A stretch of 64,000 nt of DNA, taken from contig CP021424.1 in NCBI GenBank assembly GCA_002162095.1, positions 558,001-622,000 of the forward strand, written 5' to 3'. Numbering within the stretch: the first letter of the stretch is position 1; each line of letters starts with the position of its first letter. The notes under the pieces are model-generated. The model was not told the origin of the DNA, searched no databases, and saw only the letters and a program-made list of their open reading frames with translations. Source of the stretch: Armatimonadetes bacterium Uphvl-Ar2. GTDB lineage: Bacteria > Armatimonadota > Fimbriimonadia > Fimbriimonadales > Fimbriimonadaceae. Position numbers and translations under genes: made by a program. Of the stretch, positions 1-64,000 are shown in pieces.

Positions 1-324
1 ATCCTTCACTGGCACCGAATACAGCGCCGAGAAGTAATCCAGATACTCCCAAACCTTCACGTCGTCGTAAAGGCCAAAGAAGTCCGGCATGTAGCCAATG
101 CGCTTGCGGACTTCCAGCGGGTGCTCGGTGATGTCGAAGCCATCCAAACGGGCCGTGCCGTGAGTGGGCTCCAGCAGCGTGGCCAGCATTTTGATCGTGG
201 TCGTCTTTCCGGCGCCGTTGCTGCCGATGAACCCGAACACATCGCCGGGTTCCAGCGTAAAGGACACGTCGGTGACGGCCGTAAATGATCCGTAGTTCTT
301 GTGGAGATTCAGGACTTCGAGCAT
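1..324 (-). CDS. ABC transporter ATP-binding protein (N-terminal 108 residues; gene runs off the left edge)
   Basis: The reading frame begins with ATG at 324 and is still open at base 1. The translation starts MLEVLNLHKNYGSFTAVTDV and has a Walker A motif, GSNGAGKTT, at residues 34-42. The Q-loop region, signature motif and Walker B lie outside the window. The partner just upstream on the same strand is an ABC-2 type permease (329-1153), with a gap of only four bases, so this is the ATPase of an ABC-2 exporter or a NatA-like system. The substrate cannot be read from the sequence. Family assignment is firm; the function beyond energising export is inference. Confidence 0.93.
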   Translation of the reverse strand, partial: MLEVLNLHKNYGSFTAVTDVSFTLEPGDVFGFIGSNGAGKTTTIKMLATLLEPTHGTARLDGFDITEHPLEVRKRIGYMPDFFGLYDDVKVWEYLDYFSALYSVPVKD

Positions 325-328
325 GGTG

Positions 329-1153
329 TTAGCCAGAGACAGCGGCCCCCGCCGCCTGGGTTTCCCGGCTCATGCGCCGGATCGCAAAGACGAGTAAGCC
401 CGCACCGAGGGCTAGCTGCCAGCCAATCACAATGAAGCTGGACAGGGATGAGTATTCCGAGAAGCCGACGAGGGCAAAGAATGCCGCCATGGGGTGCCAC
501 ATACTGATGCCCGCCTCCCCCCAAAAGATCGAACTCAGGATGATCGGAACGATCAGATAAACCACGATCCAGAGCGCGAACGACAGGAGCAGCGACGCCG
601 CCACCCGCTGTGTCATGGCGCTCACCGCCATGGTCAGGCACATGGCGAAGAAGCTACTTGAGACGAGGTAGCCCAGCAACGCCACCATCACCACCGCCGC
701 CGGCAGATTGTCCCCCCAGGTCAAGCCATTCTCCTTAAAGAACGCTCGCCCCAGGCCACTGGCCAGCAAGAAAACCGGCACGCACACCAGGATCGCGGTG
801 ATGGCGGGCACCGCCCGGGTGAGCTTGCCCAATACAATCTGCTTGGCCGTCAGCGGGGTGGTCAGCAGCACTTCCATACTGCGCTTTTCGCGCTCCCGAG
901 CCAGCGCCCCGTGCAAGGTGATAATGCTCACCAAGCCGAGCAGCACCCAGGCAATCGGGAAGGCCACGGTGGTGTCCACCAAGAACGAATACCGCGCCAC
1001 CGCACCGATGATGCCCAGCACCACCACGCACACCGCCGCGATGACCAACTTGGCCTGCAGGTTATCGCCCTTCAGACCCAGCCACCGGCGAAGCACGATG
1101 CGCGTTTCCGCCAGCATCGGGTTGCGCTCTTCCCAGCGCATCCACAGGCTCAC
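329..1153 (-). CDS. ABC-2 type transporter permease
   Basis: A 274-residue integral membrane protein with about six hydrophobic segments (roughly residues 36-58, 62-84, 112-132, 150-180, 184-208 and 240-262) and a conserved-looking cytoplasmic stretch, EREKRSMEVLLTTPLTAKQI. That stretch is typical of ABC-2 permeases of the NatB/GldF kind. The start is GTG at 1153, overlapping the stop of the upstream gene by four bases (GTGA), which indicates translational coupling. The ATPase follows immediately downstream. Together with the upstream secreted/membrane protein this looks like a three-gene exporter unit resembling the GldA/F/G arrangement. Cargo is unknown. Confidence 0.9.
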   Translation of the reverse strand: MSLWMRWEERNPMLAETRIVLRRWLGLKGDNLQAKLVIAAVCVVVLGIIGAVARYSFLVDTTVAFPIAWVLLGLVSIITLHGALAREREKRSMEVLLTTPLTAKQIVLGKLTRAVPAITAILVCVPVFLLASGLGRAFFKENGLTWGDNLPAAVVMVALLGYLVSSSFFAMCLTMAVSAMTQRVAASLLLSFALWIVVYLIVPIILSSIFWGEAGISMWHPMAAFFALVGFSEYSSLSSFIVIGWQLALGAGLLVFAIRRMSRETQAAGAAVSG

Positions 1154-2951
1154 TTTTGCACCTCCAGCAGCCGACCAGCTAGGGAGATCTCGCCCTTCAC
1201 ACTGGTGGCCCCACCAACGCCAAAGGTTTTGGCGTCGGGCGTCATCAGGGCCAAGAACGAACCCGCGGGTTGGGTGGGGGTGCGAGCTTCCACCGTTCGC
1301 ACTTTGAGTTCACCTCGTCCACCCGGCTTCAAATCGGTGAGCGTCATGTATTCCCGGCCCGACCAAATCTGCACCCGGTCAAGTTGAAAGGCGGTGCGGT
1401 TCACCAGCGTGGCCTTACCCTGGCTCCTCTCGAGGACCAGCGACTGCGGATCCCAAGGCAACGTCTGCGCAAAGGCAAACTGCCGAATCTGCAACGCATT
1501 CGAGGTCACGCCCTTGGCTTCTAGGGTGCCCGTGTCAATGAGTTCGGCGGGCAAATCCGATTGCGAGTTCATAAACGCCGCCATCGGGTTATCCGAGCGC
1601 ACCGGCCACATCGTCTCGATGCCGTCCAGCTTCCAATCGCCCTGTTGGGCTTGCCCGAAGTACAGCCGCTGGCGCCCCATCACCTGCATTTCTTGGCTCA
1701 GCGGGTCCACGGTCGCCATCCCGACTAGCACCGAGGCCGTCCCTGCCGTGGCCGGCATCCGAATCTGGGCGAACAGCAACCCGGCGAACAGCAGGCTGAT
1801 CAGCGGTGAGGTCGTCCAGATCAGTTCGCGGCGATTGAGCCGGTGCAGGACAAAGAAGTTGAGCGGGCCGACGATGAAGATGTAAGTCAGCAAGATGCCC
1901 AGGAGCAGGGCAAAAGAGGGCGGCTTCACCTCCATATTGCTCCCCGAGACATCGTCCAGTGACGAAAAACCCGCGTTGCGGTCCGTTTCTCGCACGCTAT
2001 TGAGCTTGCGGATGATCTCGCCCTGGGGGAAACGCTGCGCGTTGCCGGGCTCAAAGGGGTTGCTGCCGAGCAAGAAGATGCGCCCTTCGCCGCGCTTGCC
2101 CACCACGGCAAAGCCGTTCAAAACTTCTTCCCCGTTCGTCACCGTTAGTGGTCGCTCGGTGAGCGGCCCCGGTTGCAGGCCGAAGCTCGCCGCCCATTTG
2201 GGCTCGCGCGCCACCGGTTCGCCCGCAGTCGCAGGCCACCAGGTTTGCCAGCGCGGATCGCTCAAGATCGGCGCGGAGGCCCCCGTGGGCACCACCAGAG
2301 TCTTGCCCGCCACCACGGCCTGCTGCAGCGCCTTCACCGCATCGTTGCTCAGCCGGTCCGCGCCATCCCCCAGCACCACGTAATCCAGACCGTGGTAGGC
2401 CAGCCAACTATCCGGCGCATCCTCCGGCTTGACCCCCTGAGTGAGCGCGCGCAAGTTCGTGCGTTCGGTCGGGGCCGGCGGGGCGTCTCCATCACCGAGT
2501 GAGACCACGTTGTCCGTCCGCCAGGCTCGAATATCCGTTTCGTTGTCCGAGATTCCTAGAATCAGCCGGGTGTCGTTGCCCCCCAGCTTGAACCCAACTC
2601 AATCGGATCCGGCTCAATCTGCACGCGGTAGTTGGCGGATTCAAACGCCACCGTCGGTCGGTTCCCGAGTTCCGTCGGCAACCAGACCTGAACCTTCTTC
2701 TGCGCCCCCTGCGCCAAGTCCATCGGGTAGCGCATCTGGTAGGTGTTCGACCGCACGACGATCTGGCCCGCGCGGTTCGGACCGGGGTTGGTTGCCGTGA
2801 TGATCAAGGGGGCCACACGCCCCTTCCACTCACCTTCGGGTGCCAGCGAGGTGGCCGTCAGGGTCAAATCGTTGGCCGCATGCGTCGCGGGCAGAACGAG
2901 GAGGCCCAAGAAAACCCCCGCCAATTTGCGCCAGAAAACTCGCTCCACCAT
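1150..2951 (-). CDS. Exporter-associated membrane protein with signal peptide, interrupted by a one-base frameshift
   Basis: Two overlapping frames make one gene. The N-terminal part (2562-2951) has a signal peptide (MVERVFWRKLAGVFLGLLVL, cleavage near THA-AND) and a beta-rich exported domain. It then ends at a stop just after a run of six C (2579-2584; G on the coding strand). The C-terminal frame (1150 to about 2577) continues sensibly (GGNDTRLILGISDNETDI) and carries hydrophobic segments around PPSFALLLGILLTYIFIVGP. Adding one G to the run gives a 600-residue protein with no internal stop. The gene is coupled to the ABC-2 permease by a GTGA overlap. The topology, a large extracytoplasmic region plus a C-terminal membrane region, resembles GldG-like or DUF4350-like partners of ABC-2 exporters, but I cannot name a family with certainty. 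Confidence 0.75.
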
Positions 2952-3018
2952 GCCGACCTCTCAGTATTGCGTCTTGAAGGTGATTTTGGTTGCAGGGCCC
3001 TCGGTTTTCGGCTAGGGC

Positions 3019-3047
3019 TTGCGAAAAATCCCAGGACGTTGTATCAT
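3019..3047 (+). promoter_or_regulatory. Sigma-70-type promoter for the small lipoprotein gene
   Basis: TTGCGA at 3019-3024 and TATCAT at 3042-3047 are separated by exactly 17 bases. They lie 70 bases upstream of the ATG at 3117, in a gene-free stretch between divergent genes. It is a good match to the housekeeping consensus, so a leader of about 60 bases is expected. Confidence 0.65.
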
Positions 3048-3116
3048 GCGGCGCGAACCCCTCGGGGTTTCTCGCATTTCGTGCCGTTGGCAAAGAGGCG
3101 AGTGAGGAAGAGAAGC

Positions 3117-3251
3117 ATGAAGAAGATCCTGATGATGCTGGCCCTGGTCAGCGCTTTCGGCGTTGTGTTGACCGGTTGCTCCGGCAGCGCCCCGGCTGAA
3201 GAAGCCCCGGCTGCCCCGGCTGGCGGCGAAGCCCCGGCTGAAGGTTCGTAA
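3117..3251 (+). CDS. Small Ala/Pro/Glu-rich lipoprotein, 44 residues
   Basis: ATG at 3117 follows a purine-rich ribosome site (GAGGAAGAG, 3104-3112). The peptide has a lysine-rich start (MKKIL), a hydrophobic core and a lipobox (LTGC) with the lipidated Cys at about residue 20. A short mature tail of Ala, Pro, Glu and Gly follows (APAEEAPAAPAGGEAPAEGS). A promoter lies upstream and a strong terminator downstream, so it is a monocistronic unit. Its size and composition resemble the entericidin-like and other tiny lipoproteins common in diderms. The function is unknown. An upstream in-frame extension is possible but has no signal features. Confidence 0.8.
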   Translation: MKKILMMLALVSAFGVVLTGCSGSAPAEEAPAAPAGGEAPAEGS

Positions 3252-3291
3252 GAATCGCACTGTCCCTGCGAGGCTTCGGCCTCGCCTGACC

Positions 3292-3323
3292 GCCCGGCGG
3301 CCCTTGAGGCCACCGGGCTTTTT
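3292..3323 (+). terminator. Rho-independent terminator of the small lipoprotein gene
   Basis: GCCCGG-C-GGCC pairs with GGCC-A-CCGGGC around a five-base loop and is followed by TTTTT (3319-3323). It sits 40 bases past the lipoprotein stop. Confidence 0.85.
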
Positions 3324-3336
3324 CGTGCCCGCCGCT

Positions 3337-4269
3337 CTACTCGGTCAGGTCGCCGTGGCGAATCATGTCCACCAGGTCGCCTTCGGTGCGAATCTCGCCG
3401 CCGAGTAGCGAGCCGCAAATCTCGCCCGAGGTTTCTACGTGGGCACCGGGCAGTATCACGCAGTTCTCCAGCTTGGTGGCGTGCACGGTGGCCCCATCCC
3501 CAATCACCACATATTCGCCCACTTCGGCCTCCACGGTCGCGCCTTCACCGATCTTCGCCACCGAACCCGCCAAGAACCGACTGGTCTCCAAGAACGAAGG
3601 CAGCGTCCCCGTATCGAACCACTCACCCTCGTAAACCCCCGCCCGAACCACCTCGCCTCGGTCAATCAGCATCTGGATGGCATCGGTGATCTCGTACTCG
3701 CCCCGCGCACTCGGCTTCAGGTCGGCAAACACCGACCAAATCTGCGGGCCAAACACGTACATCCCCGCCATCGCCAGGTTGCTTTCGGGGTTCTGCGGCT
3801 TCTCCACCAGCTTCACAATGCGCCCGTCCACCACGTTGGCCACCCCAAACCGGCGCGGGTCTTCCACCTCCTTTACCAGGTTCAAATTTGCGCACGGCTC
3901 ATCTTTGAACGACTGCACAATCGGCGCCAGTGATTGCCCGTAGATGGCATCGCCCAGGTACAGCACAAACGAATCGCCGTCCACAAAGTCCTTGCAAAAA
4001 CTCACGGCATGCGCCAAGCCCAGCGGCTCCGGCTGCCGCACAAAGCTCAGCTGCACCCCAGAGGCCGCCCCGTCACCCAGGGTCGCCCGCATTTCCGGCT
4101 CATTCTCACCCACCACAATCGCAATCTCGGTGATGCCGCAGGCCTTCAGCTGATCGAAAGCGTAGGCCATGGTCATCCGGTTCGCCAAGGGCAGAAGCGG
4201 CTTGGCCACCACGCGCGTGACGGGATAAAGACGCGAACCTTTGCCAGCGGCAAGAATAACTCCTTTCAT
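3337..4269 (-). CDS. Sugar-1-phosphate nucleotidyltransferase (glucose-1-phosphate thymidylyltransferase-like)
   Basis: From ATG at 4269 the protein is 310 residues and opens with the nucleotidyltransferase signature MKGVILAAGKGSRLYPVT, then KPLLPLANRMTMAYA. This is the NTP-binding loop and sugar-phosphate site of the RmlA/GalU superfamily. DxxYG-like residues follow (YLGDAIYG), as does the conserved FVEKP-type motif (KLVEKPQNPES). The last 80 residues contain hexapeptide-like repeats (IGEGATVEAEV, YVVIGDGATV) that suggest a short left-handed beta helix. That matches the long RmlA-like forms that activate sugars for polysaccharide or glycan synthesis. The open frame extends upstream of 4269 but without homology-like features. 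The exact sugar and nucleotide cannot be told. Confidence 0.88.
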   Translation of the reverse strand: MKGVILAAGKGSRLYPVTRVVAKPLLPLANRMTMAYAFDQLKACGITEIAIVVGENEPEMRATLGDGAASGVQLSFVRQPEPLGLAHAVSFCKDFVDGDSFVLYLGDAIYGQSLAPIVQSFKDEPCANLNLVKEVEDPRRFGVANVVDGRIVKLVEKPQNPESNLAMAGMYVFGPQIWSVFADLKPSARGEYEITDAIQMLIDRGEVVRAGVYEGEWFDTGTLPSFLETSRFLAGSVAKIGEGATVEAEVGEYVVIGDGATVHATKLENCVILPGAHVETSGEICGSLLGGEIRTEGDLVDMIRHGDLTE

Positions 4270-4338
4270 GTCGGGTGCCTCAATGACGACTTTCGTCCGT
4301 TGGTGAGTATGCCCCCGGGAACCGGTATTCTTCTGGGC

Positions 4339-5567
4339 GTGACACGGACGTCGCTCATCACCTGGGGTCTCGTGGCGTTGTTGGCGGGCACGCAGGGTGC
4401 CTGCAAGCGCCAGGCCGTGGTCACCCCCACCCCGCCGCCGCCGTGGGCGGCCTACACCCCCCGCCACGACGGCACCAACGCTTACGACACTTATCTGCTA
4501 GCCGGGCAAGACGCCCTCGTCCGCGCCCCAATTCGGCCAAGGTCACGACCTGGACCAACACCACCAAGGACGCCCTGGAGCGCGCCCTCAGCCCGACTTT
4601 GGACAATCTCCGCACGGGGCATGGGCAGTCCTTCCGCAGCGAGGCCCGTCCCCGCCCGCTGGGGGTGGATGACCCGGTTTACAATGGCTGGCGGCTGCTG
4701 ACGATCGCTTTGTCGGCTCGCATCGAGCGTCTCTTCGCCGAGGACAATCTCGCCGACGCCGTGACCTGGACAATGATTGCCACCCGCTTCGGGGCCCGTC
4801 TCTCTCAGACCGGGCTGGAAGGCGCAACCCTGGGGGTTGGCCTGATGGACACGGTGCGCCGCCAACTCGCCCCCGAACTGGCCCAGATCTCCGCCATCGA
4901 CCTCCAAAGGATCGAGAACGAACTGAGCGAAACCCACCGCCAAGCACCCAACTTGGATGATGCCTTTGCCGCCGAAGCCAACCAGCAACAGCAGTTCATC
5001 AACGACCTTAGCCAGCGCAAGGGTGGCCAGGGGCCACTGCTCACGGAACAACTCGGAAGCCGAGGCGCCCAGGCTGTCGAAACCTTCTTGAAGGCCGGCG
5101 AATCCGAACGCGCCACCTGGATCACCAACATGACGGCGGAGGCCGCCCGCATCCGGGACGAAGCCAACGCCCAGCGCAGCCCCGATGCCCCCACCCCGCC
5201 GCGCACCGAGTGGTGGCAAAAGGACCGCGGGCGCCCCTGGTCGCCCCTCACCCAGCACCTTTTGCTCGGCCCGCGCGTGCTCCCCGCCGTCGAGAAGCGC
5301 TACCAAAGCAAGCTGCGCCTGTTTGCGCTGGCGGCGGCGCTCCAGCGCCACGTAGTCAATGCCAAGACCGCTCCCGCCCAACTCCCGGCCCTCGAAACGG
5401 AGCTTCTCACCGACCCCTATTCCGGGCGTCCATTTATCTACCGAGCCGTGGGCCGTGAGTATCAGGTCTACAGCGTAGGGGCCAACAAGAAGGATGACGG
5501 CGGCGAAACCGACCGCAATGGCGAAGTGCCGGACGTCGCGCTCGAAACCCGCGCGTTCGGGTTCTAG
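4339..5567 (+). CDS. Lipoprotein of unknown function, interrupted by a one-base frameshift
   Basis: The first frame starts at GTG 4339 (ATG 4309 is an alternative) and gives a lipoprotein signal, ITWGLVALLAGTQGAC, with Cys as the lipidation site. It runs to the four-C run at 4526-4529. The rest (NSAKVTTWTNTTKDALERAL onward) lies in another frame up to the stop at 5567. Inserting one C restores a 409-residue protein. The C terminus has the motif DPYSGRPFIYRAVGREYQVY followed by SVGANKKDDGG. That tail is common in secreted proteins of Planctomycetota and Armatimonadota and is reminiscent of the pseudopilin GspG C-terminal strand. The middle is helical and charged. The function is not known. Confidence 0.7.
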
Positions 5568-5573
5568 TCCCCG

Positions 5574-6778
5574 TTAGTTCGGGACGATCTGAGTTTCGAC
5601 CTGAACGCGTTGCCGCCACATGCGGGCCGCCACGCCGTCGCAGTCCAGCCGTCCATCGGTCAGCGGGGCATCCAGGCTCGGTATCCCGTTCAGGGCCTCT
5701 TCGCTGATCACCACCGTGCCCGGTTCGGCCAGCTTTTGCAGGTGCGCCGCGATGTCAATGACGCTGGCAAAGTTCACCTGCTTCACGTCGTGGCCCGGCG
5801 CCATCACCTTGCCGCTGTGCACGCCAATGCGCAGCACGAACTCTTGTTCGAGCTTGTTGCGGAAGGCGTTGAACTCAAACAAACCCGACTGCATCGCCCG
5901 GGCGGCCTGGAAGGCCGGCCCCGGCAAGTCAAACGCCGCCGTCACCCCGTCTCCGGCCGTGCTATGCACACGCCCGCCGAACCGCCGCGTGATGTTCTCG
6001 ATGTAGCGGTGGTACTCGGTAAAGGTGAACTCCGCGCTGAGGGCATCGGACTCCTTCTTCATGCGCGTGGAGCCCACGACGTCAATGCTGAGGAAGGTGA
6101 CGAACTGCTCCACCGAGCGCAATTCTTCTTGGATGGCCAGCAACCGGTGGAGTAGCTCCTGCCGCTCCTGCGCCGGGTCCTTCCAACCCATCTTCTTGCT
6201 GAGAGACGATCGAATCGCCCAGGCCAGCCCCCCAAAGGTGGCGCCGCCCGCAGCGAACGCCAAGATCGCCGCCCCGTACAGCCCCGGCACGTCCATGCCG
6301 GGCAGAAAGTTGATGAGGAAGACCGGGAACGTGTAGCTAAGGAACCCAACGATCGCCGAGATGGTGCCACTGGTAATCGCGGTGCGGGCTTCCTTGGCCT
6401 GGGTGCAGTTCCAGAGCGCAATCACGCTCGCCAACGAGGCTAAACCGCCAAACAACCCGGAACCATCCCGGAAGGCGTAGGCCATCACCGGCATCACCCC
6501 GCCGCCAATCCCAGCCACGCCCCCGCCACGTAGTTGCGAATCTTGGGGTCAAAGGCCAGGAACGAGGACTTCATCCGGTCGAACAGTGAAGCCTTCGGGG
6601 AATGCATCGCCAACTGGGCGTGCATGCGGATGATCTCCGGATCGACCCCCGCCATTTCGGCCACGGCCAAAATCGAAGCATCATCCAGAGTGCCGCCCGC
6701 ACTGCGAAGACGACTCGCCATCGCGAGCATCTCCTGAATCGCCCTTCCGTCAGGCGTCGATTCTTCGGGGCGCTGCAT
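5574..6778 (-). CDS. Membrane protein with class III adenylate/guanylate cyclase-type domain, interrupted by a one-base frameshift
   Basis: ATG 6778 (MQRPEESTPDGRAIQ) begins a short cytoplasmic helical region and the first membrane segment (NYVAGAWLGLAAG), then meets a stop at 6494. The next frame resumes at once with VMPVMAYAFRDGSG. One extra G in the run at 6497-6500 gives a single 401-residue protein. It has about four membrane segments and a C-terminal cyclase homology domain (about residues 235-400). Visible motifs are SIDVVGST and AGDGVTAAF, which supply the two metal-binding aspartates, and RIGVHSGKV. The usual VNxAARL motif reads IDIAAHL, so the Asn and Arg that stabilise the transition state are replaced and activity is doubtful. 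It lies ten bases after cdd, in the mutS2-cdd transcription unit. Confidence 0.78.
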
Positions 6779-6788
6779 TTCTTTGATT

Positions 6789-7199
6789 CTACAGGTTTGT
6801 CCGGCCCTGCGTAAACGGGGCACGACTCTGAAATGCGTGCGGCATTAAATCCTTAAACGTGAACTTGGTGCGATTTCCATCTTCGGCCACCATCCACACC
6901 ACCGCCTCGGGATCGGACACAAACTCGGCCATCACCGCCAGGCATTCCCCGCAGGGCGTTCCGCCATCTTCGGTGGCCACCGCCATTTCGGTCCACCGCC
7001 CCCCTTGGGCGTGAATCAATGTCCACAGTGCCACTCGCTCTGCGCACACACTGGCCCCGAAACTGATGTTCTCTATGTTCGAACCCGTACCCACGCGCCC
7101 GTCGGCCATCCGCACCGCCGCCCCCACTTGGTACTGGCTATACGGAGCGTACGCCTGCCCTCGCGCCGCCAGGGCCTTGGCAATCAAATCTTCACTCAT
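6789..7199 (-). CDS. cdd: Cytidine deaminase
   Basis: At 136 residues it has the usual size of a homotetrameric CDA. The zinc site is complete: Cys52-Ala-Glu54 in SVCAERVAL (Glu is the proton shuttle) and Cys83/Cys86 in TPCGEC. The N-terminal YAPYSQYQVGAAV and NIENISFGASVCAER stretches are hallmark pyrimidine nucleoside-binding segments. It converts cytidine and deoxycytidine to uridine and deoxyuridine for salvage. The start ATG overlaps the mutS2 stop by four bases (ATGA), so the two are co-translated. Confidence 0.96.
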   Translation of the reverse strand: MSEDLIAKALAARGQAYAPYSQYQVGAAVRMADGRVGTGSNIENISFGASVCAERVALWTLIHAQGGRWTEMAVATEDGGTPCGECLAVMAEFVSDPEAVVWMVAEDGNRTKFTFKDLMPHAFQSRAPFTQGRTNL

Positions 7200-9544
7200 T
7201 CAAACACCACTTCAGTTACGCCATCCCCGCCGGCTTCGGCGGAGGCCAGCGCGAACGACTTCACGCCCCGATGATTCTTCAGCCGTTGCCGCACAATCTC
7301 TCTTAGCACACCTTCGCCTTTCCCGTGCACAATCCGCACCCGTTCCACGCCGGCCAGTAGGGCTTCATCAATGAACTTATCCAGCATATCCGCGGCTTCG
7401 TCAGCACGGTAACGCCGAAGGTTGAGTTCGCGTTGCGCCGTCTGGGCACGGTGACGCATCATGGCTGCCGCTCCGGAAGGTGCGCGCTTCGGCTCGGGCT
7501 TCGGCCCGCCAATCACTTCAATGTGGCCCACGTCCACCATGGTCCGCATCGCTCCCATCTGCACGGCCACCCGCTTTCCTTGGGGAGTTTCAAGAATCGT
7601 GCCGGTTTGGCCCAGGCCACGTACCCGCACCGTCATCCCCCGCTGCAATCCTTGCGGCGGCGGAGCGATGGGCTTCAGCTTTGGCGCCTTCGGCTTCATC
7701 TCCTGCACAAAGCTGGTGCCCACGTTTTGCAGGTCGCGCAGCTTGGCGCGGGCCTTGTCTCGCCCTTCTTGGGTCGGAGACTTCCGCAGGTCCTCAAAGA
7801 TCTCGGCCGCTTCCAAACGAATCTGGCGCAGCACCTCGTCCAGCTCCTTGGCCAGGCGCTGCCGCACATCCCGGCGGCTGGATTCCAGTTGCTCCTCTTG
7901 CTCGGCCAGCGAGGCTTCTAGCTTCTTCAGTTGGCTGGCCAGGCGGTCGGCCTCGCTCTGCGCAGCCCGGGCCTGCTTCTCGGCTTGCTCCAGCTTGGTG
8001 ATGGTTTCGGCAATGGCGCGCGACTCCGGTTGCACCCCCGCCTCCGCCACCTCGATGACATCATCCGCCACCCCGTACCGCTTGGCAATGTGGAAGGCGT
8101 AGCTGCTGCCCGGCACCCCCACCAGCAGCCGGTACGTCGGCCGCATCGTCTTGCGGTCGAACTCCATGCTGGCGTTCATGAACCCCGGCGCGTTCGTGGC
8201 AAACAGCTTCAATTCGCCGTAGTGCGTGCTGGATAGCACCCGCGCCCCGCCCCGCTGGAAGGCCAACAAAAGCGCCCGCGCCAGAGCCGCGCCCTCTGCC
8301 GGGTCGGTGCCCGCGCCCACTTCGTCCAGCAGCACTAAGGCCCCCGGTTTCAACCCATTCAACGCCTCGGCCACGGTACGAATGTGGGCGCTAAACGTAC
8401 TCAGCGATTGTTGAAGGCTCTGCTCATCGCCGATATCCGCCCACAGTTGTGAGAAGCACCCGAGGTGCATCTCGTCGGCGCACGGCATCAGGCCGGATTG
8501 CCCCATGGCCACCGCCAACCCCAGGGCCTTCATCGTCACCGTTTTCCCCCCGGTGTTTGGCCCGGTGATGAGCAGCACATCGGTGCCCTCACCCAAATCC
8601 AAAGAAAACGGCACCACCACCGCGCGATCAATCAGCGGATGACGACCCTGAACCACCTTCACGCGCGGCCCCTTGAGTGGTTTGGGCAAGCACCCGCCCT
8701 GCCGCGAGCCCAGCCGACCCTTCGCCAGGGTCAAATCCAGATCGGTCACGGCATCCAGCCCATCCAGCAGCGGCCCGGCCACTGCCCCAATCGCCCCGCT
8801 CACGTCCGCGCGGATTCGGCGCTCTTCTTCGCGCACCTGGCCCTCCACCGCCCGCAGTTCGTTGCCGATGTCCACCACGTCCTGGGGTTCTAGGTAAATC
8901 GTCTGCCCGCTGGCGCTGGAATCGTGGACGATCCCCTTGATTTTCCCCCGGTTTTCTGCCTTGAGCGGGAGCACGTACCGCCCTTCGCGCTGGGTGTAGA
9001 TCGGGTCACTTAGCAGCCCGCGATGCGGGCCGGAAACGTAGCTCTGAATTCGCTCTGTTGCCCGCACCTGCAAGACGGCGCGTCGGATCCGCAAGGTGCC
9101 CAGCTTCGCGCTGGCCTCGTCCTTCACTTGGCCTTCGGCGTCAATACAGCGGTCGATCTTGGTGCGCAGGGTCGGCACTTCGGGCATGCGCTGCGCCCGA
9201 ATCCGCAAGAGCGGCCGGTCGTTGCGCTTGGCCAGCTTCGCCCGCACCGCGTCCGCAATCTCCAGGTAGCGCCCCACCCGAGCCAGCACCTCCCCTTCCA
9301 GCACGGCTTCCTTGGAGGCCAGTTGGAGCGGCTCTTTGAGATCATGCACTCCCGCCAGGCTCGGCGGACCTTCATCGAGCGTAGCCAGGGCCTCGGCCGT
9401 CAGGGCCATCAAGTCGGCCACTTCAGCCGGATCGGTGGGTGGCCGCACGCGCAACGCGGCCTGACGACCGAGCGGAGTTTCGCACTCGGTCGCCAGCATC
9501 TGCAGGATGGCATCGAACTCGATGACCTTCAGCGCGTGCTCCAT
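7196..9544 (-). CDS. mutS2: Endonuclease MutS2 / ribosome-collision-associated ATPase
   Basis: A 782-residue protein from ATG 9544 (a GTG lies directly before it). It contains the MutS core and clamp helices, the ATPase with Walker A GPNTGGKTVTMK and the Walker B segment ALVLLDEVGAGTDPAEGAAL. A long charged coiled coil (around KLEQAEKQARAAQSEADRLA) follows, then a KOW-like segment and a C-terminal Smr domain with HGKGEGVLREIV. This order and length are those of MutS2, not of mismatch-repair MutS, because the mismatch-recognition domain is absent. Known roles are suppression of homologous recombination and, in Bacillus, splitting or rescue of collided ribosomes. It is first in a unit with cdd and the cyclase-domain protein. 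Confidence 0.96.
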   Translation of the reverse strand: MEHALKVIEFDAILQMLATECETPLGRQAALRVRPPTDPAEVADLMALTAEALATLDEGPPSLAGVHDLKEPLQLASKEAVLEGEVLARVGRYLEIADAVRAKLAKRNDRPLLRIRAQRMPEVPTLRTKIDRCIDAEGQVKDEASAKLGTLRIRRAVLQVRATERIQSYVSGPHRGLLSDPIYTQREGRYVLPLKAENRGKIKGIVHDSSASGQTIYLEPQDVVDIGNELRAVEGQVREEERRIRADVSGAIGAVAGPLLDGLDAVTDLDLTLAKGRLGSRQGGCLPKPLKGPRVKVVQGRHPLIDRAVVVPFSLDLGEGTDVLLITGPNTGGKTVTMKALGLAVAMGQSGLMPCADEMHLGCFSQLWADIGDEQSLQQSLSTFSAHIRTVAEALNGLKPGALVLLDEVGAGTDPAEGAALARALLLAFQRGGARVLSSTHYGELKLFATNAPGFMNASMEFDRKTMRPTYRLLVGVPGSSYAFHIAKRYGVADDVIEVAEAGVQPESRAIAETITKLEQAEKQARAAQSEADRLASQLKKLEASLAEQEEQLESSRRDVRQRLAKELDEVLRQIRLEAAEIFEDLRKSPTQEGRDKARAKLRDLQNVGTSFVQEMKPKAPKLKPIAPPPQGLQRGMTVRVRGLGQTGTILETPQGKRVAVQMGAMRTMVDVGHIEVIGGPKPEPKRAPSGAAAMMRHRAQTAQRELNLRRYRADEAADMLDKFIDEALLAGVERVRIVHGKGEGVLREIVRQRLKNHRGVKSFALASAEAGGDGVTEVVFE

Positions 9545-9589
9545 CACTTTGTATTGTGAAGCCTCGCGCTGATTTTCCGTGAGGTTAGG

Positions 9590-10363
9590 TTAGTCGCAGG
9601 CCCAGTACCAGGTGCCGTCGGTCGGGTGCGGGTCGCCCGACTTGTTGCCGTCCGGGTTCACCACGGTCTGGTCAAACTGCCCGGCGCCGGTCACAAACTT
9701 GGCGTGCCCGTCGGCAAAGATCACCGTTCCGCCGGTGGCGCTCCACTGCCGGTAGTAATCGCCATCCGGGAAAACCCCGTCGCAGTCATAGCCGTAGCGC
9801 GAGCAGTCCGGCTGTTCCATGCCGCTCTTGCGGGCAAAGAACGGGAACATCTCGCTGCGCATGATGCGGCTGGCGGCCGGATCTTCCATTTGGGTCTCCG
9901 TCACCGTCCACCCGGGTTGCCCAGTGGTGTCGTGGCCGTCGTAGCTCGCCGAATACCCCGGCACAAAGGTGTACATGCACTTGGTGTAGCGGTAGCTACT
10001 GCCATAGGCCTCGTAGTACGAAGACTTGCCCGTCGTGCGGTTGGCAAACGGGCCGCCTACGTCCAGAGGGCTCTTGAAGATGTCCTTGTTGCCCGTGTAG
10101 GGCTTCACTTGGGTCGCCACGCCCTTGTGCCCCGCCGTGAACGGGCTGGGCGTAGTCTGGTACGCCATGAAAATGGGCATAGTGTCGTCGTAGTCGCCGA
10201 TGTACAGCTTCACCGCCATCCCAATTTGCCGCCCATTGCTGAGGTCGGCGGTGTTCTTGGCCGCTTCCTTCGCCCGGGCAAACACCGGGAAGAGGATCGC
10301 CGCCAAGATAGCAATGATGGCGATGACTACAAGAAGTTCAATCAGTGTGAACGCGCGTCGCAT
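9590..10363 (-). CDS. DUF1559-type prepilin-like protein downstream of a TPP riboswitch
   Basis: ATG 10363 gives 257 residues starting [20 protein letters not shown], a type IV prepilin/pseudopilin leader. Processing would be expected before the FTLIE phenylalanine, with Glu at +5. The long mature domain ends with the DUF1559-like motif VIFADGHAKFVTG. Such proteins are greatly expanded in Planctomycetota and Armatimonadota, where they are thought to be exported by pseudopilus or type II-like machinery. No pilus assembly gene is near. A ribosome site (AGGA) lies eight bases from the ATG. The 5' leader contains a TPP riboswitch 73 bases upstream, an unexpected regulator for this family. Confidence 0.9.
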   Translation of the reverse strand: MRRAFTLIELLVVIAIIAILAAILFPVFARAKEAAKNTADLSNGRQIGMAVKLYIGDYDDTMPIFMAYQTTPSPFTAGHKGVATQVKPYTGNKDIFKSPLDVGGPFANRTTGKSSYYEAYGSSYRYTKCMYTFVPGYSASYDGHDTTGQPGWTVTETQMEDPAASRIMRSEMFPFFARKSGMEQPDCSRYGYDCDGVFPDGDYYRQWSATGGTVIFADGHAKFVTGAGQFDQTVVNPDGNKSGDPHPTDGTWYWACD

Positions 10364-10432
10364 CTGTTTTGTCCTGGCCGACTCCCCTCGCACTCTCGGG
10401 TGCGGTAGAGGAGCCCGTAGGTTCCGCGACGC

Positions 10433-10530
10433 GACCCGCAATCCCTCCGCCGGCATGACCCGGATCAGGTTCTAGGGGACAACCCGGCGTTTGCCGGTGA
10501 ATCTCAGCCTTGCGGCGCCCCCTGCGGTTG
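10433..10530 (-). ncRNA. TPP riboswitch (THI element)
   Basis: Read on the minus strand the segment has every conserved block of the thiamine pyrophosphate aptamer in order: GGGGCGCC (10521-10514), GCTGAGA (10508-10502), a variable P3a-like hairpin, GAACCTGATCCGGGTC, then ATGCCGGCGGAGGGA ending near 10442. The outer helix P1 is CCGCA (10527-10523) with TGCGG (10440-10436). The next element downstream is a hairpin at 10382-10413 (CTCCTC...GAGGGGAG on the minus strand) with no U-tract. The expression platform is therefore probably translational, or else degenerate. The only gene before mutS2 is the prepilin-like protein at 9590-10363. Confidence 0.93.
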
Positions 10531-10597
10531 GCTTGTCTGCCAACTCTATTCTAAGGCAAAACCCGCCCCCGAGTGCCCGGCATGCGAAAAGGGTCCC

Positions 10598-10637
10598 AAA
10601 AACAAACTGGCCCCGGACCGAATCGGTCCGAGGCCAG
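10598..10637 (-). terminator. Rho-independent terminator of the second prepilin-like gene
   Basis: On the minus strand CTGGCCTCGGACC pairs with GGTCCGGGGCCAG around a short loop and is followed by TTTGTTTTTGGG. It lies just after the stop at 10660 and isolates that gene from the riboswitch unit. Confidence 0.85.
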
Positions 10638-10659
10638 CGCTTCCCGAAGGAGGCGAGTC

Positions 10660-11481
10660 TTACGGGCAGGGGATCTGGTCTTCGCTGTCCGTGATGGTCG
10701 AACCCGGGACGCCGTGCAGGTCGTTGTACGGGTTGGTAGCCGTGCTGCTGACCGCTTGGAGCTCTTGGTTCGTAGCGCAGAGCTGGTCCGGCCCGCAGGT
10801 CGGCTCGGGGTTGCGCCAAGAGTAGTACGTCGCGGCTCGGCTACCCGGAGGAGTCGCGCCACCGTTCGGAACACCATTCCACTTGTGGAACTTGGCGTGC
10901 GAGTCAGCGTAGTTCACCACCAGGCCTTCGGCGTGGCGGGCTTGAGCCAAGAACGTGTAGTAGTCCAGCAGAGCGGCCGTCTTGATGTAGCCATCAAAGA
11001 ACATGATCGTGCCCGTGCCGTCTTCCAGACCGGAGTGGTTGGAGATCGGGGTATAGCCCGACTTGATCGGCAGACCGCAGAGGTTTTCGGCGAAAAGACC
11101 GAGGTTCGCCACATAAGAGGCGCGCTCTACCTTGCTGGACTGGAGGCCCAGACCGTTCAGACGGGCTCGCCATCTTTGCGGCGGATTGTCAGACGGGCTG
11201 GTGAGTATCTGCACATTCTTCATGTACGGGTCCAGAGCATCGTAGACGGAGAACACCGTCAACCCGGTTTGGCCCGGGCGGTAGGCACTCATGGGCATCT
11301 GGTCGTCGTAATCGCTGAGGTAGATCATGACCGAGGTCCCGATCTGCTTCATGTTATTGATCGACTGCGTCTTCTTGGCCGCGTCTTTCGCCTTTGCGAA
11401 GACCGGGAAGAGGATCGCGGCCAGGATCGCAATGATGGCGATGACAACGAGCAGTTCGATAAGGGTGAACGCTTTGCGCAT
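10660..11481 (-). CDS. DUF1559-type prepilin-like protein
   Basis: ATG 11481 gives 273 residues with the same leader type ([20 protein letters not shown]), followed by [20 protein letters not shown], the helical segment typical of these proteins. The near-C-terminal motif reads [14 protein letters not shown], with Ser where relatives have Gly. The mature domain is predicted to be extracytoplasmic and its function is unknown. It has its own terminator downstream and is divergent from the sigma factor gene at 11617. Its leader is near-identical to that of the protein at 9590-10363 but the body differs, so it is a paralogue and not a recent duplicate. Confidence 0.92.
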
Positions 11482-11518
11482 TGGAATCAGCACGTTTTCG
11501 CGGCCAGTTGCCCGAAAC

Positions 11519-11539
11519 GCGTAATGTGAGATATTACGC
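11519..11539. promoter_or_regulatory. Inverted repeat between divergent prepilin-like and sigma factor genes
   Basis: GCGTAAT (11519-11525) and ATTACGC (11533-11539) are perfect complements with a seven-base spacer. A second, shorter palindrome, GGTAAATTACC (11602-11612), covers the likely -10 of the sigma factor gene. Both sit in the 135-base divergent intergenic region and are candidate operator sites. No regulator is assigned. Confidence 0.4.
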
Positions 11540-11616
11540 TATCCCCGCACTGTTCCGCCAGTCTCCCATTTGGCGGGGCCGCCCACTCATGGGGAGGGCC
11601 GGGTAAATTACCGGGC

Positions 11617-12186
11617 ATGCGCTTCGGCCGGGCATCCTCACAACAGGACCGGTACGAACGCGAATTCCGCACCATCTACTCCGCCCTGTACGGCACCGCA
11701 CTCCGCATGACCCGCGACCCGGATCGGGCTGCCGATCTGGTCCAAGAAGCCTCAGTTCGAGGCTACGAAGCCTTCGACAAGTTCGACGGACGCAACTTTA
11801 AGGCCTGGATGTTGAGGATCATGACGAACCTCTATATCAATCAGTACCGAAAGCTGTATCGCACCGCCGGCCAGGTCTCTTTGGAGGACGAACACGTCGA
11901 AGAAGCGGTCGCTCCCCCCGAAGAAATACCAGATATACAAATTTTTTCGGACATGCTGGAAGAGGAGGTCGAACAGGCCCTGGGCGACGTGCCCGATACC
12001 TTCCGGCAAGCCGTGATTCTCGCTGATATTGAAGGTCTTTCGTACGACGAAATCGCCGTGATCGTGGATGTTCCCGTCGGTACGGTGCGGTCAAGAATTG
12101 CGCGAGGGCGGGCCCATTTGCGACAATCGCTGGAACGCTACGCCATCGAGCGTGGTTACATCAAGAAGAGTTCGATCGATGAGTGA
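11617..12186 (+). CDS. ECF-type RNA polymerase sigma factor
   Basis: 189 residues, close to the usual ECF size. Region 2 is recognisable as ALRMTRDPDRAADLVQEASV and FKAWMLRIMTNLYINQYRK. Region 4 contains LSYDEIAVIVDVPVGTVRSR, the helix-turn-helix that reads the -35 element. It recruits RNA polymerase to a regulon that cannot be predicted here. ATG 11617 lacks a good ribosome site, and a -10-like TAAATT ends seven bases before it, so the message may be leaderless. The stop overlaps the start of the next gene, a membrane anti-sigma factor candidate, by eight bases. Confidence 0.93.
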   Translation: MRFGRASSQQDRYEREFRTIYSALYGTALRMTRDPDRAADLVQEASVRGYEAFDKFDGRNFKAWMLRIMTNLYINQYRKLYRTAGQVSLEDEHVEEAVAPPEEIPDIQIFSDMLEEEVEQALGDVPDTFRQAVILADIEGLSYDEIAVIVDVPVGTVRSRIARGRAHLRQSLERYAIERGYIKKSSIDE

Positions 12187-12937
12187 CATCCGAGACCTGA
12201 TAAGTGCCTACGCCGACGGCACGGCGACGCCCGAAGAGCGTGCCCACGTCGAGCGGCTGGCGGCCGAGCAACCGGAAGTGGCCCGCGAAATCCTGTGGAT
12301 GCAGGTGGCACGCCAGATGCTGGCCGAGAAGTGCCGCACCGAAGCTCCGGAAGAACTTTTCTCCACATGCATGTCCCGGGTCCGCGAGATGGACCGCCGG
12401 CAGCGCACCGAGCGCACCGTCACCCGCCTGGCCCCCGCCCTTTGCGGCGCGTTGTGCGTCGCCATCATTGGCGCCGGGGTATTCAATCGGAGCCAAAACG
12501 GCAACACCCTGGGGGCCAACCAAGTCGCGAGCCTAATGACCGGGGGCGCCGCCGTCCGCGAACGCCAATCGGTGGATGCCGACCGTGCCGCCGACGCCTT
12601 CCGCGCCCTCAACGAGAACATGGGCGGGGCCGTCCGCCTTGGGGCCGTGCCGCAACTCCAACCGTGGAGCATCGAGCGGGGCTACCTCGATCGCCATCCG
12701 TTTACGCGGGTGCTCTTCCGCGATTCGCAAGGCGCGACCGTGCAACTGGTCGCCGTAGCCTCTAGTGGAGTTGCGATGGAAAACTGCGAAACCGTCGATT
12801 GCTACCGAATTAGCCAGATGAACGGGCTCACATGTGTGGCCTGGACCGAAGGCGAAACGACCATGCTCCTCACGGGTCCCTACGATCAGTCCACGCTGAT
12901 GGCGCTGGGCAACGAGCTTCGCCAAGTTAAGAACTGA
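12179..12937 (+). CDS. Putative membrane anti-sigma factor
   Basis: ATG 12179 lies inside the end of the sigma factor gene (ATGAGTGA overlap) and gives 252 residues. The N-terminal 80 residues are helical and charged (MSDIRDLISAYADGTATPEE), as in anti-sigma domains that bind ECF factors. One membrane segment follows (LAPALCGALCVAIIGAGVF), then an extracytoplasmic domain of about 150 residues. No zinc HxxxCxxC motif is present. Order, overlap and topology make it the regulator of the adjacent sigma factor, holding it at the membrane until a signal arrives. The family assignment rests on architecture more than on motifs. Confidence 0.82.
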   Translation: MSDIRDLISAYADGTATPEERAHVERLAAEQPEVAREILWMQVARQMLAEKCRTEAPEELFSTCMSRVREMDRRQRTERTVTRLAPALCGALCVAIIGAGVFNRSQNGNTLGANQVASLMTGGAAVRERQSVDADRAADAFRALNENMGGAVRLGAVPQLQPWSIERGYLDRHPFTRVLFRDSQGATVQLVAVASSGVAMENCETVDCYRISQMNGLTCVAWTEGETTMLLTGPYDQSTLMALGNELRQVKN

Positions 12938-12988
12938 GCGAGTTCAGCAGCTGGAGGCATGCGCCCGCAGCGCAAGTGAAGGGAGAAA

Positions 12989-13064
<76 letters not shown>

Positions 13065-13154
13065 GCGCGAACCTCTATGTTACCTCGGCACATGGAACCG
13101 ATTCCTGGACCCACATCCCCGAAAGGGTCCTCCGCACCAAGTAAACTGCCCGCC

Positions 13155-14024
13155 GTGCTTACGCGGCTCACGTCCTGGCTTCTGCTATGCCTCCTGGCCT
13201 TGATTCTGGTCGGATGCAATTCCAACGAGGTTGTCATTGGCGGGAAGGAACGCACCAAGCAATACAGCACGGTGGTCTCGCTGGCCCCCAGCGCCACTGA
13301 CTTCCTGTTGGTTCGCTTCCAGGCCGCGAACGTCCTCAAGGGCGTCACCGATGTGGACGACAGCCCGCTGGTGAAGGACAAGATTCGGGTGGTCAAGAAC
13401 ACCAAGCTCGACGCCGAGGCCCTCACCGCCCTGAAGCCGGACCTCATCGTCTACGACAGCCAACTGTGGACCGAGCAAGCCTTGGCCCCCGCCAAGGCGA
13501 CCGGCGCGGAGATGGTGGACATCAATGTTCAGAGCCTCGACGCTTATATCGAAAAGTCTTACGAATTGGCCAAGAAGTTTGGCAACGAACTGAGCGCCAG
13601 CGAGTACCTCGACGTGATTGATAGTGCCCGCTCTTCGGTGCGGGGCAACTTGGGCACGCTGGCCAAGCCCAAGGTCACGCTGCTTCTGGTTTCCAATGGC
13701 TACATGGTGGCCGGCTCCAAGAGCATGGCCGCCGACCTGATCCGCAACGCCCAGGGCGAATTCATTGGCCCGGATTCGGTCCGCTACGAAACCGTGAACG
13801 TCGAGTGGCTGCTACAAAATCAGCCCGACATCATCTTTGTGCTGGGCGAAGGTGCCGATAAGGTCCTCGCTGACCCCCGCCTCGCTCCGGTTTCGGCGGT
13901 CAAGACCCAAAACGTCTTCAACATCAACGAAACCCAAATGAGCCGCTACACCGCCATTGACCGTCTTATTACCTCGATAGGCTCGCGCGTGGTGGAGTGG
14001 GCCAAAAAGAACCAAGGCAACTAA
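13155..14024 (+). CDS. Periplasmic-binding lipoprotein of the helical-backbone (BtuF/TroA-like) type
   Basis: From GTG 13155 the protein opens with a compact lipoprotein signal, LTRLTSWLLLCLLALILVGC, and is about 289 residues. ATG 13077 or 13092 would add an unneeded tail before the signal. The motif STVVSLAPSATDFLLVRF near the start, and WLLQNQPDIIFVLGEGADKV later, match cobalamin or iron-siderophore binding proteins of the BtuF/FhuD class. These capture ligand and deliver it to a BtuCD-type importer. No permease or ATPase is adjacent, so the transporter partner is elsewhere and the ligand is unknown. It begins right after the divergent tRNA-Trp. Confidence 0.85.
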   Translation: MLTRLTSWLLLCLLALILVGCNSNEVVIGGKERTKQYSTVVSLAPSATDFLLVRFQAANVLKGVTDVDDSPLVKDKIRVVKNTKLDAEALTALKPDLIVYDSQLWTEQALAPAKATGAEMVDINVQSLDAYIEKSYELAKKFGNELSASEYLDVIDSARSSVRGNLGTLAKPKVTLLLVSNGYMVAGSKSMAADLIRNAQGEFIGPDSVRYETVNVEWLLQNQPDIIFVLGEGADKVLADPRLAPVSAVKTQNVFNINETQMSRYTAIDRLITSIGSRVVEWAKKNQGN

Positions 14025-14066
14025 GGCACATCTTCCGCTCGGCCCGGGCGGGTAGAACCAAAGCCT

Positions 14067-14903
14067 ATGGCGCACGCCGAAATCGGGGTTTTTGGAGGGT
14101 CAGGGTTCTATTCCCTGCTGGAGGATGTCGCGGAGGTCAAGGTGGACACGCCCTACGGGGCACCCAGCGATGCCATCATGCTCGCCACGGTGAGAGGCCG
14201 ACGCGTCGCCTTCTTGCCGCGCCACGGCCGCCGGCACACCATCCCGCCGCACAAGATTAATTACCGCGCCAACGTGTGGGCCATGCACAAGATGGGCTGC
14301 CAAGTCATCGTCAGCCCCTGCGCGGTGGGTTCGCTCCAACGGCATATCGAGCCGGGTTCCTTCCTCGTGGCCGATCAGTTTGTGGACCGCACCAACGGCC
14401 GCGCCGACACGTTCTACGACGGCCCCATAACGGCTCATGTCAGCCCGGCCGAGATGTATGACCCCAAGTTGCGCGAGCTGATGGTGAAGACCGTCACCGA
14501 GCACGGCATCGTCTGTCACAACGGCGGCGCGGTGGTTGTCATCCAAGGCCCGCGCTTTAGCACCAAGGCCGAGAGCAAGTGGTTTACGGACAGCGGGTTC
14601 CAAATCATCAACATGACGCAGTACCCCGAGGCGTACCTCTGCCACGAGCTTGGGATGGCGGTGGTCAACCTCAGCCTCGTCACCGACTTCGACTCGGGCA
14701 TCGTCGCCGATACCGAAGCGGTCACCGCCCACAACGTGCTGGAAGTGTTCCTAAAGAATGCTGAAAACGCGCGGCAGGTTGTCCTCAAGTTCATCGAGGC
14801 CCTCCCCGCCGACCTCAGCCAGTTCGGATATCGAGAAAATCTTCAATGGACCCGGGGCGACGGACACGCACAGAGCCCTTTCGACGTCCGAATCTTCGAA
14901 TGA
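14067..14903 (+). CDS. mtnP: S-methyl-5'-thioadenosine phosphorylase
   Basis: 278 residues, as expected for the trimeric PNP/MTAP family. The phosphate-binding loop FGGSGFY, the PRHGRRHTIPPHKINYRAN segment and GPRFSTKAES are characteristic. VTDFDSG carries the Asp that favours a 6-amino purine. It splits methylthioadenosine to adenine and methylthioribose-1-phosphate for methionine and adenine salvage. A -10-like TAGAAC lies eight bases before the ATG. The stop overlaps the ATG of the next gene by four bases. Confidence 0.94.
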   Translation: MAHAEIGVFGGSGFYSLLEDVAEVKVDTPYGAPSDAIMLATVRGRRVAFLPRHGRRHTIPPHKINYRANVWAMHKMGCQVIVSPCAVGSLQRHIEPGSFLVADQFVDRTNGRADTFYDGPITAHVSPAEMYDPKLRELMVKTVTEHGIVCHNGGAVVVIQGPRFSTKAESKWFTDSGFQIINMTQYPEAYLCHELGMAVVNLSLVTDFDSGIVADTEAVTAHNVLEVFLKNAENARQVVLKFIEALPADLSQFGYRENLQWTRGDGHAQSPFDVRIFE

Positions 14904-17506
14904 TTGCGTCGCTTGGTCTCTTTATTAGCGCGATGGCCGTCTCCGCCGCGCAGCCCCGCGATCTCGTGTTGCCGGAGCCCACCCCCATTCCGGCCGCCGC
15001 CTGGCCCCTGCCTGGCAACCAACAGGCCACCCTGGGCGCTGAGACCTTGCGCTTCCAAGACGGGCAGATCGTGGGTCGTGTCCGCCAAGACGGGGGGTGG
15101 CTCGATGCCACCTCCCGCCCGGTGGATGCCAACGCGAGCCCCATTCGGATTCGAGTGGTGGTCATCACCCGCACATCGGTTTTGGTGCCCACCACCGCCG
15201 GTGCAGAAGTTCGCCGGGGCAACCTGGAGCAACCCCACCTCGCGACGATTCTGATGGGCCTGAGCCGGGCGCAAGCCATGCTCAGCGGGCTCTACGGTCG
15301 CCCGGTGCAGTTCGATCTCAAGACGGACCCCGTGTGGCACGGCATGGAGCGAGACCAAGCCTTTGGTAAGGAGTGGCTGGACGCGATACTCGGCCCGGCC
15401 TTGAACTTTGCGCCGTTCCCCACCGAAGGGCAAGTCGCCCCGGGCCCCTATGCGGCGGCTTGGGTTATCCACCCGGCCCTGCGCTCGGGCGTTGAGTTCC
15501 ATACGGTGCGCGGCACCCCGGTCGTCTCTCTTCCCTATCACACCTACAGCCAAGGGCGGCACCCGCACGCGTTCGAATCCACCCTTGTGCGCCTCTTTGC
15601 TATGCAGCAGAAAATGGCGTACACCGAGGCTGAAGTTCCGGCCTGGGAGCCACTCGACGGCGACGCCCCCACCACCACGCTGGGCACCACGTTCCCCATT
15701 GGTCAGCGCTGGGCATCCCTGGCGGGTAGTGCCCCGCTCCCGCTTCCCGGACCGCGCATCAACACGCGCACCCTCGCCGCGATGGCGGGCGACGAAGATG
15801 TTGTGTTCGCCGGCGAAGGCCTTCCCGGCATGCTCGGCCAATTCGGGGCTATGTCGCTGGGTGGCCAGCATTTCCTTTTTGCCCGCCCGGGGTACGAAGA
15901 TTTGGTCGCCACGCGCTGGCCGAATGCCACCGTCGTGGGTCATATCAAGGACTTTGAACGCACCGATCGCGTGCTGATCGTCTACCGGCTCCCTGAGCGG
16001 GCCATGGGCCTGACCGACGCCGAGATTCTTGGCCTGACCCCCCAGCCTGTGGCGGCGGCCGCCGAAGCCACGCCCCGTGCCTGGGGTTACTTCTCCGTGG
16101 CACCGAAGGCCGGCACTGCCGATGCCTTTACCATCACCCGCACCGACCCGTATCCGCGCGGCGAAGTGGTGTTGGGCAACTTCGAAGGTGACCAGGGTCT
16201 TATCCGCCTTAACCTGCGGTTCGAAACCCCCGAGGACCGCTACGCGCTCCACGTCTACAATGGCGAAGGCAACCTCGTGGGCGAAGTGCTGCTCACCGGG
16301 CAGATGAGCCGCGACCTCGTAGCGGTGGCCAATGACCCCATTCAGTACAACCTCTTTGAGCGACGGGTGCCCGTCGACGGCCAGTGGCACGAGGTGAAGA
16401 TTCCGCTTGCCCAGTTCCCCGGCGCCAAGGAATTTCGACTCGGTGCGACTTCCCAAGGCCAACTCCACACCCGCCCGCAAGGTGCCTGTGTGGTCGAATT
16501 CACCCGACCGGTAGTCATCCCCGATGATGGCTCCGTAGCCGCCCTTCCGCGCTACGCGCCTCCGGCCCGCCCGTGGGAAGGCGTGGACGAAACCCAACTG
16601 GAACCCGTAGTGCGCACGATCCTAGAAGGTCAAGACGCCACCCTTTGGCCGTGGGCCCTGGAATTCATCCGGCAGTTCCCGCTGGGTGACGGCGTCGCTC
16701 TCATCGGGCGCAAGACCACCGACCCGAACCCGATCATCCACACGATGGCCATCCTGGCCCTCAAGGAGCAGCCGAATAGCGCGGAAGCCATGCGGGCACT
16801 CATCGCCCCGCGCAACCCGGGCTACGCCCGATCCTTTGCCGCCGCGACCTACGCGGGCCAATGGACGGCCACCGACATCCCGCAACTGGGTCAGGCTCTG
16901 GGCGAAAGCACCTGGTGGGAACGGTATCAGCCGGTCCGCGCCATTCAGCAAGTGGGCGGCCTCACCGCCGACGCGATTCTGGGGGTGATGCTCCAAGACC
17001 CTGACCATGCCGTGCGCTACGTCGTCGTCGATGGCTGGGTGCCCAGCACCGACCTGGGCTGGCGACGCATCCTCTTTGCGGCCGTCAATGACCCCAGCGA
17101 GGCCGTCCGCGAAGCCAGCCGCCTGCAACTCCTGAAGGCCCCCACCGAGGAACTCGTGGCTGAGGGCTTGGCGGGTGTGAATGACGAAAGCCCGGCGGTG
17201 CGCGCCGCCATGCTCAAGCAGCTCACCGTCGGCCAGCACCGCGACAAGTTTGTGCGCGCTCTGCGAGATCCGCACCCGATGGTGCAGGTCACGGCCCTCC
17301 AGGCCTTGCTGACGGCCGAACAGAACCCCACCGTGGAGGAATTGCGGCCGTTGTTCGCAACGGGTGTGCCCGACGTGATGCAGGCGGTGGTGCAAGCGCT
17401 GCAGGCCAACAAAGCGGGCCTGACGGATGCGGACCGCGAAACCCTGCGGGCCACGCCGGTCAAGACCTTACTCCCGGCGATTCAGCAAATCCTCGAAGGT
17501 CCGTAA
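14900..17506 (+). CDS. Large secreted protein with C-terminal HEAT-like repeats, function unknown
   Basis: ATG 14900 overlaps the mtnP stop (ATGA) and gives 868 residues with a signal peptide, MIASLGLFISAMAVSAAQPR. A beta-rich middle (about residues 60-530) is followed by at least five alpha-helical repeats of about 30-35 residues. Examples are AVRYVVVDGWVPSTDLGWRR and AVRAAMLKQLTVGQHRDKFV, with an ALRDPHPMVQVTALQALL stretch typical of HEAT repeats. An open frame continues upstream into mtnP but lacks a signal peptide. The protein is probably periplasmic or cell-surface. Coupling to mtnP is odd because nothing in the protein suggests methionine salvage. Confidence 0.8.
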   Translation: MIASLGLFISAMAVSAAQPRDLVLPEPTPIPAAAWPLPGNQQATLGAETLRFQDGQIVGRVRQDGGWLDATSRPVDANASPIRIRVVVITRTSVLVPTTAGAEVRRGNLEQPHLATILMGLSRAQAMLSGLYGRPVQFDLKTDPVWHGMERDQAFGKEWLDAILGPALNFAPFPTEGQVAPGPYAAAWVIHPALRSGVEFHTVRGTPVVSLPYHTYSQGRHPHAFESTLVRLFAMQQKMAYTEAEVPAWEPLDGDAPTTTLGTTFPIGQRWASLAGSAPLPLPGPRINTRTLAAMAGDEDVVFAGEGLPGMLGQFGAMSLGGQHFLFARPGYEDLVATRWPNATVVGHIKDFERTDRVLIVYRLPERAMGLTDAEILGLTPQPVAAAAEATPRAWGYFSVAPKAGTADAFTITRTDPYPRGEVVLGNFEGDQGLIRLNLRFETPEDRYALHVYNGEGNLVGEVLLTGQMSRDLVAVANDPIQYNLFERRVPVDGQWHEVKIPLAQFPGAKEFRLGATSQGQLHTRPQGACVVEFTRPVVIPDDGSVAALPRYAPPARPWEGVDETQLEPVVRTILEGQDATLWPWALEFIRQFPLGDGVALIGRKTTDPNPIIHTMAILALKEQPNSAEAMRALIAPRNPGYARSFAAATYAGQWTATDIPQLGQALGESTWWERYQPVRAIQQVGGLTADAILGVMLQDPDHAVRYVVVDGWVPSTDLGWRRILFAAVNDPSEAVREASRLQLLKAPTEELVAEGLAGVNDESPAVRAAMLKQLTVGQHRDKFVRALRDPHPMVQVTALQALLTAEQNPTVEELRPLFATGVPDVMQAVVQALQANKAGLTDADRETLRATPVKTLLPAIQQILEGP

Positions 17507-17548
17507 ACGGAACGAAAATTGCGTCCTTCTCGTTGGAACCACTAACCT

Positions 17549-18820
17549 ATGTCGTCGCGTCGCTCGAGTCTTCCGGTTGCCCTCACCATCTGCGCCATGC
17601 TGGTGGCCTTGGGGGCGGGTCACCGCGTTCGGCAATCCATCGAGATGGGTTCGTGGGGGAGTAGCCGCCCGCTCGTCGAGAGCATGGACGGCCAATTGGC
17701 ATCCGCCGAAATCAAAGGCGTCTCCCCGGACACCAAGGGCTTCTTTGACCTCATCACCCTGCTCGATACCGTCTACGTGGACGAGCTGAAGGACAAATCC
17801 GAGCTCGGAGCCGGGGCCGTCCGGGGCATGATCAACCGCCTCGAAGACCCCGATTCGCAGTATTACGACAAGGAAGGATTCGCTCGGTTCCAGGGTCGCC
17901 TGAAGGGTGAGTTTGAAGGCGTGGGCGTTGTCCTCCGCACCGATCTCAACCCCGCTGTCAAGAAAGCGGCCGAAAAGGAAGAAGAGGAGGCGGGAGATCC
18001 GCTCCTGATGATTCCGGACCTGCTGATCGCCGACGTCATTCCGGATAGCCCCGCGGAGCAAGCTGGCCTCAAGCCCGGAGACCGAATCCTCGGTGTGAAT
18101 GGCAAGTTCCTGCTCTCGGGCGGCGATGTGAAGGCCCTGCGCGACCTGCAGGAGCGAGCCGATGCCGACCCCAAGGCCGCCGAAGCGCTGGAGAAGATGC
18201 GCAAGAGTCTGGAGGACCGAGTGGAGGAATCCACCAGCATCGCCAAGGCCGCCGAGTGGCTGATGACGGGCCGCGAAGGCAAGATTTCGATGGAAGTGCA
18301 GCGGGGGACAGACGCCGCCAAGACGTTCAGCTACACCATCCCCAAGGGCGCCATTCAACTCCCCGCCGTGACCACCCGCGACGACGGCACCTGGTCGCTC
18401 AACCTCATTTCGGGCGCCAGCAAGGAGCTTGCCCTCGCTCTGGAATCCGGTGAGCTCAAAGTGCTGGACCTGACCACCAACATCGGCGGCGACCCGCGAG
18501 AGGTTTTGGGGGTGTTGCAGCTTTTGGCACCGGGGCAAGACCTGGGGGCCATCACCAATCAGAGCGGTCGCCAGCTCAAGGAACTGAAGACAACGGGCGA
18601 GCCGAAGCCCATCGCCTTTAAGGTGCGGGCCAACAAGAACTTGCACGGCGCTCAGGCCATTCTCGCCCGGGCTCTCGTCAAGGCGGGGGCCACGCTCGAA
18701 GGGCAACTGCCCGACGCCCCTGACCATTGGATCGAGGCGTTTACTCTGGCCGATGGTAGCGGCTACACGCTCGTCACGGGTCTCTATGGCGACCTGAAAT
18801 CACTGGTGAAGAAGTCATGA
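17549..18820 (+). CDS. S41 (CtpA-like) family protein lacking the catalytic Ser and Lys (pseudoprotease)
   Basis: 423 residues with an N-terminal membrane anchor (LPVALTICAMLVALGAG) and the S41 cap region (FFDLITLLDTVYVDELKD). A PDZ domain follows (ADVIPDSPAEQAGLKPGDRI) with an acidic insertion (KKAAEKEEEEAGDPL). The protease-like core has LDLTTNIGGDPRE in place of the IDLRGNPGG box. Where an active family member has NExSASASEI the sequence is NKNLHGAQAI. The YGKASVQ segment that supplies the catalytic Lys is missing. It therefore looks catalytically dead. It is coupled by ATGA overlap to an intact CtpA at 18817, so a regulatory or substrate-adaptor role for the neighbour is plausible. Confidence 0.85.
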   Translation: MSSRRSSLPVALTICAMLVALGAGHRVRQSIEMGSWGSSRPLVESMDGQLASAEIKGVSPDTKGFFDLITLLDTVYVDELKDKSELGAGAVRGMINRLEDPDSQYYDKEGFARFQGRLKGEFEGVGVVLRTDLNPAVKKAAEKEEEEAGDPLLMIPDLLIADVIPDSPAEQAGLKPGDRILGVNGKFLLSGGDVKALRDLQERADADPKAAEALEKMRKSLEDRVEESTSIAKAAEWLMTGREGKISMEVQRGTDAAKTFSYTIPKGAIQLPAVTTRDDGTWSLNLISGASKELALALESGELKVLDLTTNIGGDPREVLGVLQLLAPGQDLGAITNQSGRQLKELKTTGEPKPIAFKVRANKNLHGAQAILARALVKAGATLEGQLPDAPDHWIEAFTLADGSGYTLVTGLYGDLKSLVKKS

Positions 18821-20067
18821 AGAAAGTCCCCGGTTTCCTGCTCGCCATTGTGGGCTGCGCCGCGATGTTCAGCGGCGGCTTCGTGTGGTCCGACGTGGTG
18901 GGCGGCCGCGCCCCGGCGTTCGATCGAATGAACAGCATTGGCCAGCCGACGCAAGCGGCGACGACCTTTGCCCCCACCGAGGTGTTCCGCCAAAACTTCG
19001 GCATCATCCGCGACCATTACGCCTTCAACATCAATGACGACGAGGTGCGCTACGGCGCGATGGCCGGCATGATGGCCTCGCTGGGCGACCCTCATACGGT
19101 GTTCTTCGAACCCCGCCTGGCCGAGAATTTTGCCGTCGAAACCACCGGCAACTTTGAAGGGATCGGCGCGCGCCTGCAGCCCAATGCGATGGGGGCCAAG
19201 ATCGTGACGGTGTTCCGCGATGGTCCGGCCGATCGGGCCGGCGTGAAGGGCGGCGACATCATCATTTCGGTGGATGGCGAATCCGTCGCCGGCGTGAATG
19301 TGGACGACATCGTGAGCAAGGTGCGTGGCCCCGCCAAGACTCGCGTCATCCTGGGCATTAGCCGCGAAGGCGAGTCTCAGCCGCTTTCCATCACCGTGCC
19401 CCGTGGCCGGGTGGTGGTGCCAAACGTGGAGGACAAGATGATTGCCGACGGCACCGTGGGCTACATCTCCATCGCACAGTTCAGCGATGCCGTGAGCCAG
19501 CAATTTGATGAAAGCATCGAGCGGGTGCGCCGCGAGAATCCGGACGGGATCGTGATTGACCTGCGCGGCAATCCGGGCGGCCTGCTGGAACGCACCGCCG
19601 AGATGCTGGGCCGCTTTGAGGAAGGTGCCACTGTGGTGACCATGCGCAAGCGCGATGGCCAACCGGAAGTGGTGCGCAGCCCTCGGGGCCGCTCCCTGCG
19701 CTGGGAAATGCCGGTCGTGATTCTTATCAACGAGGCCTCCGCCAGTGCCAGCGAGATTTTTGCCGGCGTGTTGCACGATTACAACCGCGCCACGCTCATT
19801 GGCGAGCACACCTACGGCAAAGCCAGCGTCCAGCAGGTCTATCCCATCCGGGGCGGATCGGGCGCGAAAGTAACCATCGCCCGCTACTACCTGCCCAAGA
19901 GCTCGGACATTAGTCGGCGGGTGGATGACGACGGGCAATATGTTTCCGGAGGCATTGCTCCAGATATCGAACTAGAACTCGATCTCAAGCCGGGCGGTTC
20001 GCTGGGCGACGAGAAGTCGGACAACCAACTCGCCCGGGCGATTGAGTTCATCCAAAAGGGCCGCTAA
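18817..20067 (+). CDS. Carboxy-terminal processing protease, S41 family
   Basis: 416 residues: N-terminal signal anchor, S41 N-terminal helices (VFRQNFGIIRDHYAF), PDZ domain (IVTVFRDGPADRAGVKGGDI) and protease core. The core boxes are intact: IDLRGNPGGLLE, NEASASASEIFAG with Ser310 as the predicted nucleophile, and YGKASVQ with Lys335, 25 residues later as in characterised Prc/CtpB. It should degrade or trim proteins at their C termini in the periplasm. The start ATG overlaps the stop of the inactive paralogue by four bases. The stop is two bases from the convergent dnaE2 stop. Confidence 0.95.
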   Translation: MKKVPGFLLAIVGCAAMFSGGFVWSDVVGGRAPAFDRMNSIGQPTQAATTFAPTEVFRQNFGIIRDHYAFNINDDEVRYGAMAGMMASLGDPHTVFFEPRLAENFAVETTGNFEGIGARLQPNAMGAKIVTVFRDGPADRAGVKGGDIIISVDGESVAGVNVDDIVSKVRGPAKTRVILGISREGESQPLSITVPRGRVVVPNVEDKMIADGTVGYISIAQFSDAVSQQFDESIERVRRENPDGIVIDLRGNPGGLLERTAEMLGRFEEGATVVTMRKRDGQPEVVRSPRGRSLRWEMPVVILINEASASASEIFAGVLHDYNRATLIGEHTYGKASVQQVYPIRGGSGAKVTIARYYLPKSSDISRRVDDDGQYVSGGIAPDIELELDLKPGGSLGDEKSDNQLARAIEFIQKGR

Positions 20068-20069
20068 AT

Positions 20070-23000
20070 TCACCCAACGAGAAAGTCGGCGGTGGTGATG
20101 GGCAGCGTTTGCTCCAGGTCCACCGCCTTGACGATCTCGGGCTGATACGCAAACACCCGCTGAGCCAAAAACGCCGTGTGGTCTTCGCGCACCTGCGTCA
20201 CCCCGATGATGGTGACGTAAGGCGAACACACAATCGCGTGGCCATCCCGCCGGTAAACGGCATCAAAGCAGGTGACATTCAGCAGGCCGGTCTCGTCTTC
20301 GAGGTCGAAAAACACCACCCGCTTGCCGCTGGGCGTGGGCGGGAAACGCAGCCGAATGGGGTTGCCCACCACCATCACTTTCTTACCATTGGGTTGGCGA
20401 CGGGCTTCCCAGGTGGTGAGCCCACCCCGTCCGCTCACCCGCTCCCGCTCAAACGCCATGAGGTGCTGGTGCACATCCAGCCCCAGGAGGGCACGCTCGC
20501 GGATCGCCTTCTCCTCCGGCGAGAAGTCCGTCATCTCGGGCAGGGTGGGGGGCGGCACATCCAGTTCCAGCCCGCCCGAAACCGCGCCGCGCCACGCCAA
20601 CCAGTCCGGCACCGCGCACAGCAACGCCCGGCGGTGGGGATGCAGGGCGTCCAGCCCGCCGCACTGGATGAGGGTCTCCAATTCATCGCGGTTCAGCGCC
20701 ACCCGCCGCACAAAATCCGCCACCGAGAGGTACGGCTGCCCCGCCACAATCGCCGCGCGGGCGGGGGCACTCAGCCCCTTCAGCGCCGTCAGCGCCAGCC
20801 GAATCCCCCCGCTCGGCACCCCGAGTTTCGGGTCATCCTCGGCCACAATGTCCTCCACCGCGTAGTCCTCGGTGCTGCGGCTCACATCCAGCGGCAAAAT
20901 TCGAATGCCCCGCGTGCGCGCCTCATTGGCGATGGTGCACGGGCCGTAATAGCCCGCCGGTTGCGCCTGCAGCAGCGCGGCAAAGTAAGGTCCGGGGAAG
21001 TTCTGCTGGCACGCAATGGAGCGCACCGAAATCTCGGCGAAGGCCAGCGCGTGCCCCTGCGCAAAGCCGTACCCCCGGAACCCCGCCGCCATATCCACCG
21101 CTTCGGCCGCTACCGCCTCGGTGTAGCCCCGGTCCACCGCCCGCTGGATCAGCTGGGGCCGCAGCACCTGCCCGTAATCCTCCCGCCGCCGCTTGTGGAT
21201 CTCCTCCCGGATCTCCTCCGCTTCCCCGCTGGTGCACCCGCAGAACACCTGCAGCAGTTGGTCCACTTGCTCTTGGAATACCAAGATGCCGTAGGTATTG
21301 CCCAGGATGCGCTCAAAATCGGGGTGGCTGAGTTGATAGCTCTTGGTGCCCCGGCGACGGCCAATCAGTTCGTTGATCTTCACCGCGCCCCCCACGCCCG
21401 GGCGGATGCCCGCCTGCACCAGGCTCGCATCCGTTAGGTTCATCGTTTGCAGGCGCATGTGGGCTTGCCGCATGGCGGGCGAAGCCGATTGCGGGATGCC
21501 CACCAGTTCCCCGCTGCGCATGGCCTGATAGGTGTGGGGGTCATCCAGCGGCAGGTTCTCCACCCGGAAATCTAGGTGCTGCAGGCGCACCCGCTCCTGC
21601 GTGCCGGAGAGCACATCTTGCCCGCGCAGGCATAGGATGTCGAACTTATCGAAGTAGTGCTTGGCGCTGCGCTTATCCCACTGGATGATGCGCAGGTTGC
21701 CGTCTTCCTGGTCGCCCGCCGACCACTGCACCGGCACCGTATCCGCCAGCGGCCGACGGGAGACAATGACGCCCGAAGAGTGCGCCCGGATATTGCGCGG
21801 CACATCCGCCAGCACCGTAGAGAGGCGGAACACCCACTCTAACCTTTCGGTGGAAATGCCACTGTCTCTCAGCTCGGGGCGTTCGCTGATGTTGCGCGCC
21901 AGGCGCTCCGGGTCAATCCCCCGTGCACCCGCTTGGCAATAAAACCAATGGCATCGGTAGGCAAACCTAGCGCCTTGCCTACCTCCCGCAGGATGCCACG
22001 CGTGCCGTAAGCGCCAAAGGCCGCCACCGTCGCCACGTGGTCCACCCCGTACTGGTGGATCATGTAGTTGCGCACGTCATCGCGCCGGTGCGCCTCAAAA
22101 TCCATGTCAATATCCGGGCGCTTACTCCCGTCATCCGGCAAAAAGCGGTCGAAGTGCAAGCGGTGCGTAAAGGCATCAATGCGGCTGATGCCCAGGCAGT
22201 ACGCCACCGCGCAATCCACCACCGACCCCCGCCCGCTGAGCAGGATGCCCTGGTCGCCCGCCCACCGCACCAGGTCGGCGGCCATGAGAAAGTGCCCCGC
22301 AAACCCCAGCCGGATGATGCGATCCAGCTCCCCATTCAGCCGCCGGTGCAGGGCCTTGGTGGGGTTGCTGTGCCTCAGCGCGGCCCCGCTCATCACCGCC
22401 GCCCGCAGGGCTTGGCTCTCGTCGGCGGCCATGGGCGGCAGTTCCGTGCGCCGGGGCAGCAGGTCGTCGTCGCACATCTCCGCCACTCGGTGCGTGTTCG
22501 CCACCAGGTCGGGGCGATCCTGATAGCGCGTCAGCATCTCGGCCGGCGGGCACAGGTAGCGCTCGGCATTCAGCGCCCGCAGGGGGCGGGGGCGGGGTTG
22601 CGGCTGGTCGGGGTGGCGCGTAGGCTTGCGCCCGAAGAGCTCTTCCACCGTAGCCAGTGTCGCGCTGCACAGGGCCACATCCTGCGCCGGAAACTGGTCC
22701 AACTCCGCGTGGGTCACCGGCCCGCCCGCCACCGGCGTCACGCCCAGCGCCTCGGCGAGTTGCAGCAGGCGGTAACTGCAGTTCCACTCCCAGGGTTCAA
22801 ACGTGCGCTCCACTTGCACAAACACCCGCTCCCGCCCGTAGAGTTTCACCAATTGGTTGAGCCGGTCTTCCGCCTCTTGCAAGTTGCCGGCCTGCAGGGG
22901 CCGGTCCACCCACCCCGCGCTGCCCCCGGTGAGCACCAGCACGTCCTGCGTGTATTCCCCCAAGAGCGCCCGCGAACCCAGCGGATACAGGCGCGGATGC

Positions 23001-23590
23001 CGCAAATGGCAGTGGGTGACGAGGTGCGAAAGCGAGCGATAGCCCGCCGGCGTCATCGCCACCAGCACCAGGTCGCCGCCCTCCACCATCTCGATCGTGG
23101 TGCCAATCAGCGGCTTCACCCCGCACTGCCGCGCATCCCGCGCAAACTCCACCACCCCCGCCAGCGACATCCGGTCGGCCAGCAGCGCCGAAGGGATGCC
23201 CACTTGCGCCGCCCGCCGCGCAATCTCGGTGGCAAACATCACGCTCCGCCCAAAGGAGTAGCCCGAGACGGCGTGCAGCAGTGTGTAGTCCGTCGCCCCG
23301 CTCCGGTACTGCGGATACACGGGCTCGCGGATCATCCCGTTGGCCCGCCGCACCTTCTCGTCACGGGTTTTGCGCGGGCGCAGCAGCACATCCTCCCGGT
23401 GCGCGTAAGGGTCCACGTCCAGCGTCACCGGCGGCACCCCGCTTACCAATCGCGAGAGCGGCGTGATGTCCTCGTGCACGCGCCCCCGGTGGTCACGCCA
23501 GCGCAGAACCTCGCGCGGTACTTCGCCTTCCCACCACGCGCCCACCTCGCGCCACCGCGCCAGGATCTCACGACCAGCCAATCGCGTCAC
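20070..23590 (-). CDS. dnaE2: Error-prone DNA polymerase III alpha subunit DnaE2/ImuC, interrupted by a one-base frameshift
   Basis: Two frames form one gene: 21869-23590 (N-terminal) and 20070 to about 21920 (C-terminal). They meet at a five-C run (21918-21922), where one added base turns HGGLTRSAW into HGGIDPERLARNISERPEL and gives 1173 residues. GTG 23590 overlaps imuB. The polymerase core carries PDIDMDFEAHRR, with the two catalytic Asp, and the SGRGSVVDCAVAYCLGIS palm motif. Helix-hairpin-helix and OB-fold regions follow. The PHP domain is degenerate (LLHAVSGYS and LADRMSLAG replace LHCHSNFS-like and LTDHDGLYG-like motifs). About 100 unusual residues precede it. In the known ImuB-DnaE2 mutasome this enzyme performs SOS translesion synthesis. 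Confidence 0.88.
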
Positions 23591-24740
23591 TCCACTGGCG
23601 CAGCCACCGCTCGCGCCGACTGATCTCGATCTCGCACGCCCGCTTGATGGTGCCCACCCCCATCGCCGCCACCACCCGCGCCCGGGCCGTCTCGGCGGCA
23701 TCCTGCCGCTCGGATGAACCCACCATTTGGTCGAGTTGCCTCTGCACCCGCTTCGCCCCCTGCAATCGAGGCAAAGAGAGCGTGGCGCGTACCGGCGGCC
23801 ACGGCAGCCCCCGGTCCACCACTTGCCGGTAGAACACGCGCAACGGGTGCGCCTGCGCCACCGGCTTCGCCAGTTGCCGCCGGTACGTCACGGTCTGCCC
23901 CTCCTCGTTGGTCATCGTCAGCCACAGGGTGCTGGCCATGCGGTCGTGCCGCGCCAGGCGCAGGGCTAGGCGGTGCGCCATCTCATCCCCGGCCAGTTCC
24001 AGCGCCATGCGGTCCTCGCACCCGGCCCCGAAATCCCACCTTTCGGTGTAAGCCTCCGGCGGGTAGTTGGGTTTCAGCGCGCCGGGGTCCGCCCCCTGTG
24101 CCAGTTGTTGCACCCACCAGGCGCGTTTGCCCACCGCGCGGGTCAGCGCGGGCAGGGGCAGTTGCGCCACCACCCCCAGCCGCCGGTAGCCCAGCAGCTT
24201 CAAGCGGTCACGCTCTTCGGTCGTCAGCTCCGTCAGCCAGTCCACGGGCCAGCGTGCCAGTTCGCTCGCCTCCACCTCGCCGCCGCCGTAAACCCCCAGG
24301 TCCAGGGCATCCGGGGGCACCTCCACGCGCACGGCATCCGCCATCCAGGCTGCCCTGGCCAGTCCCATGGCCACGCCCCCCGGCCCCGACCGCCGCACCG
24401 CCCGCGCCATCTCCCCCGCCACCTCGCGCGGGTCGGGGTGGGCGCGCAGGTCCACCAGGGCCTCCGCCGGGCTGCGCACCACAATCAGGTCACTGTAGGC
24501 CAGCAGCGCCCGCCACCAGGTGGCCGCCCGCCGCCGCGCCTGGGCCATATCCACCGCCACGTATTGGCCATCCTCCCGCAAGATCGCCTTCGCATCGGCC
24601 AGTCCCCCACCCACTTGCACACCCCGCTGCAGGGCGGCGGGGGTGGCGTCGCGCACCGTGTCTCCGTCAAAGATCACGGTCGGCACGGCCGGGTCATGTT
24701 CGGCCGCGTAAAAGCCCGGGCGAAAGAGGCTGACTATCAT
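23568..24740 (-). CDS. imuB: ImuB-like Y-family polymerase paralogue (non-catalytic mutasome hub)
   Basis: 390 residues with the fold signature of Y-family polymerases but without their active site. The start reads MIVSLFRPGFYAAEHDP where DinB has a VDMDAFFASVE-type motif. The SIDE motif reads SPAEALVDL, keeping Glu but losing the catalytic Asp. A helix-hairpin-helix region (LGVVAQLPLPALTRAVGKRA) and a little-finger region (EDRMALELAGDEMAHRLALR) follow. Loss of catalytic acids with linkage to dnaE2 is diagnostic of ImuB, which bridges DnaE2 to the beta clamp. No imuA is present. ATG 24740 lies two bases from a palindromic operator. Confidence 0.85.
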   Translation of the reverse strand: MIVSLFRPGFYAAEHDPAVPTVIFDGDTVRDATPAALQRGVQVGGGLADAKAILREDGQYVAVDMAQARRRAATWWRALLAYSDLIVVRSPAEALVDLRAHPDPREVAGEMARAVRRSGPGGVAMGLARAAWMADAVRVEVPPDALDLGVYGGGEVEASELARWPVDWLTELTTEERDRLKLLGYRRLGVVAQLPLPALTRAVGKRAWWVQQLAQGADPGALKPNYPPEAYTERWDFGAGCEDRMALELAGDEMAHRLALRLARHDRMASTLWLTMTNEEGQTVTYRRQLAKPVAQAHPLRVFYRQVVDRGLPWPPVRATLSLPRLQGAKRVQRQLDQMVGSSERQDAAETARARVVAAMGVGTIKRACEIEISRRERWLRQWSDAIGWS

Positions 24741-24741
24741 A

Positions 24742-24801
24742 TAGACTTACGTCTACTATTATGCGCATCTCGCCTGGTGATTAGTAGACTATTATCTACT
24801 A
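24742..24801 (-). promoter_or_regulatory. Two SOS-like (LexA-type) operators upstream of imuB-dnaE2
   Basis: Box 1 is the perfect palindrome TAGAC-TTAC-GTCTA at 24742-24755. Box 2 is TAGAC-TATT-ATCTA at 24785-24798, inside the longer inverted repeat TAGTAGA-N6-TCTACTA at 24782-24801. The two boxes share phase and right-hand flank (CTATT) and start 43 bases apart, about four helical turns. A -10-like CATAAT (24763-24758, minus strand) puts box 1 on the transcription start and box 2 on the -35. That is the usual position of repressor sites. LexA itself is not in the window, so the identity of the repressor is inferred from the genes controlled. Confidence 0.72.
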
Positions 24802-24844
24802 TTTTTCAAAAGACGCGGGGATAACTCCGCTCCGCCCCGAGGGC

Positions 24845-26194
24845 TCACACCGGCAGGCCGGCGCGCCGATACCGCTCGCGCACTTCCGCCGTTGCCGTGG
24901 CAAAATCCACCATCGGCAGGGTCAGCGCCTTCGGCCCCCATCGCCGCACAAACGCGCCATCACGGTCGTAAGTGCGCGCCTGTTTCTCCACATCAAACAC
25001 CCGGAACGGCACCGGATCGTGCCCGATCCCCGCCACGTACTGCCAGTTGCCGTAGTTGCTCGCCGGGTCGCAATCCACCAGTTGGGATTCAAACCACCGC
25101 GCGCCCCACCGCCAGTCCACCCCCAGCGTCTTCACCAAGAACGAGGCCACCACCTGCCGCCCCCGGTTGCTCATATAGCCCGTGGCCGCCAGTTCGCGCA
25201 TGCACGCATCCACCAGCGCGTAGCCCGTGGTCCCCGTGCGCCAGCGCTCAAAGTCATCCCGGTCGCGCCGCCACGCCACCCGCGCCTGCCGGATCCCCCC
25301 GTCCAAGAACAAGTCCCGCCCGTGCGCCCGCGCCGACCAGTGGAAAAAATCGCGCCACAGCAGTTCAAACCCCAGCCAGTAGGTGCTCTCGTTCGCCCCG
25401 CGCTCCTGCTCGTAGCGCTTCACCTCGTGCCATACCCGGCGCGGCGACAACGCCCCGCACGCCAGCCACGGCGAGAACTTGCTGCTGTCATCCTCGTTCA
25501 GCAAGCCGTTCCGGGTCTGCTTGTAAACCGCCAGCCGGTCGGTCTGCCACAGGTAATGGTTCAGCCGGGCCAGGCCCGCGCGTTCACCACCCGCATAGCG
25601 CCCCGCCGCCTCCCGGGGCACCAGCGGCACCTCCCACGCCGGCTCGCACTTCACCCCCACCAGCCCCGTCTCAAGAACAGCCTCCGGGCGCACCCGCACC
25701 GACTTCTCCACCCGCGAGCGGTACTGCGTGAACACCCGGGGTAGTGCCGGCACCGCAAAGGGCAAATCATCGCGGTGATGCAGGGTGTCGGCCGAGGAAA
25801 AATGCACCCAAACCCCTTGCCGCCGTAGCCGCAGGGCCAGACGCTTCTCCAATTGCACCTCGTCCCAGGCGGGCTCCGTGTGCGCCCACACCTGCTGCAC
25901 CTCCCACCGGGCGGCTTCTTCCGCCACGATGGTCTCCGGGTCCCCAAATCGCACCCGCAAGGTCACGCCCTGCGCGGCCAGTTGATCTCGCAAGTCCGCC
26001 AGGGTCTCGGCCAAGAACCGCACCCGATGCGACCCCATCCGCGGCCAACCCAGTCGCGTCGTGCGCATCCAGGCTTCTTCCCACACAAAGAGGGCGACCA
26101 CTGGGTGCCCCTTCGCCGCCGCCTGGGCTAGCAAACCGTGATCGTGAACCCGCAAATCACTACGGAACCAAAGCAAGACCGACCCGGTGGACAT
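24845..26194 (-). CDS. Cryptochrome-DASH-type photolyase
   Basis: 449 residues. The N-terminal Rossmann-like domain starts VLLWFRSDLRVHDHGLLAQA. The FAD-binding helical domain carries the DASH-type signatures YKQTRNGLLNEDDSSKFSPW, LACGALSPR, WLGFELLWRDFF, GYMSNRGRQVVASFL and DCDPASNYGNWQYVAGIG. DASH proteins repair cyclobutane dimers, mainly in single-stranded DNA, using blue light. It lies directly upstream of the imuB-dnaE2 operators, forming a small DNA-damage block, but the operators are placed to control imuB. The start is ATG 26194. Confidence 0.93.
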   Translation of the reverse strand: MSTGSVLLWFRSDLRVHDHGLLAQAAAKGHPVVALFVWEEAWMRTTRLGWPRMGSHRVRFLAETLADLRDQLAAQGVTLRVRFGDPETIVAEEAARWEVQQVWAHTEPAWDEVQLEKRLALRLRRQGVWVHFSSADTLHHRDDLPFAVPALPRVFTQYRSRVEKSVRVRPEAVLETGLVGVKCEPAWEVPLVPREAAGRYAGGERAGLARLNHYLWQTDRLAVYKQTRNGLLNEDDSSKFSPWLACGALSPRRVWHEVKRYEQERGANESTYWLGFELLWRDFFHWSARAHGRDLFLDGGIRQARVAWRRDRDDFERWRTGTTGYALVDACMRELAATGYMSNRGRQVVASFLVKTLGVDWRWGARWFESQLVDCDPASNYGNWQYVAGIGHDPVPFRVFDVEKQARTYDRDGAFVRRWGPKALTLPMVDFATATAEVRERYRRAGLPV

Positions 26195-26239
26195 ATTCGT
26201 ACTCTCCTACGAAAGGTCCACCCGGGTCGGCGCGAGGAG

Positions 26240-26270
26240 GGAACGCGGCGAAGGGCTATTGCCGCGTTCC
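26240..26270. other. Perfect ten-base-pair hairpin between the chemoreceptor and the photolyase
   Basis: GGAACGCGGC (26240-26249) and GCCGCGTTCC (26261-26270) pair perfectly around an 11-base loop. Neither strand has a run of T after it. It may be a Rho-independent-like stop for the chemoreceptor gene or a leader structure for the photolyase. Confidence 0.55.
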
Positions 26271-26285
26271 AACTATTTGCGATGA

Positions 26286-27815
26286 CTAGGCGCTGGCTTT
26301 TTCGATCACTCGGCGCGAAAGCACAACCACTTCCCCGAGGTTCTCGATCTGGTCTTCCACCAGCATCGCGCTGGCCGAAACCTGCTGCACTTGCGCGCTC
26401 AGCACTTGCGCCGAGGCACTCATCTCTTCCGTAGAGGCCGAGTTCTCCTCGGCGATCGCGGCGAGGTGATCCAGCGAGCTTTCCGCCGACGAAATCTCTT
26501 GCGAGACCGTACTAATCAGCGCCAGATTCTCCGCCAGCACTTGCTGCACGGTGCTCATGGCTTCGTGCAGTTCGGTTTGCCGGGTCGCGGCGCCTTCGCC
26601 CAGGTCGGCAATCTTAGAGAGTGCCACGGTCGCTTCGTCCGTCAGCTGCGCCACGTCTTGCACGTCGTCTTCCGTCGTCATCATGGCCTTGCGGGTCGCC
26701 GCACTCTTGGTCAGCATGACCTCGATCAGCTCCTGAATCTCTTGCGTCTGCCGGGCCGTGTGCTCGGCCAGCTTGCGCACTTCGTCGGCCACCACGGCAA
26801 ATCCTCGGCCGTGCTCGCCCGCTCGGGCGGCTTCGATGGCGGCGTTCAGCGCCAGCAAGTTGGTCTGGTCCGAAATCTCCTCAATGGTGCGCACAATATC
26901 GCTCACCTTGTCGGCCTGCTCGTGCACTTCCTTCACCCCTTCCGAGGTCAAGAGCACCGCATCCTTCACCCGCGCCAGCACTTCCACGCGCTCCTTCAGC
27001 TGGGTCCAGATCGCCCCGTGCTGGATGATCTGGCTCATGCTGGTGTCCATGTTCTCCAGCGCCACGACGGCTGTGCGAACCACATCTTCCATGCGCTTGG
27101 CACCTTGGTCCAGGCTCACGCCCGACCGCGAAATGCGCCGCATGCTTTCTTGCGCTTCGTTGGCCACCATGGCGGCATTGGTGGCGGTTTCGCCCAGTTG
27201 CTCCGTCACCAAGGCCAGGTCTTGCAGACCCGAGCCGGCCTCCACCGCGACCTCGCGCAGTTGCGAGCCGCTGGCCGAGAGTACACCGCTGATGTCCGTG
27301 CTCTTGCCGACCACGTCTTCGAATTCCGCCACAAAGCCGTACTTCACGTACGCTTCCAAAATCAGCGACTGGTCGAGGTTGAACCCCTTCTGCAACGCCG
27401 TCAGGGCTCGGTTGAGGTGCCACGGCTTCCACCAATACGCCTGCACAATGCGCCGCGTGATTACTTGGTAGTAAGTCGACATCGCGCCGAAGAACCACTG
27501 CGGCGAGAGTCCGATCCGTGCGTGCACCGCCCCGATGTGAGCGCGGCTTTCGAAGTAGGCACTGTCGAACTTGCCTTCCAGCAGCGTCTCAAAGTAGACC
27601 GGGTTGGTCTTCTTCAGTCTCTCAACCGATGAGCCCGCGTTTTCGATGACGTCAATCGCCTCGTCAAACTTGCCGAGGTGGTCGTAGAACGCATCCACGA
27701 TCTCGGTCATACGCCGTCCGATCAGGCCGCGCAAGCTGCGCAAGGCTCGTCGGTCAGTATCATCGATGCGAAACAGTTCAAGACGTTGCTCGTCTTCGAA
27801 TATCCTTTCTTTCAA
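26286..27815 (-). CDS. Globin-coupled sensor chemoreceptor (HemAT-like), soluble
   Basis: 509 residues, with no membrane segment. Residues about 15-170 form a protoglobin domain. [20 protein letters not shown] is the segment holding the proximal haem-ligand His, and it matches HemAT. The rest is a methyl-accepting signalling coiled coil with the hairpin tip [20 protein letters not shown] and [20 protein letters not shown], which docks CheA/CheW. It is therefore an oxygen or redox gas sensor for aerotaxis. The start is TTG 27815, preceded by GGAG with six bases between. That ribosome site lies inside a hairpin. No che genes are nearby. Confidence 0.94.
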
Positions 27816-27819
27816 TGTA

Positions 27820-27919
27820 GTCTCCCCGTAAGGGAGACAAACTCCGTTTCCTCATTGGCTCCCTACTGGGAGATTTGGCAGGTCGCATAGCGATCTTTAC
27901 CCCCCTACTTGTGCGGGGG
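27820..27919 (-). promoter_or_regulatory. Leader with three small hairpins upstream of the chemoreceptor gene
   Basis: GTCTCCC/GGGAGAC (27820-27838, five-base loop) contains the ribosome binding site for the TTG start at 27815. CTCCC/GGGAG lies at 27859-27872, and CCCCC/GGGGG at 27901-27919. The first can form only if the GGAG is paired, so it could limit translation. The third may end the export operon, although no U-tract follows. Confidence 0.5.
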
Positions 27920-27944
27920 ACGAGCTTATTCTTGTCCTTTGAGC

Positions 27945-28691
27945 TTATGACGTGGGAACGGCGTCTTCCGGAAGCGGCATCGAGGCCAGCACATCGCGGG
28001 CATCCACCGGGTTCTCCACCGTCTCGTCCTTCAGGATTCGCCCGTCGCGGAACCGGAGGATCCGCTTACAGTGGTGGGCCACTTCTTCTTCGTGCGTCAC
28101 GATGACCACCGTCTTGCCCGCGCGGTTGAGCTCTTGGAACAAGGCCATGATCTCCTCGCCCGTGCGGCTGTCCAGGTTCCCGGTCGGTTCGTCGCCCAGG
28201 ATCATCACGGGGTCCGTGACGATGGCGCGCGCAATGGCGACCCGCTGCTGCTGGCCCCCGGAGAGTTCGTTCGGCTTGTGGTCCAGGCGCTGGCCCAGTC
28301 CCACTCGCTCCAGGGCAATCTTCGCTTGCGTGGAACGATCCTTCACCCCGGCGTATAGCAGGGGCAACTCCACATTCTTCATCGCCGTGGTGCGGGGCAG
28401 CAGGTTGTAGTTCTGGAAAACGAACCCGATGTACTTGTTTCGGATCTCCGCTAGGGCGTTGTCGTTGAGCTGAGAGACCTCTTGGTTGTCCAAGAAATAC
28501 TGCCCGCCACTCGGTCGGTCGAGACAACCCAGGATGTTCATGAACGTGGACTTGCCCGAACCCGACGGCCCCATGATCGCCACGAACTCGCCTTCCTGAA
28601 TCTCCACCGAGACATCCCGAAGTGCGTGGACAATCATGTCCCCCATTTCGTAGCGCTTGGCCAGATTTTCGACTTTGATGACGGTGTTCAT
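27945..28691 (-). CDS. MacB/LolD-type ABC transporter ATP-binding protein
   Basis: 248 residues with Walker [11 protein letters not shown]-loop [20 protein letters not shown], signature [15 protein letters not shown], Walker [20 protein letters not shown] and the H-loop THEEEV. The [18 protein letters not shown] stretch is typical of the MacB/LolD family, which drives mechanotransmission complexes and not classical translocation. It is the last gene of the tolC-hlyD-permease-ATPase operon on the minus strand, 26 bases after the permease gene. The substrate could be a macrolide, lipoprotein, peptide or small molecule. Confidence 0.95.
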
Positions 28692-28717
28692 GGACGATCC
28701 TAAAGGGTCAGCGGGGC

Positions 28718-29938
28718 TTACTCGTGCCGGAGGGCCTCGATCGGTTGCAGGTTACTCGCTCGGATGGCCGGGTACAGGCCAAAGAAAACCCCCACAACGG
28801 ATGCAAACCCGAAGGCGCTGAGAATCGCGGTCTGGTCAATCACCGGAGGCACTTGCAGCAGCCCGGCCACAAACCGAACGCCCAATTGCCCGAGGATGAT
28901 GCCGAGGAGACCCCCCAGCAGACACATCACCACGCTTTCCATCAAGAACTGCGAGAGAATGCTGCCGCGCGTTGCGCCGATGGCCTTGCGTAGGCCGATT
29001 TCCTTGGTGCGTTCGGTAACCGACACCAGCATGATGTTCATGATGCCGATGCCCCCGACGAGGAGCGAAACCGAGGCAATCCCGGCGAGGAGCAGAGAGA
29101 GCAAGCGGGACTGCGTCTGAATCGCCTCGAGCGATTCGGCCTGGTTAAAGACCCGGAACAGAGCCTCGCCCGACGCATTGCGCCGCGTGGAATACAGCAC
29201 CTTCGTGATGTCGTCCAGAGTCACGTTCATCAGGTCACTGTTGATGGCCTGCGCCGTGATGTAGCTAATCCGGTCGCGGGTGCCCAGCAAACGGTAAGCC
29301 GCCGTGTTAAACGGGATGTAGACCTGGTCGTCCGGGTTCATCATCCCCGAGCCACCCTTGTAGTCCACCACGCCCACCACTTCGAACGGCTGGTCGCCAA
29401 TGCGGATGGTCGTCCCCACGGCGTTTTCACCTTCGTAAAGGCGACTGTAGACCTCGTAGCCCAGCACGGCCACCCGGTTCTGCATGATCTCGTCTTCCTG
29501 AGAATAGAAGCCGCCCTCAATCATCTTGCGGGCGTTCTCGATGATCTGGATCTCAGGGCGCGCGCCAATCACGTTGGTGCGGTGCGTGTTGCCGCCGAAC
29601 TTCACCGTCCCGGAGTTGCCGCCGCGTCCACGCACCACCGGAGTGATGAGCTGGACGTGGGGCACCATCCGCTCAATGCGCTCGACGTCGGAGAGGCGCA
29701 GCGTGCTGTCGTTGTTGTCGCCGCCACGGCCTCGCCCCCAGTCCGGCATCACCGAAATCCGGTTCGAGCCCATGATCTCCAGCTGCTCAAGCGACTTGCG
29801 CTTGGTGCCTTCGCCAATGCCAATCATGGCGATGACCGAACCCACCCCGATAATGACGCCCAGCATAGTGAGCGCCGACCGGAGTTTGTTCGCGGCCACG
29901 GCCCGGATGGCCATATCGAGGGTTTCGAAGATCATCAT
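28718..29938 (-). CDS. MacB-like permease (FtsX fold)
   Basis: 406 residues with the MacB/FtsX layout. One N-terminal membrane segment (AVAANKLRSALTMLGVIIGV) is followed by a large periplasmic domain of about 230 residues. Three C-terminal membrane segments follow (LLLAGIASVSLLVGGIGIMN; RGSILSQFLMESVVMCLLGG; an end segment SAFGFASVVGVFFGLYPAIR). The conserved MLVSVTERTKEIGLRKAIGA is the coupling region for the ATPase. It overlaps the adaptor gene by four bases and precedes the ATPase gene, which completes a MacAB-TolC-like trans-envelope exporter. Confidence 0.94.
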   Translation of the reverse strand: MMIFETLDMAIRAVAANKLRSALTMLGVIIGVGSVIAMIGIGEGTKRKSLEQLEIMGSNRISVMPDWGRGRGGDNNDSTLRLSDVERIERMVPHVQLITPVVRGRGGNSGTVKFGGNTHRTNVIGARPEIQIIENARKMIEGGFYSQEDEIMQNRVAVLGYEVYSRLYEGENAVGTTIRIGDQPFEVVGVVDYKGGSGMMNPDDQVYIPFNTAAYRLLGTRDRISYITAQAINSDLMNVTLDDITKVLYSTRRNASGEALFRVFNQAESLEAIQTQSRLLSLLLAGIASVSLLVGGIGIMNIMLVSVTERTKEIGLRKAIGATRGSILSQFLMESVVMCLLGGLLGIILGQLGVRFVAGLLQVPPVIDQTAILSAFGFASVVGVFFGLYPAIRASNLQPIEALRHE

Positions 29939-32079
29939 CGTCGTTGCGGTCCTTGTCCACCGGCACCGGCCGTAAAGCCGCCGCCCTGTTGCTGTTGCTC
30001 AATGCGGGCTTGGCGCTCGCGCAGTTGTTGCAGGTTGATTTCGGCGATGACAACTTCCTCGCCTTCCTTCAGCCCTTCCAGCACTTGATAGCCGTCGTTG
30101 CCGAGTTCGCCGAGCTTCACTTCCCGTCGCTCGGGCTTCATCGGGTCGCTCGACTTCACGCGAACGTACGTCTTGCCACCTTCGCGCTGGACCGCTTGTT
30201 GCGGCACCAGCAGCACGTCCTTGATTTCGATCTGAATGAACTCACACGTGGCGCTCATCCCTGGCTTAAGCACTTGGTCGGCCATAGCCGTGCTACGCGG
30301 GGCATTGGCTCCCGCTGCTCCGGCACCGCCGCCCGCTCGGTTCCCGCCCGGCATACCGCCGGTTCGCGGTGCCCCCGTGGCCCCCGCGCCCGGTCGTCCG
30401 GTTGCCGGTTGATCCGGAGCTGAAGTCCCTTCGGCACTCGGTCGTTGCCGACCCGAACCTTGTCCGGCGCCGGGGCCACCCTGGCCCTGCGGTCGTTGAC
30501 CTTGACCTTGACCCTGGCCTTGAGCTTGGCCTTGAGCCGCACCTTCCGGTCGTCCGCCGCGATCAGCCTGCCGGCTGGTGGCACTGCCACTTGCCCGGCC
30601 GGCACCCGCCGCGCCCGGACCACCGGCCGCACCGGCACTCGGGGCGCCACCCGGGGCTCCCCCAGGGGCCCCACCGGGGGCACCGCCGCCCATTCCGGGG
30701 CGACCGCCTCCGCGACCCGATCCGGCTTCCTCACTCACGACTTCCACCCGCACGCGGATGTTCGTCACGCCGTTCTGGTTCACCGCGCTCGGGAATATCT
30801 TGCGGACTACGCCGCGCCATCGGCGTTGGCCGTAGGCTTCCACCGCAATGCGAACCGGCATCCCGATCTTGACGGACGAGATATCACTCTCATCCACATT
30901 GACCTCGACGAACATCTTGCTCGTGTCGGCGATTTCAACAATCTGCGCTCCTTCGGCAAAGGCACTCGTGGCGGGCGGCACAATCGTGCCTTCTTCAAGG
31001 TACTTCTGCGTCACCACCCCAGCGCGGGGTGCGGAAACCGTGGTTTCTTCAAGCTGTTGCTGTGCGTTCTGAGCACTCACCCGGCTTCGAACCGCACTCG
31101 ATTGCGCGCTCTGGAGGTCGGCTCGGCGCAATTGCACGTTCGCGCGGTTGATTTCCGCCGTCTTTAGCGCAATCTCCGCTTGCTCCACCGCCTTCTGGGC
31201 GTCCTGCACATCGCGTTGAGATTGACCGAGGCGGATCTCACCGGCTTCGGTTTGCCGAAGCGAGGACTTGGCCTGATCCACTCGAGTTTGCTGGGTGCGC
31301 AGGGCAATCTCCAGTTCGCTTTCCAACGTGCTCATGCGTTGCTGGGCCACCAAGAAGCTACTGCGAGAACTCTGTTCGTCGCTCGCGGCCCGATCCAGGT
31401 CCGCCTTGCTGACATAGCCTAATTCGTAAAGCTGCTTCGCACGCTCATGGGCGGCCTGGCTGGTCTCGTACTGCGTACGCGTCCGCTCGAGGGCTGTTTC
31501 GGCATCTCGGCGGCGTTGCGGCAGGTCGACTTCCTTCAGTTGCTTCATCGCCTCTTCGGCGGCTCGGACACTGGCCCGGGCATTTTCCAACTGAGCCCCG
31601 TACGTCATCGGTTCGGCCTTCGCCGCTTCCTGTGCATTCTTCAGGCGAATCTTGGCCTGATCTAGTCGAATGCGCGCATCTCTAACCGATTGCTCGACGT
31701 CCTGGACCGTTCGGCTCGCCGTGATCTCGGCGGAGCGAACCCGGGCCTCGGCGCCAGTGAGGTCGGCCTGGGCCTGCTCCACGAGCGTACGCGTATCACG
31801 GGGGTCGATAAGGGCGATAAGATCACCGCGGTTGACGACGGACCCTTCCTCCACAGCAAGCCGAACGACCGTCCCCCCGGCCTTACTACGAACCGTAACG
31901 CGGGTGAGCGGGACGAGGTTGCCCGTGCCACTGGTTGAGCGAAACAATTCACCTTTCGATACCGGAGCGTATCGAAATTCCACTTCGGCACCACCCTGCG
32001 TGTTGTTACGCAAGGTGTACCACCCGGCCGCCCCCAAGACGACCAGGGCTGCCACGACCCCTACTGTTGTTTTGTTCAT
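29935..32079 (-). CDS. HlyD/MacA-type periplasmic adaptor with a large Gly-rich insertion
   Basis: 714 residues, against about 370-450 for most relatives. It starts with a membrane anchor (VGVVAALVVLGAAGWYTL), then a lipoyl-like half (VRSKAGGTVVRLAVEEGSVV), a very long alpha-helical hairpin (about residues 100-340), and the second lipoyl half (VSAPRAGVVTQKYLEEGTIV). Within the beta-barrel and membrane-proximal region, about residues 450-593 are Gly/Ala/Pro/Gln-rich low complexity (GGAPGGAPGG, GQGQGQGQ). A normal C terminus follows (VLLVPQQAVQREGGKTYVRV). It links the MacB-like permease to TolC. Four-base overlaps with both neighbours show tight coupling. Confidence 0.93.
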   Translation of the reverse strand: MNKTTVGVVAALVVLGAAGWYTLRNNTQGGAEVEFRYAPVSKGELFRSTSGTGNLVPLTRVTVRSKAGGTVVRLAVEEGSVVNRGDLIALIDPRDTRTLVEQAQADLTGAEARVRSAEITASRTVQDVEQSVRDARIRLDQAKIRLKNAQEAAKAEPMTYGAQLENARASVRAAEEAMKQLKEVDLPQRRRDAETALERTRTQYETSQAAHERAKQLYELGYVSKADLDRAASDEQSSRSSFLVAQQRMSTLESELEIALRTQQTRVDQAKSSLRQTEAGEIRLGQSQRDVQDAQKAVEQAEIALKTAEINRANVQLRRADLQSAQSSAVRSRVSAQNAQQQLEETTVSAPRAGVVTQKYLEEGTIVPPATSAFAEGAQIVEIADTSKMFVEVNVDESDISSVKIGMPVRIAVEAYGQRRWRGVVRKIFPSAVNQNGVTNIRVRVEVVSEEAGSGRGGGRPGMGGGAPGGAPGGAPGGAPSAGAAGGPGAAGAGRASGSATSRQADRGGRPEGAAQGQAQGQGQGQGQRPQGQGGPGAGQGSGRQRPSAEGTSAPDQPATGRPGAGATGAPRTGGMPGGNRAGGGAGAAGANAPRSTAMADQVLKPGMSATCEFIQIEIKDVLLVPQQAVQREGGKTYVRVKSSDPMKPERREVKLGELGNDGYQVLEGLKEGEEVVIAEINLQQLRERQARIEQQQQGGGFTAGAGGQGPQRR

Positions 32080-33386
32080 TCCCCTACTGACTCTTCGACT
32101 GGCTCACCCGGAATCGGATCCCCGACGGCAAGGTCCAGTCGGACTTCGCTTATCAATAGGTCATACAGGCTTTGGACAAAATTTGTTTCCGCTGTCACCA
32201 AAGTCACCTGGGCGGTGAGCACATCAATGACGTCACCCGCCCCGAGCTGCAGCGACTTGCTGGCCGCGTCGTAGTTTTCCTGGGCAGCCTGCAATGCAAG
32301 CTGGCTGGCCTCAAGGATCAACCCGTTCTGGGCGTACGACTTGTAGGCGCTTTCCACTTCGGCCACCACATCGCGCTCGGTTTGCTGCAAGGAGGCAAGT
32401 TGGGCTTCCAGCGAGAGCTCGCTCCCGCGCACTTCCGCCCGGCGGCTGTCGCCATCGTAAACCGGCATGCTGGCTTGGAACACCAGTTGCGGGCGATCGC
32501 TCACGTCCTCGTTAAAGGTGCGCGTGTACTGCGCATTCAGGCTGTATTGCACGCCCACGTTCAGCTTGGTCAGCCGCAGGGCGACTTGGCTCTGCTCCAC
32601 GCGCTTGCGTTGCGCCACCAGGTCGGGGCGGGTTTCCAGGGCCTTGTTCACCAGCGATTCCAGATCGCGCTCTTCCGGCCGTCGATTCGGGTCGGTCTGG
32701 GAATCGAGTTCCGGGAGTTCACCCGTGCTCCATCCCAGCACCGCCTTGAGGTTAGCCAGGCTATTCGTGACGTTATTTTGGGCTTGCAGCACGCTGGCTC
32801 GGGAGTTGAGCAGGTCGGCGCGCGCTTGCAACACATCTCGGCGCGGGATCGCCCCGATGGCCGGGTCGGCGCTGATTTCGGCTTGCTTCAGCAGTTCTTC
32901 CGAGCGCTTCAGTTGCGCATTCCGTACGCGGAACAGTTCCTGCGAGCGCAGAGCGTCATAGAAACGCTGGTGCACGTTGAAGAGCGTGGTTCGCAGAGTC
33001 TGGCGCGCACTGAGCAGGGCCACATCCTGGCTGAGCAGCACCCGATCGAAGCTGTAGCGTCGCTGGCCGTTATCCAGGATGCGGTAGTCCAGCGAAACAC
33101 TGCTGTTGGTGCTGTTGAAGTCGGTGCGGCCTTGGTTAAAGCCGGTGTACCGCTCTTGCCACCCCGAGCTGCGAGAAAGGTTCGCCGAGACCGACGGCAA
33201 AAAGTCAGCCCGCGCCGACTTCACATCTTGCTCCGCCGCCCGCACGCTCAAGAAAGCACTACGAACGTCCCCATTGTTCTCTCGTGCCGATGCCAGGGCT
33301 TCATCAATCGTCAGCACGTCTTGCCCGTGCGCCAGGGCTGCGGCCAGTGCCAAGCACACCCACGACCAACGCTTCATTGTTCTCAT
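32076..33386 (-). CDS. TolC-family outer membrane efflux protein
   Basis: 436 residues with a signal peptide ([15 protein letters not shown]). It shows the duplicated outer membrane efflux repeat: [20 protein letters not shown] and [12 protein letters not shown] in the first half, and [25 protein letters not shown] and [11 protein letters not shown] in the second. It would form the trimeric channel-tunnel of the adjacent exporter. It is the first gene of the operon; the stop overlaps the adaptor start by four bases. Its presence is direct evidence that the host has an outer membrane. ATG 33377 is an alternative start. Confidence 0.94.
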
Positions 33387-33515
33387 TCACTCCCGAGGCT
33401 CCGCAAAACCGAAGCCATCCGTTGGTCATACCGGGTTGACCGGGGTTTCGGTTGCTTTTCTCGGGGAAACTCTCGAAAATTGGGCCCCCGCACCGCACCG
33501 TGCCAAAATCCATCT

Positions 33516-34601
<1,086 letters not shown>

Positions 34602-34619
34602 CGGTTGGCCCCATTCCGG

Positions 34620-34648
34620 CACCCCTTTGGCCTCCCGCCAAGGGGGTG
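34620..34648 (+). terminator. Hairpin after the aldolase gene, probable terminator
   Basis: CACCCCTTTGGC (34620-34631) pairs with GCCAAGGGGGTG (34637-34648) with one wobble and a five-base loop. There is only a weak T content afterwards (AGTTCCC), so its strength is uncertain. Confidence 0.5.
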
Positions 34649-34810
34649 AGTTCCCTACGGCACCCGGGATGCCCTTGGTATTCTCATAGCGTGGCAGACA
34701 CCAGTTCTGGCGACCCGATTGTCAATCAGGCCGCGCTGATTCCTGCCTCGATTGAATCGCTGATCCGCCAGATTAGCGATATCACCAAAACCGAACCCCA
34801 GGATTATCCT

Positions 34811-36226
34811 ATGGCCCAAGAAAAGTTTGATGCAGATGTCGTTGTCATTGGGGCGGGCCCCGGTGGCTATGTTGCCGCGATTCGCGCCGCCCAGCTCGGG
34901 GCTACGGTCACGGTCGTCGAGAAGGAGTACCTCGGCGGTACGTGTCTCAACTGGGGTTGTATCCCCAGCAAGGCCATGATCGGCAGCGTGGAGCGTCTCC
35001 ACGACGTCAAGCACGCCGGTGACCTGGGCGTGGTGGTGACCGGCGAGGTTAGCATGGACTTCGAGAAGTTCTCGGCCCGCCGCAACAAGATCGTGGAAAC
35101 CCTGCGCGGAGGCGTGGGCATGCTGTTCAAGAAGAACAAGATCAACCACGTCGAAGGCTTTGCGAAGTTCGTCGATGCTCACACCCTGGAAGTCGAGAAG
35201 GATGGCAAGACGCAAACCCTGCGCGCCAAGAACTTCGTCCTCGCCATGGGTTCCAGCGTCATCTACCTGCAGATTCCCGGCCTGGAAGGCACCCGTGAAG
35301 ATGGCGTGTGGACCAGTGACGATGCCGTGACGGCGCCGTTCGTACCCAAGCGCATGCTCATCCTGGGCGCGGGCGCCGTGGGCGTGGAGTTCAGCTACGT
35401 CTTCAATGGCCTCGGCACCCAAGTGACGCTGGTGGAAATGATGCCCCAGCCGATCCCGATGTTCGACGCCGACCTCGGCGCGGAACTCGGCAAGCTGCTG
35501 AAGCGCCAAGGCGTGGACCTGCGCACCAGTGCCAGCCTGGACAAGTGCGAAAAGACCAAGACCGGCTGGAAGTGCACCGTCACCAGCGCCGGCAAGTCGG
35601 AAGAAATTGAAGTGGACGTGGTGCTGCTCGGCGTCGGCCGCAAGGCGATGACCGACAACATGAACCTCGAAAAGATCGGGGTCAAGCTCCACCGACGCGG
35701 CGTGGAAGTGGTGGACGACAGCCTGCGCACGCACGTCCCCAACATCTGGGCCATCGGTGACGTCACCGGCCGCATCCAACTCGCCCACATGGCGAGCCAC
35801 GAAGGCACCATCGTCGCCAGCAACATCGTAAAGAACGGCGACCGCAAGGTGGATTACAAGGTGGTCCCCAACTGCGTCTACACCGTGCCGGAAGTCGCTA
35901 GCGTTGGCCTGACCGAAGGCGAAGCCAATGAGAAGGGCTACGACGTGATGGTGGGCAAGTTCGCCTTCCGGCCGCTCGGTAAGGCCATGGCGTCGGGCCA
36001 CCAAGACGGGTTCGTCAAGGTCGTCGCCGAGAAGAAGTACGGCGAAATCCTGGGCGTGCACATGATCGGGGCGCACGTGAGCGACATGATCCACGAGGGC
36101 GCGGCGGCCATCAAGCTGGAAGCCACCATCGAAATCATGTCCGAGATGATCCACGCTCACCCCTCGATGAGCGAAGCCGTCCTCGAAGCCTTCGAAGACG
36201 CGCACGGCATGGCCATCCACAAGTAA
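34811..36226 (+). CDS. lpdA: Dihydrolipoyl dehydrogenase (E3)
   Basis: ATG 34811 with AGGA seven bases upstream gives 471 residues, the normal E3 length. An upstream frame to 34646 adds an unexplained 55 residues. FAD-binding VVVIGAGPGGYVAAIRAAQL, redox pair GGTCLNWGCIPSKA, NAD-binding LILGAGAVGVEFSYVFNGLG, FAD motif IWAIGDVTG and the C-terminal HAHPSMSEAVLEAF, with the catalytic His-Glu, are all present. It reoxidises lipoyl groups of 2-oxoacid dehydrogenase or glycine cleavage complexes. No E1 or E2 gene is adjacent. Confidence 0.95.
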   Translation: MAQEKFDADVVVIGAGPGGYVAAIRAAQLGATVTVVEKEYLGGTCLNWGCIPSKAMIGSVERLHDVKHAGDLGVVVTGEVSMDFEKFSARRNKIVETLRGGVGMLFKKNKINHVEGFAKFVDAHTLEVEKDGKTQTLRAKNFVLAMGSSVIYLQIPGLEGTREDGVWTSDDAVTAPFVPKRMLILGAGAVGVEFSYVFNGLGTQVTLVEMMPQPIPMFDADLGAELGKLLKRQGVDLRTSASLDKCEKTKTGWKCTVTSAGKSEEIEVDVVLLGVGRKAMTDNMNLEKIGVKLHRRGVEVVDDSLRTHVPNIWAIGDVTGRIQLAHMASHEGTIVASNIVKNGDRKVDYKVVPNCVYTVPEVASVGLTEGEANEKGYDVMVGKFAFRPLGKAMASGHQDGFVKVVAEKKYGEILGVHMIGAHVSDMIHEGAAAIKLEATIEIMSEMIHAHPSMSEAVLEAFEDAHGMAIHK

Positions 36227-36248
36227 GCGTCCTGGCGCTAAGAATGAG

Positions 36249-36283
36249 AAACCCCCTTGGTCAATCCGACCGAGGGGGTTTTT
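36249..36283 (+). terminator. Rho-independent terminator of lpdA
   Basis: AACCCCCTTGGTC pairs with GACCGAGGGGGTT around a short loop and is followed by TTTTT-rich sequence to 36283. On the other strand the stem is followed by TTTCTC, so it may also serve the convergent acetyltransferase gene. Confidence 0.92.
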
Positions 36284-36291
36284 CGTTGTCC

Positions 36292-37215
36292 TTACAGGGT
36301 GCCCGTGAAGATGAACAGCGAGTGCACCTGACGGAACCCGAGTTGCAGGTTTAGCTGATACATCGGGTTGTTCTCCTCGTTGTCGGTGTAGACCATGGTG
36401 CGACCCATCGCCTTCATGTCCTGCAGGGCGTGGCACTTCAGCGCTCGGGCGAGTCCGCGACGGCGGGCTTCCTTCCGCACCCCGGTAAACCCGGTGCTCG
36501 CGCCCAGGTTGCCCGTATCGGCATGGAACGGCCGAACCTGAGACATCCCCAGGATCCGGTCGCCCTCCATCGCCACCCAGTCGCGACCCTGCCGCCCGAG
36601 CGGAGCCTTGAAGTAGTCCACGAACTCCTCGAAGGGCTCCTTCACGATGGGCGTCGGCCAGGGCACGTCCAGCATCGCTTCCCAAAACATGTCGTAGTGT
36701 TCGCGCTGGAGCGCCTCCGGCTCGTTCAAGAAGTCGAACCGACGAATGGTCACCCCCGGCACGGGTTCCGCCGGAATGTCCCACTCACGCAAGTCAATGG
36801 CACTCACGGGGTTTTCCTGCTTGAACTCCGCTCCTACCGCTTCCCAAGCTGATCGGAGTTCGGGGCGCAGCGACGAAGTCATCGCCGTGTAACTTCGGCT
36901 TCCTCGGTCGCGCCCCAGTTCCAACAGCCGCTGAACAAAAGCGTCAACGTCTTGGCGTGAAACCGATTCTTCGGTCATCACAAAGAGGAACTCCCGGCCC
37001 TCCTCAAGGGGATCCTCTCGCTCAATCGCAAAACAAGCGACAAGTTCACCCTCGGAAAAAACGCCCCAGCGCTGCTTTTCAAAGCGGGCCGGCAACATCG
37101 CGATCATCCCTTTCTGCTCTTCAAGCGTGACGGGGTTATCCGGGAAGTAGCGATTGCGAAGGCTGACAAGCCTGCGCAAATCATCATCAGATTCTAAAAT
37201 TCGGTATTCAAACAT
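36292..37215 (-). CDS. GNAT-family N-acetyltransferase, two-domain
   Basis: 307 residues, long enough for two GNAT halves. The N-terminal half (residues 1-140) has a weak acetyl-CoA fold. The C-terminal half has a clear one: VAMEGDRILGMSQV, then TGFTGVRKEARRRGLARALK, where the RxxGxA loop binds the pyrophosphate of acetyl-CoA, and YTDNEENNPMYQLNLQLGF. The substrate is unknown. It is convergent to lpdA across the shared terminator, and nothing in the neighbourhood suggests a pathway. Confidence 0.88.
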   Translation of the reverse strand: MFEYRILESDDDLRRLVSLRNRYFPDNPVTLEEQKGMIAMLPARFEKQRWGVFSEGELVACFAIEREDPLEEGREFLFVMTEESVSRQDVDAFVQRLLELGRDRGSRSYTAMTSSLRPELRSAWEAVGAEFKQENPVSAIDLREWDIPAEPVPGVTIRRFDFLNEPEALQREHYDMFWEAMLDVPWPTPIVKEPFEEFVDYFKAPLGRQGRDWVAMEGDRILGMSQVRPFHADTGNLGASTGFTGVRKEARRRGLARALKCHALQDMKAMGRTMVYTDNEENNPMYQLNLQLGFRQVHSLFIFTGTL

Positions 37216-37278
37216 GAGATCTTGGCGCGGCGCGCGCCGGTGTCAGGGGCGGTACCGACCGCCCTCTGGCTGATCTCG

Positions 37279-37665
37279 TTACCGCAATGTGGTCGAAAGC
37301 GTATACCCGCCGGTCATTTCTTGGTTGCGAATCACCATCCAATCGCGGAGATTGGCGTCACTAACTCGTACCACTTGGGGTTGGGTTTCGGGGCCTGTGG
37401 CGCAGGCCAGGCCTTCCACTTGACCGTTCTTCACGGTCACGCCTTCCAGCCATACGGCTTCCCCATTAGGGCACACCACTTGCACCGAAACGTATTCGGC
37501 TCGCTCAGGACGGGTGAGATGGCGTTTCAGCTCCGACAGCGAGGGCTTCGCCCGTTCTGTCGTCGCTTCATTTTCCCGCTGGACTTCAACGCTTCGGACA
37601 CTCACACAACCAGCCATCAGACCAGCCACGCCCAGAACGATGAAGGCACCCAACCGCACCTGCAT
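37279..37665 (-). CDS. Small lipoprotein of unknown function
   Basis: ATG 37665 gives 128 residues: a signal with lipobox (LGAFIVLGVAGLMAGC), a charged linker, then a domain with VSVQVVCPNGEAVWLEGVTV. Upstream in-frame ATGs at 37701 and 37689 precede the signal peptide without benefit. It lies between the acetyltransferase and the DCC-family protein on the same strand, with short gaps. I do not recognise the domain. Confidence 0.72.
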   Translation of the reverse strand: MQVRLGAFIVLGVAGLMAGCVSVRSVEVQRENEATTERAKPSLSELKRHLTRPERAEYVSVQVVCPNGEAVWLEGVTVKNGQVEGLACATGPETQPQVVRVSDANLRDWMVIRNQEMTGGYTLSTTLR

Positions 37666-37746
37666 GGCGCATATTCTGGGGTTCTGCATGGGCAAGTTCA
37701 AGCGAACCGGGACCCTCGCACGGCATTTCGGGTCCGTTGTCCCGCG

Positions 37747-38148
37747 TTAGGGTTGGGAATCCACTTCCGGATAGCGTCCATCTAGGCCGCAAGAACTACC
37801 CAAACCCAGTCGCCGACTTATGACATTCCGGTTGCGGGCCACCAGCCGGTAGCCGAGCTCCCACACCCAGATGAAGGGCGGCCACGCAATCCAACCAAGC
37901 CCCCGGTAACCCAAAACTCGCAGCATCTTGAGCACGGCGCGGCCGCCGCCGCTCACCTGCCCTTCTTCGTCAATCCACAGCACCTCGCCCTGGGCGCGCT
38001 GGATCAGGTCGGCACTCCAAACCGGGTGGGTGCAGTTTTGGTACGAGCAGATCACAATTCGCCGCTCGGTGTCCTTGCGGCGCACCCATTGGGCCGTGGC
38101 ATTGCAGATGCCACAGGTGCCATCCCAAATGAGCCAGGGCTGCGCCAT
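37747..38148 (-). CDS. Thiol-disulfide oxidoreductase DCC-family protein (DUF393)
   Basis: 133 residues beginning MAQPWLIWDGTCGICNATAQ. DGTCGIC is the DxxCxxC motif that names the family. The later HPVWSADLIQRAQGEVLWID and GGGRAVLKMLRVLG segments fit the thioredoxin-like fold. A tryptophan-rich hydrophobic patch follows (GLGWIAWPPFIWVWELGYRL). Biochemical roles are poorly defined in the family; membrane-linked redox activity is a guess. Confidence 0.9.
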   Translation of the reverse strand: MAQPWLIWDGTCGICNATAQWVRRKDTERRIVICSYQNCTHPVWSADLIQRAQGEVLWIDEEGQVSGGGRAVLKMLRVLGYRGLGWIAWPPFIWVWELGYRLVARNRNVISRRLGLGSSCGLDGRYPEVDSQP

Positions 38149-38171
38149 TTCTGTTTCTTACCCCTGATCTT

Positions 38172-38912
38172 CTATCGCCGCAGGGCGAGACCCTGTCGCA
38201 CCGTCTCGATCCAGCGGGCCTGTTGGCGTTGGTCCCCGGCGTAGAGGTCCTCGGCTTCAGCCCGTGTGATGGTAAGCCAATGGCGCACCGCACCCGGTCC
38301 GAGACGGCTGAGGACTTCGTCTTCGGCGCGGATCATGACGCCATCCAGCGGGTAGCCGCCAATCGTCGGTCCATCCGGGCCGAGGGTGATGGGCTGGCCA
38401 TCCGGCGGGATTTCAATCGCTCCCGGCACCATGGGGCGGCTGCGCCCGGGCGGCGGGGCTTCAAGTTGCGGGCCCTGCCAGCGGATGCCCACACGGTCGC
38501 TGGTGGCGCTCACGGTCCAGGGTCCGGCCAGGATGGGGCTCGGCCCACCTTCGGGATACGGCACGAAGCGCAAGACCTCCCCCGGCATGTCGCGGGGGGC
38601 AATGATCACCGGTTCCTCCCCCGGCCACGGGGCCACTACAAACCTCGGTGAACCCGAACGCGGCGTGAGTTTGACTTGCCCTTCGGAGACTTCATGGCGC
38701 ACCTGACCGATCACCAGCACGCCGGTTTGCGGCAGCACCACCGAACGCCCGTAGACCTCAAATGCGCTTTCGCCAGGGACCCCAAGGGCCGCCAACAGCG
38801 CCCGCGCATCCGGCGACCACAGCCCGCCCGATGGGAACCCCATCCCGCGCTTGCCCTTCCGCTCCCGGCCGGACACGACCCCCGGCCCCGTGTCCATCAA
38901 TCCCATCGGCAC
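38172..38912 (-). CDS. pxpC: 5-oxoprolinase subunit C-like protein (PxpC/KipA family), short
   Basis: GTG 38912 (or ATG 38906) gives 246 residues, against about 300 in typical relatives. The N terminus GLMDTGPGVVSGRERKGKRG followed by MGFPSGGLWSPDARALLAAL keeps the spacing of the family opening (GxxTTVQDxGR...GxPxGGxxD). WTVSATSDRVGIRWQGPQLE matches the conserved VSxxSDRMGxRLxG block. The gene follows pxpA with a 16-base overlap. With PxpA and PxpB it forms the ATP-dependent 5-oxoprolinase that returns 5-oxoproline to glutamate. The internal shortening could mean divergence. Confidence 0.82.
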   Translation of the reverse strand: MPMGLMDTGPGVVSGRERKGKRGMGFPSGGLWSPDARALLAALGVPGESAFEVYGRSVVLPQTGVLVIGQVRHEVSEGQVKLTPRSGSPRFVVAPWPGEEPVIIAPRDMPGEVLRFVPYPEGGPSPILAGPWTVSATSDRVGIRWQGPQLEAPPPGRSRPMVPGAIEIPPDGQPITLGPDGPTIGGYPLDGVMIRAEDEVLSRLGPGAVRHWLTITRAEAEDLYAGDQRQQARWIETVRQGLALRR

Positions 38913-39580
38913 GCTCGAATCTCATATCCCAGGTCGGCCAAGGCCGCCCGGGTGGCTTGCACACGCTCATCCCAGCCCGCTCGGTCGGTGTGCAGGCACA
39001 GCACCTGCACGTGGGGCGCTACCCGCGCCACCGCTTGGCGCACTTCTTCTTCTGTCTCTAGTTCTGCGCCCTGCTGCCCCCGGGGGATCAGCAGGCCATC
39101 CGGACGCACGCCCCGGTCGGCAAACCCTTCCGCTCGGAACTCCACGCCCGCCTCCCGGGCCACCTGGGCATGCGCATTGTGAGGCGAGCCCAGCAACCCC
39201 AGGCCGGTCTCGGCCAGAAGCCGATGCAACCACTCCGCCGCCGGGTCATCCTGGCCACTCTCGTGATAAAACGCGCCATGCGGCTTCAGGTACTGCGCTC
39301 CCAGGTCGCGCCACCCTTCGCATTGCTCCAAGAGCGACGCCAAAACGTCGCCCCCCACCTCGCGCCAGGGGCGACGGCCAAATCCTTCTCGATCGGGGTA
39401 ACCCGGATGCACCCCTACCGTCAGGCCGCGCTCAAGCACCTCCCGCGCAAACTCTCGGGACTCAATTGGACTCCCCGCATGCGCGCCCGCTCCCACGTTG
39501 ACGCTGGTCACCCACGCCCAGGCTTCCTCGGGCCACGGCAGGCCCTCGCCCGCGTCCACGTTCAGGTCCATCACCTTCAT
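38897..39580 (-). CDS. pxpA: 5-oxoprolinase subunit A (LamB/YcsF family)
   Basis: ATG 39580 overlaps the pxpB stop (ATGA) and gives 227 residues. The LamB/YcsF hallmarks are clear: MDLNVDAGEG, SVNVGAGAHAGSP (family NIACGxHAGDP), VGVHPGYPDREGFGRR and YLKPHGAFYHE. EGFADRGVRPDGLLIPRGQ and VLCLHTDR follow. It is a little shorter than the E. coli protein (244). It acts with PxpB and PxpC in cleavage of 5-oxoproline. Confidence 0.93.
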   Translation of the reverse strand: MKVMDLNVDAGEGLPWPEEAWAWVTSVNVGAGAHAGSPIESREFAREVLERGLTVGVHPGYPDREGFGRRPWREVGGDVLASLLEQCEGWRDLGAQYLKPHGAFYHESGQDDPAAEWLHRLLAETGLGLLGSPHNAHAQVAREAGVEFRAEGFADRGVRPDGLLIPRGQQGAELETEEEVRQAVARVAPHVQVLCLHTDRAGWDERVQATRAALADLGYEIRACRWD

Positions 39581-40161
39581 CCGCTCAGCTCCCACCGCAC
39601 TTCATCGCCCGCTCTCAGCCGGACTTCCTCGGTTGCTTCGTCCACCATCGGCAAAGGGCAAGCTCCCACCAGCCACCAGCCACCGGGGCAAGCCCGGGGA
39701 TACACCCCTACCATCCCCTGCGCCAACGCCACTGAGCCAGCCGGAACCTGCGGGCGCGGGGTCACCCGCCGAGGAATCTCCGCCAGCGGCCCGGCCAAGC
39801 CGGTCATGTAAGGGAATCCGGGCTGAAACCCGATCGCCTCCACCACCAGCGGCGCCTGCATCAGGGCTTCAATGACCCGTTCGCGGGTCCAGCCCACCCG
39901 GGCCGCGACGTCGTCCAGGTCCGGGCCATCCCAGCGGACGGGCAACACCACTTCTCGCCCAGCCGAAGCCCCCAAACCTTCAGGCAACCCACCAGGCAAA
40001 GCCCCGCCATCCTCTAGTTCAACTGCCACCGTACCGAAGGCTTCCCACGCCTCACTTACCCCCGGTTGCAAGGCCAGCCACGCCGCCGCGCCGCGCGGAG
40101 CCCCGACCCACTCCCAGGCACGGTCCCCCAGCGGTTGCCAGTCCGGAATCACTACGCCCAT
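39577..40161 (-). CDS. pxpB: 5-oxoprolinase subunit B (PxpB/KipI family)
   Basis: From ATG 40161 the protein is 194 residues (MGVVIPDWQPLGDRAWEWVG). The KipI family opening, a GD-A motif, is present. It is followed by LPVRWDGPDLDDVAARVGWT (family VxYDGPDLxxVA), EAIGFQPGFPYMTGL and PRPQVPAGSVALAQGMVGVYPRACPGGWWLVG. These are strong signatures. It is first in the pxpBAC operon and divergent from dut, with only 28 bases between starts. A longer in-frame start (40191) would overlap dut. Confidence 0.92.
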   Translation of the reverse strand: MGVVIPDWQPLGDRAWEWVGAPRGAAAWLALQPGVSEAWEAFGTVAVELEDGGALPGGLPEGLGASAGREVVLPVRWDGPDLDDVAARVGWTRERVIEALMQAPLVVEAIGFQPGFPYMTGLAGPLAEIPRRVTPRPQVPAGSVALAQGMVGVYPRACPGGWWLVGACPLPMVDEATEEVRLRAGDEVRWELSG

Positions 40162-40189
40162 CGCCTCGCCTTGAGTATGGTGCAAGTCC

Positions 40190-40613
40190 ATGAGCGATGT
40201 CCCCTCCATCAAGGTGCCGGTGCAACTGGAAGAAGGCGCGACCCTGCCCCAATACCAAACCGCCGGGGCGGCGGGCATGGACGTGACGTGCACCCACGAT
40301 GTGGTGCTGCAACCGGGGGAACGCGCCAGCGTGGGCACGGGCCTGCGGGTCATGATTCCGGAGGGTTACGAGATCCAAGTGCGCCCCCGCAGTGGCCTCG
40401 CCATCCGTCACGGCATCACCATGGTGAACTCGCCGGGCACCATTGATAGCGATTTTCGAGGCGAAATCAAGATTTTGATGATCAATTTGGGGTCGGACGT
40501 CGTCACACTCTCCAAAGGTGAACGCATCGCTCAGTTCGTATTGGCGCCCGTGGTGCGGGCCGAACTAGTGATCACAGACGCCTTGGACGAAACGGAGAGA
40601 GGAACAGGCGGTT

Positions 40614-40633
<20 letters not shown>
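40190..40633 (+). CDS. dut: dUTP diphosphatase (dUTPase)
   Basis: 147 residues, a typical trimeric dUTPase, with the five motifs in order: AGAAGMDV (1), RPRSGLA (2), GTIDSDFRGEI (3, catalytic Asp), GERIAQFVLAPV (4) and RGTGGFGSTGK (5). It hydrolyses dUTP to dUMP, supplying thymidylate synthesis and keeping uracil out of DNA. It overlaps the start of the zinc-ribbon protein gene by 20 bases. Confidence 0.97.
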
Positions 40634-43033
<2,400 letters not shown>

Positions 43034-43139
43034 TCACCGCCGCCAGGATAGGCGATCTAGAGGTGAGCACGCCGTTGAGCCTTCTCTCAGAACGCCTCTA
43101 TTGTAACGGAAGAATTTTGCCCTTCAGGGACCTGCCAAG

Positions 43140-44096
43140 TTAGAAGTTGCCATCCCACTCATTGAGCTCCCGCACCTGCGGGTGATCCCAATTGATGATG
43201 ATGACGGAGTAATCCACTGGCTCTCCGTCCTTCCACCCCGGACGAGATTCCACCACAATCGCCCCGTTCGTCTTCAGGGTGGAGATCAAACTCTTACGTT
43301 CGTACTCGGCCAGTTCCGGTAACTCCTCTCGCAACTTATGCAAGTAAGGCGACACCCACACTTCCGGCTTGTCACCAAAGTGCCGAAGCATGGTGCTGAG
43401 CGCCAACTTGGCGTCGGCATCGTGAATGGTGCGCGGCTCGGAAAACTTGGGTGCCGGCGGGGCGGGTTTTTCCTTGGCCGTAGCCGGAGCAGCTTGTCCG
43501 GTCGTGTTCGTCCGGACCGGGGCCTCGCGCGCTTCTTGGGCCGCCATTTCCTCGCGGCTCATCAGTTTGTATTTGGCCGTCACCAGGTCGGTCAGGTCAA
43601 AGAAACGATCCGGACCCAGGATTTCAAGCAAGTCGCCACTGGTGGCATCCTTGAAGGCACTCACCAGCACTTCGCGCCCCTGCGACACCACGTGCTTGAT
43701 GACCGGAATGTAATCCCGATCACCCGCGACGATCACAAAGTAGGCAATGTCGGCCCGCACGTACAGGGTGTGCATTGCGTCAATGCAGAGCTGCATGTCC
43801 GCCGCATTCTTATGCTCAGTGCCCAGCACGTTGCGGGTGTCAAATCCCAGCAGATAGAGCTGGTTTTGCACCGTGTCGGGCAACCGCTCGAAGTCGCCGT
43901 ACGCAAAGAGAATGATAGCGTCGTGGTCAAAGCGCTCCTTCACGCCCAACTTGAGCGCACGGAGGGTTTCCACCATCGCCGAGACGGCATCCTCGCCCGG
44001 CTTCAGTCGCCGCTTGAGAAAGTAGTAGACATTCTCCAGGTCCACAAAAATCGCCGTTCTCGGGGGCGATGCGAAGCTCGGCGATGTGAAGTGCAT
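43140..44096 (-). CDS. NYN-domain (PIN-like) RNase-type protein
   Basis: 318 residues. The first 160 form a LabA/NYN domain: RTAIFVDLENVYYFLKRRLK holds the first acidic site (Asp19) and the Asn motif. NAADMQLCIDAMHTLYVRAD and YFVIVAGDRDYIPVIKHVVS hold the other conserved aspartates of this metal-dependent nuclease fold. A Pro/Ala linker leads to a C-terminal winged-helix-like segment (KLALSTMLRHFGDKPEVWVS...KSLISTLKTNGAIVV) that resembles OST-HTH RNA-binding modules. Probable RNA processing or decay; the target is unknown. Confidence 0.88.
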   Translation of the reverse strand: MHFTSPSFASPPRTAIFVDLENVYYFLKRRLKPGEDAVSAMVETLRALKLGVKERFDHDAIILFAYGDFERLPDTVQNQLYLLGFDTRNVLGTEHKNAADMQLCIDAMHTLYVRADIAYFVIVAGDRDYIPVIKHVVSQGREVLVSAFKDATSGDLLEILGPDRFFDLTDLVTAKYKLMSREEMAAQEAREAPVRTNTTGQAAPATAKEKPAPPAPKFSEPRTIHDADAKLALSTMLRHFGDKPEVWVSPYLHKLREELPELAEYERKSLISTLKTNGAIVVESRPGWKDGEPVDYSVIIINWDHPQVRELNEWDGNF

Positions 44097-44115
44097 GGAG
44101 TTACTCTACCGGCCC

Positions 44116-45333
44116 TTACTCCACCGGCAACGTGTGGCCCATCTTGTCGCGCTTGGTGTCCAGATACTTGCGATTCTCGTCGCGGTGCCCGGCCACCATC
44201 GACACGGTTTCGGTGATTTCCAGCCCGAATCCTTCGAGGCCAATGCGCTTCGAGGGGTTGTTGGTCATCAAGCGCATCTTGCGGATGCCAAGTTCATGCA
44301 GCACTTGCGCCCCCAGCCCGTAATCCCGCAAGTCCGCCTTGAATCCCAGCGCCTCATTGGCCTGCACGGTGTCCAGGCCCTTGTCTTGCAGTTCGTAGGC
44401 GCGCAGCTTGTTCAGGATGCCGATGCCGCGCCCTTCTTGCGCCACGTACAGCACGCAGCCGTGCCCAGCTTCCTCAATCGTCTCCAGCGCTAGCGCCAAT
44501 TGGTCGCCGCAGTCGCAACGCAGGCTGCCCATGATGTCGCCGGTCAGGCAACTGCTGTGCACGCGCACGAGGGTCGGCTCACCGTTGGTCAGGTCGCCCT
44601 TGGTGATGGCCAAATACGGCTCATGGTCTACCTTGGCTTCGTAAGCGTAGAGCGTGAAGTGGCCGTAGCGGGTCGGGAAGTCAATCGGCCCTGCCACGCG
44701 CTCCACCAGCCGCTCCGTCTTGCGGCGATACGCGATGAGATCGCTGATGGTGAGAATCTTGAGGCCGTGGTGCTCGGCGTACGGGATCAGACCGTCCATG
44801 CGGAGCATTTCGCCATCGTCGCCAATGATCTCCACGCCCACCGCCACCGGCGCGTAGCCCGCCAGCACGCACAGGTCCACGCTGGCTTCGGTGTGGCCAC
44901 TGCGGCGCAGCACGCCACCCTCTTCGGCGCGGAGCGGAATCACGTGCCCCGGACGCATCAAGTGTTCGGAAGTGGCCTGCGGGTCGCAGAAGACGTTGAC
45001 CGTCTTGGCGCGGTCACCGGCGCTCACGCCCGTCGTGGTGCCAAAGCGGGCGTCCACCGTCTCGGCCATGGCGGTACCGAGGCGGGCGGTGTTCTGCTTG
45101 GTCATCATCGGGATGCCCAGTTGCTGCAGGCGCTCCGGCGTGGTGCTGATGAAAGGCACCCCACGCCCGTGGGTGATCATGAAGTTCATGGCTTCGGGCG
45201 TGCAGTGCTCCCCGGCCATGATCAGGTCCCCTTCGTTTTCGCGGTCGGGGTCGTCCACCACGATGATCATCCGTCCCGCCCGGATCTCGGCCAAGGCTTC
45301 TTCCACGGTCGCGAAGACGGCAGTGGTACTCAT
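44116..45333 (-). CDS. ribBA: Bifunctional 3,4-dihydroxy-2-butanone-4-phosphate synthase / GTP cyclohydrolase II
   Basis: ATG 45333 gives 405 residues. The N-terminal RibB domain has VVDDPDRENEGDLIMAGEHC, SAGDRAKT and the catalytic-site segment RRSGHTEASVDLCVLAG. The C-terminal RibA domain has VRVHSSCLTGDIMGSLRCDC with the three zinc cysteines, VLYVAQEGRGIGILNKLRAY and the MTNNPSKRIGLEGFGLEI end. Both committed steps of riboflavin synthesis are supplied. No other rib genes are in the window, and I found no FMN riboswitch before it. Confidence 0.97.
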   Translation of the reverse strand: MSTTAVFATVEEALAEIRAGRMIIVVDDPDRENEGDLIMAGEHCTPEAMNFMITHGRGVPFISTTPERLQQLGIPMMTKQNTARLGTAMAETVDARFGTTTGVSAGDRAKTVNVFCDPQATSEHLMRPGHVIPLRAEEGGVLRRSGHTEASVDLCVLAGYAPVAVGVEIIGDDGEMLRMDGLIPYAEHHGLKILTISDLIAYRRKTERLVERVAGPIDFPTRYGHFTLYAYEAKVDHEPYLAITKGDLTNGEPTLVRVHSSCLTGDIMGSLRCDCGDQLALALETIEEAGHGCVLYVAQEGRGIGILNKLRAYELQDKGLDTVQANEALGFKADLRDYGLGAQVLHELGIRKMRLMTNNPSKRIGLEGFGLEITETVSMVAGHRDENRKYLDTKRDKMGHTLPVE

Positions 45334-45405
45334 ATATTCGATTCTACGGTGGCGAGCCGGGGCCACGTCGGTCCTCCCCCGACTTTTGCCGCTCGTGGTT
45401 TGTCG

Positions 45406-45417
45406 GTATCGCGATAC
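45406..45417. promoter_or_regulatory. Twelve-base perfect palindrome between divergent ribBA and M60 peptidase genes
   Basis: GTATCGCGATAC is self-complementary and sits in the 126-base divergent intergenic region (45334-45459), which holds no gene. It could be an operator for either side. It could also be chance. Confidence 0.3.
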
Positions 45418-45459
45418 GAAACAAAGAGCAACGCCGGTTCGTTCGGGTTCAATAGAACC

Positions 45460-47556
45460 ATGCTTTCTTTGGCCCTGGCCCTGCTCACCCAGACCGTATC
45501 CCCCAACCTCACCGAAGGTGTGCAGCGGCTCCCGCTCACGGGCACCCCGGGCACGGTGGCGTGCGTGGGTCCGGGTTCATTCCCGGTGGTGACAGCTCGA
45601 GTGGACGGAGGACGCCTGCCCCTGCTGGCAGCCAGCAACGCGGGCGGGGCGCGGGTGGCGATTTTTGCCCACGGCGGCTACCTGGGCTTGCCCGAAAACG
45701 GGGACACGCGGCGGCTCGTCCGCAACCTGGTGCAATGGATGGCCAGCGGCCGCCCGCAGGCCCGGCTGGTGTGCATCCGCCAGGATGCGGTGGCGGGTTT
45801 GGCCCAGTCCCTCGCCTTGCCGGTGGAAAAGCGTAACCAACTCGGCACCCTCGACCCTCGCCGCGACATCTTAGTGCTGGATGCCCACGCGGTCAGCGAA
45901 GGAGATGTCCCCGCCCTCAAGGCCTTCCTCAAGGCCGGAGGAGCCTGGCTCACTGCAAGCACCGGCTGGGGTTGGGAGCAAATCAACCGCAAGACGGTCA
46001 TCCACATGCCCGCCCAGGCCGCGCTGGCTGAAGTCGGCCTCGCCATCGGGCCGAGCACCATCGACGCCGACCAGAACGGCATGGTGGTGATCCAGCCTTC
46101 GCTCCCCTTGCACGCCGCTTACCAGGCCTGGGACGAACTGAACGGTGACCAAGCCGGCCCGGCAAGTGTGGTGCTGCTAGACGGTCTGCGAAGTGTGCGG
46201 CCCGACCATCCGCTGGTCAAAGAACTCCGCCGCCGCGACCAAACCGCTCCTGCCCTCCGCATCGGCCCGGACGCCAAGCTCCCGGCTCGCCAGGGCCTCG
46301 ACCGGGTGCGCGCGCACCTGCACAACGAGAGCTGGCGCGGCCTCCCTGCCGACCAGGTGCAGGCCCACCCCAGCGCGAGCCTGTACCCGGGCCAAGCCAC
46401 CGGTACGGCTCCCGCTTCGGCGACCCGCACGTTGCAGGGCCAGGCGGGCTGGAACAGCACCGGGCTCTACGCCAACGCAGGCGTGCCCATCACGGTGCAG
46501 TTTGCCAGTGCCGCCGCCGCGCAGGGCTGGCGCATCCGCATCGGTAGCCACTCCGACCAGGTGTGGCACCACAATCCGTGGAGCCGGTTCCCCCAGATTG
46601 ACGCCGAGTGGCCGGTGACCGGCGAGCGCACCACCGTGGCCAGCGCTTTTGGCGGCCTCATCTACTTGGTGCGCGACGAAGCCCCCACCAGTGCCGTGCG
46701 GGTCACCATTCGGGGCGCGCATGAGGCTCCGCACTTCAAGCGTGGCGTGACCACCGCCAACGAGTGGAAGCAGAATCGCGCCGCCCCCGGCCCCTGGGCC
46801 GAGATTGAAGGGGACCGCGTGATCGTCACGGTGCCAAGTTCTTCCGTTCGCAATTTGGAAAACCCCGAGGCCGTGGCCAAGCTGTGGGACGAAGTGGCCG
46901 ACCACTGCGCCGACCTGGTGGGCTGGGCGCACCCCCGCGCCCGCAAGGAACGGTTCGTGGCGGACACCCAGATCAGCGCGGGCTATATGCACGCTGGCTA
47001 CCCGATCATGACCCACCTGGACGTGGCCGACATGGTGGTGAGCGTGGCGGCTCTAATGAAGGATGGCAGTTGGGGCCACTATCACGAGATCGGCCACAAC
47101 CACCAGGACGACATGTGGACGTTTGAGGGCACCGTCGAGGTCACGGTGAACCTGTTCACCCTCTACGTCTACGACAAATTGAACAAGGCCCGCCCGGCCG
47201 ACCGCGCCTTTGATGACGCCAGCAACCTCAAGCGGTGGAAGGAGTTCAAAGCCAACAACCCGAGCCACGACAAGTGGAAGGGCGACGCCTTTTTGGCGCT
47301 GGTGATGTACACGCAGATGCAGAACGCCTTCGGGTGGGAGCCTTACAAGAAGGTGTTCCGCGAGTACGATGCGCTGCCGCAGAATGAGCGCCCCCGCAGC
47401 CAGCAGGATCGCCGCGACCAGTGGATGATCCGCATGAGCCGCGCCGTCGGGCGGAACCTGGGGCCGTTCTTCGAGGCGTGGCACATGCCCATCACGCCGG
47501 AAGCTAAGGCGCAGGTCGCCAACCTGCCCCGCTGGATGCCCAACGGCATGGACTAG
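45460..47556 (+). CDS. Secreted M60-family (enhancin-like) metallopeptidase
   Basis: ATG 45460 gives 698 residues with a short signal (MLSLALALLTQTVSP). The long open frame further upstream is antisense to ribBA. The N-terminal third resembles a glutamine-amidotransferase-like or Rossmann region (VAIFAHGGYLGLPENGDTRR). The rest is a peptidase M60 domain with GHYHEIGHNHQDDMWTFEGT: gluzincin HExxH at His542-Glu543 and His546, with the third ligand Glu shortly after. An AFGWEPYKKVFREYD stretch follows. M60 enzymes cut glycoproteins and mucins; here it is a probable exported glycopeptidase. Confidence 0.88.
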   Translation: MLSLALALLTQTVSPNLTEGVQRLPLTGTPGTVACVGPGSFPVVTARVDGGRLPLLAASNAGGARVAIFAHGGYLGLPENGDTRRLVRNLVQWMASGRPQARLVCIRQDAVAGLAQSLALPVEKRNQLGTLDPRRDILVLDAHAVSEGDVPALKAFLKAGGAWLTASTGWGWEQINRKTVIHMPAQAALAEVGLAIGPSTIDADQNGMVVIQPSLPLHAAYQAWDELNGDQAGPASVVLLDGLRSVRPDHPLVKELRRRDQTAPALRIGPDAKLPARQGLDRVRAHLHNESWRGLPADQVQAHPSASLYPGQATGTAPASATRTLQGQAGWNSTGLYANAGVPITVQFASAAAAQGWRIRIGSHSDQVWHHNPWSRFPQIDAEWPVTGERTTVASAFGGLIYLVRDEAPTSAVRVTIRGAHEAPHFKRGVTTANEWKQNRAAPGPWAEIEGDRVIVTVPSSSVRNLENPEAVAKLWDEVADHCADLVGWAHPRARKERFVADTQISAGYMHAGYPIMTHLDVADMVVSVAALMKDGSWGHYHEIGHNHQDDMWTFEGTVEVTVNLFTLYVYDKLNKARPADRAFDDASNLKRWKEFKANNPSHDKWKGDAFLALVMYTQMQNAFGWEPYKKVFREYDALPQNERPRSQQDRRDQWMIRMSRAVGRNLGPFFEAWHMPITPEAKAQVANLPRWMPNGMD

Positions 47557-47873
47557 CTGGGATCGGCTGGCACATTCACCTTCTCATCGCTTCCGTTCTG
47601 AAGATTCGACTTCTTGAGCGATGAGAGGGTGAATCCCAGCCAGATCAGGTTGCCAACGAGGACCAGTCCGAGAACGATTGCGAAGGCGACAAGTTGTTGC
47701 TCAGATTGGCGTAGCTGCGCCACTGCGGACAGACCCAAAGCAAAGAAAAGAAACACAACGGGGACCGCATTGAGCTTTCCGAGCCCCAACCCGACGTTGG
47801 CAGCGGCAATCGCAGTACATAGGAAGAGCAATGTCCGCACCATGAACTCTGTACTTGTAACCAGTTCCCACAT
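47553..47873 (-). CDS. Small three-helix membrane protein, function unknown
   Basis: ATG 47873 has GAGG six bases upstream and gives 106 residues with three hydrophobic segments (MVRTLLFLCTAIAAANVGLG; AVPVVFLFFALGLSAVAQL; LVAFAIVLGLVLVGNLIWLG) and a polar tail. A TTG at 47885 would add four residues. The stop overlaps that of the M60 peptidase by four bases (convergent). It is of lower GC than its neighbours. I do not recognise a family. Confidence 0.7.
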   Translation of the reverse strand: MWELVTSTEFMVRTLLFLCTAIAAANVGLGLGKLNAVPVVFLFFALGLSAVAQLRQSEQQLVAFAIVLGLVLVGNLIWLGFTLSSLKKSNLQNGSDEKVNVPADPS

Positions 47874-47901
47874 TACAGCCCTCAATTCCTCTCTCAGTAT
47901 C

Positions 47902-49683
<1,782 letters not shown>

Positions 49684-49747
49684 CCGCGGGCGATCTCGCT
49701 CGTTACACCTTGCAGTTGTTAAGATTTGGACAATTTTTGCCCGGAGC

Positions 49748-49778
49748 TTGACAAAGAGAGAGAGAGAGAGAATATAGC
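49748..49778 (+). promoter_or_regulatory. Promoter-like element whose spacer is an (AG)8 tract
   Basis: TTGACA, a perfect -35, lies at 49748-49753. It is followed by an uninterrupted (AG)8 at 49755-49770 and then TATAGC at 49773-49778 (19-base spacing). The ATG of the next gene is only four bases later (49783). The tract is also purine-rich enough to act as a ribosome site 12 bases from the ATG. A change in AG copy number would alter either promoter spacing or ribosome site position. Confidence 0.5.
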
Positions 49779-49782
49779 CCTC

Positions 49783-50343
49783 ATGAACCTGAAGTGGACC
49801 GCTCTGGCCGCTATGGCCCTCTTGACTCCGTCCGCCTTTGCTCAGCAAGGATTTGGCTGGGTTGTGACGCGAGAGTATCAAGAGCAATGGCAACAGTGGC
49901 TTATAACTGATACTTGGCTGAACAATGCGGCAGAACCTCTGATGTTCTTTCAGCGGGTTAGCCCTACGCCTCCGCACTCAGGCACCAACGGAGTTACGGG
50001 TTCCCAATACACGCTGTGTCCATGGACCGCGCAGTTTCCATTTCCCTACGCCCAGTCATACAGCCATTCATGGCAGATTCCCGAGCAGGTAGAGCTTTTC
50101 AACGACGATACTGGAGAGAGCGGGCCGGCACCCGTTCCGTTGCACATCCAGCCCTACAGCAAGGTAATTGCGCAGGATCGCTTTTACAAGAAGTGGGGCT
50201 ATGAAACTTGGTTCTACAAGGAAGGAAGAGGAACTCAAGTTGAAGGAAATCCGGTGCCGCCGACAGATCCGGGCCCTCACACGCGTGAGGTGTTGATCAA
50301 GGACCCATTCCAGATGCGCATCCAAATCGTTCCACTCCAGTAG
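49783..50343 (+). CDS. Secreted protein of unknown family (paralogue of the 51599-52165 product)
   Basis: ATG 49783 gives 186 residues with a signal peptide (MNLKWTALAAMALLTPSAFA-QQ). The mature part begins GFGWVVTREYQEQWQQW and holds NGVTGSQYTLCPW, a single-Cys motif. It ends DPGPHTREVLIKDPFQMRIQ-IVPLQ. The product at 51599-52165 shares all of these: PYGWQV, SNQVTGSKFQGCPW, LGPHRREI and QMRYKITPL. The family is therefore real, but I cannot connect it to a known one. Base composition is clearly lower in GC than pyrG and ppk on either side. Confidence 0.75.
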   Translation: MNLKWTALAAMALLTPSAFAQQGFGWVVTREYQEQWQQWLITDTWLNNAAEPLMFFQRVSPTPPHSGTNGVTGSQYTLCPWTAQFPFPYAQSYSHSWQIPEQVELFNDDTGESGPAPVPLHIQPYSKVIAQDRFYKKWGYETWFYKEGRGTQVEGNPVPPTDPGPHTREVLIKDPFQMRIQIVPLQ

Positions 50344-50373
50344 GCATTTCCTTAGGTTCGCGGGTATAGAATA

Positions 50374-51378
50374 ATGCATCTTAATCGTCTGGGCGCGAGA
50401 CGTACAGCATCGCTACTTCTAGCTGTCCTAGTGCCACTTACGGCACTAGGACAGGCCGGGTCCGCAGTCAGGAAGTACATTGTAAGGCCGCATACGTGGA
50501 ATAATGTTAGTGTTGCCGTAGCCCAAAGTGAGTTCAATGCTGACTCCGGCAAGCCAGAGTTCCTGCAACGCTGGCTGAAGCTCTCTATCCAAGATGACTC
50601 AGAAGTATTCATAAGCACCGCGGTTCACGGCATAGCCCGCATTAGGTTAACGACTGCAATACTTAGCCGCGCTGAGTGGGTCTATGATAAGGAGTCCTTG
50701 AGAGCGACAGTACCAGATGATATTGCCAATGCACTTGCAACTTCTGACTCAATCAGTGAGTCGATTCGGAAGAGCTTTGGACCTGGGTTGCCTGTTATTC
50801 TAGAAGCAGGGTTAGGGTTCACATTCAATGGCCAGACACATGAAGGGCATATGTCGCTCCCTACTAAGCCGAGACCGAATGACTCTCCATTACCGCTAAA
50901 GTTCACTCCATCCTCAGAGGACGAGTTAAAGTCGCGACTGCCTGGCAAACCAAGCTTTGGACCAGGATATGAGATTGTCCCCGACGTCTTCGACGGCACC
51001 TACGACAGCCTGGAGGAGTACGCAAAGATTGGAGAGTTTGTGGCCGATTTCGCGAAGAGAGAGAGGAAGAAGGCTGAGGAGACTGCGCGCGGCTTGCTTC
51101 CAACAATTATCGGGAGCTTGGGTCATGAGTTGTTGGCGATGGACTTGAACAACGCTGAATTCGATAAGTTACCGGACCACATCAAGGACCAATTAGAGAG
51201 TGCAATCGAGCTGCAGCCTCAAAAATACGGATACTCCTCACTTGAGCAGTTTCACCGTGAACGCGACGCAGGCTTGCGCTTGAAGCTAGCGCCCGATATA
51301 CGTATTATGCTTCCTTTCAAGCTCGAGCCAAGCGGCGCGACGGCAACCTACGCCATTCCAATCAAGCTAACACCATAG
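50374..51378 (+). CDS. Secreted protein of unknown function, 334 residues
   Basis: ATG 50374 opens a signal peptide (RTASLLLAVLVPLTALGQAG) and a mature protein without cysteines. It has a mixed alpha/beta appearance (FLQRWLKLSIQDDSEVFIST; FGPGYEIVPDVFDGTYDSLE) and a charged helical stretch (DFAKRERKKAEETARG). It has no ribosome site. A TAGAAT hexamer directly abuts the start. A perfect 13-base-pair inverted repeat lies in the signal peptide codons. GC is low compared with the region. It is flanked by the two paralogous secreted proteins, suggesting a three-gene unit. No family recognised. Confidence 0.65.
   Translation: MHLNRLGARRTASLLLAVLVPLTALGQAGSAVRKYIVRPHTWNNVSVAVAQSEFNADSGKPEFLQRWLKLSIQDDSEVFISTAVHGIARIRLTTAILSRAEWVYDKESLRATVPDDIANALATSDSISESIRKSFGPGLPVILEAGLGFTFNGQTHEGHMSLPTKPRPNDSPLPLKFTPSSEDELKSRLPGKPSFGPGYEIVPDVFDGTYDSLEEYAKIGEFVADFAKRERKKAEETARGLLPTIIGSLGHELLAMDLNNAEFDKLPDHIKDQLESAIELQPQKYGYSSLEQFHRERDAGLRLKLAPDIRIMLPFKLEPSGATATYAIPIKLTP
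50423..50454. repeat. Perfect 13-base-pair inverted repeat inside the signal-peptide codons
   Basis: CTGTCCTAGTGCC (50423-50435) and GGCACTAGGACAG (50442-50454) are exact complements with a six-base loop (ACTTAC). In the mRNA it would be a very stable stem 49 bases past the start codon, yet the peptide it encodes (AVLVPLTALGQ) remains a normal signal sequence. Confidence 0.8.
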
Positions 51379-51565
51379 TAGTATGTTGCTGCCACACCTT
51401 CGCTAGAGCCTGCAGCTATCGCGGGTCGCACATTTGGCTCGAGGCAGCAGTATTGTTATTCGAATGATCGTTTTCTACTTCTCATTGCTGGGGCTTGGCG
51501 AAGGTGGACGAGACCCGAGCAAAGGTGACTACGCCGAAGTAACTCCGCTAAGAGTCATACGTAAG

Positions 51566-51571
51566 TATAAT
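51566..51571 (+). promoter_or_regulatory. Consensus -10 (TATAAT) upstream of the third secreted protein gene
   Basis: A perfect TATAAT lies 27 bases before ATG 51599 and after the stop at 51378. There is no matching -35 (CTCCGC at the 17-base position). The rest of the 220-base gap shows no gene. Confidence 0.45.
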
Positions 51572-51598
51572 TGGCAGGCTCTCTTCGAGAGGTTGGGG

Positions 51599-52165
51599 AT
51601 GAAGATGCGCAAAATAGCTTTAAGTCTGATTCTGTGGGCAATGGTCATGCCGTCCGCGATGGCGCAGCAGCCCTACGGTTGGCAAGTTCACGTTCAGTAT
51701 TCGAGCTTCTGGCAACTTTGGAAGCCGTTAATGCGCATTGACAATAATTCCAAGGATGTGCCCCGGGTTGTCAAAACCCCAAGGCCGACAATCCCCTTGC
51801 CCGGCTCCAATCAGGTCACAGGCTCCAAGTTTCAGGGATGCCCGTGGTCCAAAGAGTTCGAGCAACTGATGGACGAGCCCTACGCCATTGCTCTTCCCTC
51901 ATTGGCCAAGGTGCTCCTTGTGGACTACGATTACGTTCTCATTGGGAATGCCCCGGATGAGATTGAAATCCCACCGCGAAGTCGCTTGGTCGTTGAGTAC
52001 CGCTATTTCCAAACGAAAGGGTTTGAATCCTGGCATTGGGTGGAACCCCGGCCGGGCGATGAAGCCCGGGGTGTGAAGCCCGATCCTGCCAACCTCGGGC
52101 CGCACCGCCGCGAAATCAATCAGAAGTTCAATTGGCAGATGCGTTACAAGATTACGCCGCTCTAG
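51599..52165 (+). CDS. Secreted protein of unknown family (paralogue of the 49783-50343 product)
   Basis: ATG 51599, with GAGAGG six bases upstream, gives 188 residues with signal peptide KMRKIALSLILWAMVMPSAM-AQQ. The conserved features shared with the paralogue are the GWQV opening with an aromatic-rich stretch (VQYSSFWQLWKPL), NQVTGSKFQGCPW, a middle ending in VEYRYFQTKGFESWHWVE, GPHRREI and the QMRYKITPL C terminus. The upstream open frame (51434) lacks any signal. An extracytoplasmic binding or structural role is possible but not shown. Confidence 0.75.
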   Translation: MKMRKIALSLILWAMVMPSAMAQQPYGWQVHVQYSSFWQLWKPLMRIDNNSKDVPRVVKTPRPTIPLPGSNQVTGSKFQGCPWSKEFEQLMDEPYAIALPSLAKVLLVDYDYVLIGNAPDEIEIPPRSRLVVEYRYFQTKGFESWHWVEPRPGDEARGVKPDPANLGPHRREINQKFNWQMRYKITPL

Positions 52166-52177
52166 GGCACACGTAGC

Positions 52178-54244
52178 CTACATCACTTCCGACGCCGGGT
52201 TCGCAAATCCGGCGTCTTGCGCCACAAACTCCGCATCCCCCGCCTTCGGCCGCACCCGCCGGTAGGTGCCGTTGCTCCGCAGCTCCCACGCCTGCCGGTT
52301 ATCCTTAAAGCACGCATCCACCACCCCTTTCAGGTAGCTCACCTGCCCCCGCGAGCGCACCGGGGCCAGCACTTCAATCCGCCGGTCCAGGTTGCGGCGC
52401 ATCAGGTCCGCGCTCCCCACAAAGCATTCCGGTTTGCCCCCGTTGCCAAAGTAATAGATCCGGCTGTGCTCCAGGTAGCGCCCAATCACGCTCACCACCC
52501 GGATGTTCTCACTCTGCTTCTTCACCCCCGGGCGCAGGCAGCAAATCCCCCGCACCACCAGGTCCACCTGCACGCCCGCCTGGCTGGCTTCATAAAGCGC
52601 CTGGATCACCTCGGGGTCCACCAGAGAATTGACCTTGAACGCCAAGTACCCCTTCCCCGTCTGCCGGCAGATCTCAATCTCCCGCTCAATCCGGTCCAGA
52701 ATTCCGTCCCGCACGTCAATCGGGGCCACCAGGATGTGGCTAAAGCTCTGCGGGCGCGCGTACCCCGTCAGGTAGTTAAACAGCTGCAGCACGTCCTCGC
52801 CCACCTCGGGGTCAGACGTAAACAGCCCCAAATCGGTGTAAGTGCGGGCCGTGTTCGGGTTGAAGTTGCCCGTGCCGATGTAGGTGTAGGTGCGCAGGCC
52901 GTCCTTCTCTTTGCGCACCACCACGCACAGCTTGGCGTGGACTTTCATATCCCGGAACCCATAGGTGACGTGCACGCCCGCGCGTTCCAGCGCCCGCGAC
53001 CACACCAGGTTGTTGCTCTCGTCAAATCGGGCCTTCAATTCGACCATCGCGGCCACTTGCTTGCCCCGGCTGCTGGCCTCCAGCAAGCTCTCAACGATCG
53101 GCGAGGCCGACCCCACCCGGTACAGCGTCTGCTTGATGCCCACCACCTTCGGGTCATTGGCCGCCGAGGCCACAAACGTCTCCACCGCGCGGAAGGAATC
53201 GTACGGCATGTGCAGTAGCACGTCTCGCTCGCGGATGGTGTCGAACAACGCCTCCGGGCTCCCTGTCCAGGTCGGGTTGTGGGGCGTGGCGGTGCGGTAG
53301 CGCAGGCGCGGCCGGTCGAGACCGGCAATCTCCCACAGGCCGTCCAGGCCAATCAATCCCTCTACGCGCAGCACATCGCGCGGGTCCAGTTGCAGCCCCC
53401 GGCGCAGCACTTTGATCCAGGCTTCGGGCATGCCTTCCTCGACTTCGAGCAGCACGGGGTCACCAAATCGGCGCTTTTGCAGGGTCTGCTCCACCATCGA
53501 GATGAGGTCACTGGCTTCCAGCTCTCGGATTTCGATGTCCGCGTCGCGGATGACCCGGAAGCGGTAGCTCGCCCGGATTTCCATGCCGGGGAACAGTGAA
53601 TCCAGATGCTCGGCCAGCAGATCCTCCAGCCACACAAAGGTGCCCCGCAGGCCCGGCACCGGCACCAGGCGCGACACCCCGTTGGGCACCTTCACGCGGG
53701 CCAGGCGCTCGCCACTTTCGTCATTCAGCACCACCGCCAGGTTCAAACTGCGGTTGCTGAGGAACGGGAACGACGTGTTCGGCCACAGCACGAGCGGCGT
53801 GCAGAGCGGGAAGATTTCGCGCCGGAACCACTCCGCCAGCTTCTCCTGCACCGGTTCTTCCAGTTCGGTGGGGCGGCGCAGGCGGATGCGGCTTCGCTCC
53901 AGGCTGGCCCGGAATCCTTCCTCCCACAGCTTCGCTGCGCGGTCCCGCAGTGGCTTCACGGCATCCAAAATCGCTTGGACTTGCTCCTCCGGGTTCAAGC
54001 CGTCCGGCGTTTCCTCGTTCAGCCCTTGCTCAATCTGTTCGAAATAGCCCGAGACCCGGACCATAAAGAACTCGTCCAGGTTGCTTTCAAAAATGGCCAG
54101 ATATTTCAGCCGCTCCAGCAACGGATGGCGGCGGTTTTCGGCCTCGGCCAGCACCCGCTCGTTGAACCGCAGCCAGCTCAGCTCACGATTGATGTAACCC
54201 GGATTTTGCCCGGCCGCCGTGGATTCAATCGTCGCCTCGCTCAT
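52178..54244 (-). CDS. ppk1: Polyphosphate kinase 1
   Basis: 688 residues with the four PPK1 domains. The N-terminal helical domain starts NRELSWLRFNERVLAEAENR and continues LKYLAIFESNLDEFFMVRV. The catalytic PLD-like halves contain MKVHAKLCVVVRKEKDGLRT, YIGTGNFNPNTARTYTDLGL and GRYLEHSRIYYFGNG, the two histidine-containing phospholipase-D-like motifs. It reversibly polymerises the gamma-phosphate of ATP into polyphosphate. It is followed upstream on the same strand by ppx (54256), 11 bases away, so synthesis and breakdown of polyphosphate are co-encoded. Confidence 0.97.
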   Translation of the reverse strand: MSEATIESTAAGQNPGYINRELSWLRFNERVLAEAENRRHPLLERLKYLAIFESNLDEFFMVRVSGYFEQIEQGLNEETPDGLNPEEQVQAILDAVKPLRDRAAKLWEEGFRASLERSRIRLRRPTELEEPVQEKLAEWFRREIFPLCTPLVLWPNTSFPFLSNRSLNLAVVLNDESGERLARVKVPNGVSRLVPVPGLRGTFVWLEDLLAEHLDSLFPGMEIRASYRFRVIRDADIEIRELEASDLISMVEQTLQKRRFGDPVLLEVEEGMPEAWIKVLRRGLQLDPRDVLRVEGLIGLDGLWEIAGLDRPRLRYRTATPHNPTWTGSPEALFDTIRERDVLLHMPYDSFRAVETFVASAANDPKVVGIKQTLYRVGSASPIVESLLEASSRGKQVAAMVELKARFDESNNLVWSRALERAGVHVTYGFRDMKVHAKLCVVVRKEKDGLRTYTYIGTGNFNPNTARTYTDLGLFTSDPEVGEDVLQLFNYLTGYARPQSFSHILVAPIDVRDGILDRIEREIEICRQTGKGYLAFKVNSLVDPEVIQALYEASQAGVQVDLVVRGICCLRPGVKKQSENIRVVSVIGRYLEHSRIYYFGNGGKPECFVGSADLMRRNLDRRIEVLAPVRSRGQVSYLKGVVDACFKDNRQAWELRSNGTYRRVRPKAGDAEFVAQDAGFANPASEVM

Positions 54245-54255
54245 TCTCGTCTTCC

Positions 54256-55164
54256 TTACGTCAGCACCGGGGTCAGGCGTCCCTCAAGCATCTCCGCGAT
54301 GGCCCCTTCGCGCACGCCATAGGCGCTGACCTCCATCGTGGTCACCGAGAGCCGCTCCATTAGAGACCGGAACAGCACCGCGCCGGGCAGCAGGGTTTCG
54401 GCCCGCTTGGGCTTCACTTGGTAGCGCTGGCTTATCAGGCTGGTGGTCAGGCGGCTGGTGTCCCACACCAGGTGGTCCAGTTCGCGCCAGTGCAGTTCGC
54501 GCTGACCGTCCGGGTGCATCGCCCGCCACAGGCCGCGAGCCACCCCGCCGCAGCACAGCAGGCGCGGGGCAAAGGCGGGCAGGTCCGCCCGGTCAAAAGC
54601 TTGCTGGATGGTGCGCTCGAGGTCAGAGAGCTGCGCCGGAGTGGAGGGGATGGTGAGGTTCACCCGCGCCATCAGCGCCCCCGAGCCCAGCGGCAACGAC
54701 CACTCGCGGCCCATGCCGGCCCCGTCGTATTCGGCCACCTGCAGGCTGCCACCACCGGCCTCGGCGAATACCGCCGGCATCACGGGGTCGGAATCCAGCA
54801 GCGCCCCTCGCAGGCCCAATTCGGCTTCGCGTCGGGGTGGAATGAGGTCTACCTGGATGCCCGTTTGCGCCTTGATCTGCGCCAATAAATCGTCGTGGTT
54901 GCGCGCCTTGCGCATGGCCTCGGTGCCAAAAACGTAAAGCCCATCCGCGCCCAGCCGCTTGGCTTCGCTTTGGAACCGAGTAAGCACCTGAATCACTTGC
55001 CGGATGGCGTCGGGGCTAATCTCGCCGCGCCGCTGCACCATTTCGCCCAGGCTCAGCCACTCGCTGTCGTTCACCAGGCGGCGGAAGCGCTTCTTGCTGG
55101 CCATGGCCACCAGCAGATGGATGGTGTTGCTCCCGATATCGGCTGTCGCCAAAATTTGCGCCAT
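54256..55164 (-). CDS. ppx: Exopolyphosphatase / pppGpp phosphohydrolase (Ppx/GppA)
   Basis: ATG 55164 gives 302 residues. ASKHA-fold motifs are ATADIGSNTIHLLVA (phosphate 1), YVFGTEAMRKARN, VFAEAGGGSLQVAEYDG (family DIGGGSTE, slightly changed) and LCCGGVARGL. It matches the shorter two-domain Ppx/GppA forms. It removes phosphate from polyphosphate chains or from pppGpp. It is divergent from the HD hydrolase gene (55208), with 43 bases between the starts. Confidence 0.93.
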   Translation of the reverse strand: MAQILATADIGSNTIHLLVAMASKKRFRRLVNDSEWLSLGEMVQRRGEISPDAIRQVIQVLTRFQSEAKRLGADGLYVFGTEAMRKARNHDDLLAQIKAQTGIQVDLIPPRREAELGLRGALLDSDPVMPAVFAEAGGGSLQVAEYDGAGMGREWSLPLGSGALMARVNLTIPSTPAQLSDLERTIQQAFDRADLPAFAPRLLCCGGVARGLWRAMHPDGQRELHWRELDHLVWDTSRLTTSLISQRYQVKPKRAETLLPGAVLFRSLMERLSVTTMEVSAYGVREGAIAEMLEGRLTPVLT

Positions 55165-55207
55165 GGGTGCCTCCCAGTCTATCCGAGCGCCGGATAGACT
55201 CCGGGCC

Positions 55208-55744
55208 ATGAGCCAAGCCCTTCAACTCGCGGTGCTGTGGGCCGCTGAGCTCCACGCCGACCAGTGGCGCGATGGCAACCCGCCCGTGCCCTACCTTTGC
55301 CACCCGCTGGAAGTCCTGCAGACCCTGCGGTACGCCAACGTAACTGACGAGGCCACCCTCATCGCGGCGGTGCTCCACGATATCGTGGAAGAGACCTCGG
55401 TCACCCTCGCGGACGTGCAAGCCCGCTTTGGCGACCGCGTGGCTGAACTGGTGGGCGAGGTTACGCGCGATGAACCAACGCCTGAAGAAACCGCTGGCAT
55501 GGACGCCGAGGAGATCTACGTGCTGCGCACCGACCGGCTGATGGCGGAGATTGCCCGGATGTCGCCCAGCGCCCACGCCATCAAGCTCGCCGACCGACTG
55601 AGCAACCTCCGCGAGGCCAAGCGCACCCGACCCTTCCTCAAGTACGACCGGTACCTCAACCAAACCCGCCGGATGCTCGAGGTCATCCCGGAGAGTTCGC
55701 ACCCTCGCCTGTGGCGTAAGCTGCACCGGAAGGTCTACGGCTAG
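55208..55744 (+). CDS. HD-domain hydrolase of the SpoT/MESH1 type
   Basis: 178 residues. The HD metal site appears as YLCHPLEVLQTLRY, AAVLHDIVEETSVTLADVQA and KLADRLSNLREAKRTRP. The spacing and the FGDRVAELVGEVT segment are those of the hydrolase half of RelA/SpoT and of small alarmone hydrolases. It is likely to cut (p)ppGpp or a related nucleotide to pyrophosphate and GDP or GTP. There is no synthetase domain. A -10-like TAGACT ends seven bases before ATG 55208. The neighbourhood with ppk1 and ppx supports a role in stringent and phosphate stress. Confidence 0.9.
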   Translation: MSQALQLAVLWAAELHADQWRDGNPPVPYLCHPLEVLQTLRYANVTDEATLIAAVLHDIVEETSVTLADVQARFGDRVAELVGEVTRDEPTPEETAGMDAEEIYVLRTDRLMAEIARMSPSAHAIKLADRLSNLREAKRTRPFLKYDRYLNQTRRMLEVIPESSHPRLWRKLHRKVYG

Positions 55745-55825
55745 GCACTCGTTGCAATGCAAATGGAATGCATTGCACTCCATTACCAGTTGTATCCCCC
55801 TCCCCGGATGGAGCACACTAGCGCC

Positions 55826-56680
55826 ATGTCAAACCTGGCAAGACTGAGCCTGATCAGCATGGCGACGGTGGCCCTGGCGGCCTCCGGTTCGGCCATCACC
55901 TGGCGGCACGATGTGGGCGATACCGCGTACCGCAATTTTGCAAACCAAGTCCCGCACAACTCGGTGGGTCGCGTCCTTGCTACCTCTTGGTTCGGCAGTG
56001 GCACCTATCTGGGCCAAGGTAACGGGTTCCACTGGGTGCTCACGGCCGGTCACGTCACTTCCGGCACCACGATCCAAAATGTCCGCTTCGGTTCGCAGAC
56101 GATTACGGCGGCCGGTAGCATCACCCACCCGGGCTACAACGCCAGTACGCTCGATTTTGACCTCGGCCTGGTGCGCCTAAACTCGGCCCCCACGGGCGTG
56201 GCCCCGGTGCGGTTCACCACCTTTAGTAGCCTCATCGGTCAGCGCGTCACCTTTGCCGGTTACGGCGGGAGCGGCCCGGGCAACAACACGGGCTTGATGT
56301 TTGACAACAACAATCGCGCCGCCGAAAACATCGTCGACTTCTCCTCCGGGAGTGGCGGTGGCAAGTTCTGGTTCACCGTCTTCACGAATCCAAACACGGG
56401 CACGGCCCTCCCGCTGGAAGGCTCGACCGCCGGTGGCGATAGTGGCGGCGGCATGTTCTGGCACGACGGCACGGCCTGGCGCCTCGCCGGTGTAACGTCG
56501 TGGGGGACGGATAACCTGTCCCGCTATGGCGACCAAGCGGCTTACGTCGCTCTGCACGAGCACACCGCTTGGCTGGAGCAGCAAACCGGGATCACGGCGG
56601 TGCCGGAACCGGCTTCGATGGTCGTCCTCGGTGCTGGCCTGCTCGCCCTAGCTCGCCGACGACGAAAGCCGCAAGCCTAA
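55826..56680 (+). CDS. Trypsin-like serine protease with PEP-CTERM sorting signal
   Basis: ATG 55826 gives 284 residues: signal peptide (RLSLISMATVALAASGSA), then an S1-type protease domain with the complete triad. His is in WVLTAGHV, Asp in STLDFDLGLVRL and Ser in STAGGDSGGGMFW. The C terminus has VPEPASMVVLGAGLLALARR, the PEP-CTERM tripartite signal (PEP motif, membrane helix, basic tail) recognised by exosortase. The host should therefore encode exosortase and probably an exopolysaccharide system elsewhere. A strong terminator follows. Confidence 0.94.
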   Translation: MSNLARLSLISMATVALAASGSAITWRHDVGDTAYRNFANQVPHNSVGRVLATSWFGSGTYLGQGNGFHWVLTAGHVTSGTTIQNVRFGSQTITAAGSITHPGYNASTLDFDLGLVRLNSAPTGVAPVRFTTFSSLIGQRVTFAGYGGSGPGNNTGLMFDNNNRAAENIVDFSSGSGGGKFWFTVFTNPNTGTALPLEGSTAGGDSGGGMFWHDGTAWRLAGVTSWGTDNLSRYGDQAAYVALHEHTAWLEQQTGITAVPEPASMVVLGAGLLALARRRRKPQA

Positions 56681-56703
56681 GTCTCGGCTTAGGGAGAAAA
56701 ACC

Positions 56704-56742
56704 AAATCCCCCGGTGCCTCATGGGCTCCCGGGGGATTTTTC
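56704..56742 (+). terminator. Rho-independent terminator of the PEP-CTERM protease
   Basis: AAATCCCCCGG (56704-56714) pairs with CCGGGGGATTT (56729-56739), followed by more T and TCTT. It lies 23 bases after the stop. Confidence 0.92.
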
Positions 56743-56768
56743 TTTATGCCACATGCTCGGGAAGTCGC

Positions 56769-56957
56769 TCAGACTTCGAAAACACTACGGCAATCAGCGA
56801 GCGCCTTCAAAGCGGGGAGTAACCGAGGTGGCTCTACGAGCCGTGCTTCTAACCAATGGTACTCAGACTCAGAAACAGCTATCGACGAGTAGTTCGAGTC
56901 GCCAGCTATATCCATTTCTCCATTTGTCTTTTCACTTTCGCGATCGGGCTTGCCCAT
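56769..56957 (-). CDS. Possible small protein, 62 residues, with an antitoxin-like C terminus
   Basis: ATG 56957 has AGGA five bases upstream. The frame fills most of the otherwise empty 300-base interval 56743-57043. The C-terminal half reads VSESEYHWLEARLVEPPRLL, then PALKALADCRSVFEV. This resembles the end of DUF1778 (TacA-like) antitoxins, in which an acidic Ser-Glu turn is followed by a PP-x3-PALxxL tail. The usual ribbon-helix-helix N terminus is absent and no acetyltransferase toxin is adjacent. It is either a degraded antitoxin, an unrelated small protein or a chance frame. The remainder of the interval shows nothing. Confidence 0.35.
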   Translation of the reverse strand: MGKPDRESEKTNGEMDIAGDSNYSSIAVSESEYHWLEARLVEPPRLLPALKALADCRSVFEV

Positions 56958-57043
56958 AGTCGTCCTCTATTTTCATTCTACAGGACTGACCGAAGGTATC
57001 TACTCAGCTTTGGAGCAACCATAGAAAGTTGCGCCACCTGAAG

Positions 57044-58768
57044 TTACCGACCGCCCAAGCCGCTCAGCGTTACGCCCTCGATGAAGTAGCGCTGACTGAA
57101 GGCAAAGAGCGCCAACACCGGCGCCACCGACAACGTGGTGAACGCCATCAGCAAGCCCGGCTCGCCCGCCCGCTGCCCCTGGAACAGCTGCAACGCATAC
57201 GCGATCGGCATGTTCTCCTGACTATTGATGTAAATCAGCGGCCCCATGAAGTTGTTCCACGCCCCCAAGAACGTCCAGATCGCCACCACGGTCAGCGCGG
57301 GCTTCACCTGGGGCAGCAGCACGCTCCAGAACGTCTTGAGATAGGTGCAGCCGTCAATCTTGGCGGCGTCTTCCAGTTCAAACGGAATCTGCTGGAAGAA
57401 CGAACGCAGCAAGAACACGTTGAACGCCGAGGCAAAGAACGTCGGCACCCACAGCGGCAGCAGCGTGTCAATCCAGCCCAGTTGCCGGTAGATCAAGAAT
57501 GTGGGCAGCAGGGTCACCGCGGCTGGCAGCATCATCGTGGCTAGCAAGACCTTAAAGAGCATCTCGCGCCCAGGGAACTTCAACCGGCTAAACCCATAGG
57601 CCACCACCGAGCACGACAGCACCGTGCCCAGCACGCTCAGCACCACCAGAATGAGCGTGTTCTTGAGATAAACGAGGCCGTTGTTGGCTTCCGGCGGCAA
57701 GAATTCCAGCGAATCGCGATAGTTCTCCCACCGCATGCCCGGCGTGCGCACCGGCTCGACTTCGGCCCGTGACACCACCTTCACTTCCCCCTTGCGCTCA
57801 TTGGGCGTCAAGATGGAAACGCGGCGGCGGCCGTCCGGCAAGTCTTCCACCACCATGCCGGTGAGCTTCAAGTCTCCATCCGTTAGGGTCACCAGCGGGG
57901 CCTCGCTGGGCACCTGCTTCATCTGGTCCGGTGTCGCCTCAAAGGTGTAGCCGCTCACATACATGGGCCGCGTAATGCGGTAGAGATGTTTGCCGCCCGG
58001 GGCTCCGGCGTCGCGCACGGCCGTCACTGTCTTGCCTTGATACTGGCCCTCGAACACGGGGTTCTTGGGGTCCATGTAGGGCACGGTTTGCGTGCGCAGC
58101 GGAATCCACACCAACCCCTCCGTCGAGGCGATATCTCGGTCTTCCTTGACGCTGGTGACCAAGAGCCAAGCCAGCGGCAACATAAACACCACCGCCCCCA
58201 CAAACAGCACCACTTGCGTAAGGAATCGGCGCGCCCGGTCGTGGCTTTCGGCGCTTCGCGCCACCCAGCCCATCACGGCGGTCGTGCCCAGGGTCACCGC
58301 GATGATAAAGCCCAAGGTTGGCGCCGTGAGCGTCATCCACCCGGTCAACCACCGGAACGGGTGCTTGAACACCATGATCCACGCCACGCAAAGGGCACCC
58401 ACGCCCAGGCTGACCAACGCACTCATCCCGCGCCGACGTCGCTCTTCCGGCGTGATGCCCGTGAAGGCCCCGGTTCCGTGGCTCGCCGCCGCCACCGCGC
58501 AAATGAGTACCACCCAGCCCAGCGGGTGCATATCGGGCCAGGCCAAGGGCAGAGCCACGCCCTTGCCGCCGCCCGTGAAGACGTGAGCCAGGGCAAACAA
58601 GCCAATAGCCGAGAGCCCGGTGAGGGCCGCGCGCCGTAGCGGCCAGGCCGCCCGGGATTCGCGCCCCGCCGAGATCGCGCGCACCAGGTGGTAGATCCCC
58701 ATGGCCAGCACGACCCAGCCAATCCAGTGAGCCAGGCTGCCAATGACGAACAAGAGTTCCTTCGGCAT
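57044..58768 (-). CDS. Carbohydrate ABC transporter permease (MalG type) with extra membrane domain and periplasmic insertion
   Basis: 574 residues, about twice the usual 275-300. The C-terminal half is a standard MalG/UgpE permease with the EAA loop DAAKIDGCTYLKTFWSVLLP and the end GRYFIEGVTLSGLGGR-like tail. It is preceded by about five additional N-terminal membrane segments (roughly residues 5-185). An insertion of about 125 residues lies between the first and second canonical helices (TSVKEDRDIASTEGLVWIPL to TPGMRWENYRDSLEF). It begins one base into the stop of the fusion gene (TGATG), so the two are coupled. It forms the second half of the sugar import channel. Confidence 0.9.
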   Translation of the reverse strand: MPKELLFVIGSLAHWIGWVVLAMGIYHLVRAISAGRESRAAWPLRRAALTGLSAIGLFALAHVFTGGGKGVALPLAWPDMHPLGWVVLICAVAAASHGTGAFTGITPEERRRRGMSALVSLGVGALCVAWIMVFKHPFRWLTGWMTLTAPTLGFIIAVTLGTTAVMGWVARSAESHDRARRFLTQVVLFVGAVVFMLPLAWLLVTSVKEDRDIASTEGLVWIPLRTQTVPYMDPKNPVFEGQYQGKTVTAVRDAGAPGGKHLYRITRPMYVSGYTFEATPDQMKQVPSEAPLVTLTDGDLKLTGMVVEDLPDGRRRVSILTPNERKGEVKVVSRAEVEPVRTPGMRWENYRDSLEFLPPEANNGLVYLKNTLILVVLSVLGTVLSCSVVAYGFSRLKFPGREMLFKVLLATMMLPAAVTLLPTFLIYRQLGWIDTLLPLWVPTFFASAFNVFLLRSFFQQIPFELEDAAKIDGCTYLKTFWSVLLPQVKPALTVVAIWTFLGAWNNFMGPLIYINSQENMPIAYALQLFQGQRAGEPGLLMAFTTLSVAPVLALFAFSQRYFIEGVTLSGLGGR

Positions 58769-61191
58769 CAGTCGGCCACCTCGTTGTACACGAACTTCTT
58801 ACTGAGCCGCAGCTGAGCCAAAGTCAAAACCAGAATCACCAAGAACACCAACCACGCCAGCGCCGAGGCGAACCCCATCTTAAAGTAGTTGAACCCGTTG
58901 ACGAACAAGTGCAGCACCGGCGTGAGGAGCGAGTCGCTCGGCCCCGCCGAGCCCGTGGTGCCCCGGAACACGTACACCCGGTCAAACTCCTGCATCGCCC
59001 CAATCACGCCCATCACCGAGTTAAAGAGCAAAATCGGGGAAAGCATCGGCAAGGTGATGCCAAAGAACTGCCGGTTGGGCGAGGCGCCGTCGATGCTGGC
59101 CGCTTCGTAAAGCGTCGGGGAGATCCCCTTGAGGCCCGCGAGCCACAAAATCATGCCGCCCCCGGCTCCCCACAAGCCCATCACAATCAGGCCGGGCTTG
59201 CTCCATTCGGCCACCGTTAACCACCCGGGCGGGTTTACGCCTAGCCATGGTTGCAGGGTGTTACTCCACGCAAAGTTGATCAAGCCCTTGGCGGCGTCGG
59301 GGTTCATGATCCACCCCCACAGCGTGGCCGTGGCAATCACGGGCAGGATCGACGGCAGGTAATAAATCGCCCGGTAGGTGCGGATGCCCATCGAGGCCCG
59401 GTTCAGCAAGAGGGCAATGGCAAGCCCGGTCAGCAAGCCCAGAGGCACGCCAATCCCGGCGAGATAGAGCACGTTCCCGAACGCCTTCAGCACGTTGTCG
59501 CGCTCTTCCCCCACCAGCAGTCGGTAGTTATCCAGCCCTACCCAGCGGGCCTCACTCAGGACGTTGTATTGCGTAAACGAGAACACCAACGAGGCCAACA
59601 TCGGGCCGAGCGTGAAGATGAGGAACCCAATCAGCCAGGGGGAAATTAGGATGTATCCCCACGCTGTTTCATAGCGCCCCATGCGCCCCATCGGCATGCG
59701 CCGGATGCGGGCGTAGCCCAGGCCCGCGCCCACCAAAAGCAGACCAAGGCCAAAGAACATCGGCAGTTTCAGGTCCGCCGTGGGCAGGGAATCGTACCGG
59801 TAATGCGCGTCGAGTTCTCGCTGTACCACGCGCTGGCCATCTTGGAGCGCCTCGGCGGGAGTCTTCTCCTTGCGGCTGGCAAACTCAATCGCACGGACGT
59901 GCTCGTCCCACAGGATCTGCCCCACAAAGGTCGGCGGGCGCACCCGGCCGAACTCGGACATATCCACGTGCATCTTGAGCGCGGCGGCAAATGCAGGCAC
60001 CGCCGGTTTGAACTCGGCGTAGCTCTGGACATTGGTTTCGCGGTGCGCCTTGATGCGCGGGATGAAGTCGCGGCCCCGGGAGATATCCCAGTTCCGTTGC
60101 GCCCGGGTTTCCAGCATTCGCCCTTCTAGGCTGCAACTGAATTTGATAAACGCCCACGCGCCTTCGGCGTTCTTGGCCCCGGCCGGAATGGCGTAGCTGA
60201 AGCCCCCGATCCAAGTGATGAACGTGTCCTTTTCGTCGGCAAACCGGCCCCGCTTGTAGAACCGGTCATCCGGCACCGGCGGCGGCGCCACCCCAAAATC
60301 GAGGTCGGGGGCGTACCGGCTCATGTTGTTGAGAATCCAGTCCCCGTCCACCTTCATCACCACTTTGCCGAGGTTAAAGGGGTCGTTTTCGGCCCCCACA
60401 AACCCCGAGGTAAAGCGGTTGGCGTTGTCATAGCCGCCCAGCAGTTCGTAACCCTTGACCATAAAGTCCAGGGCCTCCACGGCTTCCGGCGAGTTCAAAG
60501 TACAGGTCCGCCCGTCGGGGCTCATGAACTGCGCGTTGTTCTGGAAGGCAAAGAGATAGAGCCACGTGTTGCCAAAGTTCGGCACCCAACCGGCGCGCTT
60601 CAGCGTGCCGTCCGGGTTTTTCTCGGTCAGCACCTTGCTGTAGGCCAGCACCTCGCTCCAGGTGCGGGGCGGCCGGTCGGGGTCCAGCCCGGCGGCGCGA
60701 AGATCGGCGGCCTTCTCCCGGAAAACCGCCTTGTTGTAATACATGATGCGGTCATCCGCCTCGGTGGGGATGCCGTAAATCTTGCCCTCGTACTGAGCTT
60801 CTTCCCAGGCGGCCGGGTAGTACTGATCGGGGGTCGGCGTGAGCGGGTCTTTGCCTCGGTCGCGCTCGATGAGGTCGTCCAGGGGCATGAAGGCGCCTCG
60901 GCTGGCCCAGTCGCTCAGCGTAAATCGGTCTTGGCGGATGATGTCGGGCGGCACCCCGCCCACAATGCTGGTGAGCAGCTTTTGGGGGTTCATCTCGCCC
61001 GCTCCCATGCTCAGGAGCTTCACTTGGTACTGCGGATTCCGGCGCTCGAACTCGCGCACCACTGCATCAACGCCCTTGCTATCCGGGCCGGGGGCCAAGC
61101 CCCACACCACGATCGGCGTGCGTTCGGTGGCCATCGTCAAGGAGGCCAGCATGGCCAATCCGAGGCCCCAGAGCGCGCGCGCAAATCGCAT
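58768..61191 (-). CDS. Fused sugar-binding protein and ABC permease (MalF type)
   Basis: ATG 61191 begins a signal peptide (RFARALWGLGLAMLASLTMA); the open frame above it is not coding. Residues about 30-465 are a family 1 extracellular solute-binding protein (PIVVWGLAPGPDSKGVDAVV, IIRQDRFTLSDWASRGAFMP, KVVMKVDGDWILNN). A membrane segment at about 472-490 links it to a MalF/UgpA permease (residues about 500-807) with the EAA loop YEAASIDGASPNRQFFGITL. The total is 807 residues with no frameshift. Binding-protein fusions are well known for ABC systems of glycine betaine and glutamine, but are less usual for this carbohydrate class. The ATPase is not in the window. Confidence 0.92.
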   Translation of the reverse strand: MRFARALWGLGLAMLASLTMATERTPIVVWGLAPGPDSKGVDAVVREFERRNPQYQVKLLSMGAGEMNPQKLLTSIVGGVPPDIIRQDRFTLSDWASRGAFMPLDDLIERDRGKDPLTPTPDQYYPAAWEEAQYEGKIYGIPTEADDRIMYYNKAVFREKAADLRAAGLDPDRPPRTWSEVLAYSKVLTEKNPDGTLKRAGWVPNFGNTWLYLFAFQNNAQFMSPDGRTCTLNSPEAVEALDFMVKGYELLGGYDNANRFTSGFVGAENDPFNLGKVVMKVDGDWILNNMSRYAPDLDFGVAPPPVPDDRFYKRGRFADEKDTFITWIGGFSYAIPAGAKNAEGAWAFIKFSCSLEGRMLETRAQRNWDISRGRDFIPRIKAHRETNVQSYAEFKPAVPAFAAALKMHVDMSEFGRVRPPTFVGQILWDEHVRAIEFASRKEKTPAEALQDGQRVVQRELDAHYRYDSLPTADLKLPMFFGLGLLLVGAGLGYARIRRMPMGRMGRYETAWGYILISPWLIGFLIFTLGPMLASLVFSFTQYNVLSEARWVGLDNYRLLVGEERDNVLKAFGNVLYLAGIGVPLGLLTGLAIALLLNRASMGIRTYRAIYYLPSILPVIATATLWGWIMNPDAAKGLINFAWSNTLQPWLGVNPPGWLTVAEWSKPGLIVMGLWGAGGGMILWLAGLKGISPTLYEAASIDGASPNRQFFGITLPMLSPILLFNSVMGVIGAMQEFDRVYVFRGTTGSAGPSDSLLTPVLHLFVNGFNYFKMGFASALAWLVFLVILVLTLAQLRLSKKFVYNEVAD

Positions 61192-61211
61192 AGATGTGAA
61201 TACCTGTGGGA

Positions 61212-61253
61212 GAAAACGAACGGACTCCTCCGCAAAGGAAAGAGTCCGTTCGG
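61212..61253 (-). terminator. Rho-independent terminator after the small membrane protein gene
   Basis: On the minus strand CGAACGGACTC and GAGTCCGTTCG form a perfect 11-base-pair stem with a 14-base loop, followed by TTTTCTCCC. It closes the prepilin-like/small protein unit before the fused transporter gene. Confidence 0.9.
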
Positions 61254-61265
61254 TGTCGGTACAGT

Positions 61266-61517
61266 TTACTGGCCTTGGCCAGCGCCCTGCTGTTGTTCGT
61301 ATTGAGCTCGGGCGGCGGCTTCGCCCCCCGGCGCACCCTGGCCTTGCATGTACGAGTTGCCCAGTTGCTTCTGGACTTCGGTCTGCTTTTCGGCCAGTTC
61401 CTTTTCTTGCGGTGTCATTTGGCCACTGCCACCTGACATGAACCACACGCCACCAATGACGCCGAGGCCCACTACGATGAGAACGGGAATGGCCCAACCG
61501 GGAAGTTCAGCTTTCAT
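61266..61517 (-). CDS. Small single-span membrane protein with Gln/Gly-rich tail
   Basis: 83 residues: one membrane segment (WAIPVLIVVGLGVIGGVWFM), a charged helical stretch (MTPQEKELAEKQTEVQKQLG) and a Gly/Gln tail (GAGQGQ). It starts three bases after the stop of the prepilin-like gene and before a strong terminator, so it is co-transcribed with it. It could be an accessory factor for export or anchoring of that protein. No family recognised. Confidence 0.8.
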   Translation of the reverse strand: MKAELPGWAIPVLIVVGLGVIGGVWFMSGGSGQMTPQEKELAEKQTEVQKQLGNSYMQGQGAPGGEAAARAQYEQQQGAGQGQ

Positions 61518-61520
61518 GAC

Positions 61521-62384
61521 TTACTCGCCCGGGAGTCGGCAAACGCCGTCGGCCGGGTTCCAGCCCGCGTCCAGACAGGAGATGCCCTGGTCCCAAATGC
61601 TGCCGGCGGGGGTGCCCACCCACCAGGCGGCCTTTTCTTCGTAGCCTTCCAGCTTGGTGCCGTGGCGGACGCCGTCGCTGGAGTTGCCGTTCATCTTGAT
61701 GAACTTCACGTGGCCGTCGGCGTAAGCGTAGATCGCGCCTTCGCCGTACTTGTTGGCGATTTCACCATAGGCCGAGCGCGGGTCCGTGGTCGGCAGGTCG
61801 TCGCGGCGGGTGTTGTAAGCCACCGTACCGACCCACCAGTCCAGGCTGGCCCACGGGTCCGGCTGCGTGTTCAGCGCCTGGCGCTTTTCAACCAGGGTCA
61901 CCGTCGCGGCGACTTCCGGCGGCGAGGTTTGGCTGATGGAGCCGCGCCAGGAGGTACCCCAACCGAGGGTCGGGTTGATCTGCGGGCTTTGGAACACGTT
62001 GCTGGCCACGGCGTAGCCGATGCGCAGCTGGCCGAACGGCGTGTTGAACTTCGGTCGCTGGTCCTGCGTGGACACGAAGATCTGATAGTTCTTCATGTAC
62101 GGCTGGATGATCTTGTCGAAGGACATGGATTGCGTGGGGTCCGGACCACCTTGGGCGGGGCCGAAGCCTTGGCGAACCTTGGGCGCGAACATGTCATCGT
62201 AGTCGGCCGAGTACATGATCTGGGCCAAGTTCATCTGCTTCATGTTCGAGACCGCTTGGGTCTTCTTGGCGGCTTCCTTCGCCTTGGCGAAGACCGGGAA
62301 GAGAATGGCGGCCAGGATCGCGATAATCGCGATCACGACGAGGAGTTCAATGAGCGTAAAGCCCATCTTTCGGTTTTGAGTCAT
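61521..62384 (-). CDS. DUF1559-type prepilin-like protein
   Basis: ATG 62384, with AAGGTGAT as ribosome site, gives 287 residues. The leader is [20 protein letters not shown] with cleavage expected at Gly-Phe. The [20 protein letters not shown] stretch follows, and the C-terminal motif is [16 protein letters not shown]. It is third in the window and a close relative of the two at 9590-11481 in the N-terminal 45 residues. It shares an operon with an 83-residue membrane protein and sits between amylase and sugar transporter genes. A surface role in polymer capture is conceivable but not shown. Confidence 0.93.
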
Positions 62385-62436
62385 TTGGATCACCTTGAAT
62401 GAGAGCGGTTGCGAAACTCGCAGACGCATGGATAAA

Positions 62437-64000
62437 TCACGGGAGCGACACCTCACCAGTGCGTGCCCGATGGACATGGCTTCGGATCTGACGAGATTCG
62501 GCAGTATCGTCCGCAAGGACGGCGAGGCTGAGCGGCGGCATCTTGATGGAGAGCGATTGCTCTTCGATGCTCACCACTCGGTTAGAAAGCAGATCAATTT
62601 GGGTGCCCTTGGCCCCCGGTGCGCCAAACGCCACGTTGCGTTCCACGTTGGAGCGATTGACGACAACAAAGACTTGTTCGTTCTCATGAGCGCGACGGAA
62701 GACCAGGGTGCGGTCCGCGTCGTTGGCTTCAATTAAGCTCGGATCGCCGCTCTGTAGCGCGGGGGACAAACGACGCAGAGTCGCGAGGGCTCGGTACTCC
62801 TGCAGGAACGGGTTTTCGTTGGTGGCCGCACTCCACACCATGCCGCGACGGTTGTCTGGGTCGCGCCCGCCTTCCATTCCGATCTCTTCGCCGTAATAGA
62901 TGCTCGGCGCGCCGACCCAGGTGAACTGGAGCCCCGCCCCCAGGAGCGCGAGCTTGGCGTCACCTTCGCAGAGCGTGACGAAACGCGGAGTGTCGTGGCT
63001 GCTCAGCAAGTTGAGCATGTTGCGCGACACCGCCGGGCCATAGCCGAAGTGCACCCGCATCAGGCTGCCCCAAAACTCCGTAGAGGTCGTGCGGCCGTTA
63101 GCCACATACTGCACCACGGCATCGCGGAACGGGTAGTTCATCGCCGAATCCCACTGGTCGCCGCCCAGCCACGGGCTGGCATCGGTCCACACTTCCCCCA
63201 GAATCCAGCGGTCCTCGTCCTGAGTCTTGACGACCTTGCGGAAGGCACGCCAGAAATCCATTTCGACTTCATTCGCGACATCGAGGCGCCAGCCAGCGAT
63301 GTCGGCCTTGACCTGCCAATCGCGCACCACTTGCAGCATGTAATCACGAGCGGCGGGGTGCTTTAGGTTCACCTTGGGCATGGAGCGGAAGCCCGCCCAA
63401 GCCTCGTAATTCGGGTTCTCCTCGACGCGGATCGGCCAGGACTTGACGAAGTACCAATCCTTGTAAGCCGAAGCCGGGCCATTCTGGCGGAGGTCAGCGA
63501 ACGCCTTAAAATCTGTGCTGGTGTGGTTGAACACGCCATCCAATACCGTGCGAATGCCTTGGTTGCGCAGGCTGTGCGTCAGGTCAATCAGTTCTTGGTT
63601 GGTGCCGTAGCGCGGGGCCACCAGCGCGTAGTCCGTCGTCTCGTAGCCGTGGTTACTCGGCCCGTCGAAGATCGGGTTGAGGTAGATCGCGTTGACACCC
63701 AGCTTCACCAAATGGTCACTGCGGTCGGCGATGCCCTTGAGGTCGCCGCCGTGGAACGACCAGTAGGTCGGCGGGGCATCCCAGGCGAGACTGTTTTCCG
63801 GGTCGTTCTTGGCGTTGCCGTTCTCAAAACGGTCGGGGAAAATTTGGTAGAAAACGCTCTGTTCCACCCATTTCGGCGGCGTGAGTGACATGAGGTTCTT
63901 GGGGGCCACAAACGGACCGTTCGCGGACTGGTAAGCATCCCGCTCCGCCCCGTCGGCAATCGCAAAGCTGTACTTGAGGTCGGCGCTCCGGTTCCACGGC
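62437..64000 (-). CDS. GH13 alpha-amylase family enzyme (neopullulanase/cyclomaltodextrinase-like), N terminus beyond the window
   Basis: The frame is open to the right edge; the visible 520 residues begin [20 protein letters not shown]. That looks like the end of an N-terminal CBM34-like beta domain, as in neopullulanases. The catalytic barrel follows: [38 protein letters not shown] (nucleophile Asp), WILGEVW (acid Glu) and LLSSHDTPR (third Asp). It hydrolyses alpha-1,4 (and perhaps alpha-1,6) links in maltodextrins, cyclodextrins or pullulan. The neighbouring sugar importer is consistent with uptake of its products or substrates. Confidence 0.95.

Follow-up and report, generated by a model that had tools for sequence, protein, structure and literature searches.

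The analyzed stretch of DNA, hereafter the window, comprises 64 kb, and an Rfam scan over its whole length identified a TPP riboswitch aptamer (RF00059, the THI element) on the minus strand at positions 10424-10532. The match, read from 10532 to 10424, reaches 61.7 bits at a gathering threshold of 54.3 (E 1.1e-9, model positions 1-105), i.e. sequence and structure of the element together pass the curated cut-off. The helices and conserved blocks are present in the printed alignment, in which about 10 pairs are marked as non-standard, and the motifs CUGAGA and ACCUGAU, which we take to be conserved RF00059 blocks, were both located by pattern search as well. This covariance score above the gathering threshold bears out the preliminary description, which had proposed a minus-strand TPP riboswitch with THI-box blocks at 10433-10530. 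No other RF00059 match is found in the window's own genome of 2.63 Mb. The riboswitch is followed on the same strand by a gene for a prepilin of 257 amino acids (9590-10363, minus strand). Its likely start codon (ATG at 10363) lies 60 nt past the Rfam match and its stop codon at 9592-9590; the longest possible ORF would begin at 10456, within the aptamer. The next gene downstream is mutS2 (7196-9547, minus strand; TIGR01069, 774 bits versus 400), which starts 42 nt past the prepilin stop codon and is not counted in the unit. The idea that this arrangement serves to control mutS2 by read-through was rejected, since mutS2 was not recognized among the listed neighbor clusters of at least four genomes at riboswitch-prepilin loci. 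The ORFs and the TIGR01069 match agree with the earlier claim that only the prepilin gene lies between riboswitch and mutS2, and the observation of a riboswitch in front of a prepilin gene is confirmed.

On the other side of the riboswitch, a second prepilin gene, which lacks its own riboswitch, is located at 10660-11493 (minus strand); its product exceeds the PF07963 cut-off and scores just under that of DUF1559. The transcript of this gene is predicted to end at an intrinsic terminator at 10606-10638 (minus strand, read from 10638 to 10606), which consists of a 15-pair stem and a T-rich tail (-31 kcal/mol, z -4.4) and parts the riboswitch from the neighboring prepilin gene, as had been proposed before. 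Riboswitch control of the upstream prepilin was rejected because this terminator lies in between. Homologues of the upstream gene with 50-95% identity are the immediate upstream neighbors of the riboswitch gene in four relatives (G001, G002, G032 and G034), and in G026 such a homologue lies upstream at a distance of about 4.6 kb. In the latter genome two riboswitch matches are separated by 3.6 kb, and the second of them stays just under the gathering threshold with 53.6 bits; the one that comes first in the order of transcription is followed by a shortened copy of a prepilin gene related to 10660-11493, and the whole arrangement looks like a recent duplication.

The protein behind the riboswitch is recognized as a prepilin by PF07963 (30.6 bits, cut-off 21.2) and also matches TIGR02532 with 31.6 bits, and models of type II secretion pseudopilins match its prepilin motif below their cut-offs. 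The preliminary description had called it a DUF1559 prepilin-like protein. The prepilin part of this naming stands, whereas DUF1559 (PF07596, gathering threshold 23.3) gave no match at E<=0.1 in the window protein, though all four tested orthologues from other families pass the PF07596 cut-off over short stretches, as does a more distant prepilin from family f42. With DUF1559 prepilins (PF07596, Pfam short name SBP_bac_10) the group shares the N-terminal prepilin motif and orthologues above the cut-off; DUF1559 proteins form large paralogous sets of unknown function. The structure predicted from 45 sequences (mean pLDDT 71.9, pTM 0.72) consists of a 51-residue N-terminal helix (residues 7-57) and a globular domain of mixed confidence. 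Its best structural match is PilA4 (6xxd) with modest scores (VIA Z 5.2, rmsd 4.0, 120 aligned residues). A Foldseek search with the model gave no match at 0.001, and the fold search revealed no relative besides ordinary type IV pilins. The genome of the window contains 23 prepilin matches at E<=1e-20, among which only the window prepilin carries the switch, because the genome has a single riboswitch.

The same arrangement was sought in a set of 61 genomes, i.e. the window's own genome and 60 relatives. RF00059 is present in 52 of them, and the genes that follow the 55 riboswitches encode a prepilin in 42 cases, thiC in nine (all in family f2) and something else in four, namely at second copies in G007, G017 and G026 and in G039. 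The 40 longer of the 42 linked prepilins align from end to end with a mean column identity of 55% and 46 invariant columns. Their conservation reaches well past the usual N-terminus and includes a conserved C-terminal part of their own. With a profile of the linked prepilins, all 42 genomes reached at least 312 bits, whereas no prepilin outside the group scored above 139.6 bits. The f2 genomes with thiC contain many other prepilins and lack the riboswitch-linked group. The TPP riboswitch controls thiC in f2 and, in other families, genes that read like thi4, thiC, thiE or thiG by eye; in contrast, the only copy in the window and in most of its family controls a prepilin gene. As to the remaining targets, the second riboswitches of G007 (L036) and G017 (L042) are followed by unnamed genes, the products of which have 231 and 580 residues, respectively, and a Pfam search with the 231-residue protein gave no match. 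The sole TPP riboswitch match of G039 (L018 / L215, family f4) precedes a membrane-like protein of 227 residues, for which Pfam gave no match either; neither a thiC match nor a prepilin of the group was found in this genome.

Across the phylum, RF00059 was found at E<=0.001 in 224 of 291 Armatimonadota genomes, and the riboswitch-linked prepilin group comprises 142 genes in 136 of them, as judged from the best candidates scored per genome (up to 12 for RF00059 and up to nine for the prepilin). The group is set off by a clear gap in the profile scores, its lowest member reaching 187.6 bits and the next prepilins at most 146; the window prepilin itself scores 410.5 bits against at most 146 outside the group among the best candidates (up to nine per genome). 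A riboswitch lies directly upstream of 138 of the 142 group prepilins. A first pass, which considered up to 400 nt upstream on the same strand, recovered it for at least 103, and single inspection of the remaining 39 added RF00059 directly upstream of 35, including G115, whose element scores 52.6 bits, just under the gathering threshold, and is counted among the 138. Of the other four, three (G038, G068 and G079) take the second place in a tandem pair of prepilin genes that follows a single riboswitch, and one lies at a contig end (G218, contig 122), hence the pairing has no clear exception. More distant prepilins, with 116 to 135 bits on the group profile, are also linked to riboswitches in families f30, f39 and f42. 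Among 288 genomes of Verrucomicrobiota none of the best candidates (up to nine per genome) fell into the range of the group, the highest score being 130.9 bits. Four of 20 named genomes, Planctomycetota included, carry the group; these four seem to be identical with G082, G046, G129 and G035, given the same contigs and nearly the same coordinates, and were not counted again. Among the matches listed from a profile search of the genome contigs, only the common pilin N-terminus was matched, and the exact riboswitch pattern was found at none of the 80 loci listed. One member of the set, G127, is very probably Fimbriimonas ginsengisoli, and its kinase is located at the contig end, where the last-numbered ORF of the published genome would be expected; it carries a riboswitch (L232, 58.3 bits) and a prepilin that is 51% identical to that of the window.

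The distribution of the prepilin group was compared with that of the thiamine synthesis genes. Matches to thiC, some of them partial, occur in 118 of the 291 genomes, a count that leaves out three more genomes with fragments or weak matches. Prepilin and thiC are found together in only six genomes, prepilin alone in 130, thiC alone in 112 and neither in 43 (Fisher p 3e-36, a value that ignores kinship and is descriptive only). The six genomes with both (G061, G081, G082, G092, G093 and G105) have two riboswitches each. The window's own genome has no thiC and no thiE match. Of the 42 genomes in the 61-genome set that bear the prepilin, 41 gave no thiE above the cut-off, four of these having matches below it, and in G046 the cut-off was reached only as the sum of weak pieces in one frame. 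Strong thiE matches are present in 13 of the 14 f2 genomes and in G014. The latter belongs to the family of the window (89% complete) and contains thiC, thiE and the thiamine pyrophosphokinase, with the thiamine genes on separate contigs, and lacks riboswitch and prepilin, which fits the contrast between prepilin and thiC. Matches to thiC, riboswitch and prepilin are all absent from G143 (98% complete), which has the kinase; the prepilin is thus not indispensable, because such genomes without thiC keep the kinase without riboswitch and prepilin. For Fimbriimonas ginsengisoli, excerpts of PMC4072686 state that the enzymes of thiamine synthesis are absent except thiamin pyrophosphokinase.

In other families the riboswitch-prepilin unit can run on into this kinase. 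When prepilins and shadow frames are set aside, thiamine pyrophosphokinase forms the one cluster of constant place and strand among the neighbors of 80 riboswitch-prepilin loci (8 genomes). For at least 29 of the 56 prepilin genes outside the order to which the window belongs, the kinase gene is found on the same strand no more than 300 nt downstream, and G257 and G258, also outside this order, show the same gene order with the distant kind of prepilin. The two unit kinases tested, from G116 and G258, reach 149 and 124.7 bits with TIGR01378 (cut-off 76.4). Past the kinase, overlapping it or close to it, a sodium:solute symporter of the SSS family follows at 12 of the 16 loci at which at least 250 nt are visible; it was not seen at the other four (L181, L191, L246 and L250), and at L252 a symporter comes after two prepilins with no kinase in between. 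The symporters tested gave 79.7 (G116) and 88.5 bits (G111) with PF00474 (cut-off 22.8), and the NCBIfam SSS, PanF and PutP models all stayed under their cut-offs.

Within the order of the window the genes are arranged differently. The kinase adjoins the prepilin in none of the 82 genomes with a known place of the kinase, out of 85 prepilin genomes; it is on the contig of the prepilin in 17 genomes and there at least 66 kb away. In the window's own genome a kinase homologue overlapped by a symporter gene lies at about 1.013 Mb without a riboswitch; this pair (L259:1495-3529), which is outside the window, is a candidate thiamine importer. The kinase (L259:1495-2133) scores 61.7 bits with TIGR01378 and thus under the cut-off of 76.4, passes PF04265 (37.9 versus 22) and stays under PF04263 (26.2 versus 30.7), and on these scores we treat it as a divergent homologue of thiamine pyrophosphokinase. 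The symporter reaches 36 bits with PF00474 (cut-off 22.8). Kinase-symporter pairs are present in G001, G002 and G004 too, and were not present in G031 and G155. In the simplest history, riboswitch, prepilin, kinase and symporter would have formed a single ancestral unit, which was later split in the order of the window; the reverse course, in which separate parts came first and were then joined, is a possible alternative.

As to how the riboswitch could act on the prepilin gene, folding of the gap between aptamer and start codon predicts a platform hairpin at 10380-10415 (minus strand). The window platform is more stable than dinucleotide shuffles (z -2.8); this hairpin is less certain, because a slightly longer stretch gave z -0.23, i.e. 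no excess of stability. Over the 80 riboswitch-prepilin loci the platforms have a mean z of -3.4 against dinucleotide shuffles, with z < -2 in 64, compared with a mean z of -0.1 and z < -2 in only 2 of 79 control stretches taken from inside the prepilin genes. Some relatives, for example G022 and G208, have a terminator-like U run 3' of the hairpin, and six or more U in some 8-nt stretch were found in 16 of the 80 platforms; no T run is located 3' of the window hairpin. The openness of the start region, calculated by folding for 79 of the 80 loci (one with a long platform was left out), was 0.44 with the aptamer set apart and 0.41 otherwise, the values for the window being 0.68 and 0.56, and with the aptamer set apart the platform formed 18.4 rather than 17.3 pairs with itself. 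Since the start region is slightly more open with the aptamer apart, a simple translational off switch is not favored. Exact pairing between the 3' strand of the aptamer and the platform is weak, with p<0.05 at just 12 of the 80 loci, and the corresponding duplex energies have a mean z of -0.74, with z < -2 at 13 of 80. By analogy with the known behavior of bacterial TPP riboswitches, TPP would turn the prepilin gene off. With plentiful TPP the aptamer would fold and the hairpin before the start codon would hold the prepilin off, through a terminator in some relatives and, in the window, through control of translation or another attenuation step; at low TPP the prepilin would be made.

Membership of the prepilin gene in the TPP regulon is well supported. 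Judged from gene context, the prepilin very likely belongs to thiamine salvage, and we consider it probable that the TPP riboswitch governs the first gene of a system for thiamine salvage, in which the prepilin aids thiamine capture. The preliminary description had suggested that TPP control of a surface protein might indicate such a role in capture. The suggestion gains support from the recurrence of the pairing in the phylum, where 130 of the 136 prepilin-bearing genomes are without thiC, and from the unit of other families, which runs on into thiamine pyrophosphokinase and symporter. Because many of the relatives seem to lack the synthesis and in some of them the unit also includes kinase and transporter, the prepilin is probably part of vitamin B1 scavenging. 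Kinase and symporter represent a known kind of regulon, as TPP riboswitches before uptake genes are known, and since the unit holds both, an uptake step at the outer envelope appears to be the most economical role for the prepilin.

We infer the direction of the switch, the assembly into a pilus, the substrate of the symporter and the action of the prepilin on thiamine. Processing and assembly of the prepilin would fall to the type IV pilus or type II secretion machinery, and the prepilin would form, at the cell surface, the outer-envelope part of thiamine capture; thiamine would then enter through the SSS-family sodium symporter and be converted into TPP by thiamine pyrophosphokinase. In several families these three genes sit in a single riboswitch-led unit, and in the lineage of the window riboswitch and prepilin are located apart from the kinase-symporter pair. 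For a direct binding of thiamine by the prepilin we see about even chances. More speculative is the combined idea of a type IV pilin as dedicated vitamin B1 receptor, according to which a thiamine-binding pilus or pseudopilus would be made only when TPP is short, would catch thiamine outside the cell and by its extension and retraction would carry it over the outer membrane, replacing a TonB-dependent receptor in this diderm phylum; taken together we regard this as possible but somewhat doubtful.

Several other roles were weighed against a part in thiamine capture. The prepilin might build a general attachment or contact pilus for times of TPP shortage, by which the cells would grip surfaces, algae or other cells from which thiamine leaks, the pilus itself having no contact with the vitamin. 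Type IV pilins commonly serve attachment, as is textbook knowledge, and the structural model of the prepilin shows a modest likeness to ordinary type IV pilins. The same role is suggested for the pili of Fimbriimonas ginsengisoli in excerpts of PMC4072686. However, of the 23 prepilin matches in the window's genome just a single group, with a conserved C-terminal part of its own, carries the switch, in other families the prepilin forms a unit together with kinase and symporter, and a general adhesin is not expected to avoid genomes that bear thiC, which makes this role unlikely. A role as pseudopilin is clearly less probable still; in this case a secretion system would release or present an enzyme that liberates thiamine, outside the cell, from TPP or bound forms, which would be an indirect route to the vitamin. 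This role would agree with the prepilin motif common to type II secretion pseudopilins, under the cut-offs of their models, with the type II secretion parts of Fimbriimonas ginsengisoli (excerpts of PMC4072686) and with the unnamed genes behind the second-copy riboswitches L036 and L042, but no conserved secreted enzyme was seen beside the prepilin, and the constant neighbor cluster in 8 genomes, prepilins and shadow frames aside, is the kinase. The weakest candidate, a riboswitch left before the prepilin gene by chance after the loss of a thiamine gene and without any regulatory meaning, was rejected as highly improbable, being largely refuted by the phylum-wide conservation, with the riboswitch directly upstream of 138 of the 142 group members, none without it where this could be checked, and a stable hairpin before the start codon at 64 of 80 loci. 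The loss of the original gene, which had been raised in the preliminary description, thus disagrees with the conserved pairing and retains one point in its favor, in that the prepilin of other families is followed by kinase and transporter, which in the order of the window are located elsewhere; the prepilin is the first gene in the relatives too, not a thiamine gene that was lost only here.

The proposed role of the prepilin in thiamine capture can be compared with known systems. TPP riboswitches precede thiB, thiXYZ, thiV and the gene of the outer membrane receptor omr (excerpts of PMC2211319), and ThiV of SAR11 is also encoded behind a TPP riboswitch (excerpts of PMC11452348). Uptake by ThiV, ThiBPQ and omr follows the same logic, with TPP as the sufficiency signal that controls uptake, and ThiV-type symporters belong to the SSS family like the symporter of the prepilin unit, for which transport of thiamine or HMP is predicted from the gene neighborhood. 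In contrast to these systems, the lead gene here encodes a prepilin and not an outer membrane receptor or binding protein, and it is this lead gene, kept across much of the phylum, that represents the new element. No mention of a prepilin led by a TPP riboswitch was found in print, subscription papers and preprints being outside the search. DUF1559 has been called a family of solute-binding proteins in a Rhodopirellula paper (excerpts of PMC2754498), and the excerpts of this paper and of PMC10632474 contain no link of DUF1559 proteins to a vitamin. For Fimbriimonas ginsengisoli, PilB, C, D, Q, M and T are reported (excerpts of PMC4072686). As a cultured species it offers a direct test case for the riboswitch-linked prepilin.

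ComP and other competence pilins bind a substrate for its uptake, and such a substrate-binding minor pilin would be the nearest working analogue of the proposed prepilin function; the ligand differs, and the comparison is one of function. The usual account of how diderm bacteria acquire vitamins involves TonB receptors, porins and binding proteins. With a pilin that is controlled by TPP and, in several families, encoded together with kinase and symporter, surface filaments would join the routes by which a small vitamin is taken up. Moreover, one prepilin group now has a predicted substrate, which offers a starting point for the large prepilin sets without assigned function that occur in Armatimonadota, Planctomycetota and Verrucomicrobiota.

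Two further features of the window are located on the plus strand beyond the prepilin genes. Two ORFs at 11617-12937, divergent from the prepilin genes, follow each other; the first presumably encodes an ECF-type sigma factor and the second has weak anti-sigma matches. Finally, a gene at 13077-14024, which adjoins a tRNA gene at 12992-13064, encodes a substrate-binding protein of the helical-backbone metal-receptor type with a score over the NF038402 cut-off.

Follow-up and report, generated by a model that had tools for sequence, protein, structure and literature searches.

Two GTAGAC-type palindromes upstream of imuB-dnaE2 as very probable LexA operators (SOS boxes) in Fimbriimonadales

LexA is the textbook example of a regulator whose DNA code changes in evolution although its targets stay the same. 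The SOS box is CTGT-N8-ACAG in E. coli and GAAC-N4-GTTC in Bacillus, and the Xanthomonas-type LexA box is TTAGTAGTAATACTACTAA. The system described here resembles LexA/SOS systems in general in having an autocleavable LexA, RecA, the same target genes, palindromic operators over promoters and tandem boxes. It differs from them in its GTAGAC/GTCTAC arms, in operators that lie at start codons or inside ORFs, and in a lexA gene with one half-site. The TAGTAG/CTACTA outer arms are shared with the Xanthomonas-type box, whereas the spacing differs by 3 bp.

PMC8565304 counts 17 LexA motifs reported by 2021, gives GGTT-N10-AACC as the Geobacter motif, and sets out a model in which LexA motifs change by duplication, divergence and takeover. 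At several deltaproteobacterial (Geobacter-type) lexA loci we found palindromes of the form GTTGAC-N4-GTCAAC, which share the dyad geometry and the C-N4-G core with the boxes studied here but have GTT.. instead of GTA.. as the outer arm and go with a different recognition helix. The Balneolaeota motif, described in PMC7739468, was likewise found in a new phylum from lexA promoters, and its regulon also includes recA, translesion synthesis (TLS) polymerases and a radical SAM protein; the motif itself, however, is a direct repeat, TTACACATATTTTWTACATA, unrelated in sequence to GTAGAC-N4-GTCTAC. The latter matched none of the motifs quoted in the excerpts of these two papers, a comparison that covered motifs other than those of Verrucomicrobia and Patescibacteria. 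The published Patescibacteria motif may resemble it.

The window, i.e. the whole stretch of 64,000 nucleotides analyzed here (G000:C1:558001-622000), is part of a 2.63 Mb genome assembled as a single contig. A 104-bp gap between the photolyase gene and imuB, which is followed by dnaE2, holds two copies of TAGAC-N4-RTCTA (Table 1). The coordinates confirmed the description given in the sequence-only reading that the copies start 43 bp apart and that the second one lies within a 20-base inverted repeat. That reading had also left two bases between the first copy and the start codon; the actual distance is one base (imuB ATG at 24740-24738, minus strand). Its statement that the motif is unlike the E. 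coli and Bacillus boxes proved correct, neither of these being present in the box sequences. When up to one mismatch to the 14-mer was allowed, the window contained four strand-matches, confined to the two places upstream of imuB; shuffling of the window gave an expectation of 0.87 matches, and at least four strand-matches appeared in 3 of 100 shuffles.

Table 1. Features of the imuB-dnaE2 locus and box copies elsewhere in the genome. Positions are those of the window, or of the contig where marked 'genome'; mismatches (mm) refer to GTAGAC-N4-GTCTAC. The names VOC, uvrC and nrdR come from reading of the sequences.
Feature	Position	Strand	Remarks
14-mer TAGACTTACGTCTA	24742..24755		
14-mer TAGACTATTATCTA	24785..24798		
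20-bp inverted repeat TAGTAGACTATTATCTACTA	24782..24801		encloses TAGACTATTATCTA; arms complementary at 7/8 positions
Proximal predicted SOS (LexA) box GTAGACGTAAGTCTAT	24741..24756 (G000:C1:582741-582756)	-	1 mm; abuts imuB ATG
Distal predicted SOS box GTAGATAATAGTCTAC	24784..24799	-	core of the 24782-24801 inverted repeat; about four helical turns (43 bp) upstream; over expected -35
Predicted -10 CATAAT	24758..24763	-	conserved (T/C)ATAAT-AGTAGAC arrangement; putative promoter
imuB, Y-family polymerase-like mutasome subunit, 390 aa	23568..24740	-	Pfam IMS E 2.5e-07, IMS_C E 1.1e-04
dnaE2, error-prone Pol III alpha, second operon gene	20070..23701	-	ORFs; Pfam PHP, DNA_pol3_alpha, DNA_pol3_finger, HHH_6
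Photolyase gene	24845..26194	-	directly upstream of imuB promoter region
Box, 0-1 mm: imuB			two boxes (above)
Box, 0-1 mm: class II ribonucleotide reductase gene (L006)			after nrdR; Pfam Ribonuc_red_2_N E 5.9e-33
Box, 0-1 mm: DinB_2 gene (DinB superfamily, L005)			after uvrC; ATG within box; Pfam
Box, 0-1 mm: sigma-like gene (L001)	G000:C1:245706-248719		
Box, 0-1 mm: VOC/glyoxalase-type gene (L002)			
Box, 2 mm: lexA	genome 1142413..1142428		GTATACTCACGTCTGC over -10
Box, 2 mm: Pol IV	genome 1630523..1630538		codons 2-7 of M-P-D-V-R-L-P
Boxes, 2 mm: before two DinB-type genes	genome 1433033, 1879366		
Box, 2 mm: before DNA methylase-like gene	genome 1077924		
Box, 3 mm: recA			GTATAGTTTTGTCTAG over -10

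For the genome-wide search the pattern was widened to GTAGAC-N4-GTCTAC, within a fuller core GTAGAC-N4-RTCTAC and a consensus TAGTAGAC-N4-GTCTACTA. The exact 14-mer occurred at six forward places, compared with four for the reversed control pattern, and the widened pattern at two mismatches occurred at 46 places, compared with 139 for its reversed control. Since the control was equally frequent, motif abundance was rejected as evidence, and the argument is built on where the sites lie, which genes they precede and how well they are conserved. The places with no or one mismatch numbered six, and each of them coincides with a gene start or lies a short way ahead of one. At L001, a perfect box GTAGACTTTTGTCTAC stands before the gene start and is followed by a sigma-70-like (ECF) frame, which is possibly another frameshifted gene.

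The sequence-only reading had named lexA and recA of the same genome as the places where an SOS box should recur. The exact 14-mer was not found at either gene in the genome-wide pattern search, but both carry degenerate copies (Table 1), and lexA has in addition an exact half-site, TTGACATGTAGACA, just after the -35 element. In the relatives, recA genes with the exact box and lexA genes with TTGACA-n-GTAGACA (23/23, see below) are in agreement with the SOS interpretation, which thus withstood the check.

We examined the same regions in relatives. Exact genome-wide matches in 60 relatives were located before recA (8), Pol IV (7), imuB, uvrA, nrdB, nrdJ and DinB-type genes; all eight exact recA promoter boxes belong to one family (f2) and show the arrangement TATAAT-n3-GTAGAC-N4-ATCTAC. 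The dyad at no more than two mismatches was present in a share of 0.77 of the Pol IV regions, 0.60 of the 30 recA regions, 0.37 of the imuB regions and 0.03 of the lexA regions, compared with at most 0.003 of the control windows from the same loci. The shares for an exact half-site were 0.83 (lexA), 0.81 (imuB), 0.80 (Pol IV) and 0.53 (recA), the controls giving 0.03-0.06. A scan of spacer lengths showed a peak at spacer 4 for imuB and recA. The imuB start codon is in or beside the box element in most of 28 relatives, in the form TATAATAGTAGACATATGnCAC or near it, and TATAATAGTAGAC is the -10/box arrangement at imuB in many of them; a second box upstream of imuB (L272) was also seen in G044, from another family of Fimbriimonadales. 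One relative (G037) has an exact box preceding a radical-SAM (SplB-like) gene, and no box was found in the umuDC operon of G039. The conserved positions of the boxes show which genes belong to the regulon.

A draw of 201 genomes from the phylum contained 30 distinct exact sites within the order (35 genomes, 107 Mb) and 27 outside it (166 genomes). When the exact matches in other Armatimonadota were read singly, many were inside genes or at repeats, and one was a lexA promoter. In a 5.2 Mb relative (G175; L290, L291, L292), several intergenic palindromes similar to TGTAG..N..GTAGAT-N4-GTCTAC-TTATG have the appearance of a dispersed repeat and not of SOS boxes. In G038, a perfect palindrome is situated about 250 bp upstream of an S24 repressor gene, a distance too great for interpretation. 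Perfect or near-perfect boxes were also observed, in several Armatimonadota families, before genes for a family of small proteins (L195, L204, L206, L274, L276; 140-168 aa). Its members share a P-x-Y-T-E-like motif and a sigma-70-region-4-like HTH, and most of them also carry a C-terminal GL..VYR.E..R motif. It is possible that this family is an SOS-controlled transcription factor without a name.

The lexA promoters showed a different organization. A search of 61 genomes with TTGACANGTAGACA (TTGACA-n-GTAGACA) gave 23 exact matches and the reversed control two, and comparison with the lexA coordinates placed all 23 immediately upstream of lexA. In Fimbriimonadales lexA, only one half-site is strongly conserved and the second arm is mostly missing; in several genera, a GTCTAC arm is found 18 bp beyond the half-site, across the -10. 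A peak for the N4 dyad was sought at the lexA promoters and not found, spacers of 8-9 and 18-19 being seen instead. One lexA paralog of G186, from another family in the phylum, has a full dyad, TTGACA-GTAGACCTATGTCTAC-TATATAAT, between the -35 and the -10. The predicted lexA operator is a half-site variant.

The LexA of the window's own genome matched the Pfam families LexA_DNA_bind (E 9.2e-20) and Peptidase_S24 (E 2.5e-36) and, among solved LexA structures, best 3k2z (E 5.7e-45); it is 97% identical to the LexA of the MAG 'Chthonomonas sp. UBA2785', and the relatives that come next bear the names Fimbriimonadaceae or Armatimonadetes. These names are the basis for the presumed placement of the genome in the little-studied order Fimbriimonadales (phylum Armatimonadota). 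In the alignment, its Ala-Gly cleavage site and its Ser and Lys residues match those of E. coli LexA, whereas the recognition helix reads SLRGVTVHL compared with SPNAAEEHL in E. coli. We sorted lexA genes according to this helix and looked for GTAGAC/GTCTAC up to 150 bp upstream. Outside the order, 9 of the 11 genes with S[LI]RG[VA][TS][VI]HL helices had the half-site in their own promoters, compared with 5 of the 90 with other helices (Fisher p 5e-8, a value that is too small because the sequences are related to each other). Among the remaining Armatimonadota sampled, the half-site accompanied this helix type in 7 of 7 cases, six of them as TTGAC(A)..GTAGAC. Two LexA proteins with the helix SLRGVTIHL (L140, L141) had no half-site within 150 bp upstream of their genes.

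A paralog with the helix SLRGVTDHL (L310, the lexA of G091), one residue apart from SLRGVTVHL, has CCAGACAAATGTCTGG instead of the GTAGAC half-site; the perfect palindrome in its own promoter, ATACCAGACAAATGTCTGGTAT (CCAGAC-N4-GTCTGG), has a changed outer arm. This pair suggests which helix residue reads which base. In WWE3 (Patescibacteria), the promoter for a LexA with the helix SIRGASVHL (L171) contains GTCTAC and AGTAGACATATG, including GTAGAC, and this element is much like the Fimbriimonadales imuB element. The proposal that the box is a lineage-specific SOS box is supported with respect to SOS, but specificity for GTAGAC goes with one type of LexA throughout the phylum and reaches beyond the order.

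Taken with the gene content, these comparisons make it very probable that the host LexA uses both imuB palindromes as operators, i.e. SOS boxes. It is very improbable that LexA uses a different site and that the palindromes bind another damage or light regulator, for instance a repressor of the CI/S24 type or a protein linked to the photolyase. The photolyase gene directly upstream, the weak matches to further S24 proteins in some relatives and the lack of the exact box at lexA of the own genome would fit such a regulator; the half-site, however, is kept at lexA and tracks the LexA recognition helix across paralogs, and the targets, recA and uvrA among them, are classical SOS genes. In addition, no lexA was detected in G030 and G230 (one family with reduced genomes of 1.5 Mb), and in G030, a single genome, recA is without a box and Pol IV has lost the left arm, keeping the right one. 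Against a light or photolyase regulator in particular stand the absence of any box before the photolyase gene of the window and the SOS character of the targets, and this reading was rejected. That the repeats are due to chance, or are promoter- or terminator-related palindromes with no regulator, is scarcely credible: the number of genome matches near that of the reversed control and the TAG/CTA within the arms, common in AT-rich promoter DNA, speak for it, but the dyad is found in 0-0.3% of control windows as against 37-77% of regions at imuB, recA and Pol IV, and conservation of the boxes extends over genera and families within the order, so that the conservation tests refute it.

With LexA as the regulator, we infer binding, repression and damage induction at the boxes. 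Bound to the proximal box, a LexA dimer would cover the imuB start codon together with the part of the promoter that immediately follows the -10. A further dimer, roughly four turns upstream on the same face, would cover the -35 and add to the repression. DNA damage would activate RecA and lead to self-cleavage of LexA, a step suggested by the LexA residues and established LexA knowledge, and imuB-dnaE2 would then be transcribed. The same box would control recA, lexA, Pol IV, ribonucleotide reductases, uvrA and DinB-superfamily genes across Fimbriimonadales.

The Pol IV genes place the box within the reading frame. In 17 of the 22 readable genes the box is in frame, GTA-GAC-NNN-NNT-CTA-C being read as V-D-x-x-L-(P). 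An ATG or GTG codon directly precedes it in 11 of these 17, and a TATAAT-like -10 is often present a few bases upstream. If the putative start codons are right (both they and the transcription starts are predicted), the mRNAs would be nearly leaderless and LexA would sit on the first codons. The Pol IV switch is thus probably written within the protein-coding sequence itself, a possible case in which the codons for an N-terminus double as a repressor site. We are evenly divided on the broader proposal that in Fimbriimonadales the operators of LexA have shifted into coding sequence, with Pol IV codons 2-7 giving M-V-D-x-N-L-P, the imuB start inside the box and a split operator at lexA. In this split operator, one half-site would be fused to the -35, joined in some genera by another that lies 18 bp off across the -10. 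Such an arrangement would require either a pair of LexA dimers, each on a site with one good half, or a novel contact mode.

Both translesion polymerase genes of the genome are broken in the assembly. The dnaE2 gene is split by one missing base near 21922, seen as an alignment gap in comparison with the congener G001, in which dnaE2 is an intact open frame of 1272 codons. Pol IV (L255, G000:C1:1628800-1631200) is likewise broken by a single missing base and is intact in G001. Each missing base is the only indel compared with G001 over 2.4-4.8 kb at 95% identity. The breaks may be assembly errors or a real loss of both mutagenic polymerases.

We found no literature report of a LexA motif for Armatimonadota or Fimbriimonas, and as far as this search showed, no SOS regulon had been described for Armatimonadota before the present one. 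Takeover intermediates appear to exist side by side in the phylum: some genomes encode two or three LexA paralogs that differ in helix type, and among these coexisting paralogs it is the SLRGVTVHL type that has GTAGAC in its own promoter. Fimbriimonadales appears to keep the SLRGVTVHL type only, running the classical regulon with it. The coexisting LexA types make the takeover model testable by helix and operator swaps.
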